Below, one piece after another: positions 1 through 64,000 of a stretch of DNA of 64,000 bases. Each line of letters begins with the position of its first letter. Within the stretch, counting starts at the first letter, position 1. The notes below the pieces were generated by a model that saw only the letters and a list, made by a program, of their open reading frames with translations, made no database searches and had not been told where the DNA came from. The stretch comes from Klenkia soli (GTDB lineage Bacteria > Actinomycetota > Actinomycetes > Mycobacteriales > Geodermatophilaceae), in contig NZ_FNIR01000010.1 in assembly GCF_900103975.1 (NCBI RefSeq), positions 124,001 through 188,000 on the forward strand. The letters run 5' to 3'. The translations under genes were made by a program, and so were the position numbers.

Positions 1-1
1 C

Positions 2-1129
2 TACCGCAACGACGGCCGCATCGTCGGCCTGCCGTTCCACAAGGACGCCTACGGCGGCGAGGCCGGCTTCCAGCGCAAGGGCCAGCGGCTGCTGCCGGCG
101 CCGAGCCTGGCCACCTACAACGGGATGATCTTCCTGTCCATGGACCCGGATGCGCCCCCGCTGGAGGAGTTCCTCGGCGACTTCCGCTTCTACCTCGACT
201 ACTACACCAAGCAGTCGGCGAGCGGCATCGAGCTGCGCGGTCCGCAGCGCTGGCGGGTCAAGGCCAACTGGAAGATTGGCGCCGAGAACTTCGCCGGCGA
301 CATGTACCACACGCCCCAGACCCACACGTCGGTCGTGGAGATCGGGCTGTTCCGCGAGCCCAAGGCGGAGAAGCGCAAGGACGGCGCCACCTACTGGGCC
401 GGGGCCGGCGGCGGCACCACCTACAAGTTGCCCGACGGCGACCTGGACGAGCGGCTGCGCTACGTCGGCTACCCGCAGGAGATGGTCGACCGGATGAAGG
501 AGCAGTTCACCGACGACCAGCTCAAGGTGATCGGCGACGACGGCTTCATGATCAGCGCCGCGTCGATCTACCCGAACCTCTCCTTCGTGCACAACTGGCC
601 GCGGGTGGGGGAGTCCGACGACGTGCTGCCGTTCATCTCCATCCGCCAGTGGCAGCCGATCAGCGAGGACGAGACCGAAGTGCTGTCCTGGTTCGCCGTC
701 GACGCGGAGGCCCCGGAGGAGTTCAAGGCGCTGAGCTACAAGGCCTACCTGATGTGCTTCGGCTCGACCGGCATGTTCGAGCAGGACGACGTGGAGAACT
801 GGGTCTCCCTGACCAACACCGCGGCCGGCTCGATGGCCCGGCGGCTGCTGCTCAACAGCCGGATGGGCATCCTCGAGGACGACGAGCCGGTGGTCCCGCC
901 GCTGGGGCCCGACGCCTTCCACGGCCCGGGCGAGGCCCGCACCGGGTACTCCGAGCACAACCAGCGTGCCCTGCTCAACCGCTGGGCCGACGACCTGGAG
1001 AAGCCGCCGGTGCAGGCGGCGACGCTCACCGTGGGCGGACCCGGGGCCGGGGCCCAGGACGCGGCGGGTCGCACCTCGCCCAGCGCGAACGACGCGGAGC
1101 TGCCCGGCGGGGCGGTGGCGCAGGCATGA
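2..1129 (+). CDS. Aromatic ring-hydroxylating dioxygenase, alpha (large) subunit, 5' partial
   Basis: Catalytic subunit of a Rieske non-haem iron oxygenase, which adds O2 across an aromatic ring to give a cis-dihydrodiol. The reading frame is open from base 2, so the start and the Rieske [2Fe-2S] ligands lie before the window; only the end of the Rieske domain is seen. The catalytic part is intact: the mononuclear iron motif N-x3-D-x2-H-x4-H lies at about 287-325 (both His at 308-310 and 323-325), and the third ligand Asp is expected in the FEQDD segment near 780. The last 40 residues are Ala/Gly-rich and probably disordered. The stop overlaps the beta-subunit start (ATGA). The gene set downstream resembles phthalate 3,4-dioxygenase clusters of actinobacteria (inference), but the substrate cannot be read from the sequence. 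Confidence 0.93.
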   Translation, partial: YRNDGRIVGLPFHKDAYGGEAGFQRKGQRLLPAPSLATYNGMIFLSMDPDAPPLEEFLGDFRFYLDYYTKQSASGIELRGPQRWRVKANWKIGAENFAGDMYHTPQTHTSVVEIGLFREPKAEKRKDGATYWAGAGGGTTYKLPDGDLDERLRYVGYPQEMVDRMKEQFTDDQLKVIGDDGFMISAASIYPNLSFVHNWPRVGESDDVLPFISIRQWQPISEDETEVLSWFAVDAEAPEEFKALSYKAYLMCFGSTGMFEQDDVENWVSLTNTAAGSMARRLLLNSRMGILEDDEPVVPPLGPDAFHGPGEARTGYSEHNQRALLNRWADDLEKPPVQAATLTVGGPGAGAQDAAGRTSPSANDAELPGGAVAQA

Positions 1130-1797
1130 GCACCGACCTGCCGCAGGCCCCGCCGAGCGCGGCCGTCACCGCGATCACCGACCCGCACCCGGTGCCGGCC
1201 GGCAACCCGACCGGCGACGACGCACAGACCCTCAGCGAGCAGTCCGTCCTCGGCCGGCACGCCTCCCGCGTGCAGCGGGTGGGCGCCAGCCTGCCCTTCG
1301 ACGACCCCCGGCACCTGCAGGCCCACCACTGGCTGGTCGACGAGGCCTGGCTGCTGGACGCCCAGGCCTACGAGGACTGGCTGGAGCTGATCACCGAGGA
1401 CGTGCACTACCTGATGCCGGTCCGGGTCACCACGGCCCTGGGCGCGGGCTACGACACCGCGCGCGGCATGGCGCACTTCGACGAGGACAAGTACTCCTTG
1501 TCCCGCCGGGTGGCCCGCTTCCTCACCGAGCACGCCTGGACCGAGGACCCGCCGTCCCGGCTGCGGCACCACCTCTCCAACGTGCGCACGTTCGCCACCG
1601 ACGACGCCGACCACCTGGTGGTGGAGTCGGCCACGCTGCTGTTCCGCAACCGCGGTGACGTGCGCGAGGGGTCCTTCATCTCGGCTGGCCGCGAGGACCT
1701 GCTGCGGCTGGTCGACGGGCACTGGAAGCTCGCCCGGCGGGTGATCCTGGTCGACGACTCGGTCATGCGGATGCAGAACCTGGCGATCTTCCTGTGA
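1126..1797 (+). CDS. Aromatic ring-hydroxylating dioxygenase, beta (small) subunit
   Basis: Non-catalytic small subunit of the dioxygenase, a SnoaL/NTF2-like cone fold that assembles with the alpha subunit as an alpha3beta3 hexamer in this family. It has 223 residues, slightly long because of a roughly 50-residue polar N-terminal extension before the conserved core (DEAWLLDAQAYEDWLELI near residue 68). The typical C-terminal segment with LLFRNRGD, GREDLLR and W-K-L-A-R-R-x-I-L-V-D is present. The ATG at 1126 is chosen because it overlaps the alpha-subunit stop by four bases, giving translational coupling. The next gene overlaps its stop in the same manner. Confidence 0.92.
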   Translation: MSTDLPQAPPSAAVTAITDPHPVPAGNPTGDDAQTLSEQSVLGRHASRVQRVGASLPFDDPRHLQAHHWLVDEAWLLDAQAYEDWLELITEDVHYLMPVRVTTALGAGYDTARGMAHFDEDKYSLSRRVARFLTEHAWTEDPPSRLRHHLSNVRTFATDDADHLVVESATLLFRNRGDVREGSFISAGREDLLRLVDGHWKLARRVILVDDSVMRMQNLAIFL

Positions 1798-2183
1798 CCG
1801 CGCCCCGCGAGCCGCTCTCCTGGGAGGGCGAGGACGTCGACGCCTCAGCCGCCCGCCGGGCCGCCGCCGAGCACGCCGCACTGGTGGCCGGCGCCCGGGG
1901 CGAGCCGCTGACGATCGCCAACGAGTTCGCCGAGGTCCGGGTGCGCCGGGTGGACACCAGGAACGGTTCCCGCCTGCTGGTCGAGTCGCCCAAGTCGGGC
2001 CAGTGGGTCGCCCTGGACCCCATGCAGGTGGAGGCGCTGACCTGGCAGAACACCGCCACCTTCTCGGCGATGATCGGCAACCCCTTCGGGCCGTTGATCC
2101 CCGAGTCCACCGGCGGCGTCGTGACCGACGGCTCGGTCCGCGAGGGCGGGGGACCCGAGACCGTCGAGGGCGGCAGCCAGTGA
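1794..2183 (+). CDS. Unknown 129-residue protein inside the dioxygenase operon
   Basis: No family is recognised with confidence. It starts at a GTG overlapping the beta-subunit stop and itself ends overlapping the next GTG (GTGA), so it is co-translated with the dioxygenase genes and is very likely functional. The sequence is soluble and acidic, with no membrane segment or Cys cluster. Its middle part (ANEFAEVRVRRVDTRNGSRL, then SGQWVALDPMQVEALTWQ) looks like a small compact beta-rich domain. The last 20 residues are Gly/Glu-rich. Position between oxygenase and dihydrodiol dehydrogenase suggests an accessory role such as assembly or electron-transfer docking (inference). Confidence 0.75.
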   Translation: MTAPREPLSWEGEDVDASAARRAAAEHAALVAGARGEPLTIANEFAEVRVRRVDTRNGSRLLVESPKSGQWVALDPMQVEALTWQNTATFSAMIGNPFGPLIPESTGGVVTDGSVREGGGPETVEGGSQ

Positions 2184-2989
2184 CCGGCGGGTGGCTCGAA
2201 GGACGCCGTGCCCTGGTCGTGGGCGCCGGGTCGGGCATCGGGCGGGCGGTGGTCGACACCTTCCTGGCAGAAGGCGCCCGGGTCGCCGTCCTGGAGCGCG
2301 ATCCGGACAAGTGCCGGGCGCTGCGGACCGAGCAGCCCGACGTCCCGGTCACCGCGGGCGATGCCACCTCCCAGGGGGCGAACGAGGCCGCCGTCGCCGC
2401 GGCGGTGGAGGCCTTCGGCGGGCTGGACCTGCTGGTCAACTGCGTCGGCATCTTCGACTTCTACCGGTCGGTGGTCGACCTGGACCCCGGCCTGCTCGAG
2501 TCCGCCTTCGACGAGGTCTTCCACACCAACGTGCTGTCCCACCTGCGCTCGGTGCAGGCCGCGCTCCCGCACCTGCAGGCCGCCGGCAACGGGGTGGTCC
2601 TGCTGACCGAGTCGACGTCGTCCTACCACCCCGGCCGGGGTGGCGTGCTGTACCTGGCCTCGAAGTTCGCCGTCCGCGGGCTGGTCACCGCCCTCGCCCA
2701 CGACCTGGCCCCCGAGGTCCGGGTCAACGCCGTGGCCCCCGGCGGGACGCTGGGCACCGACCTGCGCGGACCGGCCAGCCTGGGTACCGCCGACCGCAGC
2801 CTGGGCGACACCCCCGGGCGCGCGGCCGAGCTGGCCGCCCGGGTGCCCCTGCAGGTCGCGCTCACCGCCGCCGACCACGCCTGGAGCTACGTGTTCCTGG
2901 CGTCGGACCGCTCCCGCGGTATCACCGGGGGCTCGCTGCACCCCGACGGCGGGATCGGCCTCGGCGCCGCCCCGCGCAAGCGTTCCTGA
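2180..2989 (+). CDS. SDR-family cis-dihydrodiol dehydrogenase
   Basis: Short-chain dehydrogenase expected to oxidise the cis-dihydrodiol made by the dioxygenase to the catechol, reducing NAD+. The 269-residue protein has the cofactor-binding G-A-G-S-G-I-G motif at residues 15-21, an NCVG segment in place of NNAG near 87, and the catalytic Tyr158-x3-Lys162 with Ser residues at 145-148. The length and the late conserved APGG turn fit the BphB/HcaB-like class. The GTG start at 2180 overlaps the previous stop; an in-frame extension further upstream would lie inside the previous gene and is rejected. Function rests on both family and operon position. Confidence 0.88.
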   Translation: MTGGWLEGRRALVVGAGSGIGRAVVDTFLAEGARVAVLERDPDKCRALRTEQPDVPVTAGDATSQGANEAAVAAAVEAFGGLDLLVNCVGIFDFYRSVVDLDPGLLESAFDEVFHTNVLSHLRSVQAALPHLQAAGNGVVLLTESTSSYHPGRGGVLYLASKFAVRGLVTALAHDLAPEVRVNAVAPGGTLGTDLRGPASLGTADRSLGDTPGRAAELAARVPLQVALTAADHAWSYVFLASDRSRGITGGSLHPDGGIGLGAAPRKRS

Positions 2990-3012
2990 TCCACCGACGA
3001 GAGGAGAGCACC

Positions 3013-3207
3013 ATGCCCCGGATCACCGCCGACCACGAGGCCTGCCAGGGATACGGCAACTGCATCACCGGCGCCCCCGACGTCTACGACATCGACGACG
3101 ACGGCGTCGTGGTGCTGCTGAAGGACGAGATCCCCGAGTCCGACCGGGCGCGGGTCGAGGAGGCGGCGCGCAGCTGCCCGGTCAGCGCGCTGGCCGTCGA
3201 GGACTGA
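3013..3207 (+). CDS. Small ferredoxin with three cluster cysteines, probable [3Fe-4S] type
   Basis: Electron carrier of 64 residues between reductase and oxygenase. Cys11-x5-Cys17 and the late Cys55-Pro56 are the only cysteines, the pattern of single-cluster [3Fe-4S] ferredoxins common beside actinobacterial P450s and found in actinobacterial phthalate dioxygenases, which differ from the Rieske ferredoxins of proteobacterial systems (established knowledge). The acidic loop D26-D30 and the C-terminal SCPVSAL are typical. A good Shine-Dalgarno (GAGGAG, eight bases upstream) supports the ATG. The reductase gene begins one base after its stop. Confidence 0.92.
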   Translation: MPRITADHEACQGYGNCITGAPDVYDIDDDGVVVLLKDEIPESDRARVEEAARSCPVSALAVED

Positions 3208-3208
3208 C

Positions 3209-4435
3209 GTGCCCACCGTCGTCGTCGTGGGGTCCTCGGTCGCCGGGGTGCGCACCGTGCAGGCGTTGCGCAGCGCAGGCTTCGCCGGCCGGGTCGTGCT
3301 GGTGGGCGAGGAGTCCGAGCTGCCCTACGACAAGCCGCCGCTGTCCAAGCAGTTCCTGGCCGGCGCCTGGGACACCGCGAAGATCCGGCTCCTGACCGCC
3401 GAGCAGGCCACCGAGCTCGACGTCGAGCTGCGGCTGGGTGCCGCTGCCGAGCGGCTGGACGTCGCCGGGAAGCAGCTGCACCTGGCTGACGGCTCGGTGC
3501 TGGACTGGGACGTCGTCGTGCTGGCCACGGGCGCCGCGGCCCGTCCCTCGCCCTGGCCGGTGGGGTCGGGGGTGCACGTCGTCCGCACCCTCGCCGACGC
3601 CCGGGCACTGCGTGCCGACCTGGCCGACGAGGGCCCGGTCGTGGTGGTGGGCGGCGGGTTCATCGGGGCAGAGGTGGCCGCCACCGCGCACGCACTGGGC
3701 CGCGACGTCACCGTGGTGGACCCGCTGCCCACCCCAATCGGCCGGGTGGTCGGCGACGAGGTCGGCGGGCACTTCACCGCCCTCCACGCCCGGCACGGGG
3801 TCGGCACCCGCTTCGGCACCGGGGTGGAGTCGGTCACCGGCGGGGCGGGGGACCTCACGGTCACCCTCACCGACGGGACGTCGCTGCCGGCGGCGACCGT
3901 CGTCGTCGGGATCGGGGCCACTCCCAACGACGGCTGGCTGGCTGCGTCGGGTCTGCTGGTGGAGAACGGGGTCACCTGCGACGAGCACTGCCGCGCCGTC
4001 GACTCCCCGGACGTCTACGTGGTGGGCGACCTGGCCCGCTGGTACCACCCCGGCCACGAGGAGCACCTGCGCGTCGAGCACTGGACCAATGCGGTGGACT
4101 CCGCGGTGGTCGCCGCGCACAACATCGCCCACCCCGACGACCTCCGGGCCCACGCCCCCGTCGAGTACGTCTGGAGCGACCAGTACGACTGGCGGATCCA
4201 GATCGTCGGCAGACCTGCCCGCGCGACCCGGCACGAGCTGGTGGGCACCCTGGACGGCGACACCGCGCGGGGCGCGGTCCTCTACACCGACGACGAGGGC
4301 TCGCTGCGCGGCGCGGTCACCGTGAACTGGCCCAAGGCGCTGGTCACCTGCCGCCGCCTGGTCTCGGCCGGCGCCGGGTTCGCCGACGCGGTGGCCCAGG
4401 TAACGGCGCTGCCCCCGGCCAAGGCGGCGGCGTGA
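3209..4435 (+). CDS. FAD/NAD(P)H ferredoxin reductase
   Basis: Flavoprotein of 408 residues that passes electrons from NADH to the adjacent ferredoxin. The FAD-binding dinucleotide fold begins at residue 4 (VVVVGSSVAG), the NAD-binding fold lies at about 144-156 (VVVVGGGFIGAE), and the second FAD contact segment is V-Y-V-V-G-D at about residue 269. PYDKPPLSKQFL near residue 39 is typical of the BphA4/RhdA4 reductase class, as is the C-terminal reductase domain. It starts at GTG, one base after the ferredoxin stop, and ends overlapping the next gene. Context makes it the dedicated reductase of the dioxygenase. Confidence 0.93.
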   Translation: MPTVVVVGSSVAGVRTVQALRSAGFAGRVVLVGEESELPYDKPPLSKQFLAGAWDTAKIRLLTAEQATELDVELRLGAAAERLDVAGKQLHLADGSVLDWDVVVLATGAAARPSPWPVGSGVHVVRTLADARALRADLADEGPVVVVGGGFIGAEVAATAHALGRDVTVVDPLPTPIGRVVGDEVGGHFTALHARHGVGTRFGTGVESVTGGAGDLTVTLTDGTSLPAATVVVGIGATPNDGWLAASGLLVENGVTCDEHCRAVDSPDVYVVGDLARWYHPGHEEHLRVEHWTNAVDSAVVAAHNIAHPDDLRAHAPVEYVWSDQYDWRIQIVGRPARATRHELVGTLDGDTARGAVLYTDDEGSLRGAVTVNWPKALVTCRRLVSAGAGFADAVAQVTALPPAKAAA

Positions 4436-5148
4436 GCACCCTCGCGGCGCAGCGGCAGCTCGTCGCCGACGCCTGCCGGGTGCTCGCCGCCCGCGGCCTG
4501 GCCGACGGCTACCTGGGGCACGTCAGCCTGCGGGTCGAGGACGACCTGCTTCTCGTGCGCTGCCGCGGCCCGCAGGAGCGCGGGCTGCGCTGGACCACCG
4601 CCGAGGACGTCCAACTGGTCACCCTGGACGGCGAGCCGGGTGCCGAGGGCGAGCTGGGGGAGTGGACCGTGCCCAACGAGCTGCCGCTGCACACCGAGGT
4701 GCTGCGGACCCGACCGGACGTGGCCGCGGTCGTGCACGCCCACCCCCCGGCCGTGGTCGCGGCCGACCTCGCCGGGCTGGCCGTCCGCCCGGTCGTCGGC
4801 GCCTTCGACATGCCCGGAACGAAGCTGGCAGCCGCCGGCGTCCCCGTCTACCCGCGGGGCGTCCTGGTCCGGGACCGCCGCCTGGCCGGGGAGATGGTGG
4901 CCGCGATGGGCGACCGGCCGGTGGTGCTGCTGCGTGGGCACGGGCTGACCAGCACCGGGCGCAGCGTCGAGGAGGCGGTGCTGCACGCCCTGTCCGTGGA
5001 CCGGCTGGCGCGCCTGGAGCTGGCCGTCGTCTCCGCCGGGGGGACCCTGGTCGACCTACCGGCCGAGGACCTGGCCGAGCTGCCCGACCTGGGTTCGGGC
5101 TTCAACCACGCGACCGCCTGGCGGCACGAACTGGCGAACCTCCCGTGA
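4432..5148 (+). CDS. Class II aldolase/adducin family protein, probable aromatic-acid decarboxylase (PhtC-like)
   Basis: This family uses a divalent metal held by three His. Here His102-x-His104 (VVHAHPP) and a third His in LLRGHGL near residue 164 form the site, with Glu89 (LHTEV) as the likely catalytic acid. In actinobacterial phthalate clusters a protein of this family decarboxylates 3,4-dihydroxyphthalate to protocatechuate, and the p-cumate enzyme CmtD is of the same fold (established knowledge). Its position directly after the dioxygenase reductase, with a four-base overlap, makes that role likely (inference). A fuculose-phosphate-type aldolase is less likely here. 238 residues, normal length. 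Confidence 0.8.
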   Translation: MSTLAAQRQLVADACRVLAARGLADGYLGHVSLRVEDDLLLVRCRGPQERGLRWTTAEDVQLVTLDGEPGAEGELGEWTVPNELPLHTEVLRTRPDVAAVVHAHPPAVVAADLAGLAVRPVVGAFDMPGTKLAAAGVPVYPRGVLVRDRRLAGEMVAAMGDRPVVLLRGHGLTSTGRSVEEAVLHALSVDRLARLELAVVSAGGTLVDLPAEDLAELPDLGSGFNHATAWRHELANLP

Positions 5149-5172
5149 CCGGGGGACACCTAGGCTGCAGTC

Positions 5173-5964
5173 ATGGACGGCGCCCTCTACCCGCCCGCGC
5201 CCGAGCACGGCGCCCCGCCGCAGTACCCGATCGAGTCGGTGGACAACGCGCTCAAGGTGCTGCTGCTGCTCGGCGAACGTCCCTCCCTCCGGCTGACCGA
5301 CGTCAGCCAGTACCTGGGGGTGGCGTCCTCGACGGCGCACCGGCTGCTGGCGATGCTGCAGTTCCGGGGGTACGTGCGGCAGGACGCCGCGACCCGCGGG
5401 TACGTCCCCGGTCCGGCGTTGGACGGGCTGGCCATGGGTGTGCTGCGGCGGCTGGACGTCCGCGCCCGGGCGCGTCCGGTGCTGGAGAAGCTCAACGCCG
5501 ACCTGCAGGAGACCGTGCACCTGGGCCGGCTCGAGGGCGCCGACGTGCACTTCATCGACTCCATCGAGAGCAGCCGGGCACTGCGGGTCGGCGGCCGGCT
5601 GGGCCGGTCCATCCCGGCGCACTGCACCTCCAACGGCAAGGCCCTGCTGGCCGGTCTCCGCGAGGCGGAGCTGCATCGGCTCTACCCCGACGAGCAGCTG
5701 CGCCAGCTGACCCCGCACTCGATCGGCACCCGCACCCGGCTGCTCGAGGTCCTGGACGAGGTGCGCGTGCGGGGATTCGCCACGAGCGACGAGGAGAGCG
5801 AAGAGGGCGTGAGCTCGCTCGCGGTCGCGCTGCCGGCGCGGCACTCGCCGCGGTTGGCCGTGAACGCGTCGGCGCCGCTGAGCCGGCTCTCCCCGGAGGT
5901 CCGGCAGGACGTGCTGGACCACCTGTTCGCCGCCGTCGAGGAGATCGACCGGCTGCTGCTCTGA
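5173..5964 (+). CDS. IclR-family transcriptional regulator
   Basis: 263 residues. The N-terminal winged helix-turn-helix covers about residues 20-85 (helix-turn-helix around LTDVSQYLGVASSTAHRLLA) and the C-terminal IclR effector domain covers about 95-262, with the usual SIPAHCTSNGKALLA segment. IclR proteins commonly sense aromatic acids and control adjacent catabolic genes; PhtR-type regulators of phthalate operons belong here (established knowledge). It lies between two class II aldolase genes on the same strand, 24 bases after the first, so it is probably co-transcribed and may autoregulate the operon. No palindrome was seen in the short gap, so its operator is probably upstream of the window. 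Confidence 0.9.
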   Translation: MDGALYPPAPEHGAPPQYPIESVDNALKVLLLLGERPSLRLTDVSQYLGVASSTAHRLLAMLQFRGYVRQDAATRGYVPGPALDGLAMGVLRRLDVRARARPVLEKLNADLQETVHLGRLEGADVHFIDSIESSRALRVGGRLGRSIPAHCTSNGKALLAGLREAELHRLYPDEQLRQLTPHSIGTRTRLLEVLDEVRVRGFATSDEESEEGVSSLAVALPARHSPRLAVNASAPLSRLSPEVRQDVLDHLFAAVEEIDRLLL

Positions 5965-5992
5965 GGCCCCGCGTCCGCGGGGTCCGACCCCG

Positions 5993-6715
5993 ATGGACGG
6001 AGAACCCGTGAGCGACCCCACCGACCAGCTGCGCGAGGACGTCGCCACCTCCTGCCGGGTCCTGGCCGCGGCCGGGCAGGACGACCTGATCTGGGGCCAC
6101 TCCTCCGCCCGTGATCCGCAGGGCCGCGGGGTGTGGCTGAAGTCCGCCGAGTGGGGCCTGGGCGAGGTCACCGCCGACCGGGTGCACCTGGTCTCCCCGG
6201 CCGGGGAGGTGCTCGCGGGCGACGGTCCACGGCACAGCGAGTACCCGATCCACACCGAGGTGATGGCCGCCCGGCCCGACGTGGGCGGTGTCGTGCACAC
6301 CCACCCGCCGCACGCGGTCGCCCTGGCCGCGACCGGGCAGGAGCTGCGTCCCGTCAGCCACGCGGCCAACCTGTTCGTGCCGCCCGGGGTGCCCCGGTTC
6401 ACCGACACCGCCGACCTGGTGCTGACCACGGAGCTGGGGCAGGCCGTCGCGCTGGCGCTGGGGGAGGCGCGGGCGGTGTTCCTGGTCAACCACGGCATCG
6501 TCGCCGTCGGCCCCGACGTCCGGGCCGCCACCGTTGCAGCGGTCGTGCTCGAGCAGGCCTGCCGGCAGCAGATCCTCACCCATACGGCCGGCGGGTGGCC
6601 CACCTGGTCGCCCCCGGAGGAGTCGCGGGCCAAGCGCGAGCACGTCTACAACGACCGGGCCCTGGGCGCGGTCTGGGACTTCCTGGTGCGCGGGCTCCCC
6701 CCGGTCCGCGGATGA
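5993..6715 (+). CDS. Second class II aldolase/adducin family protein, probable decarboxylase
   Basis: 240 residues counted from the ATG; the GTG at 6008 has a better ribosome site (GGAG seven bases upstream) and may be the true start. Metal ligands are His102-x-His104 (VVHTHPP), with the third His in LVNHGIV near residue 163, and Glu in IHTEV near 89. It is clearly a paralogue of the class II aldolase 800 bases upstream but diverged: its C-terminus (KREHVYNDRALGAVWDFLVR) resembles dihydroxyphthalate decarboxylase-like and HCOMODA decarboxylase-like proteins. Either copy could act on the product of the dioxygenase, or each on a different isomer (inference). Confidence 0.78.
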   Translation: MDGEPVSDPTDQLREDVATSCRVLAAAGQDDLIWGHSSARDPQGRGVWLKSAEWGLGEVTADRVHLVSPAGEVLAGDGPRHSEYPIHTEVMAARPDVGGVVHTHPPHAVALAATGQELRPVSHAANLFVPPGVPRFTDTADLVLTTELGQAVALALGEARAVFLVNHGIVAVGPDVRAATVAAVVLEQACRQQILTHTAGGWPTWSPPEESRAKREHVYNDRALGAVWDFLVRGLPPVRG

Positions 6716-6718
6716 CCG

Positions 6719-7600
6719 GTGGGTGAGGCGCTGGCGGTCGCCTCGCTCCTGCTGTTCAGCGCCAACGTGCTGCTGGTCCCGGTGGCCTCGGCGCGGCTGG
6801 ACCAGGCCCCCGGGTTCGCCCTCGCCCTGCTCGCGAACGTCCTGGGCGCGGCGGTGCTGCTGGGTGCCCAGGCCGCGCTGACCGGTCCGCCGAGCCGGGT
6901 GGACTGGCCGGCGCTGGGTCTGTTCGCGCTCGGCGGCCTGCTGACCTCGTTCCTCGGCCGCCGGACGTTCTTCCGGTCCATCACCGCGATCGGGCCCACC
7001 CGGGCCGCCACCCTGCAGACGACCAACCCCGCCTTCGCCGCCCTCGGCGGCTGGCTGCTCCTGGGCCAGGCACTCGCCCCGCCGGCCGTGCTCGCGGGGG
7101 CACTGGTCCTGGTCGGCCTGGTCCTGGTCACCCGGGTGCCCTCGTCCTGCGCCGACCCGGTGTCGTGGCTGCTGCCCGGTACCGGGCTGGCCCTGCTGGG
7201 GGCGGCGGCCTATGGGCTGGGCAACGTGGCCCGGGGAGCGGCGGTCGGGATCTGGGCCGAACCGGTGGCCGGCAGCCTGATCGGGGCGGTGGCCGGCTTG
7301 CTCGCGTTGCTGCTGGTCACCGGCGACCGCCGCGGCCTGCTCGCCGCGCTGCGCTCCGCCGACCCTGCCGGACGCCGGCTGTGGGTGTTGTCCGGGGTGC
7401 TCACCATCGGGGCGCAGACCTGCCTGGTCGCTGCGACGCAGACGGTGCCCGTGGCCGTCGCGGTGGTGGTGTCGGCGGCCGTGCCGGTCGTCGTCCTCCC
7501 GCTCGGCCTGCTGCTGGGCCGGGAGACCCGGCTGCGGCCGGTGGCCGTCGCGGGGGTCGCGCTGGTGGGTGTCGGCGTCGTCGCACTCGTCCTCGGGTAG
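6719..7600 (+). CDS. EamA/DMT-superfamily permease
   Basis: Inner-membrane protein of 293 residues with ten predicted helices in two repeats of five, the usual layout of drug/metabolite transporters. The first helix starts at residue 4 (LAVASLLLFSANVLLV) and the last (VAVAGVALVGVGVVALVLG) ends at the C-terminus. FFRSITAIGPTRAATLQTTNP at the end of helix 3-4 is a typical EamA signature. It begins with GTG three bases after the second aldolase gene, so it belongs to the same transcript. Uptake or export of an aromatic acid or an intermediate is likely from context only. Confidence 0.82.
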   Translation: MGEALAVASLLLFSANVLLVPVASARLDQAPGFALALLANVLGAAVLLGAQAALTGPPSRVDWPALGLFALGGLLTSFLGRRTFFRSITAIGPTRAATLQTTNPAFAALGGWLLLGQALAPPAVLAGALVLVGLVLVTRVPSSCADPVSWLLPGTGLALLGAAAYGLGNVARGAAVGIWAEPVAGSLIGAVAGLLALLLVTGDRRGLLAALRSADPAGRRLWVLSGVLTIGAQTCLVAATQTVPVAVAVVVSAAVPVVVLPLGLLLGRETRLRPVAVAGVALVGVGVVALVLG

Positions 7601-7603
7601 GGC

Positions 7604-9451
7604 TCAGCGGGCCAGCAGCACCCCGCCGAGGAAGGCGGACAGCTCGCCGCGGGCGTCCAGTGACAGGACGTGCGCAACGTGCTGGTCGGGCCGGACGACG
7701 ACCACGCAGCCGGCCTCCCGGTCGATGCCGCGCAGGTCGAACACGTCCTCGGCCCGGGGGTCGGGGCAGTAGACCTTCTCCTGGTCGACCAACCCCAGCG
7801 GTCCCTTGCGCGGCCGCAGCGCGACCGGCACGGACTCCACCGGCACCTCGCGGTGACCCTGCTGGTAGACCGCCCGTACGTCGAGGACCGAGTCGGGGTC
7901 CCAGCCGTCGGGGGTGTACGTGGCCACCGGGGAGGCCGGTGACGCCAGGTGCTCGCACAGCTCCCGCAACCGGGTGGTGTCCCGGTCGGCGAACAGGTAG
8001 AGCCGCCAGGCGCCGTCCGCCCGCGCCGCGTGGCCCAGCTGCACCGGCTTGGCGTCGGCCAGCCGCACCACCGGCGCCGAGTGGAACCGCATGCCGACCG
8101 GGTAGCCGGTGGCCAGCTCCTGATGGTCGGTCGCGGCGGTGGTCATCGACGGCCCGTAGCGGGTCGCGGTGCCGGCGGTGAACCGACCCTGCTGCACGAA
8201 GTACCGCTCGAACTCCTCCGGGTCGGCCTCGCCGGGCGGCGCGCTGAAGAGCGCGGCGAAGCGCCGGTCGAAGTCGATGAGCTCCTGGGCGATCACCTGC
8301 CGCTCGGCGGTGTAGGTGGACAGCAGCTCCGGTCGGGCGACGCCGCGCAGCACTGCGGCGAGCTTCCAGCCCAGGTTCCAGGCGTCGTGCATCGAGACGT
8401 TCATGCCCTGGCCGGCCTTGGCGCTGTGGGTGTGGCAGGCGTCGCCGGCGATGAAGACCCGCGGGCCTCGGGAGCCGTCGTCCGGTGCGTCGTCGAACCG
8501 GTCGCAGAGCCGTTGGCCGATCTCGTAAACCGACCACCAGCCGACGTCGCGGACCTCGACGGTGTAGGGGTGCAGGATCCGGTTGGCGATCTCGGTCAGC
8601 CGGGTGGGGTCGACCTCGCCGGCGTCCCGCACCCCGTCGAGCTCGATGTAGAACCGGACCAGGTAACCGCCCTCGCGCGGGATGACCAGGATGTTGCCCT
8701 CGCCGTGCGAGTGCACGGTGGCCTTGAGCCGGATGTCGGGGAAGTCGGTCACCGGCAGCACGTCCATCACGCCCCACCGCTGGTCGGTCCGGTCACCGAC
8801 CAGCTCGCGGCCGATCGCCGTCCGGACCGCGCTGCGGGCGCCGTCGCAGCCGACCGCGTAGCGCGCCCGCACGGTGGCCCGCCCGCCCGTCGCGGCGTCC
8901 TCGAGGACGACGACCACCGGGTGGTCGCCGCCGTCCTCGACCCGCAGGTCGACGAGCTGCAAGCCGTGGTGCACCGGTAGCCGCGTCGCGGCGCGGGCGA
9001 GGTCTTCCCGCAAGTAGGCCAGCATCCGCGCCTGGTTGACGATGACGTGCGGGAACTCCGACAGACCCTCCTCGGTGTCCAGCACGCGGCCGGTGCGCAC
9101 GATGCGGCGGGGGTCCGCCGGGTCGGGGCGCCAGAACGCCACCTCGTTGACCCAGTACGCCTCGGTGACCAGCCGATCGGCCAGCCCGAAGGCCTCGAAG
9201 ATCTCCACCGTCCGGCAGGCGACGCCGTCGGCCTGGCCCACCTCCAGCGGCCCGGGTCGCCGGTCGACGACCAGGGTGTCCACGTCGGCGAACCGGGCGA
9301 GCTGCGCGGCCAGCACCATCCCGGCCGGCCCGGTGCCCACGACCAGCACGTCGGTGCGCTCGGGCAGCCCGGCCGGGCGGTCGGCCACCCCCGGCGCCGG
9401 CGGCTGCACGAAGGGGTCGCCGGGGCGGTAGCCGTCGAGGTAGAACTGCAT
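7604..9451 (-). CDS. mobA: FAD-dependent 3-hydroxybenzoate 4-monooxygenase-like hydroxylase
   Basis: Flavoprotein hydroxylase of 615 residues in the phenol hydroxylase class: FAD-binding domain (G-T-G-P-A-G at residues 39-44; second FAD motif VFIAGDACHTHSAKAGQG near 330) and a C-terminal thioredoxin-like domain. From memory it closely follows Comamonas MobA, including the MQFYLDGYRPG start, GPLEVGQADGVACRT, the NQARM segment and the RGIDREAGCVVVVRPDQ end, so hydroxylation of 3-hydroxybenzoate to protocatechuate is the best call. The ATG at 9451 is chosen because the homologues start there; a longer frame would enter the divergent IclR promoter. It converges with the permease gene with a three-base gap and is divergent from an IclR gene. 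Confidence 0.85.
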   Translation of the reverse strand: MQFYLDGYRPGDPFVQPPAPGVADRPAGLPERTDVLVVGTGPAGMVLAAQLARFADVDTLVVDRRPGPLEVGQADGVACRTVEIFEAFGLADRLVTEAYWVNEVAFWRPDPADPRRIVRTGRVLDTEEGLSEFPHVIVNQARMLAYLREDLARAATRLPVHHGLQLVDLRVEDGGDHPVVVVLEDAATGGRATVRARYAVGCDGARSAVRTAIGRELVGDRTDQRWGVMDVLPVTDFPDIRLKATVHSHGEGNILVIPREGGYLVRFYIELDGVRDAGEVDPTRLTEIANRILHPYTVEVRDVGWWSVYEIGQRLCDRFDDAPDDGSRGPRVFIAGDACHTHSAKAGQGMNVSMHDAWNLGWKLAAVLRGVARPELLSTYTAERQVIAQELIDFDRRFAALFSAPPGEADPEEFERYFVQQGRFTAGTATRYGPSMTTAATDHQELATGYPVGMRFHSAPVVRLADAKPVQLGHAARADGAWRLYLFADRDTTRLRELCEHLASPASPVATYTPDGWDPDSVLDVRAVYQQGHREVPVESVPVALRPRKGPLGLVDQEKVYCPDPRAEDVFDLRGIDREAGCVVVVRPDQHVAHVLSLDARGELSAFLGGVLLAR

Positions 9452-9498
9452 GCCCCACGGTGCGGCGGGAACGGCGGCCTGAGACAGTCTTTTCTGCC
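9452..9498. promoter_or_regulatory. Short divergent control region between the mobA-like gene and IclR
   Basis: Only 47 bases separate the two starts, so one IclR-bound site could control both. It contains AGACAGTCT (a small imperfect dyad, at about 9482-9490) followed by a run of T. No clear -35/-10 pair can be assigned. The call as regulatory rests on the divergent layout, not on a recognised operator. Confidence 0.45.
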
Positions 9499-10260
9499 AT
9501 GCGGAACGCGCCCACCTACCCACTCAGCTCGGTCGACGCTGCCCTGCTGCTCGCTGCGCTCCTCCGCCAGGAGGGCCCGACCCGGCTCACCGACGCGGCG
9601 GCCCGGCTGGGGGTCGCGCCCTCGACCGCCCACCGCTTGCTGGCCGCTCTGGTGCACCGGGACTTCGCCGTCCAGCTGCCCGACCGGCGCTACGCCCCCG
9701 GCCCGGTCCTCGGGGAGCCAGTGGCACCGGTGGCCTCCTCGCACCTGCGCGACGCCGCGCTGCCGCACCTGCGCCGTCTGGTCGCCGAGCAGGGCGAGAG
9801 CGCGCACCTGGTGGTCCCGGCCGGGGGGGTGACGCGGTTCGTCGCGACGGTGGAGTGCGACGCGGTCCTGCGGGTCGGGGACCGGACCGGGCGGACGCTG
9901 CCTGCGCACCGCAGCGCGGCCGGCAAGGCGCTGCTGGCCGGGTGGGACACCGACGCGCTCGCGGCCCTGCTCGGCCAGCTCGACCCGGCGGAGGCCGAGC
10001 GGGTGCACCGTGACCTGCGGGGCGTCCGCCGGCGCGGGTTCGCGCTCAACGACCAGGCCACCGAGGTCGGCCTGACCGCGGTCGGTGTCCCAGTCCCCGG
10101 CGCCCCGGGGGGTGCGGCGATCTCCCTTGCCATGCCGCGGGTGCGGTTCTCCCGGGACCGCCTGCCCGGGTGGGTCACGGCGCTGACCTCCACCGCGGCC
10201 GCCGTCGCCGCCGACCTCACCGATGAGTCCCGGGGTCGGCCGCGGTCTCCTGGGTCATGA
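9499..10260 (+). CDS. IclR-family regulator of the divergent monooxygenase
   Basis: 253 residues with an N-terminal helix-turn-helix (TRLTDAAARLGVAPSTAHRLLAALV, about residues 30-54) and a C-terminal effector-binding domain containing LPAHRSAAGKALLAG. The ATG at 9499 gives the normal N-terminus beginning close to the first helix; the longer in-frame start at 9460 would overlap the monooxygenase. Divergent placement 47 bases from the hydroxylase gene is the classic arrangement for a specific regulator. The stop overlaps the start of the serine hydrolase gene (ATGA). Effector inferred as 3-hydroxybenzoate or a related acid. Confidence 0.88.
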   Translation: MRNAPTYPLSSVDAALLLAALLRQEGPTRLTDAAARLGVAPSTAHRLLAALVHRDFAVQLPDRRYAPGPVLGEPVAPVASSHLRDAALPHLRRLVAEQGESAHLVVPAGGVTRFVATVECDAVLRVGDRTGRTLPAHRSAAGKALLAGWDTDALAALLGQLDPAEAERVHRDLRGVRRRGFALNDQATEVGLTAVGVPVPGAPGGAAISLAMPRVRFSRDRLPGWVTALTSTAAAVAADLTDESRGRPRSPGS

Positions 10261-11378
10261 CGTTCTCGGAGCTGTTCGCCCTCGTCGACCGGCAGGTGGC
10301 CGAAGGTCGGTACCCCGGTGCGGTGGTCGCCGTCCGGCACGCGGGGACGACGACGGTCCACCCGACCGGCACGCTGGCCGTCGGGGGAGCGGACCCGGTC
10401 ACCGTCGACACCCCGTTCCGGGTCGCGTCGGTGAGCAAGCCCTTCGGCGGGGTGCTGGCGCTGTCGCTGGCCGCGGACGGCCTGCTCGACCTGGACGCCG
10501 ACGTCGCCCGCTGGCTGCCCGAGCTGGCCGACCCGCAGGTGCTGGCGCACCCGGACGCCGAGCTGACCGACGTCGTCCCGGCGCAGCGGCCGATCACCGT
10601 CGCCGACCTCCTGCACATGACCGCCGGCACCGGGCTGCGCATGGACGAGTCGCCGCTGGCCCACGCGATGTGGGAGCGGCAGGTCAGCCCGGGCCCGCTG
10701 CCGCCGTCGGCGTCGGCGGACGAGTGGCTGGGCCGGCTGGCCGCGCTGCCGCTCTCGGACCAGCCGGGGGCCGGGTGGAGGTACCACACCGGGAGCGACG
10801 TCCTGTCCGTCCTGCTGGCCCGGGTGACCGGCCGGTCGGTGGCCGACCTCCTGGCCGAGCGGGTGACCGGCCCGCTCGGGCTCACCGGCACCCGGTTCTG
10901 GGACGCCGACCGGCTGCCGGTGCAGTACGCACCCGGCGACGACGGGCTCGAGGTGCTCGACCCGGCCGACGGGGTCTGGTCCCGGCCCCCGGCCTTCGAG
11001 TCGCTGGGTGGTGGGCTGCTCTCCACGGCGGGCGACGTCTGCGCGTTCCTGGGCGCGATCGCGGACGACGCGCTCCCCGGCGGAGTGCGGGCTGCCGACG
11101 TGCTGCGCGACGGGCTGACCGACGGCCAGCGGGCCGCCGCGCAGACCTTCCTCGGGCCCGGCCGCACCTGGGCGACCGGCAACCTGGAGCTGACCCTCGA
11201 GGTCACCGACCCGTGGACGACAACGGGCCGGTTCGGCTGGACCGGGGGCACCGGGACGTCGGCCTACTGCGACCCGTCGCTGGACCTGGTCGCCGTCCTG
11301 CTCACCCAGCGGATGATGACCGGCTCGCACGACGGCCCCGAGGAGTTCTGGCAGGCCGCCCACGACGCGGTGGCCTGA
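10257..11378 (+). CDS. Serine hydrolase of the class C beta-lactamase/esterase family
   Basis: 373 residues without signal peptide, hence cytoplasmic. The nucleophile motif S58-V-S-K61 is followed by a Tyr motif in RYHTGS near residue 177 and a G-W-T-G-G-T-G segment near 327 that replaces the lactamase K-T-G. These features are those of EstB-type carboxylesterases and D-aminopeptidase-like hydrolases rather than true beta-lactamases. It is translationally coupled to the IclR gene by a four-base overlap. A role in ester cleavage upstream of aromatic-acid breakdown is possible, but nothing fixes its substrate. Confidence 0.82.
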   Translation: MTFSELFALVDRQVAEGRYPGAVVAVRHAGTTTVHPTGTLAVGGADPVTVDTPFRVASVSKPFGGVLALSLAADGLLDLDADVARWLPELADPQVLAHPDAELTDVVPAQRPITVADLLHMTAGTGLRMDESPLAHAMWERQVSPGPLPPSASADEWLGRLAALPLSDQPGAGWRYHTGSDVLSVLLARVTGRSVADLLAERVTGPLGLTGTRFWDADRLPVQYAPGDDGLEVLDPADGVWSRPPAFESLGGGLLSTAGDVCAFLGAIADDALPGGVRAADVLRDGLTDGQRAAAQTFLGPGRTWATGNLELTLEVTDPWTTTGRFGWTGGTGTSAYCDPSLDLVAVLLTQRMMTGSHDGPEEFWQAAHDAVA

Positions 11379-12085
11379 TCAGTCCCAGGCGGTCGGTGGG
11401 GCGAACTGGCTGGCGGTGAACACGGCGCCCTACGGGTCGCGGACGGTCGCGGTGCGGGTCCAGTCGGTGTCGGACGTGCCCAGCACGGTGCCGCCCAGGC
11501 GCTCGGCGGTGGCCGCGGCGTCGTCCCGGTCGGCCACGGTGAACGCGACGTGCCAGCGCGGTGCCTCGCCCTCGGGCAGCGCGGCCAGCGACCCGATCAC
11601 GTGCTCGAACCCGTCGGGCGCCTGCGCCTGCCGGGTGCAGATCTCGGGGTCCACGGAGGACTCCAGGTGGTCGCCGGGCTCGTTGACCGCCTGCGCACCC
11701 GGTCGGCGGCGAGCCTGCCACAGCCGGACCCGCGCACCCGCGGGGTCGGCCAGCACAGCTCCGCGACCGCCGGGGCCGGCGTCCTCGGGCGGGGAGACCA
11801 CGGTCGCGCCCAGGTCGACGGCGCGGGCCGCGATGGCGTCCGCTCGGCGACGGCCACGTAGGTGTTCCAGGTGCGGTCGTCACCGGAGCCGATGGCCGCG
11901 ACGTCCCGGCCGCCGAGGGTGGCGATGACGTACCGGCCGGGTGCCTCCGGGGGCATCGCGTTGGTGAACTGCCAGCCGAGCAGGCCGCCGTAGAACGCGG
12001 TCGCGGCGTCGACGTCGGGCTGCTCGGCGTCCACCCAGCAGGTCACGCCGGGCGGGTAGGTGCGGGGCTGGTCGCCAGTGGTCAT
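11379..12085 (-). pseudogene. Broken two-domain VOC (glyoxalase/bleomycin-resistance fold) protein
   Basis: The N-terminal VOC half is read from ATG 12085 (WVDAEQPDVDAATAFYGGLLGW) to about 11848, where the frame loses one base: the codons after VAVAER continue correctly only in the next frame (DAIAARAVDLGATVVSPPED). The second VOC domain then runs to DP, where an in-frame TAG (11430-11432) interrupts the universal D-P-x-G-A-V-F-T-A-S-Q-F ending, which continues readable to a TGA at 11379. Two independent lesions make a real pseudogene more likely than a sequencing error, though both could be checked in raw reads. Intact relatives are about 235-260 residues long. Confidence 0.85.
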
Positions 12086-12165
12086 GGTCGGCTCCGTCCG
12101 AGGCTGCGACAGTCCTACCGCGGGGTCCGACAGGGCGCGAGCCCGGCGCGGTGCCGCGCTCGAGG

Positions 12166-12936
12166 TCAGTCGGGGAGGAGCCGCCCCATCGCCCGCTCGA
12201 CCTGGGCGGCGGTCCCGCGGATCTCCGTCAGCCAGGCCAGCTGCTGGTCCGGCGACCGGTGCGCCTCCAGCGCGGACAGGTGGATGGCCGCCACGACCCG
12301 GTGGCCGGCGTCCCGGACCGGCACGGCGATGCCGACGATGCCGGCGTAGGACTCCTGGTCGCTGACCGCGTAGTCGTGCTCGCGGATCCGGGCGAACTCT
12401 GCCTCGAGCGACTCGGCGTCCACGAGGGTGGCCGGGGTCAGCCGGGGCAGCGGGCCGGTCAGCGCCTCGGCCCCCAGCCCCGGGTCCAAGGCGGCGAACA
12501 GCTTGCCCACCGAGGTCGCGTGCAGGTACAGCCGCTGGCCCAGCCGGATGTCCAGCGCCATCGCCCGGGGCCCGACGACCCGGTCGGTGTAGGTGACCCG
12601 GCTGCCGAACCGCTCGGCGAGGTAGACGTCCTCACCGAGGGAGCGGGCCAGGTCCTGCAGGTGCCGCCGGGCGACCCCGCGCACCTGCAGGGCCTCCATG
12701 ATCCGGATGCCGTAGCGCACCGCCCGGCCGCCGATCGTGTAGCGCAAGTCGTCGGTGACGACGGCGGCATCGGCGGCGACGAGCCGCTGGAGCAGGTTGT
12801 GCGTGCTGCTCAACGGCATGCCCACGGCCTTGCTGACCTGGGTGACGGTCATTCCGCCCGAGTCGCCGGCCAGCAGCTCGAGCACCTCGAAGATGCGCGA
12901 CAGGCGGTCCTTGGACTCCTCGCTCGCTGCGGTCAT
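12166..12936 (-). CDS. IclR-family regulator closing the CoA-acid operon
   Basis: 256 residues. The helix-turn-helix lies at about residues 28-50 (TVTQVSKAVGMPLSSTHNLLQRL) and the effector domain at about 75-255, with the typical LYLHATSVGKLFAAL segment. The start ATG at 12936 overlaps the stop of the CaiB-family gene (ATGA), so it is the last gene of the minus-strand operon that begins at the ligase (20360). It is the natural candidate for the protein that binds the paired palindromes in the divergent region at 20387-20534 (inference). A longer frame upstream lies inside the preceding gene and is rejected. Confidence 0.88.
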   Translation of the reverse strand: MTAASEESKDRLSRIFEVLELLAGDSGGMTVTQVSKAVGMPLSSTHNLLQRLVAADAAVVTDDLRYTIGGRAVRYGIRIMEALQVRGVARRHLQDLARSLGEDVYLAERFGSRVTYTDRVVGPRAMALDIRLGQRLYLHATSVGKLFAALDPGLGAEALTGPLPRLTPATLVDAESLEAEFARIREHDYAVSDQESYAGIVGIAVPVRDAGHRVVAAIHLSALEAHRSPDQQLAWLTEIRGTAAQVERAMGRLLPD

Positions 12937-14132
12937 TGGTCCATCCTGGCCGGTGTGCCCGGGCCGGCGACGGTGCGCCCGGCCATCAGCTCCTCGATCC
13001 GCTCGGGGGGCAGCCCGAGCTCGGTGAGCAACTCCGTGGTGTGCTCGCCGGCGTGGGCGGCGCCGCGGTCGACCGCGGCAGGGGTCCGGCTGAACCGGGG
13101 GGCCGGCGCGGGCTGCACGACACCGTCGACGGTGACGAACGCGTCCCGGGCCACGGCGTGCGGGTGGGCCGGAGCCTCGGCCATCGACAGCACCGGCGCG
13201 AAGCAGGCGTCGGTGCCTTCCAGCAGGTCGGTCCACTCCTGGCGGGTGCGGGTGCGAAAGACCGCGGCGAGTCGCTCCCGCAGGGCGGGCCACGCGCCGG
13301 TGTTCCACTGCTCGGGCAACTCGTCGACGGACAGCCCGATCAGGTCCAGCAGCACGGCGTAGAACTTCGGCTCCATCGCCGCGATCGAGACGTGCCGGCC
13401 GTCGGCGGTCTCGTAGACGCCGTAGAAATGGGCACCGCCGTCGTTCATGTTCGACTGCCGGGCCGGGTTCCACAGCCCCCGCCCGCTCAGCTCGAACATC
13501 ATGGTCATCAGCAACGCCGACCCGTCGACCATCGCGGCGTCGACCACCTGACCCCGGCCGGAGCCGCGGGCCTCGAGCATCGCGGCCAGCACCCCCAGCG
13601 CGAGCAGCATGCCGCCGCCGCCGAAGTCGCCGATGACGTTCAGCGGGATGACGGGCGGGCCACCCGCGGTGCCGATGTGCTCCAGCACGCCGGCGGCGGC
13701 GATGTAGTTGACGTCGTGCCCGGCGGCCATCGCCAGCGGCCCGGTCTGGCCCCAGCCGGTCATCCGGCCGTAGACCAGCGGAGGACGGCGGGCCAGGCAG
13801 GGCTCGGGGCCCAGCCCCAGCCGTTCCATGACCCCGGGCCGGAACCCCTCGACCAGCGCGTCGGCACCGGCGACCAGGTCCAGCACCAGCTCGCGGCCGG
13901 CTGCGTCCTTGACGTCGACGGCGATCGAGCGCCGGCCGCGGCCCAGGGCGCCGGTGGTCATCGCGCCCAGCCCGTCGGCAGGCCCGCCGGCCGGGATGCG
14001 GTCCACGGTGACGACGTCGGCACCGAGGTCGGCCAGCAGCAGCGCGGCGAACGGGGCCGGACCCAGCCCGGCGAACTCGACGACCCGGGTGCCGGCCAGG
14101 GGCCCGCTCCGGGCGGTCAGAGGAAGTCCCAA
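12933..14132 (-). CDS. CaiB/BaiF family acyl-CoA racemase or CoA-transferase (alpha-methylacyl-CoA racemase type)
   Basis: 399 residues from a TTG start that overlaps the upstream gene by 16 bases; a CTG four codons later is an alternative. The sequence follows alpha-methylacyl-CoA racemase rather than CoA-transferases: GRMTGWGQTGPLAMAAGHDVNYI and GDFGGGGM segments are present. The three catalytic residues of Mycobacterium MCR (His126, Asp156, Glu241) have exact counterparts with a constant offset: His139 (GHDVNY), Asp169 (GDFGG) and Glu254 (AMEPKF). This predicts epimerisation of a 2-methyl-branched acyl-CoA. Within this operon it may set the stereochemistry of an intermediate, so a branched or alicyclic acid is a possible substrate (inference). 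Confidence 0.87.
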   Translation of the reverse strand: MGLPLTARSGPLAGTRVVEFAGLGPAPFAALLLADLGADVVTVDRIPAGGPADGLGAMTTGALGRGRRSIAVDVKDAAGRELVLDLVAGADALVEGFRPGVMERLGLGPEPCLARRPPLVYGRMTGWGQTGPLAMAAGHDVNYIAAAGVLEHIGTAGGPPVIPLNVIGDFGGGGMLLALGVLAAMLEARGSGRGQVVDAAMVDGSALLMTMMFELSGRGLWNPARQSNMNDGGAHFYGVYETADGRHVSIAAMEPKFYAVLLDLIGLSVDELPEQWNTGAWPALRERLAAVFRTRTRQEWTDLLEGTDACFAPVLSMAEAPAHPHAVARDAFVTVDGVVQPAPAPRFSRTPAAVDRGAAHAGEHTTELLTELGLPPERIEELMAGRTVAGPGTPARMDQ

Positions 14133-15244
14133 CCGGGCCGGCCCGCCGTGCACGCCTCGAACGCGACCGGGTCGATGGTCTGGTAGACCCCGATCACCGT
14201 CTCGCCGTCGCAGGTCACCCGGCACAGGTGCTCGTCCAGTCCGCGCAGCCCGATCCGCTGCCGCAGGTCGGTGAGGTCGTAGGTCTCGCCCTCGGTCATG
14301 GCCGGGCCGTCGTAGGAGCCCTGGTGGATGTCGCCGTCGGGGGTGCCGCCGTACATGCCGCAGCGCAGGTAGGCGGTCTGCTCGCCGATCCGCTCGTAGT
14401 GCAGCTGGCGGGTCTCCCCGGTGACCAGGCGATAGTCCACGACGCCCTCGACGAACACCTGGGTGTCGGGGTCGAAGCGCAGCCGGCGGGTCGGCTTGAG
14501 CACCTTCGTGGCCCCGGGGGTGACGTGCCCGAAGGGGTAGTAGACCCGGTCGCCCCACAGCGTCCAGTCTGCGAGGGGCACGAACGCGTTGCCGTTGGTC
14601 CCGACGTGCAGCCGGCCGCCCAGGGACAGCGCCGGGCCGCCGACGCCGCGGCCGGTGCCCCAGTGCCGGTCCCGGGTGCCGGCCGAGCCCTCGCCGAGCT
14701 CGACCCGCTCGCCGTCGACCTCGACCCAGCCCGACACGGTGCCGAAGCCCTCGAAGCCGGCGGTGACGTCGTTGCGCCGGCCCGGCGGGGTGCCGTGCGC
14801 GGAGTCCGAGAGCGGCTCCCGGAACACCTGGCGGGTGGTGTCGGTGAACGTGAGGTCCCAGCTGATGCCCTGCTCGTTGGGCTCCAGGACGTACCGCCAC
14901 TCCCGCAACCCCCGGATGATCTGCGGGGCGATCGGCCCGACGCGCAGGTCGGCCCGGTCCACGCCCAGCGGGCGGAAGCTGCGGACGGAGGTGTGCTTCC
15001 CGTCCCGGACGACGACCGCGTAGGCCTCGGCCCGGTCCAGGTTGGGGTAGATGCTGCCGCCCGTCGCGACCATCACCTCGCCCGCGGCGTCGTGGGCGAT
15101 CATCCAGTAGCGCTCGTAGGCCCGGGGGTCGCCGGTCCACGAGACCCGGACCGGGTCCGGGGTCTGGTGGATCATGAAGTCGTCTAGCGGGGACAGCGGG
15201 AACTGCTCGGCGAAGAAGTCGTCGCCGATGGTCAGGTCGATCAC
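14117..15244 (-). CDS. Unknown 375-residue protein, possibly lipocalin/AttH-like
   Basis: No assigned function. The protein is soluble, rich in predicted beta strands and contains a RDRHWGTGRG segment near residue 195 and WTLWGDRVYYPFGHV near 232, recalling the R-D-x-x-W-G motif of AttH/CrtC-like lipocalin-fold hydratases (tentative). No signal peptide, Cys pairs or membrane helices. The GTG at 15244 is supported by an upstream GAGAGG. It lies in the middle of a CoA-ligase/CoA-transferase operon with overlapping neighbours, so a catalytic or substrate-binding role in that pathway is likely. It could be a hydratase or isomerase on a terpenoid-like or steroid-like acid, but this is speculative. 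Confidence 0.72.
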   Translation of the reverse strand: MIDLTIGDDFFAEQFPLSPLDDFMIHQTPDPVRVSWTGDPRAYERYWMIAHDAAGEVMVATGGSIYPNLDRAEAYAVVVRDGKHTSVRSFRPLGVDRADLRVGPIAPQIIRGLREWRYVLEPNEQGISWDLTFTDTTRQVFREPLSDSAHGTPPGRRNDVTAGFEGFGTVSGWVEVDGERVELGEGSAGTRDRHWGTGRGVGGPALSLGGRLHVGTNGNAFVPLADWTLWGDRVYYPFGHVTPGATKVLKPTRRLRFDPDTQVFVEGVVDYRLVTGETRQLHYERIGEQTAYLRCGMYGGTPDGDIHQGSYDGPAMTEGETYDLTDLRQRIGLRGLDEHLCRVTCDGETVIGVYQTIDPVAFEACTAGRPGWDFL

Positions 15245-15258
15245 GGGAGGCCTCTCGG

Positions 15259-15666
15259 TCAGGTGGGGTCGGTGTCGACCCGGTGGCGCAGGTGGTCGCC
15301 GATCTCGGCGCGGGCGGCGTCGCCCTCGGGGGTGCGGGGCAGGCCGGTGACGACGCGGGACAGGAGGGCGCGCAGCTCGGCGTTGCGGGTGGCCACGGCG
15401 ACGGCGTCCAGCGGCGGGGTCGCGTCGTCCTCGGGGACCAGGCCGGGGTCCACCAGCGGCGCCGTGCGGTTCAGCAGCGTCGTGAGCTCCGCGTTGTCGG
15501 TCGTGTGGAAGGGCAGCTGGGCGGCCCACGAGCGCTGCACCTTGCCGAGCAGGCGCCGTACGTTGGTCAGCACCTCCTGGCCGCCGGTGGACAGCTCGTC
15601 CTCGGTCTCCAGCACGTCCAGCAGGCGCAGCGCGCCCGTCAGCTGCTCGTCGACGGTCGGGTGCAC
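15259..15666 (-). CDS. Small helical protein paired with the APH-type kinase (DUF6285-like)
   Basis: 135 residues from the GTG at 15666, two bases after the stop of the phosphotransferase gene. The sequence is predicted all-helical (EQLTGALRLLDVLETE, GGQEVLTNVRRLLGKVQRSW). Short proteins of this type accompany APH/ACAD10-like kinases in acyl-CoA catabolic operons; the resemblance to DUF6285 is tentative. It may form a complex with or stabilise the kinase. No active-site motif is visible. Confidence 0.68.
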   Translation of the reverse strand: MHPTVDEQLTGALRLLDVLETEDELSTGGQEVLTNVRRLLGKVQRSWAAQLPFHTTDNAELTTLLNRTAPLVDPGLVPEDDATPPLDAVAVATRNAELRALLSRVVTGLPRTPEGDAARAEIGDHLRHRVDTDPT

Positions 15667-15668
15667 GG

Positions 15669-16661
15669 TCAGTCCTCCGTGATCGCGGCGAGCAGGGTGG
15701 CCAGTACCCGGCGGGTCGGGCGGTAGGGCTCGTCGCTGCGGCCCTCGGTGAACGCACGCAGGCCGCTGACCTGCATGACCGCGGTCTTGAAGGTGGAGAA
15801 CACGACCCACCAGCGCAGCTCGTCGTCGGCGACCTCGAGCCCGAAGGCCGCGGTGTAGCGGGCGACCAGGTCGTCTGCGGTCCAGGCGCCGTCGATCAGG
15901 TGCTCCCCGGCGCGCAGCGGTTGGGTCACCCAGCCCAGGTCCTCCAGCGGGTCGCCCAGGTGTGCCAGCTCCCAGTCCAGCAGCGAGCTGATCCGGTCGC
16001 CCTCGAGCAGGATGTTGCCGGGCTTGTAGTCCGCGTGCACCAGCACGGTGCGCCGCGCGGGCCGGGCCCGGGTGCGCAGCCAGTCGATCGCCAGGTCCAG
16101 CTCGGGGAGCGCCTCGAGCTGGTCGGCCCGCAGCACCTGCTCCCAGTGCTCGAGCTCGTGCAGGGCGGCCTGCTCGCCGGGGTCGACGAGGACGTCGTCC
16201 AGCCCCAGCCCGCGCCAGTCGACGGCGTGCACGTCGGCCAGCAGGTCGCAGAAGGACTCGGCCAGTGCGCGGCGTGCGGTCTCCGGGCGGTCGCCGTTGA
16301 CCACCCGGTAGTCGCAGGTACCCGGCTCCCGGCGCATGAGCAGGGACGGGCTGCCCAGCTGGGCCCCGGTGGCGTCCAGCCAGCGCACCCGCGGGGTGGG
16401 CAGGGTGCTGGCCTCCAGCGCCCGCAGGACGGCGAACTCCTGGGCGCGGCTGGTGTCCACCAACCCGCCGTCGGGGTCGCTCCGCAGGATGAGCGGCTCG
16501 CGGTCCTGCGGGCCGGGCCCGACCAGGTCGAACAGCCAGTTCTCCCGGGACCGGCCGGCGCCAGCGCGACGCAGGTCGGCGATCCGGGTGCCGGCGGTGC
16601 CCTCCTGACCGGCCAGGAAGTCCTGCAGCCGGTGCAGGGTGTCGGTGCTCTCGTCGCTCAT
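15669..16661 (-). CDS. APH/ACAD10-type phosphotransferase
   Basis: 330 residues of the aminoglycoside phosphotransferase-like kinase fold. The catalytic loop H-A-D-Y-K-P-G-N lies near residue 213 and the metal-binding D-W-E-L-A-H-L-G-D-P near 228, both intact. An N-terminal nucleotide-binding lobe carries LILRSDPDGG and a conserved E in RAQEFAVLRAL. In actinobacteria such kinases next to acyl-CoA genes are thought to phosphorylate hydroxy-acyl-CoA as in human ACAD10/11, rather than antibiotics (family knowledge). Overlap with the CoA-transferase gene (ATGA at 16658-16661) places it firmly in the operon. Confidence 0.85.
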   Translation of the reverse strand: MSDESTDTLHRLQDFLAGQEGTAGTRIADLRRAGAGRSRENWLFDLVGPGPQDREPLILRSDPDGGLVDTSRAQEFAVLRALEASTLPTPRVRWLDATGAQLGSPSLLMRREPGTCDYRVVNGDRPETARRALAESFCDLLADVHAVDWRGLGLDDVLVDPGEQAALHELEHWEQVLRADQLEALPELDLAIDWLRTRARPARRTVLVHADYKPGNILLEGDRISSLLDWELAHLGDPLEDLGWVTQPLRAGEHLIDGAWTADDLVARYTAAFGLEVADDELRWWVVFSTFKTAVMQVSGLRAFTEGRSDEPYRPTRRVLATLLAAITED

Positions 16662-17881
16662 GGTCTGCCCCCCAGGGAGTCGCGGTGCTCGGGTGCGGCG
16701 ACGGCGGTCAGCGCCGTGGCGCGCTCGGCGAGGCTGAGGCCGCGCAGGTCGGCCACGCCGTGCTCGGTGACGACGACGTCGACCCCGGACCGGGGCGTGG
16801 TCACCGCGCCGCCGTGCAGGCGGTGGACGATGCGCGATTCCTGCCCGCCGCGGGCGGTCGCGGGCAGCATGACGACGGCGACACCACCGGGGGAGCGCTG
16901 GGCGGCGCGCAGCCAGTCAGGCTGGCCGCCTACGCCGGCGACGTAGCCGGTGCCGAGCTCCTCGGCGTTGACCTGGCCGGTGAGGTCGACCTGCAGTGCC
17001 GAGTTGACCGCCACGAACCGTGGGACGGCGGCCAGGGCGTCGGGTCGGCCCACCTCGCCGACCGGGCGCACCGGGAACCCGCGGGTGGTCACGAGGTCGT
17101 AGAGCTCCTGGGTGCCGGCGGCCTCGCTGAGGACGACGGCGTCCGGCTCGCTGCTCAGCGCCCCGGAGGCAACCAGCTCGCACAACCAGCTGCCGACCAG
17201 GGTGGACCGCACCCGGAGGTCGCGTCGGTCGCGGAGTGCGGCGGCGACCACCGAGGCCAGGGCGCCGACCCCGAGCTGCAGTGTGGCGCCGTCGGGCACC
17301 AGGGCAGCGACGTGGTCGGCGATCCGTCGGTGGACGTCGTCGGGGGTGCCGCTCTTCACCTCCACCGACGGCCGGGAGGTGGGCACGGCCGCGGTGATCC
17401 ACGAGTGGTGCACCCGGGGTGCGGTGGTGACCGGGAGCTGGTCGTTGACCTCCGCGACCACGGCCCGTGCACCGGCGAGCAGCTCCCAGGTGTGGTCGAC
17501 GGCCAGACCGAGGCTGTGGAAGCCGTCGGCGTCTGCGGGGGAGACCTGGACGACGACCACCACCCGCCCGGGGGCGCGGAGCTCGAGCTGACGGGGGACG
17601 TCGGAGAAGTGGCAGGGCAGCACCGCCACGCGTCCCTGCGCGGCGAGCCGGGCCAGCGGGCCCATCGCGCCGAACGAGACCAGCGACAGCTCGGCAGCAC
17701 CGGGTCGGCGCAGGACGTCGGTGTGGCTCAGACCGACGAAGACCTCGACGTCGCGGAGCGTCGGACCTGCATCCACCAACGCCTCGAGCAGGGGTGTGGG
17801 CTCCCCGGCGCCGCCGGCGACCACGACCAGGTCTCCCGGCTGGAGCACCTCAGCGACCCACGAGCTCGTCGAGGCGCTCAC
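16658..17881 (-). CDS. Acetyl-CoA hydrolase/4-hydroxybutyrate CoA-transferase family protein
   Basis: 407 residues, family I CoA-transferase built as one chain. The C-terminal domain shows VNSALQVDLTGQVNAEEL near residue 290, where this family keeps its catalytic Glu, then GYVAGVGGQPDWLRAA and the ending VVVTEHGVADLRGLSLAER typical of acetyl-CoA hydrolase/transferases. The N-terminal half is shorter and more divergent than in 4-hydroxybutyrate CoA-transferase. Likely role: moving CoA between an organic acid and acetyl- or succinyl-CoA in the same pathway as the ligase (inference). It starts at GTG 17881 overlapping the cyclase-family stop. Confidence 0.83.
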   Translation of the reverse strand: MSASTSSWVAEVLQPGDLVVVAGGAGEPTPLLEALVDAGPTLRDVEVFVGLSHTDVLRRPGAAELSLVSFGAMGPLARLAAQGRVAVLPCHFSDVPRQLELRAPGRVVVVVQVSPADADGFHSLGLAVDHTWELLAGARAVVAEVNDQLPVTTAPRVHHSWITAAVPTSRPSVEVKSGTPDDVHRRIADHVAALVPDGATLQLGVGALASVVAAALRDRRDLRVRSTLVGSWLCELVASGALSSEPDAVVLSEAAGTQELYDLVTTRGFPVRPVGEVGRPDALAAVPRFVAVNSALQVDLTGQVNAEELGTGYVAGVGGQPDWLRAAQRSPGGVAVVMLPATARGGQESRIVHRLHGGAVTTPRSGVDVVVTEHGVADLRGLSLAERATALTAVAAPEHRDSLGGRP

Positions 17882-18753
17882 AGCACGGCCACCGGGGCGA
17901 CCGGGCTGCCGGTCGAGCCCACCAGCGGGATCGGGGCCAGCACGAGCAGGAACGTCGAGCGGTCCTCGGCGGCCAGGGCCCCGGCCAGCTCGGCCAGCAC
18001 CACGTTCTCGACCAGCGGCACCCCGTGCTGGTGCAGCAGCACCAGGTGCGCGGGGAAGCCGGGGGTGGCCGACTGCTGCTCGACCGCGTAGTTGTCCGCG
18101 CCGACGGCGGCCACGTCGCGTTCGGCCAACCAGCGGGCGGCATCCTCGGTGATGCCGGGTTCGTCGGCGAAGTAGTCCGCGGCGTCGCCGTGCGACTCGA
18201 TCCAGCCGGTCCGGACCAGGACGGCGTCCCCGGGCTCGACGGTCACCCCGCTCTCCCGGATGCCGCGCTCGAGCTCGACGACCCCGACCGGCGCACTGGG
18301 CGGCAGCGGGCCACCGGTGGCCGCGACCACGTCGACCAGCACGCCGCGGGTCAGCACGGGCACCAGCTTGTCCGCACCCAGCCGGCCGGCCCCGCGGGTG
18401 CTGCGGGTACCCGACTGCGGGTGGCCGTTGTACAGCTCCTCGCCCGACCACGCGTGAGCCAGCGCGTCGAGGTGGGTGCCGCTGTGCGTGGCGAACTGCA
18501 CGGTGTCCTCGGCGAACCGGAACCCGCCGGGGGTGCGTGCACCCAGGGCGTAGTCCCCGGCGTCGCGGTCCATGAAGCGTGCGGGCGGGTGCCGGTGCGG
18601 GGGACCGGGGGTGGCCGGGCCGAGCGGCTGGGCCAGCGACAGCGTCCTGCCGGACCGCACCAGCCCGAGGGCCCGCCGGGTCACCTCGGGGGTGACCAGG
18701 TTCAGCGCCCCCGCCTCGTCGTCGGCACCCCAGCGTCCCCAGTTCCCGGTCAC
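17878..18753 (-). CDS. Cyclase-family metal hydrolase (kynurenine formamidase-like)
   Basis: 291 residues. The metal-binding motif H-S-G-T-H-L-D lies near residue 88-94, and a second block (VLVRTGWIE, then VGADNYAVEQ) carries further ligands, as in bacterial kynurenine formamidase, isatin hydrolase and the putative cyclases (PF04199). The N-terminus NWGRWGADDEAGALNLVTPE is typical of the actinobacterial branch. These enzymes hydrolyse cyclic amides, lactones or formyl amides; here it would open or hydrolyse an intermediate of the CoA-acid route (inference). GTG at 18753 overlaps the ligase stop. Confidence 0.85.
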   Translation of the reverse strand: MTGNWGRWGADDEAGALNLVTPEVTRRALGLVRSGRTLSLAQPLGPATPGPPHRHPPARFMDRDAGDYALGARTPGGFRFAEDTVQFATHSGTHLDALAHAWSGEELYNGHPQSGTRSTRGAGRLGADKLVPVLTRGVLVDVVAATGGPLPPSAPVGVVELERGIRESGVTVEPGDAVLVRTGWIESHGDAADYFADEPGITEDAARWLAERDVAAVGADNYAVEQQSATPGFPAHLVLLHQHGVPLVENVVLAELAGALAAEDRSTFLLVLAPIPLVGSTGSPVAPVAVL

Positions 18754-20360
18754 GCGTCCCCCTCCAGCCGTGCCGTCACGAGTTCCGCCGCCGCCTGCTG
18801 CAGCGTGCGTCGGGCCAGCTTCCCGGTCCCGGTGCGCGGCAGCTCGTCCACCACCGCGGCGACCCACGGCACCTTGTAGCCCGCGACGCGCGCCCTGCTC
18901 CAGGCGATGAGGTCCGCCGGCGTGAGCCCGGGGGACCGCGCCACGACGAAGGCCACCACGACCTGGTCGCGCGAGGGGTGCGGGGCGCCCAGCACGGTCA
19001 CCTCGGTGACGTCCGGGTGGCCGGCGAGGAAGCTCTCGACCTCGGCCGGGGAGACGTTGATCCCCGAGGTCTTGATCATGTCGGTGGTCCGGCTGACGAA
19101 GGACACCGCGCCGTCGGGGTCGACCAGCATCCGGTCCCCGGTGCGGTACCAGCCGTCGGGGGTGAAGGCGGCGGCGGTCGCGGCGTCGTCCCCGAGGTAC
19201 CCGGGGGTGACCCGGCCACGGACCTGCAGCTCGCCGGGCTCACCGGCGGGCACGAGCTCGCCGGCCTCGTCCACGACCCGCACCTCGACCCCGGGGAGGG
19301 GTGGGCCCTGGGTGGTGACCCGGACGTCGACCGGGGTGCGGTGGTCGGTCACGCAGCAGTTGCCGTAGGTCTCGGTAGCGCCGTAGACGTTGCACATCCC
19401 GGTGATGCCCAGGTCCTCGACCGCGCGGCGTACCTCCTCGGGCCGACCGATGGTGGCCCCGGTGCGCAGCGGGTCGATCGCCGCGACCTCGGCGGCCACC
19501 GAGCCCACCAGGGCGTCGACCATGGACGGGAGCAGGTAGGCAACCGTGACCGACTCCGCGGCCATCAGCTCAGCGGCCCCCGCCGGGGTGAACTCCTCCT
19601 GGAGCACGAAGCACGCGCCGTGGCTCAGCGCGTTGACCAGCGCGTTCGCACAGCCGAAGCTCCAGAACAGCGGGGAACCGAACCAGACCCGGTCCGCGGC
19701 GGTGACGCCCATCCGCTCGCCGATGTGGAACGCGTTGAGCACCAGATCGTGGTGGCACAACGGCACGGCCTTGGGGCGGCTGGTCGACCCGGAGGTGTAG
19801 AGGACGAATGCGGGTGCCTCGGGCCTGGCGGCCGGGACGCGGGGCGTCGGCTCCGCCGTGGCCGCCAGCTCCGCCCAGGTCAGCGCGCCGGCGGACACCC
19901 GGTCGCCGAGCACCACCACCTGCCGCAGCGCCGGGTACCGCTCGCTGCGCCACCCGGGTCCGGTGCCCAGCTCGGGTACCAGGGACTCCAGCTCGGCGAG
20001 GAGGTCGCTGCTGCGCACCCGGTCGGCCAGCACCAGCACCGAGGCCCCCGAGCTGGCCAGCAGGTGGTCGAGGTCGTAGGCCTTGACCCAGGTGTTGAAC
20101 GCGTCGACCCGGGCGCCGAGGGTCTGCGCACCGACGGCGACGGGCACCCAGGCAGGGACGTTCGGTGCGAGCAGGGCGACCGTGTCACCGGCGCCGACCG
20201 AGAGACCGGCCAGCACGTCGGCCGCGAGGTCGGCCTGCGCGGCGAGCTCCGCGTAGGTCCACCGGGTGCTGCCGACGACCAGTGCGTCGGCGCCCGGGGA
20301 CCGGGCGGCCATCTCGCGCACGAGCTCGGGCAGCGTGGTGGCGGACGGGAGGGACGCCAT
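18750..20360 (-). CDS. AMP-forming acyl-CoA ligase (benzoate-CoA ligase-like)
   Basis: First gene of the minus-strand operon; 536 residues. The phosphate loop Y-T-S-G-S-T-S-R-P-K lies near residue 179, the adenine motif Y-G-A-T-E-T-Y-G near 313, the hinge Y-R-T-G-D near 397 and the catalytic Lys in G-T-G-K-L-A-R-R near 516. Overall layout (VRFGSPLFWSFGC, TGMCNVYGATE) resembles aryl- and benzoate-CoA ligases more than fatty acyl ligases. The ATG at 20360 has a GGAGGT ribosome site. It activates the acid degraded by the operon; substrate unknown. It is transcribed from the divergent control region. Confidence 0.88.
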   Translation of the reverse strand: MASLPSATTLPELVREMAARSPGADALVVGSTRWTYAELAAQADLAADVLAGLSVGAGDTVALLAPNVPAWVPVAVGAQTLGARVDAFNTWVKAYDLDHLLASSGASVLVLADRVRSSDLLAELESLVPELGTGPGWRSERYPALRQVVVLGDRVSAGALTWAELAATAEPTPRVPAARPEAPAFVLYTSGSTSRPKAVPLCHHDLVLNAFHIGERMGVTAADRVWFGSPLFWSFGCANALVNALSHGACFVLQEEFTPAGAAELMAAESVTVAYLLPSMVDALVGSVAAEVAAIDPLRTGATIGRPEEVRRAVEDLGITGMCNVYGATETYGNCCVTDHRTPVDVRVTTQGPPLPGVEVRVVDEAGELVPAGEPGELQVRGRVTPGYLGDDAATAAAFTPDGWYRTGDRMLVDPDGAVSFVSRTTDMIKTSGINVSPAEVESFLAGHPDVTEVTVLGAPHPSRDQVVVAFVVARSPGLTPADLIAWSRARVAGYKVPWVAAVVDELPRTGTGKLARRTLQQAAAELVTARLEGDA

Positions 20361-20386
20361 CGGTGCACCTCCAGCCAGATCGGTTT

Positions 20387-20411
20387 CTTCGCAATCACGA
20401 AGCTTGCTTCG
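20387..20411. promoter_or_regulatory. Operator candidate O1 beside the ligase promoter
   Basis: CGAAGC-TT-GCTTCG (20398-20411) is a perfect inverted repeat, and a second overlapping dyad CTTCG-caatca-CGAAG occupies 20387-20402. It lies just downstream of the minus-strand -10 box. The core CGAAnnTTnnTTCG is shared with the palindrome at 20519-20534, which argues for one regulator binding both, most simply the IclR protein encoded at the operon's end. Confidence 0.7.
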
Positions 20412-20518
20412 ACAACTCGCAACGTAACCACCACGGACGTCCCGGGTCAAACCGGCCGGGGCGGCCGGGAGTCGGTCTTGTGCGGGCCCGGCACGTGCGC
20501 TCTACTGGCTGCACCAGT

Positions 20519-20534
20519 TCGAATGTTCATTCGA
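20519..20534. promoter_or_regulatory. Operator candidate O2 beside the transporter promoter
   Basis: Perfect inverted repeat TCGAATG-TT-CATTCGA, starting 12 bases after the plus-strand -10 box. It contains the same CGAAnnTTnnTTCG core as the palindrome by the ligase promoter. Its position at the expected transcript start suits repression in the absence of inducer. Binding protein not shown by sequence; IclR is the inference. Confidence 0.7.
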
Positions 20535-20582
20535 TTTCCCGAAGCATCCTGGCCTCCGGGATCACCGGCAAGGAGACGCTCA

Positions 20583-21956
20583 GTGACGAGCGACATCTAC
20601 TCGAAGAGCTCGCAGCGCAAGGTCGCCGCGGCCTGCATCATCGGCAACTTCCTGGAGTACTTCGACTTCGCCCTCTACGGGTTCTTCGCCGTGGCGATCG
20701 GCGCGGCCTTCTTCCCCGGGGAGTCGGCGAGCGTCCAGCTGCTGTCCTCGCTGGCGGTCTTCGGGGTGGCCTTCGTCGTCCGCCCGCTGGGTGGGCTGGT
20801 CTTCGGGCTCATCGGCGACCGGCGGGGCCGGCGCACGTCGCTCTCGCTGTCGATCGTGCTCATGGGCCTGGCCACCGCGCTGATCGGCGTGCTGCCCACC
20901 TACGCCCAGGTCGGCATCCTGGCCCCGGTCCTGCTGGTGCTGCTGCGCTGCGTGCAGGGCATGTCGGTCGGCGGCGAGTGGGGAGCCAGCTCGGCCTACC
21001 TGATCGAGACCGCGGGCCCGGGGCGCCGCGGCGTGCGGGGCAGCTACCCGTCGATGGCCGCCGCGCTGGGCCTGGTCGGCGGCGGGCTGCTCGCCCTGCT
21101 GTTCGGTGCCCTGCTGTCCGAGGACGCCCTGGCGACCTGGGGGTGGCGGGTGCCGTTCCTGCTGGCGTTCCCGCTGGCCATGGTCGGGCTGTACATCCGC
21201 CGCCAGCTCGAGGACACCCCCGTGTTCCAGGCGCTGGAGTCCGGCGGCGAGCGGCCCAGGGCGGTCTGGCGGGACGCCTTCAGCCGGCACCACGCCAAGG
21301 CGCTGCTGATCACCTTCTGCTTCTCCTGGATCTGCGGCGTGGGTCTGTACTACCTGGGCTCCTACGTCGTGAACTACCTGTCCACCACCGTGGCGCTGCC
21401 GCGCACCGAGGCGGTGCTGCTGGCCTCGCTCGGCCTGGCCGTCTACGCGGTGTTCTGCCCGATCGCCGGCCGGCTGTCCGACCGGTTCGGACGCCGGCGC
21501 ACCGTGCTGTTCGGGTGCCTGGGCCACGCGGTGCTGGGCATCCCGGTGTTCCTCGTCCTCAGCGGCGGCAACCCGGTGCTGGTCGTCCTGGCCCTGGTGG
21601 TCTACGCGGTCTTCCAGGCGCCGATCAACGCCAACACCTCGCTCATCCTCATCGAGATGTTCCCGGCCTCCACCCGGCTCACCGCCGGCTCGGTCGGGTT
21701 CAACCTGGGCGTCGGCGCCCCCTCGGGCTTCGGCCCGCTGATCGGTGCCGCACTCGTCGTGGGCACCGGGCTGGACTTCGCGCCGGGCTTCTTCCTGGCC
21801 GGGGTCGCGATCATCTGCGGGCTGATCCTGTGGCGCCTGCTGCCCGAGACCGCCGGGCGCGACCTGCTCAGCGAGCACGACGCCACCCAGGACGCCCCTC
21901 GGGCTGCTGCGGCCGCCGCCGCCGCGGCCGCCCGGGAAGTGGCACCGTCGTCGTGA
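20583..21956 (+). CDS. MHS-type MFS transporter for an organic acid
   Basis: Inner-membrane proton symporter of 457 residues with twelve predicted helices. NFLEYFDFALYGFFA in helix 1 is the metabolite-H+ symporter signature, GLIGDRRGRR after helix 2 is the MFS loop motif and RLSDRFGRRRT after helix 8 is its repeat. Relatives carry shikimate, citrate, ketoglutarate or aromatic acids. Its promoter is shared with the ligase operon, so it probably imports the acid that the ligase activates. A GTG start is supported by AGGAGA upstream. The C-terminus contains ten consecutive Ala from GCC/GCG repeats, after the last helix, and overlaps the next gene. Confidence 0.88.
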   Translation: MTSDIYSKSSQRKVAAACIIGNFLEYFDFALYGFFAVAIGAAFFPGESASVQLLSSLAVFGVAFVVRPLGGLVFGLIGDRRGRRTSLSLSIVLMGLATALIGVLPTYAQVGILAPVLLVLLRCVQGMSVGGEWGASSAYLIETAGPGRRGVRGSYPSMAAALGLVGGGLLALLFGALLSEDALATWGWRVPFLLAFPLAMVGLYIRRQLEDTPVFQALESGGERPRAVWRDAFSRHHAKALLITFCFSWICGVGLYYLGSYVVNYLSTTVALPRTEAVLLASLGLAVYAVFCPIAGRLSDRFGRRRTVLFGCLGHAVLGIPVFLVLSGGNPVLVVLALVVYAVFQAPINANTSLILIEMFPASTRLTAGSVGFNLGVGAPSGFGPLIGAALVVGTGLDFAPGFFLAGVAIICGLILWRLLPETAGRDLLSEHDATQDAPRAAAAAAAAAAREVAPSS

Positions 21957-22984
21957 CGATGCGCGTGGCGGAGCTCGCCGCGCACGGCGGACCCGAGGTG
22001 CTGGTCGCCGGCTCCCGGCCGGTGCCCGAGCCGGCAGCCGACCAGTTGCTGGTCCGGGTGGCGGCCTGCGGGGTCTGCGGTCACGACGCGCTGGCCCGCC
22101 GCGGCCTGCTGGCCGCCCCGGTCGGCAGCGTGCTGGGCCACGAGATCGCCGGTCGGGTCGAGGCGGCCGGCGTGGACGTCGTCGGCGACTGGGTGGGCCG
22201 GAGGGTAGCGCTGGTCCAGCGCATCCCGTGCGGACGATGCCCGGAGTGCGCGGCCGGGACAACCGCGCGCTGCCGGCAGGGACCCGGTTTCTACGGCGAG
22301 GACCTGCCCGGCGGCTACGCCGAGTACGTGGTGGCCAGCCCGCTCAACGCCGTACCCCTGCCCGACGCCGTCGACGACGTGACCGGCGCGCTGCTGTCCT
22401 GCGCTGTGGGCACCGGGCTCAAAGCACTGCGGACGGCCGGTGTCCGAGCCGGGGAGGTCGTGCTGGTGACCGGCGCCGGCGGCGGGGTCGGCGTGCACAC
22501 CGTGCAGCTCGCCCGGCACCTCGGGGCCACGGTCGTCGCGGTCACCGGCGATGCCGGCAAGGTCGCGCCGCTGCGGGACGCGGGGGCCGCCGAGGTCGCC
22601 GTCCGTCCCGACGGCCGAGAGCTTCGCCGGATCGCCGCGGGGCTGGACCGGCCGCGGGGTGTGGACGTGGTGGTGGAGACCACCGGGGCGCCCACGTTCG
22701 CCGTCGCCCTGCGGGCGCTGCGGCCCGGCGGCCGGTTGGTGCTGGTCGGCAACACGGTGCCGGGGGATCTGCCGCTGGACCCGGGCCTGGTGATCGTGCG
22801 GGAGCTCGCCGTCCTGGGGTCGGCCCACGCCGCACGCGCCGACTTGGAGGAGGTGGTCGACCTCGTGGCCCGTGGCGCGGTGCACCCGCTCGCAGCGCAG
22901 GTGTGGCCGCTGACCGAGGCGGCCGCTGCGCACGCTGCGCTGGACGCCCGGACGCTGGTGGGGCGGGCAGTCCTCCGGCCCTGA
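21953..22984 (+). CDS. Zinc-dependent medium-chain alcohol dehydrogenase
   Basis: 343 residues from a GTG overlapping the transporter stop; ATG at 21959 is an equally plausible start. Catalytic zinc site: Cys and His in ACGVCGHD near residue 38 and G-H-E near 62. The structural zinc lobe is complete (CGRCPECAAGTTARC, four Cys near 86-100). The nucleotide fold has G-A-G-G-G-V-G near 171. The GROES-like and Rossmann domains are in the usual order. It probably oxidises or reduces an alcohol or CoA-bound intermediate of the same pathway, as 6-hydroxycyclohexenecarboxyl-CoA dehydrogenase does in related routes (inference). Confidence 0.88.
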   Translation: MTMRVAELAAHGGPEVLVAGSRPVPEPAADQLLVRVAACGVCGHDALARRGLLAAPVGSVLGHEIAGRVEAAGVDVVGDWVGRRVALVQRIPCGRCPECAAGTTARCRQGPGFYGEDLPGGYAEYVVASPLNAVPLPDAVDDVTGALLSCAVGTGLKALRTAGVRAGEVVLVTGAGGGVGVHTVQLARHLGATVVAVTGDAGKVAPLRDAGAAEVAVRPDGRELRRIAAGLDRPRGVDVVVETTGAPTFAVALRALRPGGRLVLVGNTVPGDLPLDPGLVIVRELAVLGSAHAARADLEEVVDLVARGAVHPLAAQVWPLTEAAAAHAALDARTLVGRAVLRP

Positions 22985-23509
22985 TCAGCGGCGGCGGGTG
23001 CCCCCGGCCAGGAACGCCTCGTCGTCCAGGGCGAGGGTCAGACCGACCAGCGCCGCGGCGTAGCCGTGCTGACGCAGCCCCATCGTCAGCCCGGTCGCGG
23101 TGTAGGTGAACCTGGACGTCTGCTGCTGGGAGTGCGGTGCGACCTCGGCGAAGTGCCGGGCGATGTTCGCGAAGTGGCACTCGACGACGGGCTTGCCGGT
23201 GTCGTCGAGGGCGTGCCGGGTCGCCTCGCCGTAGGTCGTCAGCCCCGCCGGGTTGATCACGTAGCCCTGCACCTCGGTGGCCGTGCGGTGGATGAACTCC
23301 AGGATCTCGCCCTCGTGGTTGGAGGCGAACTGCACCACCTCCACGCCGAGTTCGCCGGCGACCTCCCGCACCATCGCCTGCAGGTCCGCCAGCGACCTGA
23401 TCGGGCCGTAGATGGCCTCGCTGCGGTGACCCAGGTTGGGCATGTTCGGGCCGTCGACGACGGCGATCGTCCACCGCGGTGCATCGGCGGGACGGCGGAG
23501 GACGGGCAC
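22985..23509 (-). CDS. Divergent type II 3-dehydroquinate dehydratase homologue
   Basis: 174 residues; AroQ proteins have about 145, so there is a 15-residue N-terminal extension. Recognisable blocks: GPNMPNLGHRSEAIYG with active-site Asn, Arg and Tyr; SNHEGEILEFIH; INPAGLT; and VVECHFANIARHF with Glu and His. Differences from standard AroQ are large: the H-A-R-E-x-F-R block is changed and one arginine is not evident, the Asp of the VALRDA helix is His, and a Q-rich loop follows. It may be a catabolic dehydroquinase or a relative acting on another enol. It converges with the dehydrogenase gene (no gap), at the edge of the acid-degradation cluster. Confidence 0.75.
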   Translation of the reverse strand: MPVLRRPADAPRWTIAVVDGPNMPNLGHRSEAIYGPIRSLADLQAMVREVAGELGVEVVQFASNHEGEILEFIHRTATEVQGYVINPAGLTTYGEATRHALDDTGKPVVECHFANIARHFAEVAPHSQQQTSRFTYTATGLTMGLRQHGYAAALVGLTLALDDEAFLAGGTRRR

Positions 23510-23577
23510 GGCGAGGCCTCTCGTTCGGTTCCCCCTGTCCTACCTGCGGTCGCGACGGTCCGCGAGCCGGGGTCTGC

Positions 23578-24765
23578 TCAGTCGAGGGCATCCCGGCGGC
23601 GGCGCAGGTCGGCCTGCTCGGCCTCGTTCGCCGTCCGGGCCAGCGCTGCGTCGTACGCGGCGCGGGCCTCGGCGAACCGGTCGAGCCGGCGCAGCAGGTC
23701 GGCCCGGACGGCGTGCAGCACCGGCGACCGGTCCAGGTCGACCCGGTCGACCAGGGCCAGCCCGACCGACGGGCCGTCCAGCTCGGCGACCGCGACCGCG
23801 CGGTTGAGCTGCACCACCGGGGTCTGCGGGAGCAGGTCGTAGAGGGCGACCACCTGGGACCAGTCGGTGTCGGCCCAGGTGGGGGCATCGGCGTGCACCG
23901 CGGCGATGGCGGCCTGCACCTGGTAGGTGCCCGGTCGGCCGATCCGCAGGCACTCCCGCACCAGCTCCTGGCCCTCGTCGGCCAGCCCGCGGTCCCACAG
24001 CGCGCGGTCCTGGCGGTCGAGGGGGAGCGCCCGGGCCGGTGCGCGGGAGGTGGTGAGCAGCAGCAGGGCCAGCAGACCGCGGGCCTCGGGTTCGTCCGGC
24101 CGCAGCCCGACCAGCAACCGGGCCAGTCGGATCGCGTCGGCGGCCAGGTCGGGGCGGGTCGGGGCGCTGCCGGTCGCGGGGGAGTGCGCCTCGGTCCCGA
24201 CGAGGTGCACCACCGCGAGCACCGACGACCACCGGGCCGGCAGGTCGGCGTCCCCGGGCACCCGGTAGGGGATCCGGGCCTTGGCGATCTTGTGCTTGGC
24301 CCGGGTGATCCGGGCGGCCATCGTCGCCTCGGGCACCAGGAAGGCCCGGGCGATCTCCGGGGTGGTCAGCCCGCCGACCATCCGCAGGGTCAGCGCCACC
24401 CGGGCCTCGGGCGCCAGCGCCGGGTGGCAGCAGGTGAACAGCAGCCGCAGCTGGTCGTCGCGCACCGCCCCCACCTCCTCCTGCTCGGGCTCCGGTCCGG
24501 CGATGGTCTGCAACCGGGCCACCTCCGCGAGCTTCGCCGTCCCCACCGCCTCCCGGCGGAGCCGGTCGACCGCCCGGTTCCGGGCCGTCGTGACGATCCA
24601 GCCGGCCGGGGACGGCGGCGTGCCGCGCTCGGGCCAGGTCGCGGCCGCGACGGCGAAAGCCTCCGCGACCGCCTCCTCGGCCAGGTCGAGGTCGCCCAGC
24701 TGCCGGGTGAGGACGGCGACCGCCCGACCGTGCACGTCTCGGAAGACGGCCTCGAGATCGCTCAC
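23578..24765 (-). CDS. ECF sigma factor of the ECF42 type
   Basis: 395 residues. Sigma region 2 lies at about residues 8-75 (ELDLAEEAVAEAFAVAAATWP-like, then PAGWIVTTARNRAVDRLRR), and region 4 at about 105-165 (LFTCCHPALAPEARVALTLR, GLTTPEIARAFLVPEATMAARITRAK). A long C-terminal helical repeat domain of about 200 residues follows, the mark of ECF42, which is thought to replace an anti-sigma factor in control. The gene for a YCII/DGPF protein starts upstream and overlaps it by four bases, the constant partner of this group. Target promoters not visible here. Confidence 0.9.
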   Translation of the reverse strand: MSDLEAVFRDVHGRAVAVLTRQLGDLDLAEEAVAEAFAVAAATWPERGTPPSPAGWIVTTARNRAVDRLRREAVGTAKLAEVARLQTIAGPEPEQEEVGAVRDDQLRLLFTCCHPALAPEARVALTLRMVGGLTTPEIARAFLVPEATMAARITRAKHKIAKARIPYRVPGDADLPARWSSVLAVVHLVGTEAHSPATGSAPTRPDLAADAIRLARLLVGLRPDEPEARGLLALLLLTTSRAPARALPLDRQDRALWDRGLADEGQELVRECLRIGRPGTYQVQAAIAAVHADAPTWADTDWSQVVALYDLLPQTPVVQLNRAVAVAELDGPSVGLALVDRVDLDRSPVLHAVRADLLRRLDRFAEARAAYDAALARTANEAEQADLRRRRDALD

Positions 24766-25109
24766 CAGGCGAAGGGCCGGACCTCGATCGGCAGCCCGAT
24801 CGCGGCCACGGTGCGCCGTCCCCAGTCCAGCGCGGCGTCCAGGTCGGCCGCCTCGACGACCGTGAACCCGCCCAGGTACTCCTTGCCCTCGGCGAACGGG
24901 CCGTCGACCAGCAGCACGTCGTCCCCGTCCGGCCGGAGCACGGTCGCCGTGGACGGCGCCTCCAGCCCGCCGGAGAACACCCAGGCGCCGGCGGCCTTCA
25001 TGTCGCTCTGCAGCTGCCCCACCCGGGCCATGATCGCCTCGAGCTGGTCGGGCGTGGGCGGCTGCGCACCCTCGGCCGGGGTGACGACGCTGAGCAGGTA
25101 CTGGGCCAT
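24762..25109 (-). CDS. YCII/DGPF-domain protein, partner of the ECF42 sigma factor
   Basis: 115 residues with the defining D-G-P-F-A-E-G-K-E-Y-L-G-G block near residue 68 and the N-terminal MAQYLLSVV strand. The fold is a ferredoxin-like dimer; function is unproven, though some members act as small enzymes. Start at ATG 25109 (AGGAGGC upstream on the complement) matches the family's first strand; a longer frame starting upstream is not needed. It overlaps the sigma gene by four bases. Confidence 0.88.
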   Translation of the reverse strand: MAQYLLSVVTPAEGAQPPTPDQLEAIMARVGQLQSDMKAAGAWVFSGGLEAPSTATVLRPDGDDVLLVDGPFAEGKEYLGGFTVVEAADLDAALDWGRRTVAAIGLPIEVRPFAW

Positions 25110-25206
25110 GACTGCCTCCTGGTGTCCGGTCGGCCCGGGTGGCCGACTCACCCCCTGTACGAACGACCCGCCCCCGGATCGACAGCCCGCGGGTTCCGCG
25201 ATCCGG

Positions 25207-26097
25207 TCAGGGGCGGCCGGCGTGGGGGACGGCGACCTCGGTGGTCAGCAGCACGGCCTCGCGGACCGGACGGCGGTTGTGCTCCAGGAAGTCCGGCGCC
25301 GCGCACAGCAGCAGGGTGCGGCCGTCGTCCCCGCCGAGCGCGCAGGCGAAGACCCCCAGCCCGTCGGGTGCCCGCACCTCGTCGACCACGGAACCGCCCG
25401 GGGCGATGCGCACCGCCCGGCCACCCACCGCGTCGGCGGCCCACACGTGGCCCTCGGCATCCCCGGTGCAGCCGTCGGGGGCGATCACCAGCTGGCCGAG
25501 GACCTCCTCGGTCGTCGTGCCGGTGGGCGCCGGGCCGAACTCGGCCCACACCCGGCGGTTCGACAGCGACCCGTCGGCGGCCAGGTCGAAGGCGGTGTAC
25601 CGATTGCCCAGGGTCTCGCCGACCAGGAGCGTGCTGCCGTCCTCGGTGATCACCATGCCGTTGGGGAACAGCAGGTCCTCGGCGACGACGGTGATCGTGC
25701 CGTCGGGGTCGACCCGCTTGAGCGTGGCCGGGCCCGGGGCGCCGCCACCCATGAGGTCGAAGCCGAAGTCGCCGACGAACACGTGCCCGGCGGCGTCGAC
25801 CACCAGGTCGTTGAGCAGCCCGCCGCAGTACGGGGCCAGCGCGGCGTAGGTGGCCAGCTCGCTGCCGTCCCAGCGCAGCAGCCGCTGGTCGGTCATCGAG
25901 ACGACGACCAGCGACCCGTCGGGCAGCCGGCCCGAGCCCGAGGGCTGGGTCGGCACCTCGAGGACGACGGTCTCCTCGCCGGACGTCGACACCTGCAGGA
26001 CCTGCCCGCGGTAGAAGTCCGAGACCCACCAGTGGCCCTGGTGCCAGCGCGGGCCCTCGAAGAACGATCCACCGGTCAGCAGCGTCGTCAGCGTCAT
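25207..26097 (-). CDS. SMP-30/gluconolactonase family lactonase
   Basis: 296 residues, six-bladed beta-propeller. Metal ligands expected at Glu14 (FFEGPRW), Asn in LLNDLVVDA near residue 108 and Asp in DGCTGDAEGHVWAAD near 205 are present. The repeated propeller elements (LPDGSLVVVS, DAAGHVFVGDFG, EDGSTLLVGET) are clear. Such enzymes hydrolyse sugar lactones or other esters using Ca2+ or Zn2+. Divergent from an esterase gene 23 bases away, so the two may share control. Confidence 0.87.
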   Translation of the reverse strand: MTLTTLLTGGSFFEGPRWHQGHWWVSDFYRGQVLQVSTSGEETVVLEVPTQPSGSGRLPDGSLVVVSMTDQRLLRWDGSELATYAALAPYCGGLLNDLVVDAAGHVFVGDFGFDLMGGGAPGPATLKRVDPDGTITVVAEDLLFPNGMVITEDGSTLLVGETLGNRYTAFDLAADGSLSNRRVWAEFGPAPTGTTTEEVLGQLVIAPDGCTGDAEGHVWAADAVGGRAVRIAPGGSVVDEVRAPDGLGVFACALGGDDGRTLLLCAAPDFLEHNRRPVREAVLLTTEVAVPHAGRP

Positions 26098-26120
26098 GGC
26101 CGCACCCTAGGGTCCCGGGT

Positions 26121-27050
26121 GTGATCCGCGCCTCGCAGACCTGGCAGCCCGACGTCCGTGCGGTGATGGACGCCAGCCCCTTCCTCGGCCGCGCCGAGGT
26201 CGACATGACCGACCGGGAATTCATCACCGCCGCCCGCGCCCGCGGCCCGGTCCCGGAGAGCGTCGACGGCGTCGAGATCACCGAGACGACGGTGCCCGCC
26301 CCGGACGGCCACGCCATCACCGTGCGGGTCTACCGGCCGACCACGCCCGCTCCCGGGAAGCCGGCCTACGTGCTGTTCCACGGCGGCGGCTGGTCGTTCG
26401 GCTCGCTGGAGACCGAGCACCCGCGCTGCCTGGAGCTGACCCGCCGCTGCGGCGCGGTCGGGGTCAACGTCGACTTCCGCATGGCCCCCGACGTCCCCGC
26501 CGAGACGATGCTCGACGACTGCTGGTCCGCCGTCCGCTGGACCGCCGCCCGCGACGACGTCGACGCCGACAAGCTGGTCGTCACCGGCAGCAGCGCCGGG
26601 GGAGCGCTGGCGCTGTCGATGGCGCAGATCGGCCGGGACCGGGGCGACGTCGTCCCGGCGCTGGCCCTGGCGCTCTACCCGAACACCGACGACCGGCCGC
26701 ACCCCTCGCGGGTGTCGCCGGCGTTCCCGGTGATCAGCGGCACGCAGGTCGACCAGGTGGTGCGCAACGTCCGGCAGGGCCGCGGCGACGACCCCGCCTA
26801 CGTCTTCCCCAACCGGACGGCGGACCTGACCGGTCTGTGCCGCACGTTCCTGGTGGTCGCCGGCAACGACCCGCTGCGCGACGAGGCCCTGGAGTACGCC
26901 CGCCGGCTGGTCGACGCCGATGTTCCGGTCGAGCTGCACCTGCTGCCGGGCGTGCCGCACGCCTTCGACGGCCTCGCCCCCGACTCGGCATCGACCCGCA
27001 CCGCCTACGACCTGATGTGCGCCGCGTTCGACCGGGCCGTCACCCCCTGA
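26121..27050 (+). CDS. Alpha/beta hydrolase of the hormone-sensitive lipase family
   Basis: 309 residues. H-G-G-G at 87-90 forms the oxyanion hole typical of the HSL family; the nucleophile is the second Ser in T-G-S-S-A-G-G near residue 155; the acid Asp lies in AGNDPLRDEA near 251 and the base His in GVPHAFDG near 281. This is a cytosolic carboxylesterase on short or medium acyl esters by family. GTG start; only 23 bases separate it from the SMP-30 gene on the other strand. Confidence 0.9.
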   Translation: MIRASQTWQPDVRAVMDASPFLGRAEVDMTDREFITAARARGPVPESVDGVEITETTVPAPDGHAITVRVYRPTTPAPGKPAYVLFHGGGWSFGSLETEHPRCLELTRRCGAVGVNVDFRMAPDVPAETMLDDCWSAVRWTAARDDVDADKLVVTGSSAGGALALSMAQIGRDRGDVVPALALALYPNTDDRPHPSRVSPAFPVISGTQVDQVVRNVRQGRGDDPAYVFPNRTADLTGLCRTFLVVAGNDPLRDEALEYARRLVDADVPVELHLLPGVPHAFDGLAPDSASTRTAYDLMCAAFDRAVTP

Positions 27051-27101
27051 GGCGACATCGGGACGCCGCCGCCCCCGACGCATCGACGACGGCCGGGCTG
27101 G

Positions 27102-27815
27102 TCAGTCGTCCCCGCCGTGACCGCCGTGCCCGCCGGAGCCGCCGTGCCCGCCGTCGTCGGTGGACGTGGTCGGCACGGTGGGGCCGCCACCGGACCCCGA
27201 TCCGTCGGAGGAGGACCCGTGGCCTCCGGAGGACCCTCCGCCCGAGGTCCCGGAGCCGGAGGTGCCCGACCCCGAGGAGGTCGACGTGACCACGGGCGCC
27301 GGGGTGGGTGCGGGGGCCGTGGCCGGGGTGGTGGCCCGGCCTCCGTGGTGCCCGGAGTCGTCTGCGGAGCCGTGCCCGGCCTCGGTCTCGGCCTCGGTCT
27401 CGGTCTCGGTCCCGTGCTCGACCTCGGTCTCGGCGGGGTGCTCGGAACGCGGGGTCACGTCGTCGTCGACCTCCGGGCCGGCCGAGGTCGGCGCGGCCGT
27501 CGGTGCAGCCGTCGTGGTCGGTGCCGTCGGGTCGACGGGGACGGTGACCGGGGAGTCGTCACCGGCCCCGTGCTGCTCGGCCGGCTCGGGGTGTGCGGCG
27601 TGCGGGAACTCCAGCGGCGTCAGCGTCTCGACGGCCGCGGCCACGCCGTCCTGCACCGGGCCGGGCAGGGCACCGGCCGCGCCCGCACCGGTGATGCCGG
27701 CCACCGAGAGGCCGACGCCGATGCCGATCTTGGCGAGGGCGGAGGCCGACGTGAGCTTGGCGAGCGCGGCGGTGAGGACCATGCGCACCCCATCGGCATC
27801 CCGACCCCGGATCAT
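27102..27815 (-). CDS. Membrane-anchored protein with a long disordered Ser/Gly/His/Asp tail
   Basis: 237 residues; ATG 27782 is an alternative start that removes 11 residues. One hydrophobic segment at about residues 28-52 (KIGIGVGLSVAGITGAGAAGALPG) anchors it. After that the chain is of low complexity: a Pro/Thr/Glu-rich stretch with alternating E-T pairs (about 130-145), then Gly/Ser repeats and an ending of G-G-H repeats with two Asp. The His/Asp/Glu content could bind metal ions, but no known domain is present. Such anti-sigma-like or surface proteins are common in actinomycetes; function unknown. Confidence 0.7.
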   Translation of the reverse strand: MIRGRDADGVRMVLTAALAKLTSASALAKIGIGVGLSVAGITGAGAAGALPGPVQDGVAAAVETLTPLEFPHAAHPEPAEQHGAGDDSPVTVPVDPTAPTTTAAPTAAPTSAGPEVDDDVTPRSEHPAETEVEHGTETETEAETEAGHGSADDSGHHGGRATTPATAPAPTPAPVVTSTSSGSGTSGSGTSGGGSSGGHGSSSDGSGSGGGPTVPTTSTDDGGHGGSGGHGGHGGDD

Positions 27816-27847
27816 GAACGATCAAGCACCCTTCGGGATGGTCGGGC

Positions 27848-28291
27848 TCACCCGTCGGTGCCGAAGCGCTCCTCGAGCTGGCGCAGGGTGCCGTCGATGC
27901 AGCGCTGCGCCGTGGCCGGGAACCCCATCGCGCGCAGGACCCAGAAGGCGGGGCGCGGGTAGCGGGTGGCGTCCCAGGTCTCGGTGACCCGGGTGCCGCC
28001 CGTGGCGGGCTCGAGCTCGTAGCGCCAGCGGTGCAGCCCGACGTGCCGCCAGGCGATGAGCCGGTCGGCCTCGAACTCCACCACCCGGTTGGTCACCCGG
28101 TACCTCGCGCCCATCCGCATGGCCATCGAGAACTCCGAGCCCAGCTCGAGCCGCTCGGGCGCGGACACCACCCGCTGCACGGTCCCCGACCCGTCGATCT
28201 CGGCGTGCCGGCGCGGGTCGGCCAGCAGGGCGAACACCTCGGCCGGGGATGCGTCGACGACGGTGGATCCGGACGCGGTTCGGGAGGCCAT
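27848..28291 (-). CDS. SRPBCC-family (START-like) protein
   Basis: 147 residues of the polyketide-cyclase/dehydrase type. The N-terminus has V-D-A-S-P-A-E-V-F-A-L-L-A-D-P, then strands ending W-R-H-V-G-L-H-R-W-R-Y-E-L-E-P and T-R-V-T-E-T-W-D, and a long C-terminal helix (AQRCIDGTLRQLEERF). The fold holds a hydrophobic ligand; no catalytic residues are diagnostic. It lies after the tail-rich protein on the same strand, 33 bases away. Confidence 0.85.
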   Translation of the reverse strand: MASRTASGSTVVDASPAEVFALLADPRRHAEIDGSGTVQRVVSAPERLELGSEFSMAMRMGARYRVTNRVVEFEADRLIAWRHVGLHRWRYELEPATGGTRVTETWDATRYPRPAFWVLRAMGFPATAQRCIDGTLRQLEERFGTDG

Positions 28292-28413
28292 GCGCCGACG
28301 CTAGGAGCACTGCAGGCCGTCGGCAGGACGACCGCGAACTGGTTGCCGTGTGCACCTGGGGTTCCCGGGGCACCAGGTACCTCGACAACCGACACGACCT
28401 CAGGAGGCGCCCC

Positions 28414-28548
28414 GTGGGGATGCTCAGCGGACTGCTCAAGGGTGCCGCGGCGCAGAAGGTCATCGCCGCGGCCCGCAAGCCCGAGAACCAGGCGAAGGTG
28501 AAGGGCATGATCGCCGACGCCCGGGCCAAGAAGGGCCGCAAGGCCTGA
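28414..28548 (+). CDS. 44-residue basic small protein
   Basis: Reads VGMLSGLLKGAAAQ at the start and ends ADARAKKGRKA. The GTG at 28414 lies six bases after a perfect AGGAGG (28402-28407), strong evidence of translation; the ATG two codons later would be spaced twelve bases. An amphipathic helix is followed by a Lys/Arg-rich tail, suggesting nucleic-acid or membrane contact. No family is recognised. A strong terminator hairpin follows 13 bases after the stop. Confidence 0.75.
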   Translation: MGMLSGLLKGAAAQKVIAAARKPENQAKVKGMIADARAKKGRKA

Positions 28549-28560
28549 TCCCGCCAGCTC

Positions 28561-28598
28561 CGACGGCCGCCGCTCCCTCCGGGGGACGGCGGCCGTCG
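28561..28598 (+). terminator. Intrinsic-type hairpin after the 44-residue protein gene
   Basis: Perfect 12-base stem CGACGGCCGCCG / CGGCGGCCGTCG with a 14-base loop, starting 13 bases after the stop. There is no U-tract, which is normal for terminators of high-GC actinomycetes. Confidence 0.75.
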
Positions 28599-28618
28599 TC
28601 ATGAGGCAGGGTGGGGGC

Positions 28619-29056
28619 ATGGTCATCACGCCCCGCGAGCTCGAGGACGAGGTCACCCTGCAGGTGGCCGCCAACCGCATCGACTTCCTGTCCCGGCGCG
28701 ACGCCGGCGTCGTCGAGGCGGCGGCCCCGGACGACGCCGACGACTTCCTCGCCGACCTCCGCAACACCGGCACCTCGCTGGACCGGCACGAGGCGCTCGA
28801 GCTGCTGGCCCTGGGCGAGGTCGTCTACCGCAAGGCGCACGACAGCCGGCACCTGGGCATGCACGCCGCGCTCCGCGAGGGCGCCTCGTGGGCCGACATC
28901 GCCACCGCGCTGGACGGCGACGCGGGCCTGGCCTGGGACGCCCACCAGAAGTGGATCGAGGACCAGTTCCGGCTGCACCGCACCGCGGGCACCGGCGGTC
29001 TGGACGCCGGTGCCGCTGCCACCGCGCGCGACCTCGCCGGGCGTCGGCCCAGCTGA
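28619..29056 (+). CDS. Unknown 145-residue protein with a possible helix-turn-helix
   Basis: Acidic, fully helical, without Cys. The segment LREGASWADIATALDGDAG near residue 85 resembles the recognition part of short helix-turn-helix proteins (SWADIA pattern), followed by AWDAHQKWIEDQ. Start chosen at the second ATG (28619), as the first one six codons upstream has no ribosome site. The stop overlaps the enoyl-CoA hydratase start by one base (TGATG), so the two are co-transcribed. Confidence 0.72.
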   Translation: MVITPRELEDEVTLQVAANRIDFLSRRDAGVVEAAAPDDADDFLADLRNTGTSLDRHEALELLALGEVVYRKAHDSRHLGMHAALREGASWADIATALDGDAGLAWDAHQKWIEDQFRLHRTAGTGGLDAGAAATARDLAGRRPS

Positions 29057-29835
29057 TGCGGCACGAGTCCGGCCTGGTCGTCGAGACCCGCGGCCACCTG
29101 CGGCTGCTCACCCTGGACCGCCCCGAGCGCCGCAACGCGTTGTCCTCGGCGCTGCAGGCGGACCTGGTCGACGAGCTGCTGACCGCGGGCACCGACGGCA
29201 CCCGCGTGGTCGTGCTCAGCGGCAACGGCCCGGCGTTCTGCGCCGGGTTCGACCTCAAGGAGATCCGGGCCGCCGACGACCGGGGCGAGCCGTTCCGGCC
29301 GCCGATGGAGCGCCCCGGCCGGTCGCTGTTCGAGGTGGTCACCGAGTGCCCTGTGCCGATCGTCGCGGCGATCACCGGCGCGGCCGTGGCCGGCGGGTTC
29401 GAGCTCGCCCTGGCCTGCGACCTGCGGGTGGCCGCCCCCGGCGTCCCGATGGGCCTGCCCGAGGCGAAGATCGGCATGGGCGCCAACTTCGGCTCGGTCG
29501 TGCTGCCCAAGCGGATCCCGATGGGCATCGCGCTGGAGATGCTCTACACGGGCGCCTACCTCGACAGCGACCGGCTGGATCGGTGGGGGCTGGTCAACCG
29601 GCTGGTCCGGCGGGAGGAGGTCCTGTCCGCCGCGCTGGCCCTGGCCGAGACCATCGCGGCCAACGCGCCGGTCTCGGTGCGTCGCATGAAGCAGACGGCG
29701 GTCAAGGGCCTGGAGCTGCCGCTGTGGCAGGCGCTGCGGCTGGACGTCGGCCCGAACCCGTACACGTCCGAGGACCGCAAGGAGGGCATCGCCGCACAGC
29801 TGGACAAGCGGGCGCCGCGCTGGACCGGTCGCTGA
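29056..29835 (+). CDS. Enoyl-CoA hydratase/isomerase family protein
   Basis: 259 residues of the crotonase fold. The first oxyanion-hole segment is [11 protein letters not shown] near residue 58, the second [16 protein letters not shown] near 109. A Glu in [10 protein letters not shown] near 135 occupies the position of the hydratase Glu; the other hydratase Glu (in GGCELAM of standard enzymes) corresponds to the Glu in G-F-E-L. Hydration of an enoyl-CoA is therefore possible. No other beta-oxidation genes are adjacent. Confidence 0.88.
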
Positions 29836-29899
29836 GGGAATGCGCGAGCGGGGCCCCGCGCTGGCCCTGGTGAACCACCCCCTGCGAAAGGCTGTCCCG

Positions 29900-30889
29900 A
29901 TGTCGTTCCCGCTCTCCGTCCTGGACCTCGCCCCCGTCTCCCGCGGGGAGTCGGTCGGCCAGTCGATCGCGCACAGCGTCGCCCTGGCGCAGGCCGCCGA
30001 GGAGCACGGCTACACCCGGGTCTGGTACGCCGAGCACCACAACATGGCCTCGATCGCGTCCTCGGCCACCAGCGTGCTGATCAGCCACGTCGGGGCGAAG
30101 ACCTCCACCATCCGGCTGGGCTCGGGCGGGGTCATGCTGCCCAACCACTCGCCGCTGGTGATCGCCGAGCAGTTCGGCACCCTCGACGCGATGTACCCCG
30201 GGCGCATCGACCTGGGGCTGGGCCGCGCGCCCGGGTCGGACCAGAACACCATGTACGCGATGCGCACCGACCCGCGCTCCTCGGACCGGTTCCCGCAGGA
30301 CGTCCAGGAGCTGCAGGCCTACCTGGCCGGCGAGACCCGGGTGCCCGGCGTCGACGCCATCCCCGGCAAGGGCTCGAACGTGCCGCTGTACATCCTGGGC
30401 TCCTCCACCTTCGGCGCGCAGCTGGCCGCCGCCCTCGGCCTGCCCTACGGCCACGCCTCGCACTTCGCCCCCCAGGCGCTGCAGGCCGCCGTCGAGATCT
30501 ACCGCCGCGACTTCCGGCCCTCGGCCCAGCTGTCGGCCCCGCACGTGATCGCCGGCGCCAACGTCATCGCCGCCGACACCGAGGACGACGCCCGCGCCCA
30601 GTTCGAGAAGGTCCGCCGGGGCCGCGCCACCGCGCTGTTCGGGCGCGGCAAGGAGTTCACCGAGGCCGAGACGGACCTGCTCATGGAGTCCGGCGCGGGT
30701 CGCCAGGTCGACTCGATGCTGACCCACTCCGCCGTCGGCACGCCCTCGCAGGTGCGCGAGCAGCTGGTCGAGTTCCGGGCCTTTGCCGACGCCGACGAGC
30801 TGATCGTCGGCCACGCCTCGCCGCGGGTCGAGCAGCGGCTGCGCTCGGTGCAGCTGCTGGCCGAGGCCATGGAGCCGGTCAGCGCCTGA
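29900..30889 (+). CDS. LLM-class flavin-dependent oxidoreductase (luciferase-like)
   Basis: 329 residues from ATG 29900, where homologues begin ([16 protein letters not shown]), with a GAAAGG ribosome site; an upstream in-frame ATG lacks support. Conserved TIM-barrel features of the MsnO8/YwcH branch: [15 protein letters not shown] near residue 43, [16 protein letters not shown] near 81, and [11 protein letters not shown] near 112. These proteins bind FMN or F420; the alkane-monooxygenase-like branch normally uses FMN. Substrate not predictable. Confidence 0.88.
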
Positions 30890-30892
30890 CGG

Positions 30893-31129
30893 TCACCACT
30901 CGGCGAGCTCGGCGCAGGTGGGGCACAACGCCCCCAGGGTGCCGGGCTCCGGTGGCCAGGGCACGTCGTCGTCGTGGGTGACGAAGGCGCCGCAGAGCGA
31001 GTTGCGGCGCCCACCCGCGGCGCTGCCGATGGTGGCGTGCGCCGGTCCGATCAGGGTCGGCCGCCCGCCGGCACCGACCAGCGAGCCGACCATCACCTCG
31101 GCCCGCGCGGTGCCGTAGACGAACCCCAT
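30893..31129 (-). CDS. Small unknown protein with a C-terminal Cys pair
   Basis: 78 residues. The N-terminal two thirds (RAEVMVGSLVGAGGRPTLIG) look beta-rich; Cys46 (NSLCGAF) and a CPTC pair at about 69-72 could bind a metal. It converges with the luciferase-like gene, three bases apart. The ribosome site is weak, so the call rests on codon bias and the sensible composition of the product. Confidence 0.55.
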   Translation of the reverse strand: MGFVYGTARAEVMVGSLVGAGGRPTLIGPAHATIGSAAGGRRNSLCGAFVTHDDDVPWPPEPGTLGALCPTCAELAEW

Positions 31130-31200
31130 GGATCCAGGGTGCCCCCGCGCGGCGGTCGATCCGGTGAGCCGAGGTCGTGTCGCGCCCCAGGCGCCCCACC

Positions 31201-31251
31201 CGTCACAGCGTGACGGAGCACACCGCTAGCTGTGTGCTTGCTCCGGCTAGC
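31201..31251. promoter_or_regulatory. Dyad-rich region upstream of the ferritin-like gene
   Basis: Two inverted elements sit about 50-100 bases before the ATG at 31304: CGTCAC-agc-GTGACG (31201-31215), and two copies of the self-complementary hexamer GCTAGC at 31225-31230 and 31246-31251, 21 bases apart (two helix turns). This spacing fits a dimeric regulator contacting one face of DNA. No protein is assigned. Confidence 0.4.
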
Positions 31252-31303
31252 AGGTGGGCAGTGAGGGGTTGGCCCACAGTCCAGACCTCCCAGGGAGTTC
31301 CTC

Positions 31304-32272
31304 ATGGCCGACACCACCGTCCTGACCGCCCAGCTCCGCGCCCTCCTCCTGCTCACGCAGACCGAGGAGCAGGTCGCCCGCACCCGCGTCGCCCAGGCCC
31401 GCACCGAGGCCGTCCGCCGCGAGCTCGCGCAGAACGCCGACAACGCCGCCTCCCGCACCGAGGCCATCACCCGCACGCTGCGCGACCTGGGCGGTGTCCC
31501 CGACGTCGTCACGCCCGCGCTGGGTCGCCTCGGCGCCATCGTGAAGGCCACCGTCGAGCAGGCCGGCCCGCTGGACGAGGCGCTGCTGAGCGACCTGTCC
31601 CTCGAGCACCAGCTGCTCGACCGCGCCACCTACCTCAAGGTGCTGGCCGAGACCGCCGAGCTGCCCCGGGTCGCCCGGCTGGCCGAGCGCCTGGTCACCG
31701 CGCACACCGCCACCGTCGAGTGGCTGACCGTCGTCCTCGCCGAGACCGCCCTCGGCGGCCCGGCCGCGCTGAAGGCCACCCCGCTGCAGCGCGTCACCGG
31801 CGGGGCGACCCGGCTGGCCGCCTTCCCGGCCCGCTACGTCGCGGACTCGGTGAACAAGGTCATCGACACCACCCAGCAGGCCACCGACTCGGTGCAGCAG
31901 AAGATCGACGCCGCCGCGTCGCGGGCCAGCTCGTTCGCCGGCGCCGTGCGCGAGTCGCTCGCCGTCGGTCGCGACGCCTCGCTCAAGGAGGCCGAGCACC
32001 AGGCCCGCGCCGAGGGCGCGACCGACACCGCGCAGGCGATCCACGAGACCCGTCGCGAGCTGGGCGCCCTCGACGCCGCCGAGCTCCCCGTGAAGAAGTA
32101 CGACGAGCTCAACGTGTCCGACACCGTGAAGGCCGTGAAGGGCCTGACCGACGCCGCCGACCTCGAGGCCGTCATCCGCTACGAGGAGACCCACAAGGAC
32201 CGCGCCTCGGTGGTCAACGCCGCGCAGCTGCAGCTGGCCGCGCTGGCCAAGGAGGCCGTCGGCGTCAGCTGA
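31304..32272 (+). CDS. Ferritin-like domain protein with C-terminal coiled coil
   Basis: 322 residues, almost all helix. Residues 1-165 form a four-helix, ferritin-like bundle (Glu in TQTEEQVARTR, then LSLEHQLLDRATYLKVLAE and HTATVEWLTVVL), though the full set of diiron ligands is not obvious. Residues 180-240 are Ala/Gln/Ser-rich (DTTQQATDSVQQKIDAAASRAS) and predicted coiled coil or surface helix; the rest contains short helices ending KEAVGVS. Possibly a stress or membrane-associated protein. AGGGAG ribosome site upstream. A strong hairpin follows the stop. Confidence 0.8.
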   Translation: MADTTVLTAQLRALLLLTQTEEQVARTRVAQARTEAVRRELAQNADNAASRTEAITRTLRDLGGVPDVVTPALGRLGAIVKATVEQAGPLDEALLSDLSLEHQLLDRATYLKVLAETAELPRVARLAERLVTAHTATVEWLTVVLAETALGGPAALKATPLQRVTGGATRLAAFPARYVADSVNKVIDTTQQATDSVQQKIDAAASRASSFAGAVRESLAVGRDASLKEAEHQARAEGATDTAQAIHETRRELGALDAAELPVKKYDELNVSDTVKAVKGLTDAADLEAVIRYEETHKDRASVVNAAQLQLAALAKEAVGVS

Positions 32273-32290
32273 CCCCACCCCGCACGACGA

Positions 32291-32326
32291 CGAGGCCCGC
32301 ACCCCTTCCCGGGGGTGCGGGCCTCG
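32291..32326. terminator. Bidirectional hairpin terminator between ferritin-like and rtcB genes
   Basis: Perfect 15-base stem CGAGGCCCGCACCCC / GGGGTGCGGGCCTCG with a six-base loop, placed between two converging genes and 18 bases after the plus-strand stop. It can serve both transcripts. Confidence 0.88.
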
Positions 32327-32340
32327 CCCGTGGGACCAGC

Positions 32341-33504
32341 TCAGTTGCCCTTGACGTTCACGACCTGGCGCAGCGTGTGCCGCACCTCCACGAGGTCGGC
32401 GGCATCGGCCATGACCTGGTCGATCGGCTTGTAGGCCTCGGGGTGCTCGTCGAGGAACGCGTCCGAGTGCCCCCACGCCACGCCGGCCATGCGGGTGTCG
32501 AGGTCCGCCCGGTCGAAGAGCTTCCGGGCCGCCGTCCGCGAGTGGCTGCGGCCTGCGCCGTGCGGCGCCGAGTGCAGCGCCGGGACGTTGCCCTTGCCGA
32601 CCACGACGTAGGACGCCGCCCCCATCGACCCCGGGATCAGCCCCGGCTCACCCTCCCGCGCCGAGATCGCACCCTTGCGGCTCAACCACACGTCCCGCCC
32701 GAAGTGCCGCTCGCGGGCGGTGTAGTTGTGGTGGCACCGGATGGCCTCCTGCGGCTCGACCGCCACCCCGAGGAAGCGGCCGAGCTGGTCGAGCACCCGG
32801 TCCATCATCTCCTCGCGGTTGAGGAACGCGAACCGCTGCGCCCAGAGCAGGACCTCCAGGTAGGCGTCGAACTCCGGCTCGCCCTCCACGAGGTAGGCGA
32901 GGTCCCGGTCGGGCAGCTCGACGAACCGCCGCGCGCACTGCTCGCGGGCCACGGCGATGTGCCGCTGCGCGAGCTTGTTGCCCACGCCCCGCGAGCCCGA
33001 GTGCAGGAACGCCCACACCCGGTCCTCCTCGTCGAGGGAGACCTCGATGAAGTGGTTGCCCGAGCCCAGCGAACCCAGCTGCTGCGGCCAGTGCTTCGCG
33101 ACCGCGTCGGCCTGCTCGATCCCCGGCATGCCGCGCAGCTCCTCGATCCGCGGCTCGGCGGTCGCGCGGATCTTCTGGTTCCGCCCGCCGGCCGACAGCG
33201 GGATCGATCGGCTGATCTGCGCGTGCAGCCCGGCCAGGTCGTGCCCGGCGAGGTCGCCCGCGGTGAACTGCGTGCGGACGGCGGCCATGCCGCAGCCGAT
33301 GTCGACCCCGACGGCGGCCGGGATGATCGCGCCGGCGGTCGGGATGACCGAGCCGACGGTGGCCCCGAGGCCCAGGTGGGCGTCGGGCATGAGGGCCACG
33401 TGCGGGAAGACGAACGGCATCGTGGCCGTGCGCTGCGCCTGCTCGCGGGTCGTGTCCTCCAGGATGGACGCCCAGCTGACGAGGCGTCCGGTGATCGTGT
33501 CCAT
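32341..33504 (-). CDS. rtcB: RtcB family RNA-splicing ligase
   Basis: 387 residues. RtcB joins RNA 2',3'-cyclic phosphate or 3'-phosphate ends to 5'-OH ends using GTP and Mn2+. Key parts are present: P-D-A-H-L-G-L-G near residue 40, the metal Cys71 in G-V-D-I-G-C-G-M, G-S-G-N-H-F-I-E-V near 165, H-S-G-S-R-G near 187 and the guanylylated His in H-G-A-G-R near 314. ATG 33504 has a good AGGGAAAGGA site. No archease, RtcA or RtcR gene is adjacent. It may work in RNA repair after stress or toxin cleavage, as actinobacteria have no tRNA-intron splicing need for it (inference). Confidence 0.93.
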   Translation of the reverse strand: MDTITGRLVSWASILEDTTREQAQRTATMPFVFPHVALMPDAHLGLGATVGSVIPTAGAIIPAAVGVDIGCGMAAVRTQFTAGDLAGHDLAGLHAQISRSIPLSAGGRNQKIRATAEPRIEELRGMPGIEQADAVAKHWPQQLGSLGSGNHFIEVSLDEEDRVWAFLHSGSRGVGNKLAQRHIAVAREQCARRFVELPDRDLAYLVEGEPEFDAYLEVLLWAQRFAFLNREEMMDRVLDQLGRFLGVAVEPQEAIRCHHNYTARERHFGRDVWLSRKGAISAREGEPGLIPGSMGAASYVVVGKGNVPALHSAPHGAGRSHSRTAARKLFDRADLDTRMAGVAWGHSDAFLDEHPEAYKPIDQVMADAADLVEVRHTLRQVVNVKGN

Positions 33505-33679
33505 GGTCCTTTCCCTGCTCGTGGTGGTGGGGGAGTGGCCGGCGCCGGCCGAGGGGGGAGTCAACCCGCCGTCGCCGTCCGGCGCCTCCCCTTTTCCCGG
33601 CCACCCGTGCGGTGGGACGCCCTCACCCGGGTGGATGACCTCGGGTTGAGAATTACGGAGACCGGCCGACAGTGCAGGG
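33505..33679. other. Gap between rtcB and the 255-residue protein gene
   Basis: 175 bases between two divergent genes. It holds a 14-base perfect palindrome GGCCGGCGCCGGCC (33537-33550), just upstream of rtcB, and near the plus-strand start a less GC-rich patch, GGTTGAGAATTACGGAG, that could be the promoter of the 33680 gene. No convincing -35/-10 pair. Confidence 0.35.
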
Positions 33680-34447
33680 GTGACCTGGGGAACACGACGA
33701 GCGCCGACGCGGCTGGTGTCCGCGCTGGCCGACGGCGAATCAGTGGTGTCGGTGACCGACTGCGTCCCGCTGACCGATTCCCTCGACGTGCCTGCCGGCG
33801 ATGCCTCCCGCACCGCCGTCCTCACCGACCGCGCGCTCTACTGCTGCATCGGCGAGGCCGACGTCGTCCCGCTGCCGTTCTCCCGCATGCGCGAGCTGAA
33901 CCGGCGCGGGTTCGCCCTGCTGTTCTTCCGGATCGACGACAGCCACGCGACCTGGGAGCTGCGCGACCAGCGGTTCGCCGCGCGCGCCGAGCGCCGCTTC
34001 GCCCAGCACGGGCTGGCCGCGCACAAGGCGTGGGTCGGCACCAAGCGCGAGGCTGGCCGGGAGCCCGCCGGCTTCCGCCACCAGGCGCACCTGGACCTGC
34101 TCAACCGCGTCGTGGGCGGCACCGCCTTTGCCGACGCCGTCGCCGACCAGCGCACGCTGGTCGACCAGCTGGTCTGGACCGAGACCGGCGACCGTGCCTC
34201 GTGCCGGGCGGCCCTGCGCCGGCTGGGCACGGTGCACAAGCAGCTGCACGGCGACCTCACGGTCATCGCCGAGGCGGCCCCGAGCCTGGCCATGGCCCAG
34301 CACGCACTCGTGCTGCTGGACCAGCCCTCGCCGTGGCAGGGCGAGGTGGCGGAGCCCGTGGACGACGGCCCGACGGCTGCCGAGCTCGCCGGCCTCACGC
34401 CGGACGCCCCGCCCGTGTGGGTGGACGCGCAGCGCGCGACCGTCTGA
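33680..34447 (+). CDS. Unknown 255-residue protein
   Basis: No known family. GTG start. The middle part has a PH-like or small-beta look (TAVLTDRALYCCIGEADVVPLPFSRM, then GFALLFFRIDDSHATWELRDQ), reminiscent of bacterial PH-domain proteins that respond to membrane stress (tentative). Residues 130-225 are helical (HLDLLNRVVGGTAFADAVADQ, LGTVHKQLHGDLTVIAEAAP). It converges with the DUF427 gene, four bases apart. Codon use is like that of its neighbours, so it is real coding sequence. Confidence 0.7.
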   Translation: MTWGTRRAPTRLVSALADGESVVSVTDCVPLTDSLDVPAGDASRTAVLTDRALYCCIGEADVVPLPFSRMRELNRRGFALLFFRIDDSHATWELRDQRFAARAERRFAQHGLAAHKAWVGTKREAGREPAGFRHQAHLDLLNRVVGGTAFADAVADQRTLVDQLVWTETGDRASCRAALRRLGTVHKQLHGDLTVIAEAAPSLAMAQHALVLLDQPSPWQGEVAEPVDDGPTAAELAGLTPDAPPVWVDAQRATV

Positions 34448-34451
34448 CGAC

Positions 34452-34745
34452 CTACGAGACGACGACGCCCTTCCAGAACGCGACCCGGTCGCGGATCTCC
34501 GCCGCGGCCTCCTTGGGCTGGCGGTAGGTCCACGCGGCGTCGGTGATGGTCTGCCCGTCGGCGACGACCGAGAAGTAGCTGGCGTCGCCCTTCCACGGGC
34601 AGTGGCTGGTGGTGTCGGTGGGCTCGAGGACGCCGGGGGCGACCGAGTCGAGGGGGAAGTAGGCGTTGCCCTCGACGGTGACGATGTCGTCGGACTCGGC
34701 GATCACGGTGCCGTTCCAGGTGGCGGTGGTCTTGGCGGAGGTCAT
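34452..34745 (-). CDS. DUF427-family protein
   Basis: 97 residues with the family hallmarks: N-G-T-V-I-A-E-S, Y-F-P-L-D-S-V and S-H-C-P-W-K-G-D-A-S-Y-F-S-V near residue 47, followed by D-A-A-W-T-Y-R-Q-P-K. This single-domain beta-tent protein is widespread in actinobacteria and fungi; the Cys-Pro-W-K-G block is presumed to be the active or ligand site. Function unknown. It is followed by no gene on the same strand within 900 bases. Confidence 0.9.
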   Translation of the reverse strand: MTSAKTTATWNGTVIAESDDIVTVEGNAYFPLDSVAPGVLEPTDTTSHCPWKGDASYFSVVADGQTITDAAWTYRQPKEAAAEIRDRVAFWKGVVVS

Positions 34746-34754
34746 GGTGCTGGT

Positions 34755-34901
34755 CTACCAGCGCAGCGGCTGGACGGCACGGGAGTCCGCCGTCCGGCAC
34801 TTCCGGCAGTGGCCCCAGGCGCTGAGCTCGCGGGGGGTCGTCGGCAGGCCGCACTCGGGGCAGACAACGGAGTCGTTCGACCGTGCCTTGGTGTCGTCCA
34901 T
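34755..34901 (-). CDS. 48-residue zinc-ribbon protein
   Basis: Short gene read from ATG 34901 to TAG 34755. Four Cys in two pairs, Cys14-x2-Cys17 (CPECG) and Cys32-x2-Cys35 (CRKC), separated by 14 residues, give a classic zinc-ribbon knuckle. An acidic start (MDDTKAR) and an R-A-V-Q-P-L-R-W end flank it. It lies nine bases upstream of the DUF427 gene on the same strand, so the two probably form an operon. The ribosome site is not strong. Confidence 0.65.
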   Translation of the reverse strand: MDDTKARSNDSVVCPECGLPTTPRELSAWGHCRKCRTADSRAVQPLRW

Positions 34902-34910
34902 GCCACGACG

Positions 34911-35162
34911 CTACGCACCCGCGGGGTCGACGGACCCGGATGCGCCCGGATCGTGACCCGTCAGGGGGTCCACCCGGCGCAGGAAGGACCGCATCGCGAG
35001 GTGCTGGGACAGCGGTTCGCGGTGGTCGTCGCAGGCCAGCCAGGTCTTCTCGCGGTCGGGGGTGTGGATCTTCGGGTTGTTCCACACCAGCACGTGGGCG
35101 GCCGCGCGACGGCAACCCTTCGCCGAGCAGATCGGGCCGAGGTCGTCGCCGGTCGGGTGCAC
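34911..35162 (-). CDS. Conserved small actinobacterial protein with Cys/His residues
   Basis: 83 residues from a GTG. The pattern P-I-C-S-A-K-G-C-R-x-A-A near residue 10, W-N-N-P-K-I-H-T-P-D-R-x-K-T-W-L-A-C-D-D-H near 27 and a C-terminal L-R-R-V-D-P-L is one I recognise from many actinomycete genomes. Cys12, Cys17, Cys44 and His47 could form one zinc site. Function unknown. It is encoded ten bases upstream of the zinc-ribbon gene on the same strand. Confidence 0.75.
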   Translation of the reverse strand: MHPTGDDLGPICSAKGCRRAAAHVLVWNNPKIHTPDREKTWLACDDHREPLSQHLAMRSFLRRVDPLTGHDPGASGSVDPAGA

Positions 35163-35183
35163 GGGTGCATGGTGCCCACCCGC

Positions 35184-35615
35184 TCAGCGGGCGGCGGACA
35201 CCGAGGTGCCGGCGCCGAACCAGGACGGCGGGGCGGCGGTCTCGACCACCCGCTTGCCCAGCGGGAAGAGCCCCACCGCGGCCAGCTTGAACGAGGCCAC
35301 GCCGAACGGGATCCCGATGACGGTCAGGCAGAAGGCGATGCCGGCCAGCACGTGCACGAGGGCCAGCCACCACCCGGCGACGACGAACCAGACCAGGTTG
35401 CCCAGGGCGGACGCCAGACCGGCGCCCGGGTCGCGCACCGTCGTCCGCCCGAAGGGGAGGACGACGAAGAACGCCAGCCGGAACGCGGCGATGCCGAAGG
35501 GGATGCCGACCACCGTCAGGCAGGCCAGCGCACCGGCGACGAGGTAGGCCACGGCGAGCACCCAGCCGTGCAGCACCAGCCAGACCAGGTTGAGCACGAG
35601 GCGTAGTCCGTCCAC
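35184..35615 (-). CDS. yccF: YccF-domain inner-membrane protein
   Basis: 143 residues with four predicted helices arranged as two repeats. Each repeat ends in the YccF signature: LTVVGIPFGIAAFRLA followed by LPFGRTTV, and LTVIGIPFGVASFKLA followed by FPLGKRVV. The start MDGLRLVLNLVWLVLHGW is typical. Function in bacteria is not established. It is the first of a run of small minus-strand genes down to the DUF427 gene. Confidence 0.92.
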   Translation of the reverse strand: MDGLRLVLNLVWLVLHGWVLAVAYLVAGALACLTVVGIPFGIAAFRLAFFVVLPFGRTTVRDPGAGLASALGNLVWFVVAGWWLALVHVLAGIAFCLTVIGIPFGVASFKLAAVGLFPLGKRVVETAAPPSWFGAGTSVSAAR

Positions 35616-35741
35616 GCAGGGACCACGTGCCGGAGCCCTCGACCGTTCCCGCGGACGGGTGATGCTGTGCGCCCCCGGTGTGCGGACTGGGCGGTCCGCC
35701 GGGGATGATCTACCCGCCCGTCGATCTCTTGGAGGACATCC

Positions 35742-36329
35742 GTGACCACGCCGCCCGGCTCAGGCGACCAGCCGCAGACCCCCGGACAGGGTTGGGGGCA
35801 GCAGCCGCCGTCCGGCCAGCAGCCCGCCGGCCAGCCCTCGGGCGACCCGTCCCAGCAGGGCCAGTGGGCCGCACCGGGCAGCCAGCCGCAGCAGCCGGGC
35901 CAGCCCCAGCAGTTCGGCCAGCCCGGCCAGCAGCAGTTCGGCCAGCCGGGTCAGCCCGGTCAGCAGCCGTGGGGTGCGCCGGGGCAGCCGACGCAGCCGC
36001 CGAAGAAGAGCGCCGTCGCCCGCATCCTGCCGATCGTGGCCGGCGTGGTCGTCGTGATCGTCGTCGGCATCCTGGTGCGCAGCTTCCTGGGCGGGCCCAG
36101 CGCGGCCGTGGGCGACTGCCTCAACGACAGCCTGACCGAGATCGGCAAGGTCGACTGCGACTCCGGCGAGGCCGCCTACCGCGTGGTGAGCGTGGTCGAG
36201 GACACCACGCAGGCCGACCTCGTCAGCGGCAGCGAGTGCACCGACTTCCCGAACGCCACGAGCTACGCCTTCGAGGGCGACACCTCAGGGGGCGAGGGCA
36301 CCGGGTACTGCCTGGAGTCCGTCGGCTGA
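35742..36329 (+). CDS. Membrane protein with Gln/Pro/Gly-rich cytoplasmic tail and LppM-like extracellular domain
   Basis: 195 residues. Residues 1-88 are a disordered Q/P/G-rich tail with repeated F-G-Q-P-G-Q units; one membrane helix follows at about 94-113 (ILPIVAGVVVVIVVGILV); the outer domain (about 120-195) has four Cys, likely two disulfides, starting A-V-G-D-C-L and V-D-C-D-S-G-E-A-A-Y-R-V-V. The same outer domain occurs in the protein at 40465-40803. GTG start with GGAGGA upstream. Typical of actinomycete envelope proteins; function unknown. Confidence 0.8.
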   Translation: MTTPPGSGDQPQTPGQGWGQQPPSGQQPAGQPSGDPSQQGQWAAPGSQPQQPGQPQQFGQPGQQQFGQPGQPGQQPWGAPGQPTQPPKKSAVARILPIVAGVVVVIVVGILVRSFLGGPSAAVGDCLNDSLTEIGKVDCDSGEAAYRVVSVVEDTTQADLVSGSECTDFPNATSYAFEGDTSGGEGTGYCLESVG

Positions 36330-36345
36330 CCTGCACGACACCCAC

Positions 36346-36380
36346 CACCGCCCCGGAACCGATCAGGCTCCGGGGCGGTG
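36346..36380. terminator. Hairpin terminator between converging genes
   Basis: Perfect 12-base stem CACCGCCCCGGA / TCCGGGGCGGTG with an 11-base loop, 17 bases after the plus-strand stop and 13 bases beyond the minus-strand stop at 36393. Probably used in both directions. Confidence 0.82.
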
Positions 36381-36392
36381 CTGCGTCGGGGG

Positions 36393-37610
36393 TCAGTCGG
36401 TCGGGATCGCGCCGACCAGGTCGGCCTCGGTGTACCCGCGCTGGGCGGCCAGCAGCTCGCGGGCGGCGTCGGTGCTGTCCCACACGTTCCACAGCAGCAC
36501 CCCGCGCAGCCGGTCGCCGGCCAGGTAGTAGACGACGCCCTGGGCCGGGCCGTCGCCCCCGGGCGGGGTGGCCCAGTCGGCCACCATGTCCAGGTCGGCC
36601 GACAGCGTGCCGACCGCCTCGTACCCCGAGTCGAACAGGTCCGAGTAGAACGACGGCGTGTGCGTGTAGGGCTCGGCCTCGCGGCCGCGGGCGTCGGCGG
36701 CCATGACGCGGCCCACCGCCGTCCCCATGTCGGTGGCGTTCTCGACGTGCTCGACCCGGGTGCGGCCCAGGATCGGGTCCGGCCAGCTGGCTGCGTCGCC
36801 GGCGGCGTAGACGTCGGGGTCCTCGGTGCGCCCGAAGGCGTCGACCACGATGCCGTCGTCCACGGCGAGACCGGCGTCCGCGGCCAGCCCGGTGGCCGGC
36901 TCGATGCCCAACCCGACGGCGACCCCGTCCACCTCGAGGGTGGAGCCGTCGTCCAGGGTCAGCGTCACGCCCTTCGCGTCGGCCGAGCCGCCGGTGACCC
37001 GGGTGGTCGGGTGCACGGTGACGCCGGCGCGGGTGAACCGCTCGGTGAGGTGCTCGGCGAGGTCGTGCGGGTACTTCTCCCCGCCGAGGAACTCCTGCGG
37101 ATAGACGAAGGTGACCCGGGTGTCGTTCTGCACCAGCGCCGCGGCCAGCTCGCTGCCGATGTACCCGCCGCCCACGACGGCCAGGTGCCGACCCTCGCCG
37201 GCCAGCCCGCGCAGCCGCCGGTAGTCGGCCATCGTGCGGAAGTGCACGACCCGGTCGTCGGCGGGGAGGTCCAGCTGCCGGGGGTGGCCGCCGGTGGCCA
37301 GCAGCAGCTTGCGGTAGCCGATCTGCTCGCCGTCGGCGGTGGTGACCGTGTGCCCGGACCGGTCCACCGCGTCGACGCGGGTGGCCAGCTGGACGACCGC
37401 ACCGGTCTCGTCGGTGCCCAGCCAGGAGTCGTCCAGGGTGAACTCGGGGTCGGTCCAGAGCTTCTTGGACAGCGAGGGGCGGGCGACCGGCGGGTCGACC
37501 TCCTCGCCCACGACCCCGATGCTGCCGTCGGTGTCGATCTCGCGGATGCCACGGGCGGCGCTGTCGGCGGCCATGCCCGCGCCGATGATCAGGTAGTCGT
37601 AGGTCGTCAC
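36393..37610 (-). CDS. FAD-dependent pyridine-nucleotide oxidoreductase (AIF-like)
   Basis: 405 residues from GTG 37610, the start that places the FAD fold (Y-L-I-I-G-A-G-M-A-A-D) at residue 5. The NAD fold V-V-G-G-G-Y-I-G-S-E is near residue 148 and the second FAD segment D-V-Y-A-A-G-D-A-A-S near 264. The C-terminal part (SFYSDLFDSGYEAVGTL, then GVVYYLAGDRLRGVLLWNVWD) resembles the dimerisation domain of apoptosis-inducing factor and putidaredoxin reductase-like proteins. Lacks CxxxxC redox Cys, so it is a one-electron-acceptor reductase by family. No ferredoxin gene is adjacent. Confidence 0.87.
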   Translation of the reverse strand: MTTYDYLIIGAGMAADSAARGIREIDTDGSIGVVGEEVDPPVARPSLSKKLWTDPEFTLDDSWLGTDETGAVVQLATRVDAVDRSGHTVTTADGEQIGYRKLLLATGGHPRQLDLPADDRVVHFRTMADYRRLRGLAGEGRHLAVVGGGYIGSELAAALVQNDTRVTFVYPQEFLGGEKYPHDLAEHLTERFTRAGVTVHPTTRVTGGSADAKGVTLTLDDGSTLEVDGVAVGLGIEPATGLAADAGLAVDDGIVVDAFGRTEDPDVYAAGDAASWPDPILGRTRVEHVENATDMGTAVGRVMAADARGREAEPYTHTPSFYSDLFDSGYEAVGTLSADLDMVADWATPPGGDGPAQGVVYYLAGDRLRGVLLWNVWDSTDAARELLAAQRGYTEADLVGAIPTD

Positions 37611-37655
37611 CTGGTCAGTCGTGCCCCGGGCACGCCGGTGCGACACCCCGGGGCC

Positions 37656-39434
37656 TCACCGGTGTTCCTCGAGCGTGATCGCGGCGTTGACCAGGGCCAG
37701 GTGGCTCAAGGCCTGCGGCAGGTTGCCCAGGAAGCTGCCGTCGGCGGGGTCGAGCATCTCGGCCAGCATGCCGACGTCGTTCGCCGTGCCCGTCAGCTCG
37801 TGCATGAGCGCCCTGGCCTCGGGGCCGCGGCCGCACAGCTGCAGCGCCGAGACCATCCAGTACGAGCAGGCCAGGAACACGCCCTCCTCGGCGTTCATGC
37901 CGGTGTAGCGGTACAGGTGCGGGCCGGCCCCCAGCTCGCGGCGGAGGGCGTCGAGGGTGGAGCTCATCCGCTCACCGCGGTCGAAGCCGCTGACGGCGTG
38001 CAGCAGGATCGAGCAGTCCAGCCCGTCGCTGCCGGGGTACCAGAGGTAGGCGCCGCGCTCGTCGTCCCAGGCGTGGTCGTCGACCCACTGCCGGATGCGG
38101 CCGGCCTCGGCCCGCCACCGGTCGGACTCGCCCGGGATCTGGCCGGCCTCGGCCAGCTCGACGGCCTTGGTCAGCGCCTGCCAGCACCCGAGCTTGGAGG
38201 TCGTGTAGTGCTGCGGGTCGTGCAGCTCCCACATGCCGGAGTCCTTCTGCTGCCACCGGTCGCAGGCGGTGTCGGCGATCTGGGCCAGCAACCGGCCGGT
38301 CTCGGCGTCCAGCACGTTGCCGTTCTCGACGTACAGCGCGACGATCGAGAACAGGTCGCCGTAGACGCCCAGCTGCAGCTGGTCCGCGGCACCGTTGCCC
38401 ACCTGCACCGGGCCCACGCCGCGCCAGCCGGGGACGTCGGGCTCGTCCACGCCGTCGGTGAGCTCGCCGTCCAGGGTGTAGCAGACCCGGGGCTCGGGGC
38501 CGTGGCGTCGGATGGTGCCCAGCAGCCAGCTCATCGCCCCGTGGGTCTCCTCGCGCAGCCCGAAGCGGAACAGCGCGGTGAGGGCGTAGGCGGAGTCGCG
38601 CACCCAGGCGAACCGGTAGTCCCAGTTCTTGTCCCCGGCCATCGTCTCCGGCAGCGAGGTGGTGCCGGCCGCGACCATCGACCCGCTGGGGGAGTGGATG
38701 AGCAGCTTGAGGGCCAGGGCGCTGCGCCGTACCTCGACCTCGAAGTCGCCGGACCAGTGGAACTCCCGCGACCAGGACTGCCAGTTGTCGATCGTGCGGT
38801 CGATGCCGGCGTCGACGTCCTGCGGGTCGGCCAGGAACAGCGGTTCGCGCTCGGTGGCCACCAGGCCGAGCACCGCGCGGGAGCCCGGCGTCGAGGTGTA
38901 GGTGACGTCGATGCGCTGGTCGCCGGTCTCGACGGCGTCCTCGCCGAGGGTCCGCACGGCGAGGGTGAGCCCGTCGACCCGGAGCACCGCACCGTGGGTG
39001 GTCTGCTGCACCCACGGCGCGGCGGTGTTCAGGCAGGTGCCCGGCCGGACGGCGGCGCGCATCGCCACCGTGCCGGCCAGGCCCTCGATCCGCCGGCCCA
39101 GCTCGGACCACGGCAACCGCCCGGCCACACCGGTGTTGAGCGCGTCGGTGACCCGGACGCTCCCGCTGGCCGTGGTGAAGGTGGTGGCCAGGACGTTGGT
39201 GTGCTCGACGTACTCCCGGGACGCCGTGAACGGCTCGACGGGGGCCAGCTCGACGCAGCCCCCGTTCTCGGCGTCCAGCAGGGCCGCGAAGACCGGCGGC
39301 GCGTCCATGGCGGGCAGCGGCAACCAGTCGATGCGGCCGTCGAGCGCCACGAGGGCGATCGTCCGGCCGTCGCCGATCGCGGCGTAGCTGCGCAGGTCCG
39401 CGTAGCCCGCGGCGTCCCGGGAGGTGGTCGTCAC
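37656..39434 (-). CDS. Glycoside hydrolase family 15 protein (trehalase/glucoamylase-like)
   Basis: 592 residues. The N-terminal beta-sandwich begins [13 protein letters not shown] and G-R-I-D-W-L-P-L-P, and the (alpha/alpha)6 catalytic barrel contains [12 protein letters not shown] near residue 270 and Q-L-Q-L-G-V-Y-G-D near 365. The C-terminal [11 protein letters not shown] segment near 525 carries the second carboxylate. In actinobacteria this layout usually hydrolyses trehalose. GTG 39434 overlaps the SDR stop by four bases; GH15-SDR pairs of this kind are frequent, possibly linked to desiccation. Confidence 0.9.
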
Positions 39435-40324
39435 GGGGTGGGCATGCCGCCGTTCACGTTGAGGGTCTCGCCGACGGTGTAGCCCGACTCGGCCGACGCC
39501 AGGTACACGTAGGCGCCGGCGAGCTCGGCCGGCTGCCCGGCGCGGCCCAGCGGCGTCTCCGCGCCGAACTCGGGGAGGGCGTCGGGCTGCTGGCCGCCGG
39601 AGGCCTGCAGCGGCGTCCAGAACGGGCCGGGGGCGACGACGTTGACCCGGATGCCCTTGGGCGCGAGCTGCTGTGCCAGCGCCTTGCTGATCGTGTTGAT
39701 CGCGGCCTTGGTGGTCGCGTAGTCGACCAGCCCGGGGGCGGGGGAGTACGCCTGGATCGAGCTGGTGGTGATGATCGTGGAACCGGCCGGCAGGTGCGGC
39801 ACGGCCTCCTGCACGACCCAGAACACCGAGTAGACGTTGGTCTTGAAGGTGGCGTCGAACTGCTCGCTGGTCAGGTCGGCCAGGTCGTCGACCCAGACCT
39901 GCTTGCCGGCGACGAGCACGATCGCGTCGAGCCCGCCGAGCTCCTCGACGGCGGTGCGCACCAGCTGGCGCGCCTCGGACTCCACCGACAGGTCCGCGGG
40001 GGCGAGCACGGCCTTCCGGCCGGCCTCGCGCACGAGCTGCGCGACGGCCTCGGCGTCGGACTGCTCCTCGGGCAGGTAGTTCAGGACGACGTCGGCGCCC
40101 TCGCGGGCGTAGGCGATGGCGGCGGCCCGGCCGATGCCGGAGTCGGCGCCGGTGATCAGCGCCTTGCGCCCGGTCAGCCGGCCGGTGCCGCGGTAGGTCT
40201 GCTCGCCGTGGTCGGCGCGGACCTCGAGCTCGGACTCCAGGCCCGGCGCGTCGATGCTCTGCGCCGGGTAGCCGTCGGTGCGGTACTGGTCGACGGGGTT
40301 GGTGAAGGTGTACTGGTCGGTCAC
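39431..40324 (-). CDS. SDR-family oxidoreductase (YghA/general stress type)
   Basis: 297 residues, GTG start with GGAGG nine bases upstream. The N-terminal extension ([20 protein letters not shown]) before the Rossmann fold is typical of the stress-induced YghA/YdaD group. Cofactor site [10 protein letters not shown] near residue 60, catalytic Ser in TTSSIQAY near 188 and Tyr-x3-Lys in Y-A-T-T-K near 202. The C-terminal V-N-G-G-M-P-T-P is standard. Overlaps the GH15 gene, so the two form an operon. Confidence 0.92.
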
Positions 40325-40464
40325 GAAGGGTTGCCTCCAGGGCGATGCTGGTGGGACCGGCCGCTGGTGGCTGAACGACCACACCGTCCTTGCCCTGGTC
40401 GGACGCGGCCCAACCGGTCCGGGTCGGTGGCCCGGCCCACGTCGACCACCTACCGTCGGTCTCC

Positions 40465-40803
40465 GTGAGCGCGCCCCCGCCGAGGTCGTCGGCCCCGCTC
40501 GCCCGGGTCCTCCTGCCGCTGGCGGCGGTGGTCATCGTGGTCGGCGTGGTCGGCCTGCTCCTGCTGGGCCGCGGGTCGTCGGTGGCCGTCGGGGACTGCG
40601 TCGCGGCCGGCGACGGCGAGGTCGTGGTGGTCGACTGCGGTGACGCCGCGGCCACCTTCCGGGTCATCGGGGTGCTGGACGACGTCCGGCCCGTGGACTC
40701 GCAGCCGGCCTGCCTGGCCGCCTTCCCGCGGACCACGGCCAGCTACTCCGAGGGGGGCCTGTCGGCCGAGCCCGCCCAGGTGCTCTGCCTCGTCGCGGCC
40801 TGA
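40465..40803 (+). CDS. Small membrane protein related to the 35742 gene product
   Basis: 112 residues: a short Pro-rich cytoplasmic start, one membrane helix (about 17-38, [20 protein letters not shown]) and an extracellular domain with four Cys that aligns with that of the 35742-36329 protein: [25 protein letters not shown] and a Cys in C-L-A-A-F-P. The GTG at 40465 is chosen because it leaves a compact N-terminus. Function unknown. Confidence 0.72.
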
Positions 40804-40829
40804 CCCGGGGGGCTGGCAGAGTCACCGGC

Positions 40830-42065
40830 ATGGGCCTCGACGACGTCGTCATCTGCTCCCCGCTGCGCACCCCGGTCGGCCGCTTCGGCGGCGTGTTCGC
40901 CGGGCTGACCGCCACTGCGCTGGCCGCGACCGTGCTGCGCGAGGTCGTGGCCCGCACAGGTCTGCAGGAGGGCGAGGTCGACGACGTCGTCCTCGGCCAG
41001 TGCTACCCCAACGGCGAGGCGCCGGCGATCGGCCGGATCGCCGCCCTGGACGCCGGCCTGGGCGTCGGCGTGCCGGGGCTGCAGATCGACCGGCGGTGCG
41101 GGTCGGGCCTGCAGGCGGTCGTCTACGCGTGCCTGCAGGTGGGCGCCGGGGCCGGCACCGTCGTGGTGGCCGGCGGCGCGGAGTCGATGAGCCAGGTCGA
41201 GCACTACGCCCTGGGCCTGCGCACCGGGGTCAGGGGCGACGGCACGATGCTGCACGACCGCCTCGCCCGCGCCCGCGAGACCGCCGGCGGCATCCACCAC
41301 CCGGTGCCCGGCGGGATGCTCGAGACGGCCGAGAACGTGCGCCGCGAGCACGACGTCGACCGGCTCTCCCAGGACGCCTGGGCACTGCGCTCGCAGCAGC
41401 GCGCCGGCGCCGCGATCGCCGAGGGCCGGTTCGCCGACGAGGTCGTGGGCGTGGAGGTGCCGGGCACCCGGAAGTCCCCGGCGCGCACGGTCACCGAGGA
41501 CGAGCACCCCCGGCCGCGGACCACGATGGCCGACCTCGCCGCGCTGCGTCCGGTGATGGCGTCGGTGGACCCCGCCGCCACGGTCACCGCCGGCAACGCC
41601 TCCGGCCAGAACGACGGCGCCGCCCTGTGCGTGGTCACCACCCGGGCCGAGGCCGACCGGCGCGGGTGGGAGCCCTTCCTCGCCCTCCGCGGCTGGGCGG
41701 TCGCCGGGGTGCCGCCCGAGACCATGGGCATCGGGCCGGTACCCGCGGTCGCCGCCGCGCTGGCCCGCACCGGGCTGACCCTGGCCGACATGGACCTGAT
41801 CGAGCTCAACGAGGCCTTCGCCAGCCAGGTGCTGGCCTGCCTGGCCGCCTGGGAGTCGTCGGGGCAGCTGGGCGAGGACGACCGCGAGCGGGTCAACGTC
41901 AACGGCTCCGGCATCTCCCTGGGCCACCCGGTCGGGGCCACCGGTGCCCGGATCCTGGCCACGATGGCGCACGAGCTGAAGCGGCGCGAGGGCCGGTACG
42001 GCCTGGAGACGATGTGCATCGGCGGCGGTCAGGGCCTGGCCGCGGTCTTCGAGCGGGTGTCCTGA
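40830..42065 (+). CDS. Thiolase family acetyl-CoA C-acetyltransferase
   Basis: 411 residues with a complete thiolase site: nucleophilic Cys in D-R-R-C-G-S-G-L-Q-A near residue 91, N-E-A-F-A near 332, His in G-H-P-V-G-A-T-G-A-R near 370 and the second Cys in C-I-G-G-G-Q-G near 399. Start ATG preceded by no strong ribosome site. It stands alone between a membrane protein and a nuclease gene, so its pathway cannot be read from context; it could serve beta-oxidation, beta-ketoadipyl-CoA cleavage, or polyhydroxyalkanoate synthesis. Confidence 0.93.
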   Translation: MGLDDVVICSPLRTPVGRFGGVFAGLTATALAATVLREVVARTGLQEGEVDDVVLGQCYPNGEAPAIGRIAALDAGLGVGVPGLQIDRRCGSGLQAVVYACLQVGAGAGTVVVAGGAESMSQVEHYALGLRTGVRGDGTMLHDRLARARETAGGIHHPVPGGMLETAENVRREHDVDRLSQDAWALRSQQRAGAAIAEGRFADEVVGVEVPGTRKSPARTVTEDEHPRPRTTMADLAALRPVMASVDPAATVTAGNASGQNDGAALCVVTTRAEADRRGWEPFLALRGWAVAGVPPETMGIGPVPAVAAALARTGLTLADMDLIELNEAFASQVLACLAAWESSGQLGEDDRERVNVNGSGISLGHPVGATGARILATMAHELKRREGRYGLETMCIGGGQGLAAVFERVS

Positions 42066-42139
42066 ACCCCGGTCCTGTCGGTACCCCGTCGTAGCTTGGC
42101 GCCGACCTCGGGAACCGGGGCAGGGGCAGGAGGTGGCCG

Positions 42140-45100
42140 GTGTACGAGTTCGACGACGGGCTGGTGGTCAGCGCCGGTGACCTGACCGGCTTCCTGGCCT
42201 GCGAGCACCTCACCCGGCTCTCCCGCGAGGTCGCCCGGGGCGAGCGGGCCCGGCCCACCGCGGTCGACCCGATGACCGCGCTGGTCGCCGAGCACGGCAT
42301 CGCGCACGAGGCCCGGCACGTGCAGCGGCTGCGCGACCGGGGCCTGTCCGTCGTGGAGATCGCCCAGCCCGGCTCCGGCCGCGACGCCGCCGGCCTGCAC
42401 CGGGCCCAGGCCGACACGGTGGCCGCCATGCGGGCCGGGGCCGACGTGGTCTACCAGGCCACCTTCTACGGCAGCCGGGCCGCGGGGGTCACCTGGCGCG
42501 GGCACGCCGACTTCCTGGTCAAGCGCACCGACCGGAGCAGCGCGCTGGGCCCCTGGGCCTACGACGTCGCCGACACCAAGCTGGCCCGCCGCATCAAGGT
42601 GCCGGCGATCCTGCAGATGGCGCTCTACGGCCGGCTGCTCGCCGACCTGCAGGGCGTGCCGCCCGAGCTGCTCACCGTGGTCACCGGCGACCAGCAGGAG
42701 CTGGTCTTCCGCTTCGCCGACGCCGAGGCCTACGCGCGGGCGGCCGAGGAGCGGTTCCTGGCCCGGCTGGCCGACCTCCGGCTGGCCGAGCCCTACCCGA
42801 ACGCGCACTGCGGGGTCTGCCCGTGGCGCGAGACCTGCACCGCCCGGTGGGCCGCCGAGGACCACCTGTCCCGGGTGGCGTTCCTCCGGCGGGACCACGC
42901 AGGGGCCCTGGTCGCGGCCGGCATCGGCACGCTCACCGCGCTGGCCGGGCAGGGTCCCGATGACCTGCCCGACAGCATCGGCCGCACCTCGCGCGAGCGC
43001 ATCACCCGGCAGGCGGCGCTGCAGCACGCCGAGCAGCTCACCGGTGTGCCCGGCTACGACTTCCTGCCGCGGGTGCCCGGCCGCGGGTTCGAGCTGCTGC
43101 CCCCGCCCAGCCGCGGCGACGTCTTCTTCGACATCGAGGGCGACCCGTTCACCGGCGACCACGGCCTGGAGTACCTGTGGGGCGTGCTGGACCGGGCGGG
43201 GGAGTACCGCGCGTTCTGGGGGGTGACCGCCGACCAGGAGCAGGCCGGCTTCGAGGCGCTGGTCGACCACCTGACCGCCGTGCTGGCCGCCGACCCCGAT
43301 GCGCACGTCTACCACTACGCGCCCTACGAGCCGGCGCGGCTGCGGGCGCTGTCGGCCCGGTTCGGCAGCCGGCAGGCCGCCGTCGACCGCCTGCTGCGCG
43401 GCGACGCCCTGGTCGACCTCTACGCCGTGGTGCGGCAGGGCCTGCAGATCAGCAAGGAGTCGTACTCGATCAAGAAGGTGGAGGACTTCTACCGCGGGCA
43501 CACGAGGCCGGTCGGCGAGGCGGTGTCCGACGCCGGGGCCAGCATCGTGGCGTTCGAGCAGTGGCAGCAGACCGGCGAGCAGCGGCTGCTCGACGAGATC
43601 GAGGACTACAACCGCGACGACTGCGTGTCCACCCTGCAGCTGCTGGACTGGCTGGAGGAGCGCCGGGCCGAGCTGGCCGCCTCCGGGGTGCCGCTGGGCC
43701 GGCCTGTCGACGCCGACCCCGATCCGAGCCCCGCCGCCCAGGCCGCCGACGCCGCCCGGGAGGCCCTCGAGCAGCAGCTGCTGGCCGGGCTGCCCGACCA
43801 CACCGCCGACCGGTCGCCCGAGCAGCAGGCCGTGTGGCTGCTGGCCCAGCAGCTGGGCTGGCACGCCCGCGAGTCCCGCTCGGAGTGGTGGGAGTTCTTC
43901 CGGGTGCGCGACCTGACCCCGGCCGAGCTCGAGCGCGAGACGGCGGCGCTGGGCCCGCTCGAGCCGCCGGTCGTGCTGGGCGTCGCCGAGGGCCGGGTGC
44001 ACGTCGCCCACCGGTTCCCGCCGCAGGAGACCAAGCTGGCCCCGGGGCAGCGGGTCGAGCAGGTACCACCGGGGGCGGACGGCCGTGCGGTGTCCGCCGA
44101 GGTGGTCGCGGTCGACGGCGCCACCGGTGAGCTGGTGCTGTCCCGGCCGGTGGGGCGGGCGGGCGACCACGCCGAGGGGTTGCTGCCCACCGGCCCGCTC
44201 GACGCCCGCAACCAGAAGGCGGCGCTGCTCCAGCTGGGTGCCGCCGTCGCCGACGGCGGGCTGGCCGGTCCCGGGGTGCGCACCGCGGCCGCCGACCTGC
44301 TGGCCCGGCGCCCGCCGCGGCTGCGGGCCGGCACCCCGCTCCAGGTGCCCGGCGAGACCGCGGCCGACCGCACCCGCCGGCTGGTGGCCGCGCTCGACGG
44401 CGGCGTGCTGGCGGTGCAGGGTCCGCCCGGGGCGGGCAAGACCTGGGCGGGGGCGCGTGCCGTGCTCGACCTGGTGCGCGCCGGCCGGCGGGTGGCGATC
44501 ACCGCCAACAGCCACAAGGTGGTCGGCAACCTCCTCGACGGGGTGCTGCGCGCCGCCCGCGAGGCCGGCCAGCCCGTGCGCGCGGTGCAGAAGGCCCCCG
44601 CCGACCAGCGCTGCGCCTCCCCGGAGGTGCTGGGCACCGACGACAACGCCACCGTGGTCGAGCTGCTCGACGCCGGCGACGTCGACGTCGTGGCCGGCAG
44701 CCCCTGGCTGCTCACCCGGGCCGACCTGGCGGGCCGGCTCGACGTGCTGGTCGTCGACGAGGCCGGGCAGCTGTCGCTGGCCGACACCCTGGCGGTCTCC
44801 CGCTGCGCCACCGACCTCGTGCTGCTCGGCGACCCCCAGCAGCTGCGGCAGCCCGGCCGGGGCATCCACCCCGACGGCGCCGACGTGTCCGCGCTGCAGC
44901 ACGTGATCGGCGACGACGACGTCCTGCCCGCCGACCGGGGCGTGTTCCTCGACCGGTCGTGGCGGATGGCCCCGGCGCTGTGCCGGGTGGTGTCCGAGCT
45001 GTCCTACGAGGGGCAGCTGCACCCGGCGCCCACCACCGCCGGCAACGCGATCGACCTGCCCGCGCGGTGGGCCGCCCCGGCCGGCATCGGCTGGGTGCCT

Positions 45101-45646
45101 GTGGTGCACGAGGGCAACGGGTCCGCGTCGGGGGAGGAGGCCGCCGTGGTCGTCGAGCTGGTCGGCGACCTGCTCGGCCGGGCCTGGCGCGACCCGGGTG
45201 GCGACCGGGTGGTGGGGCAGGCCGACGTCCTCGTCGTCACCCCGTACAACGCGCAGGTCAACCGGATCCGCTCGGCGCTGGCGGCGGCCGGCTTCGCCGA
45301 CGTCGAGGTCGGCACCGTCGACAAGTTCCAGGGGCGGGAGGCCGCGGTGTCGGTGTTCAGCCTGGCCGCCTCGAGCGGTGCGCACGTGCCGCGGCGGCTG
45401 GACTTCCTGCTCGACCGGCACCGGCTGAACGTCGCCCTGTCGCGGGCCAAGACGGCGGCCTACCTGGTGGGCAGCCCGGCCCTCCTCACGTCGCCGGTGC
45501 ACACCCCTGAGCAACTACGCCTGGTGAACGGGCTCTGCCGGCTGGTCGAGCACGCCACAGGGCGTGTCGGACCTGGGTCGGCGGGGGTCCGCGGGGCAGA
45601 TGTGGCCACTCTCGGTCACGAAGTGGACACGACCCTGGTGCGGTGA
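42140..45646 (+). CDS. TM0106-type fusion: Fe-S RecB-like nuclease, DEDD exonuclease and SF1 helicase
   Basis: 1168 residues with three catalytic modules. (1) Residues 1-245: Cas4/RecB-like nuclease with D124, D145-x-K147 and the Q159-x3-Y163 motif, and four Cys (21, 224, 227, 233) placed as in the [4Fe-4S] cluster of AddB/Dna2/Cas4. (2) About 325-510: RNase H-like exonuclease with D-I-E-G-D-P near 331 and D-Y-N-R-D-D-C near 489. (3) About 740-1150: Upf1/Dna2-like SF1 helicase with G-P-P-G-A-G-K-T at 761-768, V-V-D-E-A-G-Q near 872, G-D-P-Q-Q-L and V-D-K-F-Q-G-R-E. By family a DNA-repair or DNA-processing enzyme; its physiological role is unproven. Confidence 0.92.
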   Translation: MYEFDDGLVVSAGDLTGFLACEHLTRLSREVARGERARPTAVDPMTALVAEHGIAHEARHVQRLRDRGLSVVEIAQPGSGRDAAGLHRAQADTVAAMRAGADVVYQATFYGSRAAGVTWRGHADFLVKRTDRSSALGPWAYDVADTKLARRIKVPAILQMALYGRLLADLQGVPPELLTVVTGDQQELVFRFADAEAYARAAEERFLARLADLRLAEPYPNAHCGVCPWRETCTARWAAEDHLSRVAFLRRDHAGALVAAGIGTLTALAGQGPDDLPDSIGRTSRERITRQAALQHAEQLTGVPGYDFLPRVPGRGFELLPPPSRGDVFFDIEGDPFTGDHGLEYLWGVLDRAGEYRAFWGVTADQEQAGFEALVDHLTAVLAADPDAHVYHYAPYEPARLRALSARFGSRQAAVDRLLRGDALVDLYAVVRQGLQISKESYSIKKVEDFYRGHTRPVGEAVSDAGASIVAFEQWQQTGEQRLLDEIEDYNRDDCVSTLQLLDWLEERRAELAASGVPLGRPVDADPDPSPAAQAADAAREALEQQLLAGLPDHTADRSPEQQAVWLLAQQLGWHARESRSEWWEFFRVRDLTPAELERETAALGPLEPPVVLGVAEGRVHVAHRFPPQETKLAPGQRVEQVPPGADGRAVSAEVVAVDGATGELVLSRPVGRAGDHAEGLLPTGPLDARNQKAALLQLGAAVADGGLAGPGVRTAAADLLARRPPRLRAGTPLQVPGETAADRTRRLVAALDGGVLAVQGPPGAGKTWAGARAVLDLVRAGRRVAITANSHKVVGNLLDGVLRAAREAGQPVRAVQKAPADQRCASPEVLGTDDNATVVELLDAGDVDVVAGSPWLLTRADLAGRLDVLVVDEAGQLSLADTLAVSRCATDLVLLGDPQQLRQPGRGIHPDGADVSALQHVIGDDDVLPADRGVFLDRSWRMAPALCRVVSELSYEGQLHPAPTTAGNAIDLPARWAAPAGIGWVPVVHEGNGSASGEEAAVVVELVGDLLGRAWRDPGGDRVVGQADVLVVTPYNAQVNRIRSALAAAGFADVEVGTVDKFQGREAAVSVFSLAASSGAHVPRRLDFLLDRHRLNVALSRAKTAAYLVGSPALLTSPVHTPEQLRLVNGLCRLVEHATGRVGPGSAGVRGADVATLGHEVDTTLVR

Positions 45647-45719
45647 CCAGGTGCACCGATACGGTCACGTCACGGTTGACCGGCCGACGGCGGCGACCGA
45701 GCACAGGGGGTGGGCAACC

Positions 45720-45905
45720 ATGACGAGCACGCACGAACCGGCATCCGTGGTGGCCGCCCGTCAGCTGGCCCTCGAGGCGCACGAGGCCCCGCACGGCCAG
45801 TCGGCCCGCGCGCGCACCGGTGCCCGCCGGGCAGCCTCCGCCCGGGCCCTGCGCGATGCCGTCCGCGGCGCCCGTGAGCTGACCGGGGCCTCCGCCGGAT
45901 CCTGA
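45720..45905 (+). CDS. Small basic unknown protein, 61 residues
   Basis: From ATG 45720 (purine-rich GGGGGTGGG upstream). Ala/Arg-rich helix (ARARTGARRAASARALRDAVRGARELTG) after a short acidic start; looks like a small nucleic-acid-binding or unstructured protein. No family. High Ala/Arg content also arises in chance frames of GC-rich DNA, so the call is cautious. Confidence 0.45.
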   Translation: MTSTHEPASVVAARQLALEAHEAPHGQSARARTGARRAASARALRDAVRGARELTGASAGS

Positions 45906-46070
45906 CCCCGGTCCCCGCGGGGAGGCGGTCGACGCACCGGGGGGAGAGACCACCGGGCGCCGACCACCGGACCCCCCACAGAGGTCCGACCACCGACCCC
46001 GTGGCTCGGTGGCTTCACAGGGTTCGGGCTGTGCTCCCCGCGTGGTTCACCCGGACGGGTGTGGCGCCGG

Positions 46071-46892
46071 TCATGCCGTGCGGCCCAGTGCCTCCAGGAC
46101 CGGGCGCTCGACGGGAGTGGGCGGGGTCGGACGGGCGCCCGCGGGCCGGAGGTCGAGGAGCCCCGTGGCCGACAGCGGCGGCTGGGCCATGAAGCGCGGC
46201 GCACTCCCGTGGTGAGGCTGGGCGGCGTGCACCAGGAAGGGGTGCACCAGCCACACGTCGCCGGCCCGGCCGGTGGCCAGGGCCTGCGTGCGGTGCCGGC
46301 TGACGGCCTCGGCGTCCGGGGAGACGTCGGCCACCGAGCGGCCCCGGGCGCCGGCGTCGGCCAGCAGCGGGGGCACGTCGCGGTGCGAGCCGAGCCGGAT
46401 GCGCGTGGGGGCGTCCTCGGGGCCGACGTCGGTGAGCAGGAACAGCATGAGCAGGGCACGGCCGCGGCTGGCCAGGTTGGTCCACCAGCCCTGCGCAGCC
46501 AGGTCGGGGTCGTCGGGGGCGAACCCGCCCTCGACGTGCCAGCCGGTGTCGCCGGGGTCGACGTCCCGCTGCGGGAAGCGGATCGGCCACGTGCCCAGCC
46601 CGAACGGCGCCGACCACCGGCCCTCGCCGGCCAGCTGGTCGTAGGCGGTCTGCAGGCGGGTGGTGTTGCCCATGGCGACGAACGGCGGGGCTGCCGACCA
46701 GTCCAGCCGGACCACCGGGTGCACCCAGGTGGCCGGGTCGTCGGGGTCGAGCTCGGGGTGCCGACCCCGCAGGTCTGCCCACAGCAGCCGGCGGCCCCGC
46801 TCGGCGAGCACCGGCGGGAACGCGTCCTCGACGAGCACCGCGCCGTCCCGCTCGAAGGTGTCGACCTGCTCCGTGGTGAGTCCGGGGTGCAC
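46071..46892 (-). CDS. Phytanoyl-CoA dioxygenase (PhyH) family protein
   Basis: 273 residues of the Fe(II)/2-oxoglutarate oxygenase fold. The metal triad reads H-V-E (W-H-V-E-G-G-F near residue 118) instead of the usual H-x-D, with the distal His in V-H-P-F-L-V-H near 220 and a 2-oxoglutarate-binding Arg in P-R-F-M near 235. Starts at GTG 46892. Divergent from a siderophore-interacting protein across an iron-box-like site, so iron-responsive control is likely. It may hydroxylate a small molecule, for example in siderophore or compatible-solute metabolism (inference). Confidence 0.82.
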   Translation of the reverse strand: MHPGLTTEQVDTFERDGAVLVEDAFPPVLAERGRRLLWADLRGRHPELDPDDPATWVHPVVRLDWSAAPPFVAMGNTTRLQTAYDQLAGEGRWSAPFGLGTWPIRFPQRDVDPGDTGWHVEGGFAPDDPDLAAQGWWTNLASRGRALLMLFLLTDVGPEDAPTRIRLGSHRDVPPLLADAGARGRSVADVSPDAEAVSRHRTQALATGRAGDVWLVHPFLVHAAQPHHGSAPRFMAQPPLSATGLLDLRPAGARPTPPTPVERPVLEALGRTA

Positions 46893-46915
46893 CGGATGAT
46901 CGTCCCCGCTTCGGC

Positions 46916-46934
46916 TCTGGTTAGGCTACCCTCA
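46916..46934. promoter_or_regulatory. IdeR/DmdR-type iron box
   Basis: The 19 bases ending ...GGTTAGGCTACCCTCA match the actinobacterial iron-box consensus TTAGGTTAGGCTAACCTAA at 15 of 19 positions, counted by hand. It sits 27 bases before the siderophore-interacting protein ATG and 24 bases from the PhyH start, and overlaps a TAGGCT -10-like hexamer. Iron-loaded IdeR/DmdR would block one or both genes. Confidence 0.8.
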
Positions 46935-46960
46935 CTTGGACGTCGACCCCGGGAGCCCGC

Positions 46961-47908
46961 ATGAGCACGGCCACCGAGACCCTGCAGCCGGTCTACCGCT
47001 TCTTCCGCACCACCCTGGCGCGCAGCGAGCGGCTCTCGCCCTCGTTCCTGCGGCTGACCTTCACCGGCCCCGACCTCGACCGCTTCGGCGTCGGCGGTGC
47101 CGACCAGCGGTTCAAGCTGCTCCTCGCCCAGGACGGCCACCCCCTCGACGACCTGCTGGCCATCACCGGGCCCGACTGGTACCCGGCCTGGTGCGCGATG
47201 CCCGACGAGACCCGGCCGCACATGCGCACCTACACCGTGCGGGCGTTCCGGCCGGAGGTGTCCGAGCTCGACGTCGACGTCGTGCTGCACGGCATCGGCG
47301 CCGACGGCAGCGTCGGCGAGGGCGCCGGCCCGGCGGCGGTCTGGGCGGCCCGGGCGGTGCCCGGTGACGAGATGGTCTTCCTGGGGCCCGACCGCCCGGG
47401 CGCCGGCCGCATGTGGGGCGTCGAGTGGGCGCCGCCGGCCGAGGCCGACACCCTGTTCCTGGCCGGCGACGAGACCGCCGTCCCGGCGATCGCGGCGATC
47501 GTCGAGGCCCTGCCGGGTGACCAGCGGGTGGTCGCCGTCCTCGAGGTGCCCGAGGCGGGTGACTTCCTGCCGCTGCGGTTGCCGCCGGGGGTCGACGTCC
47601 GGTGGCTGGCCCGCGGGTCGCGGCCGCGCGGCGAGCTGATGGAGACCGCCGTGCACGCCGCGCTGCGCGAGCTGGGCATCGCCCGCGACACCCCGGGCGT
47701 CGACCCCGAGGCCGGCGACCCCGCGGAGGACGACATCCTGTGGGAGGTGCCCGAGGCCGGGGCGCACACCAGCTGCTACGCCTGGCTGGCCGGCGAGGCC
47801 GGGGTGGTCAAGGAGCTCCGGCGGCGGCTGGTCCGCGACCTGGGCGTGCCCCGCGACGCGGTCGCGTTCATGGGCTACTGGCGGACCGGCGCCCGCGCGG
47901 CGGGGTGA
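46961..47908 (+). CDS. Siderophore-interacting protein (FAD-binding ferric reductase, ViuB/SIP type)
   Basis: 315 residues. N-terminal FAD-binding barrel (P-S-F-L-R-L-T-F-T-G-P-D-L near residue 27; the flavin motif R-T-Y-T-V-R near 87) and C-terminal NAD(P)H domain (FLAGDETAVPAIAAIVEAL near 166; AYAWLAGEAG-like CYAWLAGEAGVVKELRR near 275; M-G-Y-W-R-T-G near 305). It reduces ferric siderophores in the cytosol to release iron. An iron box lies upstream, as expected for an iron-repressed gene. The stop overlaps the NYN-type gene. Confidence 0.93.
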   Translation: MSTATETLQPVYRFFRTTLARSERLSPSFLRLTFTGPDLDRFGVGGADQRFKLLLAQDGHPLDDLLAITGPDWYPAWCAMPDETRPHMRTYTVRAFRPEVSELDVDVVLHGIGADGSVGEGAGPAAVWAARAVPGDEMVFLGPDRPGAGRMWGVEWAPPAEADTLFLAGDETAVPAIAAIVEALPGDQRVVAVLEVPEAGDFLPLRLPPGVDVRWLARGSRPRGELMETAVHAALRELGIARDTPGVDPEAGDPAEDDILWEVPEAGAHTSCYAWLAGEAGVVKELRRRLVRDLGVPRDAVAFMGYWRTGARAAG

Positions 47909-48240
47909 CCCTGCTCGTCGACGTCGCCAACGTGGTCGGGTCGCGGCCCGACGGCTGGTGGCGGGACCGCGCCGGGGCGACCTCCCGCCTGCTCGCCCGG
48001 CTGGCGACGCTGGACGACGAGGTGGTGGCGGTCGTGGAGGGCCGGGCCCGGGACGTGCCCGACGTGCCCGGCGTCCGGCTCGTCCGCGCGACCGGCAGCG
48101 GGGACGACGCCCTGGTGGCCGCGGTGGTCGAGCTGCCGGGCCCGCTGGTGGTGGTCACCGCCGACCGCGGTCTGCGGGCCCGGCTGCCCGAGGGAACGAC
48201 GGTGCGCGGCCCCGGTTGGCTGCTCGACCGACTGACCTGA
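47905..48240 (+). CDS. NYN/PIN-like putative RNase
   Basis: 111 residues from GTG 47905, which overlaps the siderophore-interacting protein stop by four bases. L-L-V-D-V-A-N-V-V-G near residue 4 places Asp6 and Asn9 as in NYN domains (PIN-like metal nucleases); a second acidic site V-V-T-A-D-R-G-L-R lies near residue 84. Middle Glu/Asp residues are less clear. Its coupling to an iron gene may be accidental; it could be a small RNA-degrading enzyme. Confidence 0.75.
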   Translation: MTLLVDVANVVGSRPDGWWRDRAGATSRLLARLATLDDEVVAVVEGRARDVPDVPGVRLVRATGSGDDALVAAVVELPGPLVVVTADRGLRARLPEGTTVRGPGWLLDRLT

Positions 48241-48270
48241 CCGGGGTACCCAGCGCGGGGCACCCCGGTC
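48239..48270. terminator. Hairpin between converging genes
   Basis: Nine-base stem GACCGGGGT / ACCCCGGTC with a 14-base loop; it starts in the stop codon of the NYN-type gene and ends seven bases before the stop of the minus-strand gene. Confidence 0.65.
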
Positions 48271-48276
48271 GACGGG

Positions 48277-49224
48277 TCAGACCGTGGTGAGGACCGGGCG
48301 GGCGCGCTTGCGGCCGGGCAGGGTGGCGGCCAGCGCGAGGGCGATGCCGACGCCGTCCTCGATCACCGCGGCCTGCCAGTCCGGGATGCCGGCGGACCCG
48401 GCCCAGCGGCGGAAGCCCAGCCCGCCCCAGGTGCCGGCGGCGGCACCGACGAGCCCGGCCAGGATCGGGACGGCGGCGTTGGCGTCCTCGCGCGCCGACA
48501 GGGCACCGGCGCCCCCGGCGGCCGAGGCGAAGCGCAGCGGCAGGCCCTGCGGGCTGGTGCGCGGCGGGGTGTCCTCGAGCTTGTCGGCGTAGAGCTCGGC
48601 GCCGATCGCGCCCACCGCGCCGAGCTTGCGCACCGCGCCGCCGTCGGGGTTGGTCAGCGCCGGGGCCGACAGACCCAGCGAGCTGCGGCAGCCGGTGGCC
48701 ACGCCCAGCAGCAGCGAGCGCACGGTGAGCCCGCCGGACGCCTTGCGCTTGGGCTTGTCGGAGGGGGAGGGGATGGCCTCGACCACGGCCTGCACGGCGG
48801 CGCCGTAGGCCAGGTGCGGGACGGCGTCCGAGATCCAGTCCTTGCTGGACCAGTCGCGGGGGTCGCTGACGCCCAGCGCGGTCGTCGCCCCGTCGGTGAG
48901 GGCCATGGCGGCGGCTCCGGTGGCGACGGCGCCGACGGTGGTGGGCAGCCGGACGCCGGCGGTGCGGGCGAGGCTGGCCAGCACGCCGACGGCCACGCCG
49001 TTGCCGATGCCCGACAGTGCGCCCAGGGCGGTGCGGCGGTTCTCGCGCTCGCTCTTCTTCCCCGGGAGCTTGGTGCCCGCGGCGTCGACCGCGGCGTCGA
49101 TGGTGTCCTCGGGGGTGCTGCTGGCGCCGCGGCCGCGCAGCGCCATGTCGAGGTAGGTGACGGCATTGAGGACGGTGGTGCCGGCCGCGCCTGCGGCCAA
49201 CCCCCGTGAGAAGGACCCGGTCAT
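48277..49224 (-). CDS. Multi-helix membrane protein with DUF4126-like C-terminal part
   Basis: 315 residues with about eight hydrophobic segments. The segment RSLLLGVATGCRSSLGLSAPALT near residue 168 matches the DUF4126 pattern (ATGxRS..G), and LRFASAAGGAGALSAREDANAAVPILAGLVGAAAG continues it. The N-terminal half (FSRGLAAGAAGTTVLNAVTYLDMALRGRG) resembles small membrane proteins of the DUF1440 type, so this may be a fusion of two domains. Function unknown. Confidence 0.78.
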   Translation of the reverse strand: MTGSFSRGLAAGAAGTTVLNAVTYLDMALRGRGASSTPEDTIDAAVDAAGTKLPGKKSERENRRTALGALSGIGNGVAVGVLASLARTAGVRLPTTVGAVATGAAAMALTDGATTALGVSDPRDWSSKDWISDAVPHLAYGAAVQAVVEAIPSPSDKPKRKASGGLTVRSLLLGVATGCRSSLGLSAPALTNPDGGAVRKLGAVGAIGAELYADKLEDTPPRTSPQGLPLRFASAAGGAGALSAREDANAAVPILAGLVGAAAGTWGGLGFRRWAGSAGIPDWQAAVIEDGVGIALALAATLPGRKRARPVLTTV

Positions 49225-49412
49225 GCCCCGACCCTGCGACCTGCGGCCCGGCCCGGCAACCGGTGGCTCGCGTCACGTGCGGACCATCACGGTGCTGACC
49301 TGGGCGTTTCGCAGGCATCGGACAGGCTCGGCTGGCACCGTGGAGACCAGCGCCCGAGGTCGTGTGCCCATCCCCGCCACCCGCGCCCCCACTCTTCCTG
49401 CGAGGTCCCCCC

Positions 49413-50717
49413 GTGTCTGCACCCTTCTTCCTGCGTGCCCGCGAGCCGGTCGGCCGCATGGTCCGCGGCGCCACCAGCCGTGCGCCCCAGCCGTCCCTGA
49501 CCACCCTGCGCGTGGCCGTCGCCGCCCTGTTCGCCCTGGACGGGTTCGTCTTCGGCACCTGGGCCGCCCGGGTCCCCGACGTCAGCGCCCAGGTCGGCGC
49601 CGACCACAGCACCCTCGGTGCGGCCCTGCTCTGCCTGTCCCTGGGCGCGCTGGCCTGCATGCAGCTCACCGGCGCGCTGGCCGCCCGGCTCGGCCCGGGG
49701 CTGGTCGCCGCCGTGGCAGCGGTCGGCGTGTGCGTGACGGCCGTGCTGCCGGGCCTGGCGACGTCGGTGCCGCAGCTGTGCGCCGCGCTGCTGGCCTTCG
49801 GTGCGGCCACCGGCATGGTGAACGTGGCCGCCAACAGCGTGGGCGTGCAGGTCGAGGCCCGGGCCGGCAAGCCGCTGCTCTCGGGCATGCACGCCGCGTT
49901 CAGCTTCGGCGGGCTGGGCGGCGCCCTGCTCGGCGGGCTGGCCGCGACCGCCCTCGACGTCCCCACGCACCTGGTCGTCGTCGCCGGCGCCGGGCTGCTG
50001 CTGACCGCCGTCCTCGTGCCGCCGCTGGTGGGTGCCGACGCCGTCGTCGTGCAGCCGGTGGCGGTGGTCGAGTCGGCACCGCGGCGGCGACCCACCGCGG
50101 TGCTGGTCGTGCTGGGGTGCATCGCTGGGGCCACCGCCTACGGCGAGGGTGCGCTGACCGACTGGGGCGCCCTGCACCTGCGCGAGGACCTCGGTGCCGC
50201 CTCCGGTCTGGCCGCCGCGGGCTACGCCGGGTTCGCGCTGACCATGGCCTGCGGCCGGCTCGCCGGTGGCGCGCTGGTGGCCCGGCTCGGCGAGCGCCGG
50301 CTGCTGGTGGGCGGCACGCTGCTGGCCGCGGTGGGTGCCCTGCTGGCGGTGACCACATCGTCGGTGCCGGTCGCGCTGGCCGGGTTCGCCGTGGTCGGGC
50401 TGGGCCTGGCCAACGTGTTCCCGCTGGCCATCGCCCGGGCCGGCGCGCTCGGCGGCTCGACGGGCATCGCGACGTCCACGACGGTCGGCTACACCGGCCT
50501 GCTCGGCGGGCCGCCCGCGATCGGCTTCCTCGCCTCGCACGCCGGCCTGCCGGTCGCGCTGGGCACGGTGGCGCTGCTCGCGGTGGTCGCCGCCGTCCTC
50601 GTCGTCCTGGTGGACGGCGACCGGGTGCGCGTGCCCGCCGTCCCGGTCCTCCCGGCCCTGGACCTGGCCCCGGTCCACCGTGCCGCCGGCGACCTCCGCA
50701 TCCTCGCCGTCGCCTGA
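49413..50717 (+). CDS. MFS transporter
   Basis: 434 residues with twelve predicted helices; the first starts after a 40-residue hydrophilic N-terminus (TTLRVAVAALFALDGFVFGTWAARVPDV). The G-T-W-A-A-R-V-P-D motif and A-A-N-S-V-G-V-Q-V-E-A-R-A-G-K are typical of the YbjJ/FucP-like branch, which exports sugars or drugs in some bacteria. GTG 49413 has GAGG upstream; ATG 49458 is an alternative that shortens the N-terminus. The first base of coding lies 188 bases from the divergent membrane protein; no clear promoter was found in that gap. Confidence 0.85.
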   Translation: MSAPFFLRAREPVGRMVRGATSRAPQPSLTTLRVAVAALFALDGFVFGTWAARVPDVSAQVGADHSTLGAALLCLSLGALACMQLTGALAARLGPGLVAAVAAVGVCVTAVLPGLATSVPQLCAALLAFGAATGMVNVAANSVGVQVEARAGKPLLSGMHAAFSFGGLGGALLGGLAATALDVPTHLVVVAGAGLLLTAVLVPPLVGADAVVVQPVAVVESAPRRRPTAVLVVLGCIAGATAYGEGALTDWGALHLREDLGAASGLAAAGYAGFALTMACGRLAGGALVARLGERRLLVGGTLLAAVGALLAVTTSSVPVALAGFAVVGLGLANVFPLAIARAGALGGSTGIATSTTVGYTGLLGGPPAIGFLASHAGLPVALGTVALLAVVAAVLVVLVDGDRVRVPAVPVLPALDLAPVHRAAGDLRILAVA

Positions 50718-50745
50718 CCCGCCCGGGGCGCGGCAGGATGACGCC

Positions 50746-51099
50746 GTGGAACGCGTGTTGGGCATCGGTGGCTGGTTCGTGCGCTCGGCCGACCCCGGGG
50801 CGCTGAACGCCTGGTACCGCGACCACCTCGGCATCGGCGTCGACCCCGAGGCGCCGTGGGAGCAGCAGGCCGGGCCCACGGTGTTCGCCGGCTTCGACGC
50901 CGACACCGACTACTTCGGGTCGGCCCGCCAGCAGGTGATGCTGAACTTCCGCGTGCGCGACCTGGACGCGATGCTCGCCCAGCTCCGCGCCGCCGGCGCC
51001 GACGTCTCGGACGACGTCCAGGACCTGGACGGCGTCGGCCGCTTCGGCTGGGTGACCGATCCCGAGGGCAACCGCGTAGAGCTCTGGCAGCCGGCGTGA
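50746..51099 (+). CDS. VOC-superfamily protein (glyoxalase fold)
   Basis: 117 residues, one VOC domain: G-I-G-G-W-F-V-R-S-A-D-P at the start, W-Y-R-D-H-L-G-I near residue 24, V-M-L-N-F-R-V-R-D-L-D near 66 and the C-terminal D-P-E-G-N-R-V-E-L-W with the metal Glu near 112. The GTG at 50746 follows an AGGA site. Overlap of four bases with the next gene. Enzyme or resistance protein; not predictable. Confidence 0.88.
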   Translation: MERVLGIGGWFVRSADPGALNAWYRDHLGIGVDPEAPWEQQAGPTVFAGFDADTDYFGSARQQVMLNFRVRDLDAMLAQLRAAGADVSDDVQDLDGVGRFGWVTDPEGNRVELWQPA

Positions 51100-51578
51100 C
51101 CGGCATCGACCCGGAAGGGAGAGCGGCCTGGCAGGCACAGATACCGGGTCTCCGCCGGTTCTGGGAGCCGGTCGTCGCGCGTGTGCTGGCGGACGTCGAG
51201 CGAACCACCTCGGTGGACGTCACCTGGTCCGTCGAGCTGGTCGAGTGGCAGCTCGACCCGGAGCCGAGCCCAGGGTTCTGGCTCAACCCCGGGCCGCAGC
51301 CGCTGCCGGTGCGGGATGTGCCGTTCCCGTCGCTGCAGCTGCGGCTCCTGCACCAGTGGTTCGACCTGCGGGTTCTGGACGACGCCGAGGAGGCCGCCGC
51401 AGAGCTCGCCGGCGTCCTGCAGGACTACGTCATCGAGGAGCTGCCCGGCGCCTGGCCGGTGTGCGAGGGGCACGCCCACCCGATGCAGTCGGACCGGACG
51501 GAGGACGGCGCGGTGTGGCGCTGCCCCGTCGACCCGGCCGGGACCACCGCGATCGGCTGCTTGACGACGGTTGGCTAA
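51096..51578 (+). CDS. Unknown 160-residue protein with a C-terminal Cys/His motif
   Basis: GTG start overlaps the VOC stop. Trp/Pro-rich, acidic, with LQLRLLHQWFDLRVLDDAEEAAAELAGVL near residue 78 as the clearest helix. The C-terminus has C-E-G-H-A-H-P-M then W-R-C-P (near 124-147) with further His/Cys, a possible metal site. No family recognised. Its last bases contain the -35 box of the next promoter. Confidence 0.68.
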   Translation: MTGIDPEGRAAWQAQIPGLRRFWEPVVARVLADVERTTSVDVTWSVELVEWQLDPEPSPGFWLNPGPQPLPVRDVPFPSLQLRLLHQWFDLRVLDDAEEAAAELAGVLQDYVIEELPGAWPVCEGHAHPMQSDRTEDGAVWRCPVDPAGTTAIGCLTTVG

Positions 51579-51610
51579 GGGTCGTAGCTTGTGGCTAACA
51601 ACGTTAGCCA
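51561..51610 (+). promoter_or_regulatory. TetR-type promoter-operator for the hydrolase-TetR pair
   Basis: -35 TTGACG (51561-51566), 18-base spacer, -10 TAGCTT (51585-51590), then the perfect inverted repeat TGGCTAAC-aac-GTTAGCCA (51592-51610) over the expected transcript start. A half-site TTGGCTAA lies at 51571-51578. The arms and three-base spacer are typical TetR operators, and a TetR gene closes the operon, so autoregulation is likely. Confidence 0.82.
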
Positions 51611-51622
51611 TTGGAGCGCGAC

Positions 51623-52456
51623 ATGACCGAGCACCTGACCGTCGAGGGCGGCACCATCGCCTACGAGCTCACCGGCACCGAGGGCCCGCTGGTGGTCCTC
51701 GCCCACGGCATGGGCGACAGCCGCGCGGCCTACCGCTTCCTCGTCCCGGAGCTGGTCGCGGCCGGCCATCGGGTGGCGAACGTGGACCTGCGCGGCTGCG
51801 GGGAGTCCAGCGCGGTCTGGCCCTCGTACAGCCGCACCGACATCGCCGGTGACCTGCTCGCCGTCGTCCGGCACCTCGGCGGGCCGGCCGTGCTGGTGGG
51901 CCACTCGATCTCCGGCGGCGCCGTCACGATCGCGGCGGCGCAGGCCCCCGAGCTGGTCACGGCGCTGGTGGAGCTGACGCCGTTCACCCGCAAGCAGGCG
52001 GTCTCGCTGAAGGACCTGCGGTCCGCCCGGTTCCGCCGCGGCATGCTGCACCTCGTGGGCACCGGTGTGCTGGGCAGCGCCGGGCAGTGGCGCAAGTACC
52101 TCGAGATCGCCTACCCCGGGCCCAAGCCGGCCGACTGGGCGGAGCGGTCCGCGCAGGTCGACGCGATGCTGGCCGAGCCCGGCCGGATGAAGGCCGTGCA
52201 GAAGATGGGCATGACCCCCGCCACCGATGCCGGCGCCGCGCTGGGCGACGTCCGCTGCCCGGTGCTGGTCGTGCAGGGCACGCTGGACCCCGACTGGGCC
52301 TCGCCGCAGGCGGAGGGCGAGGCGATCCTGGCGGAGCTGCCCGACGGCCTGGGCCGGCTGGCGATGGTCGAGGGCGCCGGGCACTACCCGCACGTGCAGC
52401 ACCCGGCGCGGGTGCTCGCCGTCCTCCTGCCGTTCCTGGCCTCCGTCGATGCCTAG
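51623..52456 (+). CDS. Alpha/beta hydrolase under TetR control
   Basis: 277 residues from ATG 51623. Oxyanion segment L-A-H-G-M-G-D near residue 28, nucleophile Ser in G-H-S-I-S-G-G near 97, acid Asp in G-T-L-D-P-D-W near 219, base His in G-A-G-H-Y-P-H near 255: a complete triad. The N-terminal H-L-T-V-E-G-G-T-I-A-Y-E-L is typical of the DhaA/esterase group. Expression is probably induced by its substrate or a related compound through the co-encoded TetR protein. Confidence 0.9.
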   Translation: MTEHLTVEGGTIAYELTGTEGPLVVLAHGMGDSRAAYRFLVPELVAAGHRVANVDLRGCGESSAVWPSYSRTDIAGDLLAVVRHLGGPAVLVGHSISGGAVTIAAAQAPELVTALVELTPFTRKQAVSLKDLRSARFRRGMLHLVGTGVLGSAGQWRKYLEIAYPGPKPADWAERSAQVDAMLAEPGRMKAVQKMGMTPATDAGAALGDVRCPVLVVQGTLDPDWASPQAEGEAILAELPDGLGRLAMVEGAGHYPHVQHPARVLAVLLPFLASVDA

Positions 52457-53021
52457 GGCCGGCCTCGACCAGGCCGCGGTCGTGGCGGCCGGGGCGGCAC
52501 TGGCCGACGACGTCGGGTTCGCCGCGCTGACGATGGGCGGGCTGGCCGAGCGGGTCGGCGTCCGCACGCCGTCGCTCTACAAGCACGTGGCCGGGCAGGA
52601 GGACCTGGTCCGCCGGATCGCCGCCCTCGCCCTGGACGAGGCCGGCGCCGCGGTCGGCGCGGCGATCCAGGGGCTGGCCGGTCGGGACGCCCTCGCGGCG
52701 GCGGCCCGGGCCTTCCGGGACTACGTGCTGGCCCACCCGGGCCGCTACGCCGCCACCGTCGGGGTGGAGCCGACCGGCCCCGACGACCCGGTGGCGATCG
52801 CGGCAGCCCGGGCGCTGGACTCCTTCCGCGCGGTGCTGCTCGGCTACGACCTGGCTCCGCAGCACGCAGACCACGCGCTGCGCACGGTGCGCAGCGCGCT
52901 GCACGGCTACGCGACCTTGCAGGCCGGGCGTGGCTTCCAGTACTCGGCGGACGTCGACGAGAGCTTCGAGTGGCTGGTCGACCTGCTCGACCGCGGTCTG
53001 CGGAGTGCACCGCGACCCTGA
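52449..53021 (+). CDS. TetR-family regulator (WHG-domain type)
   Basis: 190 residues; ATG overlaps the hydrolase stop by eight bases. Helix-turn-helix at about residues 26-47 (LTMGGLAERVGVRTPSLYKHV), with the P-S-L-Y-K-H-V recognition end. The ligand domain includes the W-H-G-type sequence L-R-T-V-R-S-A-L-H-G-Y-A near 140 and ends F-E-W-L-V-D-L-L-D-R-G. It should repress the hydrolase promoter at the 51592-51610 palindrome. Confidence 0.9.
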   Translation: MPRAGLDQAAVVAAGAALADDVGFAALTMGGLAERVGVRTPSLYKHVAGQEDLVRRIAALALDEAGAAVGAAIQGLAGRDALAAAARAFRDYVLAHPGRYAATVGVEPTGPDDPVAIAAARALDSFRAVLLGYDLAPQHADHALRTVRSALHGYATLQAGRGFQYSADVDESFEWLVDLLDRGLRSAPRP

Positions 53022-53101
53022 CCGATGAGTTCGCCGACCCGCCGCCGTCGATGCTGCGGGGCGTTCATCCGGAGCGCCGGGGAGCGGTGAGGGAGCACGG
53101 G

Positions 53102-53608
53102 ATGACCGACCACGGCGAGGACGAGGTCCGGGGCACGGTGAGGGCTGCCGACGGCCTGGGCGTGGTGCGCCTGGAGGTCCGGTGCGCCGTCGGGGTCGAC
53201 GAGCTGTGGTCGGCGCTGACCGACCGGCGCCGGCTCGGTGCGTGGCTCGGCGAGCTGGACGGCGACCTCCGGTCGGGCGGGGAGTTCACCGCGCGGTTCA
53301 CGGCCAGCGGCTGGGAGGGCACGGCTCGGGTGGAGGTCTGCGACCCGGGGCGACGGCTGGTCGTGCGGACGCAGTCTCCGGACGAACCGGCCGGCCGCTT
53401 CGAGGTCACGCTCACCCCGCACGGTGCCCGCACCGACCTGGTCGTCGAGGACAGCGGTCTGCCCGTGGACCAGCTCGCCGCCTACGGGGCGGGGGACCAG
53501 ATCCACGTCGAGGACCTCCTCGCCCACCTCGCCGCCCGCCCGCCCTGCGACGCCCGCGCGCGGTGGGCGGAGCTGCACCCCGGCTACCAGGTCATGGCGC
53601 CGGGCTGA
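53102..53608 (+). CDS. SRPBCC/AHSA1-family protein
   Basis: 168 residues from ATG 53102 (GGGAG upstream). AHSA1-type START-like fold: A-V-G-V-D-E-L-W-S-A-L-T-D-R-R-R-L-G-A-W-L near residue 27, D-L-R-S-G-G-E-F near 55, and a C-terminal helix D-Q-I-H-V-E-D-L-L-A-H-L. Often encoded near ArsR regulators; here no ArsR gene is adjacent. Ligand unknown. Confidence 0.86.
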   Translation: MTDHGEDEVRGTVRAADGLGVVRLEVRCAVGVDELWSALTDRRRLGAWLGELDGDLRSGGEFTARFTASGWEGTARVEVCDPGRRLVVRTQSPDEPAGRFEVTLTPHGARTDLVVEDSGLPVDQLAAYGAGDQIHVEDLLAHLAARPPCDARARWAELHPGYQVMAPG

Positions 53609-53651
53609 ACCCGGCCGCGCCCGGCGGGAGGACGCCGGTCAGGCTGGGGTG

Positions 53652-56027
53652 GTGAGCGACGAGGCGGGTGTCCGGGTCCGCGGTGCGCGGGAGCACAACC
53701 TGCAGGACGTGGACGTCGACGTCCCCCGCGACGCCCTGGTCGTGTTCACCGGGGTCTCGGGCTCGGGCAAGTCGTCGCTGGCGTTCGGCACGATCTACGC
53801 CGAGGCCCAGCGCCGGTACTTCGAGTCCGTGGCGCCGTACGCCCGCCGGCTCATCCAGCAGGTGGGCGCCCCGGCGGTCCGGGAGATCACCGGCCTGCCG
53901 CCGGCGGTCGCGCTGCAGCAGAGCCGGGGGACGCCGAGCAGCCGGTCCACCGTCGGCACCGTCACCACGCTGTCGAACTCGCTGCGGATGCTGTTCTCCC
54001 GCGCCGGCAGCTACCCGGACGGCGCCCAGCACCTGGACTCCGACGCGTTCAGCCCGAACACCGCCGCGGGCGCGTGCCCGGAGTGCTCGGGCCTGGGCAT
54101 CGTGCACACGGTCACCGAGCAGTCGCTGGTGCCCGACCCGTCGCTGAGCATCCGGGACGGCGCGGTCGCCGCCTGGCCGGGCGCGTGGCACGGCAAGAAC
54201 CTGCGCGACATCCTCACCGAGCTCGGCCACGACATCGACCGGCCGTGGCGCGAGCTGCCGCAGGCCGAGCGCGACTGGATCCTGTTCACCGACGAGCAGC
54301 CCGAGGTCACCGTGCACCCGGTGCGCGGGCCCGGCCAGATCCAGCGCGACTACACCGGCCGCTACCAGGGAGCCCGGGCCTACGTCATGCACACCCTGGC
54401 GAACACCGGCAGCCCCACGCTGCGCCGACGGGTGCTGCAGTACGTGCTCACCGACCCGTGCCCGGTGTGCGGGGGCACCCGGTTGCGGCCGGAGTCCCTC
54501 GCGGTCACCGTCGCCGGCCGCAGCATCGCCGAGCTGACCGCGCTGCCGATGACCGAGCTGCTGCCGGTGCTGCGCGCCGCGGACCTGTCGACGGTGGGGC
54601 GGGGCATCGCCGCCGACCTGGTCGCCCGGGTCGAGGTGCTCGCCGACCTCGGCCTGGGTTACCTGGGCCTGGCCCGGACGACGCCGACGCTCTCGCCGGG
54701 CGAGCTGCAGCGGTTGCGGATCGCCACCCAGCTGCGCTCGGGCCTGTTCGGCGTCGTCTACGTGCTCGACGAGCCCTCGGCCGGCCTCCACCCGGCCGAC
54801 ACCGAGCAGCTGCTGACCGTGCTGGACCAGCTCATCGCCGCCGGCAACTCGCTGTTCGTCATCGAGCACGACATGGCGGTGGCCCGGCGGGCGGACTGGG
54901 TCGTGGACGTCGGCCCGCGCGCGGGGGTGCACGGCGGGCGGGTGCTCTACAGCGGCCCGGTGGCCGGGTTGGCCGACGTCGAGGAGTCGGTGACCCGGCG
55001 CTTCCTGGCCGACCGGGGGCCCGCCGTCCGCACCCGGCGGGAGCCGTCGTCCTGGCTGACCCTGTCCGGGGTCAGCCGGCACAACCTGCGCGACGTCGAG
55101 GTGCGGGTGCCCCTCGGGGTGCTGACCGCGGTCACCGGCGTCTCGGGGTCGGGCAAGTCGACGCTGGTCAGCCAGGTGCTGGCCGAGGTCGTCGAGTCCT
55201 CCCTGGCGGGTTCCGCCGTGCCGGCGGAGGGGGTCGACGCGTTGGACCGGCTGGTGCAGGTCGACCAGAAGCCGATCGGCCGCACGCCCCGGTCGAACCT
55301 GGCGACCTACACCGGCCTGTTCGACGTCGTCCGCAAGCTCTTCGCCGACACCGACGAGGCCCGGGCCCGCGGCTGGTCGGCCGGGCGATTCTCCTTCAAC
55401 GTGGCCGAGGGCCGCTGCCCCACCTGCCAGGGCGAGGGGTTCGTGGCGGTCGAGCTGCTGTTCCTGCCCGGCAGCTACGCGCCCTGCCCGACCTGCCACG
55501 GAGCCCGGTACAACGCCGAGACGCTCGAGGTCACCGTGGCCGGCAAGACCATCGCCGACGTGCTCGAGCTGACCGTGGAGGCGGCGCAGGAGTTCCTCGC
55601 GGACGTGCCGGCTGCCGCGCGCAGCCTGCGGACCCTGCAGGAGGTCGGCCTGGGTTACCTGCGGCTGGGCCAGCCGGCGACCGAGCTCTCGGGCGGCGAG
55701 GCGCAGCGGGTGAAGCTGGCCAGCGAGCTGCAGCGCGCCCGCCGCGGGCGCACGCTCTACCTGCTGGACGAGCCGACCACCGGCCTCCATCCGGCCGACG
55801 TCGAGGTGCTGATGGCCCAGCTGCAACAACTGGTCGACGCCGGCAACACCGTCGTCCTGGTCGAGCACGAGATGGACGTCGTCGCCGAGGCCGACTGGGT
55901 GCTCGACCTCGGCCCCGGCGGCGGGGACGCCGGCGGCCGGGTCGTGGCGGCCGGGACGCCGGAACAGGTGGCGGATTCCAGCAGCGCGACCGCGCGGTTC
56001 CTGGCCCCGCGCCTGGCCGGGGTCTGA
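53652..56027 (+). CDS. UvrA2-type ABC ATPase (excinuclease UvrA paralogue)
   Basis: 791 residues, against about 950 for UvrA. Two ABC ATPase units: Walker [10 protein letters not shown] near residue 34 and G-V-S-G-S-G-K-S-T near 497, signatures L-S-P-G-E-L-Q-R-L near 355 and L-S-G-G-E-A-Q-R-V near 680. The zinc modules C-P-E-C/C-P-V-C and C-P-T-C/C-P-T-C are kept. Direct joining of residues 120-140 to the first zinc module shows the UvrB-binding domain is missing, the mark of class II UvrA and DrrC-like drug-resistance proteins. Probably protects DNA from an intercalating or adduct-forming compound. GTG 53652 or the one just before it is the start. Confidence 0.9.
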
Positions 56028-56043
56028 GCCCCCGGCCAGGCGC
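56009..56043. terminator. Strong bidirectional hairpin after the uvrA2 gene
   Basis: Perfect 14-base stem GCGCCTGGCCGGGG / CCCCGGCCAGGCGC with a seven-base loop that contains the uvrA2 stop codon; it ends six bases before the globin gene stop on the other strand. Confidence 0.88.
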
Positions 56044-56048
56044 TCGAC

Positions 56049-56537
56049 TCAGGCCTGCACGACCTTGCTGCGGTAGCCCTCGATGATGTCCATGAACTCG
56101 CGCAGCTCGGGGTCGGGCACCCCGACGAAGTCCAGCGTCGCCTCGATCTCCTTGGCCACGGCGTCGAAACCGGCGGTGTCGATGGCCAGGTGCTCGTGGG
56201 CGGTGTCCATGTCGTGGCCGATGTAGCACTTCGGGCCGCCCGCGGCCTCGATGGACCACGAGGTGACCAGCCATTTGTAGCCCGCGGCGTTGGCCGGGTT
56301 GCCGTGGTGCTCGTGCACCTTCTCGTTGGCGTTGACCTTGACGTTCTGGAACAGCCGGTCGACCAGGATGTCGACGGCGCCGGCGATGCCGTAGCAGCCG
56401 CCGAGGCGCTCGTAGAGCGTGGCGTTCGGCGACTGCTCGGCCGGCGCGGTGGCGGGGTCGGCCTCCGGGGCGAGCCGGCGGGTGTCGGGGACGTGGGCGT
56501 GCTCGGGCGTGGTGGTGGCGTCCTGGGTGGTGGTCAT
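56049..56537 (-). CDS. glbN: Truncated hemoglobin, group I
   Basis: 162 residues: a 38-residue disordered N-terminus, then a globin core from T-L-Y-E-R-L-G-G (about 40-47). [16 protein letters not shown] near 54 is helix B/C; the segment [21 protein letters not shown] near 97-117 is the conserved E-F region with the proximal haem His, most likely His114. Group I assignment from this segment. Roles in the family include NO detoxification or O2 handling. Confidence 0.85.
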
Positions 56538-56705
56538 GGCGGTGCTCCCTCTGCTGCGCCGATGCTGCGGCTGCTGATGGATCGCGCCCTGCTCCCTCGG
56601 ACCCCCTCGACGTCTCCCCGGACGCGCCCCCGTTGGGTGTGACGCAGATTACTTGTGGGCGATACCGTGGGGCAACGCCGAGTTCTCGGCGCCTACCGTC
56701 GGGGC

Positions 56706-57704
56706 ATGACGTCCCTCCGCAGGCCGCTGGACGAGCTCCGGGACACCGTCGGTCGCCTGGGTGGTCGCGGGGTTGAGGACCTGGTCGGGGACCTCTTCGG
56801 TGGTCGGTCCACGCCGTCCCGGCCGTTGGCGGTGATCCAGGCCGACCTCGCCGCGCTGATCGGCTTGGAGGCGGTCAAGGAGCAGGTGCGGGCGCTGGTC
56901 GCGTTCCTGCAGGTGCAGGCCCGCCGCAAGGAGCACGGGCTGCCCGAGGCGGCGACGTCCCAGCACCTGGTGTTCCTGGGCAACCCGGGCACGGGCAAGA
57001 CCACGGTGGCCCGGCTGCTGGCCGAGATGTACCGCGCGGTCGGCCTGCTGCAGAGGGGCCACCTGGTCGAGGTCGACCGGGCGGCGCTCGTGGGGCAGCA
57101 CGTCGGGGCGACCGCGATCAAGACCGACCGGGTGGTGCGCTCGGCGCTGGACGGCGTGCTGTTCATCGACGAGGCGTACTCGCTGGCCCCGGAGGGCGAC
57201 GGCCGCAACGACTTCGGCCCCGAGGCGATCGAGGTCCTGCTCAAGCGCATGGAGGACCACCGGCACCGCCTGGTGGTCATCGTGGCCGGCTACCCCCGGC
57301 TGATGGAGGCGTTCCTGCTCTCCAACCCGGGCCTGCGCTCGCGGTTCGGCCGCGAGATCCGGTTCCCCGACTACTCGACCGCCGAGCTCGAGGCGATCTT
57401 CGTGAGCATGGTGGCCCAGCACGAGTACGTGCTGGAGCCCGGCGCCGACGGGACGCTGCGCAGCACCCTGGCCGGCATACGCGCGGGGGAGGACACCGGC
57501 AACGCCCGCTTCGCCCGCACCCTGTTCGAGCAGGCGCTGAACCGGCAGGCGCTCCGGTTGACCCGCGACGGCGACGTCGCGTCGCTGGACCGCGCCGCCG
57601 TCACCACGCTGACCGCCGACGACGTCGCCGAGGCCGCCCGCACCCTGCTCGGCGAGCCCACCTCGCTGCCCGAGCTCTCGCGCTGGCAGCGCTGGATGGG
57701 GTAG
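56706..57704 (+). CDS. CbbX/SpoVK-like AAA+ ATPase
   Basis: 332 residues from ATG 56706. Short N-terminal helices, then the AAA+ module: Walker [11 protein letters not shown] near residue 95, Walker B V-L-F-I-D-E-A-Y near 151, sensor-1 V-I-V-A-G-Y near 183 and arginine finger region N-P-G-L-R-S-R-F near 195. The [11 protein letters not shown] start of the module is that of CbbX and ESX EccA-type ATPases. CbbX activates Rubisco, but no Rubisco genes are here, so another remodelling substrate is likely. Confidence 0.88.
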
Positions 57705-57731
57705 CCGACCCCCGATCTCGGCGTCGACCGG

Positions 57732-58346
57732 TCAGGCGGGCACGACCCCGCCGACCTCCCCGAACAGCGGGAAGGGGGTGTCGAGCCCGTCGAGGACGGC
57801 GTCGAGGCTGCCGGCACGCTCGACCGCGGCTTCCTCGACCAGCACCTGGATCCCGTCGCCCTGCACCCGCGGTCCCACGGCCTGCACGGTCGGTGCGTGC
57901 TCGCGGATGAGCCTGTCCGCCTCGGCGAGCAGGTCGCCCGGTCGGAAGGGGGTGGCGACGACGTCCACCCTGACTCGGCCCTCGTACTCGGCGACCAGGT
58001 CCAGCACGGCGTCCGGGGGTGTCCCGAACCAGTAGAGGGTGACGGTGGTGCGGTCGTCGCCGAGTACGGGTCCTCCGCTGTCGGGTGAGCCCCCGGCCAG
58101 GAGCTGGACGCGCTGGATGAAGTCCGAGACGTCTGCCGACGGGAGCGGCAGCACCAGCTGCTCGGACGCATCCAGGTCCTCCTGGAGGTCGAGCAGCGGC
58201 GGATCGTCGGGCATCGGCAGCAGGGTGACGGACCCCGGGGGCCGACCCGGGTCGGCCGAGGGTGGGGTACCGGCGCAGGCGCACAGGGTGAGCGCGACGA
58301 GCGCGAGCGCGGGCAGTGGCCGAGGCACGGCAGCAGCATCGCGCAC
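57732..58346 (-). CDS. Putative lipoprotein, 204 residues
   Basis: N-terminal signal (PRPLPALALVALTLCACAG) with a plausible lipobox L-C-A-C, cleavage before Cys at about residue 24. The mature part is acidic and may consist of two alpha/beta repeats with strands V-T-L-Y-W-F-G and V-R-V-D-V-V-A-T-P-F, similar in style to envelope lipoproteins of unknown function. Converges with the AAA+ gene and is encoded just after the glucosidase gene on the same strand. Confidence 0.75.
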   Translation of the reverse strand: MRDAAAVPRPLPALALVALTLCACAGTPPSADPGRPPGSVTLLPMPDDPPLLDLQEDLDASEQLVLPLPSADVSDFIQRVQLLAGGSPDSGGPVLGDDRTTVTLYWFGTPPDAVLDLVAEYEGRVRVDVVATPFRPGDLLAEADRLIREHAPTVQAVGPRVQGDGIQVLVEEAAVERAGSLDAVLDGLDTPFPLFGEVGGVVPA

Positions 58347-58376
58347 GGCCGGGCCTCGTCGGAAGGCGTGGGTGGC

Positions 58377-59993
58377 TCAGCCCTCCAGCAGCCAGACGGC
58401 GGTGTCGGCCGGTAGCGCGACGGTGCCGTGCGCGTTCTTGACGTGGGTGGTGGACGCCAGCAGGACGGTGCCGGGGTTCGGCACGAGGGCGGTGTCGGCG
58501 CCCATGTTGAGCACGCAGGTCACGGTCTCGTCGTCCCCGGCGCAGCGGACGGTGAGGACGTCGCCCGACGTGCTCACCGTCGCCCGGCCGGATCCCAGCG
58601 CCGGGTGGGCGGCGCGCAGGGCCAGCGCTCGGCGGTACAGCGTGAGGGTGGAGCCGCCGTCCCGGGTCTGCCGGGAGACGGCGTGCTGCGACCAGTCGTC
58701 CGGGATGGGCAGCCACGGTGCGGCGGCACCGTCGGGGGAGAAGCCGACGCCCGGTGCCTCGTTCCACGGCATGGGCACGCGGCAGCCGTCGCGGCCGGCC
58801 CGGGCACCGCCGCTGCGGTGGAAGATCGGGTCGAGCTTGGCCTCGTCCGGGACGACGGCCTGCGGCAGCGCGAGCTCGTCGCCGGCGTAGAGGTAGGGCG
58901 AGCCGGGCAGCGCCAGCATCAGCAGCGTCGCGGCGCGTGCCCGTGCGGTGCCGAGGGTGCCGCCGCCGAACCGGCTGACCTGGCGGTCCTTGTCGTGGTT
59001 GCCGAGCACCCACGAAACGGGGGCGCCGACGGTGGCGAAGGCGTCGAGCGCGGTCTGCACGCCGTCGGCGAAGGCAGCGGCGTCCCAGCCGGACTTGATC
59101 AGCCGGAAGGAGAACGACTGGTGCAGCTCGTCGGGGCGGGAGTAGAGCGCGACCTGGTCGAGGTCGGACAGGCAGACCTCGCCGACGAGCATGGTGCCGG
59201 GGTACTCGTCGCAGATCGCGCGCCAGCGGCGCCACACGTCGTGCACCTCGGGCTGGTTCCAGGTCATGGCCTGCTCGGGGCCGTGGCCGAAGAGGGTGGG
59301 GGAGTAGGCGCCGGGGTTGTCCCGCAGCTGGTCGTCCTTGATGAGCCCGTAGGCGACGTCGACGCGGAAGCCGGAGACGCCGCGGTCCAGCCAGAAGCGG
59401 AGGGTCTGGTCGAAGTCGTCGGCGACGGCGGGGTCACGCCAGTTCAGGTCGGGCTGCTCGGGGGCGAACAGGTGCAGGTACCAGCGACCGTCGGGGGTGC
59501 GCGACCAGGCGGGTCCGCCGAACAGCGACTGCCAGTTGTTCGGGGGCTCCTCGGATGCTTCGGCGAAGTGGTACCGGTTGGCCTCCGGGCTGCTGGGGTC
59601 GGCGAGGGCCTGCTGGAACCAGGGGTGCTGGTCGGAGGTGTGGTTGGGGACGACGTCGAGGATGACCTTGAGGCCGAGCTGGTTCGCGTCGGCGACGAGC
59701 GCCTCGAGGTCGGCGAGGTCGCCGTAGTCGGGGTCGACGGCGCGGTAGTCGACGATGTCGTAGCCGCCGTCGGCGCCGCCGGAGGGGTAGTGCGGGTTGA
59801 TCCAGAGAGCGTCGACGCCGAGCCAGACCAGGTAGGGCAGCCGCGACCGCAGGCCGGCGATGTCGCCGATGCCGTCGCCGTTCGAGTCGGCGAACGAGCG
59901 CAGGTAGACCTGGTAGACGACCGCGTCGCGCCACCACTCCTGTGATGGGGCGGGTGCGGCGGGGGACGGCAGCGCTGCCAACCGGGGTGCCAT
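58377..59993 (-). CDS. Glycoside hydrolase family 13 alpha-glucosidase-like enzyme
   Basis: 538 residues from ATG 59993. The (beta/alpha)8 barrel begins W-W-R-D-A-V-V-Y-Q-V-Y-L-R-S-F-A near residue 20. Catalytic residues: nucleophile Asp in G-F-R-V-D-V-A near 214, acid Glu in V-G-E-V near 270, transition-state Asp in G-N-H-D near 334. Conserved region I is D-V-V-P-N-H near 118. The pattern places it among oligo-1,6-glucosidases, trehalose-hydrolysing or sucrose-active enzymes (QPDLNW motif). A palindrome lies about 55-75 bases upstream. No transporter is adjacent. Confidence 0.92.
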   Translation of the reverse strand: MAPRLAALPSPAAPAPSQEWWRDAVVYQVYLRSFADSNGDGIGDIAGLRSRLPYLVWLGVDALWINPHYPSGGADGGYDIVDYRAVDPDYGDLADLEALVADANQLGLKVILDVVPNHTSDQHPWFQQALADPSSPEANRYHFAEASEEPPNNWQSLFGGPAWSRTPDGRWYLHLFAPEQPDLNWRDPAVADDFDQTLRFWLDRGVSGFRVDVAYGLIKDDQLRDNPGAYSPTLFGHGPEQAMTWNQPEVHDVWRRWRAICDEYPGTMLVGEVCLSDLDQVALYSRPDELHQSFSFRLIKSGWDAAAFADGVQTALDAFATVGAPVSWVLGNHDKDRQVSRFGGGTLGTARARAATLLMLALPGSPYLYAGDELALPQAVVPDEAKLDPIFHRSGGARAGRDGCRVPMPWNEAPGVGFSPDGAAAPWLPIPDDWSQHAVSRQTRDGGSTLTLYRRALALRAAHPALGSGRATVSTSGDVLTVRCAGDDETVTCVLNMGADTALVPNPGTVLLASTTHVKNAHGTVALPADTAVWLLEG

Positions 59994-60048
59994 GACTCCG
60001 TCATCGGCAGTCGTGGGCCCAGAGGTGTGCACTGGGTCTCAGACGTCC

Positions 60049-60066
60049 CTGCCATCGATGTGGCAG
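60049..60066. promoter_or_regulatory. Palindrome upstream of the GH13 gene
   Basis: CTGCCA-tcgatg-TGGCAG, six-base arms and six-base spacer, 56 bases before the GH13 start on the complement. LacI-family operators in sugar operons have this size and symmetry, but no LacI gene lies in the window, so the regulator would be encoded elsewhere. Confidence 0.4.
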
Positions 60067-60192
60067 ATCGCCTCGTCGCGCAGACAACCTCTATGGGTGG
60101 GGACCTCCCACACCAGACGGGAGCCGTCGTCGTGACGTGGCCACGTTGGAGAGGAAAGACCTCGCGTCGGCGGCCCGGGACATGATGAGGAT

Positions 60193-61947
60193 GTGACCGA
60201 CAACGGGTTGGAGGCGCGCAGCACTGAAGCAGGTGGTGCTCCATCGCGAAACAAGGAGGCGCTGGCGCACGTGCGGGACGGCGTGGGTCGGCGGCCGGGT
60301 CCTGGCCGGTCGCTCCAGGAGGTGGCTCCGGACGTAGCCCGGCATTGGGATGAGGAACGCAACGGCGGCGTGAAGCCGACTCGCATTCACGCGAACAGCA
60401 GACGTGTGGCGTCCTGGATGTGTCCGGACTGCGGCACCCGGGGACAGGACGTGATGGTCCTCAGCCGCGTGGCCGGGTTTCGAAGGTACGGCCCAGGTCA
60501 TGGTTGCAGAAGGTGTTCTCTGGACCGGCGCGATGCACCGAAGTCCGGGATGTCGCTGGCGGACAAGCGTCCTGAGCTGGTACCCGAGTTCGACCTCGGG
60601 GCCAATCACCCACTGACACCGACCGCCGTCCCCGCCACCTCCAACAAGAAGTGCTGGTGGCATTGCCCGGCGGGTTTGGACCATCCGAGTTACCCGGCAT
60701 CTCCAGCCAATCGACGGCGGTCTGGATGTCCGGCGTGTGCCGGGAAGATGGTCACGCCCGCTACCTGTCTGGCGACACGTTTCCCGCTCGTGGCGGAGTC
60801 GTGGCACCCGACGCTGAACCACCCGCTCACCCCGCACGACGTAACCTGTGGAACACCGCGCATCGTGTGGTGGCGCTGTCGCCGGGGGCACGACTGGCGA
60901 ACGTCGGTGGCTCTGCGCACAGGTCAGTCGACGCAGTGCCCGAGATGTCACCATGCGCACCGCTCGAACATCGAGACCAGGATCTTCTCGGAGCTGTTCG
61001 TTCTGCTGGAGCCCTACCTCGGTGCTGTCGCAATTCAGCACAACCTGTCTCTGGAACGGTGTTCCAGAGCCCTGGGCGAGGTTGACATCCTGATATCCCT
61101 CCACCGTTCAGCTGGGCCGGTTGTCGAGACGAGCGTGGCCCGTGAGCTGCAGCTGATCGTCGAGTTCGACGGTGCGTACTGGCACCGAGGTCGAGGGGCT
61201 CAGGACCGCAAGAAGTCGGCCGCCATACGGGCGGCCGGATACCGGTTGATTCGCGTCCGCGAGCAACCGCTCCGTGCTCTGCATCCTGACGACGTGGCCG
61301 TCGTCAACGGGGGTACAGCACACCAGGCTGCAGTGGAAGTGCTGCGACGGCTGAGGGAGCGGGCGTGGTTACCGGCAGACCTCATCCTGCCGGTCGACGA
61401 GTATCTGTCCGGTCAGACCCCAGTCGGGGATTCAGTCGCGAATGCACTGCTTGCTGACGGGAGTCGCCGAAACCTCGGGAGTCGGTCGCTTGCGATGACT
61501 CATCCCCACCTCGCAGCGGAGTGGGACGGGAAGGCGAATGGAGATCTGACGGCCTGGAACGTCACCGCGAGCACCTCCCGGAGTGCGTGGTGGATCTGCG
61601 AGCGAGGAGACAGGTTCAGCCGTCCACCCCGCGAACGGGCGGCCGGCGGTGGGTGCCAATATTGTTCAGGTCGCGCCGTCAACGCTCGCAATTGTCTGCT
61701 GACCACCCACGCGGACCTGTCGGCCGAGCTCATGCGCCCCGAAGACGTCGCCGGACTGCACGGCGAACTGAGTGGGGCTCTGCAACGGAACCCAGCCGAC
61801 ATCAGCGGGGGATACTCGAAGATCCAGTGGTGGTGCTGCTCCGCCTGCGATTTTCAGTGGCTCGCAACAGTCAAGAACCGGGCGAGGAACGGGTCGGGGT
61901 GTCCCCGCTGCTGGAGCATTCGGCGAAGGGGGGCGACGCGCCGTTGA
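60193..61947 (+). CDS. Zinc-ribbon-repeat protein with a central Vsr-like endonuclease domain
   Basis: 584 residues, GTG start. Five zinc-ribbon repeats of the PF14311 (DUF4379) type lie at about 41-110, 121-185, 194-255, 470-535 and 540-580; the clearest repeats carry two Cys pairs separated by S-x-x-x-W-W-x-C and end C-P-x-C. Between repeats 3 and 4 (about 258-365) sits a restriction-endonuclease-like fold: E-T-R-I-F, G-E-V-D-I-L-I, V-E-F-D-G-A-Y-W-H, D-R-K-K-S-A-A-I and G-Y-R-L-I-R-V-R-E, the pattern of Vsr-type nicking enzymes. Sampled lines have about 58-68 percent GC against about 77 in a neighbour, and rare codons are frequent, so recent transfer is likely. Possible defence or homing-type nuclease (inference). 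Confidence 0.85.
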   Translation: MTDNGLEARSTEAGGAPSRNKEALAHVRDGVGRRPGPGRSLQEVAPDVARHWDEERNGGVKPTRIHANSRRVASWMCPDCGTRGQDVMVLSRVAGFRRYGPGHGCRRCSLDRRDAPKSGMSLADKRPELVPEFDLGANHPLTPTAVPATSNKKCWWHCPAGLDHPSYPASPANRRRSGCPACAGKMVTPATCLATRFPLVAESWHPTLNHPLTPHDVTCGTPRIVWWRCRRGHDWRTSVALRTGQSTQCPRCHHAHRSNIETRIFSELFVLLEPYLGAVAIQHNLSLERCSRALGEVDILISLHRSAGPVVETSVARELQLIVEFDGAYWHRGRGAQDRKKSAAIRAAGYRLIRVREQPLRALHPDDVAVVNGGTAHQAAVEVLRRLRERAWLPADLILPVDEYLSGQTPVGDSVANALLADGSRRNLGSRSLAMTHPHLAAEWDGKANGDLTAWNVTASTSRSAWWICERGDRFSRPPRERAAGGGCQYCSGRAVNARNCLLTTHADLSAELMRPEDVAGLHGELSGALQRNPADISGGYSKIQWWCCSACDFQWLATVKNRARNGSGCPRCWSIRRRGATRR

Positions 61948-62159
61948 CGCCACACGTGTGTCACGATTCCGCGGGCTGAGTCGATACCGACAGGCGGTCC
62001 GTCGGTCGCTGGCGAATCATGTCGATCACGTGCACCCTCCTGGTTCAGGATGGCGCAGAACGGTGATGGGGCAAGCCGGTCTCGTCGGGTTCCCCTTCTG
62101 GTCCACGGAATGGCGCGACGGTGCTCGCTGCACCCTGGTCGAGCGGCCTCCGGGTTTCG
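61948..62159. other. Gap after the nuclease gene, lower-GC flank
   Basis: 212 bases with no gene I would defend. Composition remains lower in GC than the genome around it, suggesting it belongs to the transferred segment. An open frame crosses it but has no ribosome site and no plausible product. A TTCGTCA ... TGACGAA dyad at 62156-62183 overlaps the end of the M18 gene and could help terminate its transcript. Confidence 0.4.
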
Positions 62160-63419
62160 TCATCCTCGTAGGCAGCTGACGAAGGCCGCCTTCATGAGGG
62201 GCACGTCGACGGCGGAGCAGAGTTCACGCACCGAGTGCATGGCCAGCTGGGGCGCGCCGACATCGACCGTCGACAGCCCGAGCCGTGTGGCCGTCAGCGG
62301 GCCGATGGTCGAGCCGCAGGGCAGGTCGGCGCGGGAGACGAAGTGCTGCACCGGCACCCCGGCCTCCTGGCAGCGCTCAGTGAACCAGCCACCTGACACC
62401 GCATCGGTCGCGTAGGCCTGGTTGGCGTTCAGCTTGAGCACCGGCCCGCCCCCCAGCACCGGCTGGTGCGACGGCTCGTGCCGCTCCGACCGGGTCGGGT
62501 GCACCGCGTGCGCCATGTCCGCGCTCACCAGCTTCGACGCCGCAATCGTCCGCGCGAACGCCTGCGGCTCCGAGCCGGCCAGGCGAGAAATGACGTCCTC
62601 CAGGAACGACCCGCGCGCCCCCGACGCCGAGCCCGAACCGACCTCCTCGTGGTCGTTGCACACCAGCACCTGGGTGTGCCGCGTCTCCGCGGAGACGCCC
62701 AGCAGCGCCAGCAGACCCGAGTGGCAGCAGGCCAGGTCGTCCAGCCGCGGCGCCGCGATCCACGTGCCGTCGACCCCCGCCCGCGCGGCCGGCTGCGTGT
62801 CGGCCAGCACCAGGTCGTGGCCCACGATGTCCGCCGCGTCCACCCCGGCGGTCGAGGCCAGTGCCTGCAGGAGGCCAGGCTCCGTCGACAGCTCCGACCC
62901 CCACACCGGCTGCAGGTGCCGCTGCGGGTCCAGGGTCAGCCCCTCGCGGACCGATCGGTCGAGGTGGATCGCCAGCGACGGCAGTCGCAGCGGTGCGCCG
63001 GGCAGCTTCGCGAGCACCGTCGTCCCACCGCGGAGCGCGAGGCGACCCGCGACGGTCAGCTCGCGGTCCAGCCAGGTGTGCCACAACCCGCCGCCGTAGG
63101 GCTCGACGCCGACGAGGCGGTAGCCGGCCTGCCGGACGTCGTACCGCGGGCGCACGCGGAAGGTGGGGGAGTCGGTGTGCGCGCCGATGATCCGCAGCCC
63201 GGCCTCGGCCACCGGGTCCGAACCCACCCGCACCGCCACCACGCTGGCCCCGCGCACCGTGAACACCGCGTCGCCGGGGGACAGGTCCCACACCGCGGTC
63301 TCGGCCAGCCGACGGAACCCGCCTGCCTCCAGCCGGCGGGCGATCTCCGCCGCCGCGTGCGAGGGGGAGGGGGAGGCGTCCACGAACGCGCGGAGGTCGT
63401 CACCGAGGGAGAGGTCCAC
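62160..63419 (-). CDS. apeB: M18-family aminopeptidase
   Basis: 419 residues from GTG 63419. Zinc ligands of M18: His in G-A-H-T-D-S-P near residue 83, Asp in P-R-L-D-D-L near 221, Glu pair in N-D-H-E-E-V-G near 252, Asp in S-A-D-M-A-H-A near 300 and the C-terminal His in L-A-M-H-S-V-R-E near 398. A complete catalytic set for a dodecameric aspartyl-type aminopeptidase. The last codons (S-C-L-R-G) differ in composition from the rest and abut the lower-GC segment, so the C-terminus may have been altered by an insertion. Confidence 0.9.
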   Translation of the reverse strand: MDLSLGDDLRAFVDASPSPSHAAAEIARRLEAGGFRRLAETAVWDLSPGDAVFTVRGASVVAVRVGSDPVAEAGLRIIGAHTDSPTFRVRPRYDVRQAGYRLVGVEPYGGGLWHTWLDRELTVAGRLALRGGTTVLAKLPGAPLRLPSLAIHLDRSVREGLTLDPQRHLQPVWGSELSTEPGLLQALASTAGVDAADIVGHDLVLADTQPAARAGVDGTWIAAPRLDDLACCHSGLLALLGVSAETRHTQVLVCNDHEEVGSGSASGARGSFLEDVISRLAGSEPQAFARTIAASKLVSADMAHAVHPTRSERHEPSHQPVLGGGPVLKLNANQAYATDAVSGGWFTERCQEAGVPVQHFVSRADLPCGSTIGPLTATRLGLSTVDVGAPQLAMHSVRELCSAVDVPLMKAAFVSCLRG

Positions 63420-63510
63420 ACCAGCAGTCTGGCCCACCCCGTACCGTTCCCCGGCCACCCCCGCCCGCACGCTGAGCCGCCCCCACCCGCCCGACCGACG
63501 GAGCTCCCGC

Positions 63511-64000
63511 ATGACCGCAACCACCCTCGGCGTCGAGGAGGAGTTCCACCTCGTCGACCCCGCCACCGGGGCCCTGGTGGCGAGCCAGCAGGTGGCCGCC
63601 GCCGCGGTGATGGGCCAGGCCGGGCCGCACGTGCAGCCCGAGATCAGCCAGACCCAGCTCGAGACCGCCACCGGCGTCTGCACCACCCTCGCCGAGGTCC
63701 GCGCCGAGCTCCTGGCCACCCGGCGCGAGGCCGTCGCCGCCGCCCAGGCCGCCGGGCTGACCGTGCTGGCCGCCTCCACGCACCCCTCGGCCGCGCCGGA
63801 GGACCTCGTCCTCACCGACGCCCCGCGCTACCGCGTGATGGTGCAGCGCTGGGCGGGCCTGGCCACCGGCCAGGACATCTGCGGCACCCACGTGCACGTC
63901 GGCGTCGACGACCTGAACACCGCCGTCCACGTCATGGACCGCGCCCGGCCCTGGCTGCCGCTGCTGCTCGCGATGACCGGCAGCTCCCCGTTCCACGACG
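63511..64000 (+). CDS. YbdK-type carboxylate-amine ligase (GCS2 family), 3' partial
   Basis: The first 163 residues are visible; the gene runs off the window. ATG with GGAG upstream. L-G-V-E-E-E-F-H-L-V-D at residues 6-16 and I-S-Q-T-Q-L-E-T near 45 are the usual ATP/Mg2+ elements of glutamate-cysteine ligase 2, and C-G-T-H-V-H-V-G-V near 129 is highly conserved. Such proteins ligate Glu or another acid to an amine; only some make gamma-glutamylcysteine. Divergent from the aminopeptidase gene across 91 bases. Confidence 0.88.
   Translation, partial: MTATTLGVEEEFHLVDPATGALVASQQVAAAAVMGQAGPHVQPEISQTQLETATGVCTTLAEVRAELLATRREAVAAAQAAGLTVLAASTHPSAAPEDLVLTDAPRYRVMVQRWAGLATGQDICGTHVHVGVDDLNTAVHVMDRARPWLPLLLAMTGSSPFHD

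Follow-up and report, generated by a model that had tools for sequence, protein, structure and literature searches.

The window analysed here, a stretch of 64,000 nucleotides from Klenkia soli (contig NZ_FNIR01000010.1), carries near its right end a gene on the forward strand (60193..61947) that begins with GTG and encodes, in an intact open reading frame, a 584-aa protein with an array of zinc-binding repeats and a predicted nuclease core. It is flanked by two genes of the reverse strand that were named by Pfam, an alpha-amylase family gene on the left (PF00128, 58377..60032) and an M18 aminopeptidase gene on the right (PF02127, 62160..63440). In the left border zone (59994..60192) blastn homology with the sister genomes stops between 59994 and 60013, and on the right, in the zone formed by the gap and the end of the M18 gene (61948..62193), it is back at 62170 (62193 for one sister, G003). 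The gene-free gap on the 3' side of the nuclease gene is exactly 212 bases long, as the first-pass annotation had counted, and it holds no Rfam match, terminator-like site or tRNA. The same annotation took the end of the next gene to be altered, but the M18 end proved ordinary: only the last two to three codons differ (...CLRG in the window vs CLQHG, CLAV and CLQER in sisters), and the sisters mutually differ too. Rfam gave no match reaching a gathering score over 59800-62400, on which ground an intron-borne gene was rejected. Scans for promoters and terminators returned none of either at the locus, no tRNA was present in the window, and transposon-type ends were rejected as the repeats found at the nuclease gene were short or poor. 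The nuclease ORF stands alone, without a recognised intron (Rfam) or intein.

The protein matched the zinc-binding domain DUF4379 (PF14311) in five stretches with an E value of 6.3e-56 and 186.9 bits against a cut-off of 24.5 bits. The bounds of these repeats, which are of the treble-clef type, were set with a profile that was seeded with the repeats of the protein itself and then iterated over its relatives. Repeat 1 (aa 41-109, 60313..60519) contains cysteines 77, 80, 105 and 108, repeat 2 (aa 122-183, 60556..60741) contains cysteines 158, 179 and 182 and, by reading, a histidine, and repeat 3 (aa 193-253, 60769..60951) contains C229, H233, C249 and C252, the histidine again by reading. Repeat 4 (aa 433-492, 61489..61668) has three cysteines only and, by reading, an aspartate in place of the histidine of its kin, and repeat 5 (aa 512-574, 61726..61914) was delimited by the iterated repeat profile. 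From the sequence, four metal ligands appear to be kept in four of the five repeats, repeat 4 being the exception. Three repeats lie N-terminal of the core and two C-terminal, so the nuclease core wrapped by five zinc repeats that had been described at first sight was confirmed. The arrays of the relatives seen hold two to ten repeats, and the wrapped layout is not unique since at least ten of them also hold the core between repeats (L039, L054, L106, L109, L113, L161 and the divergent L060, L061, L062 and L095).

The nuclease core (aa 258-405, 60964..61407) was delimited by core profile and model and contains D298, E324, D326, H331 and D338; its motif VEFDGAYWH begins at aa 323, between repeats 3 and 4. 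In Pfam, a stretch at aa 315-360 resembled DUF559 (PF04480) just below the threshold (19.8 vs a cut-off of 20.6 bits), and the Vsr family was absent from the matches at E up to 1. A true Vsr repair enzyme was rejected on this ground, the likeness to the Vsr mismatch endonuclease being one of broad PD-(D/E)XK kinship only. The earlier description of the nuclease as Vsr-like thus holds in the broad sense, by the EDxHD core residues and a profile match to PDB 3r3p, but not for the Vsr family proper, and the label should therefore read EDxHD/Vsr-like. In 33 aligned cores D298, E324, D326, G327 and H331 were invariant and S258, D338 and R354 nearly so, all of these residues being present in the window protein; as the E-x-D-G...H motif had served to find or trim the rows, the invariance of E324, D326, G327 and H331 is partly by construction, and D298, S258, D338 and R354 alone are free of this selection effect. 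We infer a catalytic role for individual core residues.

A profile built from 20 cores gave, as the best of its four PDB matches, 3r3p_A, a 'Mobile intron protein' which we take to be I-Bth0305I, with an E value of 5.9e-5, while the window protein alone reached 3r3p only at E 0.17. The structural model of the core is composed of a helix, three strands, a helix and a strand (pLDDT 80.5). Its top Foldseek matches include the PD-(D/E)XK nucleases McrC, BamHI, TnsA and Mus81, though no match had an E value of 1e-3 or lower, and the best 50 rows listed do not include 3r3p. The core is likely an EDxHD/Vsr-like PD-(D/E)XK nuclease and is predicted to cut DNA. A core-only profile matched 160 of the 296 genomes of the class, mostly in shorter, weaker, DUF559-like proteins, so chromosomes commonly carry distant relatives of the core that lack the repeats; many rows of this census are DUF559-type proteins of about 300 aa without a known homing role. 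The own genome holds ten such places, namely the window gene and nine further. A tree of 78 cores left the place of the window row unresolved, its highest identity being 40% over 130 columns (L042).

The GC content of the gene (65.8%) is the lowest among the window's 52 gene calls, a heuristic set that surely includes some spurious ones, and the remaining 51 average 75.0% (sd 2.1); its GC3 of 0.73, against 0.92 for the other calls, is the fourth lowest. The low GC noticed in the first-pass annotation was borne out (0.658 vs a mean of 0.750), but the AAA gene that had served as its reference has a value of 0.734 and not 0.77. The M18 aminopeptidase is present in eight of the nine genomes of the genus, the own genome included, and we compared its neighbourhoods in the seven others (G001-G007) by tblastn and blastn. 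None of these sisters holds the nuclease gene at the amylase-M18 slot (tblastn), and the comparison with an empty site that had been proposed earlier was thereby obtained: two slots are nearly empty, the aligned amylase and M18 parts lying 81 bases apart in G001 and 65-80 in G007, and five are differently filled or rearranged. A TetR regulator is encoded there together with a short-chain dehydrogenase in G003, and a protein with a RelA/SpoT domain together with one of the 37-kD nucleoid-associated type in G002; the slot holds UvrA-like and AAA genes in G004, an IS481-type transposase and a UvrA-like gene in G006, and in G005 a 688-aa ORF without a Pfam match, where the amylase was not found in the 12 kb around. 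On the other side of M18 a GCS2 gene stays close by in six of the seven sisters, so the variable side is that of the nuclease. By the blastn bounds, the sister sequence without a match at the site measures 78 bases in G007 and 104 in G001, and was replaced and not cleanly split.

The family DUF4379 is patchy in the order, being detected in 19 of 298 genomes (18 above the cut-off). Together with the outlying GC content and the absence of the gene from this slot in all seven sisters, this supports the transfer that had been suspected from the sequence, and acquisition of the gene at the variable amylase-M18 slot is well supported by these comparisons. The gene is present once in the own genome. 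Of the 96 other genomes searched among its relatives, ten gave a match at E up to 1e-3, the top-scoring one being 38% identical, and matches at E up to 1e-20 came from five of 394 genomes of the class, the own included. A pattern search of genome contigs confirmed five of 19 places. Among plasmid records 75 of 72,556 gave a match, and among phage records four of 50,697 matched the whole protein. The plasmid relatives among the matches listed are mostly annotated publicly as 'zinc-ribbon domain-containing protein', a family now placed among homing-type nucleases, whose members are found on chromosomes and plasmids of actinobacteria in varying surroundings.

Such differing surroundings are seen on Streptomyces plasmids. 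The copy L105 shares 78-81% DNA identity with those of five other Streptomyces plasmids, over the gene only, and 68% with that of a Kitasatospora plasmid, and in plasmids without the nuclease its left flank continues into an aldo/keto reductase gene. The six Streptomyces plasmid copies have four immediate left contexts, with a common left flank (87-92%) in L107, L204 and L205 and other left contexts at the gene in L105, L206 and L207, of which L105 and L207 have 1.4 kb of sequence in common, though not at the same distance; the six right flanks are unlike save for 32 bases common to two. As the flanks differ outside the gene, the nuclease gene often marks the end of homology, as phage nuclease genes are reported to do in the excerpts available of PMC10448857. 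Five of the six copies are intact, L204 being annotated as two pieces, and by their dN/dS of 0.18-0.30 the five are under purifying selection. These plasmid kin form a branch different from the window gene, the nearest core of which is at 40%. Within the window's own family, L096 and L057 from different genera have a gene 77% identical with no flank in common. A third clade (L060, L061, L062 and L095) is syntenic in four genomes of two genera with identities of 55-71%, below those of most flanks, and looks vertically inherited. Plasmid relatives in non-homologous places and unrelated slot cargo in the sisters argue against classic allelic homing.

The core was also encoded at 36 viral loci. 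Pfam was run on three of their long ORFs, picked by eye for their look: L116 and L145 carry the core within a region assigned to Intein_splicing, at a score under the cut-off, that also shows Hint matches, and in L117, a DNA polymerase III alpha gene, several intein stretches occur and the core follows just after a Hint match. These phage intein-borne endonucleases have in common with the window protein a core with the motif E-x-D-G-x-x-W-H, but they lie inside splicing domains and no DUF4379 repeats were found in them, whereas the window gene is free-standing and has repeats. A fourth viral ORF, L118, is similar to the three by eye. The core alone matched 34 phage records weakly at E up to 0.01 (listed E 0.001-0.004), 30 of them Klebsiella phages; among the matches listed, seven of 30 phage rows are annotated as Hef-like homing endonucleases, e.g. 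in Klebsiella phage MEW1.

The catalytic core of the I-Bth0305I-type EDxHD enzyme (3r3p) is alike by profile to that of the window protein, but its DNA-reading part differs. This type is described among group I intron enzymes in the part seen of PMC3943268, whereas Rfam found no intron at the window gene. The T5orf172 homing endonucleases have a nuclease different from the EDxHD core. Their nuclease is kin to GIY-YIG. Like the window protein, they join repeated zinc-finger readers (CapR, DUF723, 'DUF4397') to a homing nuclease in the excerpts of PMC10448857, where the text has DUF4397 and a figure legend 4379. Also close are enzymes of phage group II introns, in which, according to the available portions of Merk, Jones and Eddy (NAR 2025, PMC12350094), repeats some 60 aa long, distant relatives of CapR, DUF4379 and DUF723, are joined to an EDxHD/Vsr-like nuclease, as in the window gene, and DUF4379/CapR-like repeats with such a nuclease form a large unrecognised outgroup of homing endonucleases. 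In those portions (PMC12350094) the enzymes have three to five repeats followed by a C-terminal nuclease and lie inside introns, whereas the window protein holds its core between three and two repeats and is encoded by a free-standing chromosomal gene. The window gene is thus a new member of a kind that is already known and little studied, and is probably, judging from its domains, a free-standing member of this outgroup for which cleavage and homing are predicted. A literature search found no paper on bacterial free-standing members of the DUF4379 nuclease family, which is not proof of absence.

We lean, if only slightly, towards the view that the gene encodes a site-specific homing-type DNA endonuclease that arrived alone in a variable slot and whose zinc array clamps a long site. 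By its residues and kinship the central EDxHD/Vsr-like PD-(D/E)XK core would cut DNA, and the DUF4379 repeats on both sides would clamp a long DNA target. Comparison with the sisters shows that the gene came as a solitary gene into the variable amylase-M18 slot. Most likely it would spread by cutting sites without the gene, which double-strand-break repair would then fill with a copy of it, or it would ride on recombination of this kind. The self-contained mobile gene proposed at the outset is the part of the earlier reading that fits best. Several observations point away from homing: the lack of an intron or intein, the core kin common in chromosomes, the unrelated slot cargo, the 78-104 sister bases replaced, the weak Foldseek matches of the core, the single-sequence E value of 0.17 to 3r3p, the syntenic clade and the mitoribosomal structures of DUF4379. 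That the gene is native to the lineage, with a housekeeping or DNA-repair role and a higher AT content by chance, is largely refuted and highly improbable, for although the clade L060, L061, L062 and L095 is syntenic across two genera, no sister has the gene here, its GC content is an outlier and its top-scoring match among the 96 genomes is 38% identical. Binding of RNA is a live alternative because the best solved DUF4379 relatives are trypanosomatid mitoribosomal proteins: these are the best eight Foldseek matches of the full-protein model (five at E up to 1e-3), and phmmer with the window protein against the PDB gave 6sga_Fd at E 3e-6. An RNA-directed nuclease, in which the repeats would bind structured RNA and the core would cut RNA, is nevertheless improbable, as the core points to the homing type both by its best solved relative and by its kin in inteins, and the full model has a pTM of only 0.33.

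The main rival to homing is a possible role in defence, which we consider rather unlikely, with a solitary anti-phage or anti-plasmid nuclease as slot cargo whose zinc array would recognise invading DNA, either by a site that the host lacks or by its modification, and whose core would cut it. Patchy distribution and plasmid carriage are consistent with it, and homing-type parts are reused in phage-satellite conflict according to the excerpts of PMC10448857. The RelA/SpoT-domain protein in the slot of G002 matches PADLOC PDC-S33 (E 4e-11). Ten proteins encoded near relatives were picked and checked for defence matches, and five matched something: L098 has a JetD-like gene (Wadjet) nearby, L100 a helicase with matches to PDC-M23B and HamB, and L055 a PDC-M55C/HEC-05-like gene. 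A helicase with helicase-associated (HA) repeats adjoins the nuclease in L099 and L109 and lies 6 kb away in L107. Against this, the window protein matched no PADLOC family at E up to 1, and none of the seven neighbours scanned (53238-63999, one without any match) matched a methyltransferase family. Farther neighbours match defence models too: of 139 of 140 near and 125 far genes run through PADLOC, both sets gave defence-like matches (25 of 91 and 25 of 55 families listed), so the tallies are not taken as enrichment, both sets matching and a genome-wide background control being absent. The domain order and neighbours were sought elsewhere as the first-pass annotation had suggested: the order recurred, but none of 27 loci pointed to a constant partner, which was rejected since, besides the HA helicase of three loci, neighbour groups found in at least three loci came from the four syntenic ones only. 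The earlier label of defence element was therefore not upheld, but a defence role is possible, given the defence-like neighbours of some kin and the G002 slot gene. The HA helicases of L099, L107 and L109 fell into the nuclease cluster through L110, whose C-terminal end consists of HA repeats.

A more doubtful idea is that DUF4379 arrays are natural modular zinc-finger nucleases, in which each repeat of about 60 aa would read a set portion of DNA, the length of the site would follow from the repeat number (two to ten in the relatives seen) and the nuclease ends (EDxHD, GIY-YIG-like) would be swapped. Should the repeats indeed read DNA in modular fashion, bacteria would have their own equivalent of the designed zinc-finger nucleases, one open to direct testing. 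Two leads were noted: in five Streptomyces orthologues some columns (42 and 44) vary between repeats and are mostly or fully kept between orthologues (no significance test), although the overall trend of the columns is the opposite (Spearman -0.59), and L100 joins ten repeats to an end which, unnamed by Pfam, resembles GIY-YIG by eye.

The junction between the amylase and M18 aminopeptidase genes, which holds the zinc-array nuclease gene, was found to be a variable slot within the genus when window positions 60033-62159 were set beside the sister loci L047-L053. The slot was almost empty in two of the seven sister genomes and carried unrelated cargo in the remaining ones, such as a pair made up of one RelA/SpoT and one NA37-type member. 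The gene for a UvrA-like ABC protein (window 53238-56027) varied among the sister genomes in its position with respect to the two genes flanking the slot, M18 and amylase. At window 42140-45643 lies the gene for a protein of 1168 aa that combines an AAA_12 helicase domain with an RNase_H_2 domain.

Among the loci of relatives, helicase-associated (HA) repeats were fused to a DUF4379 nuclease in L110 (7287-9515), and HA helicases adjoined such nucleases in L099 (714-5759) and L109 (4629-9872). A Wadjet JetD-like gene adjoined two neighbouring DUF4379 ORFs in L098 (6090-10244). The gene at L100 (3310-5892) encoded ten DUF4379 repeats followed by an end that by eye appeared GIY-YIG-like, and a helicase matching the PADLOC models PDC-M23B and HamB lay close to it.

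The syntenic clade of L060, L061, L062 and L095 carried the core motif variant D-x-D-P-x-x-W-H and an N-terminus judged by eye to be HTH-like. The same nuclease core was also borne by inteins within phage genes in L116, L117 and L145, and, as judged by eye, in L118.
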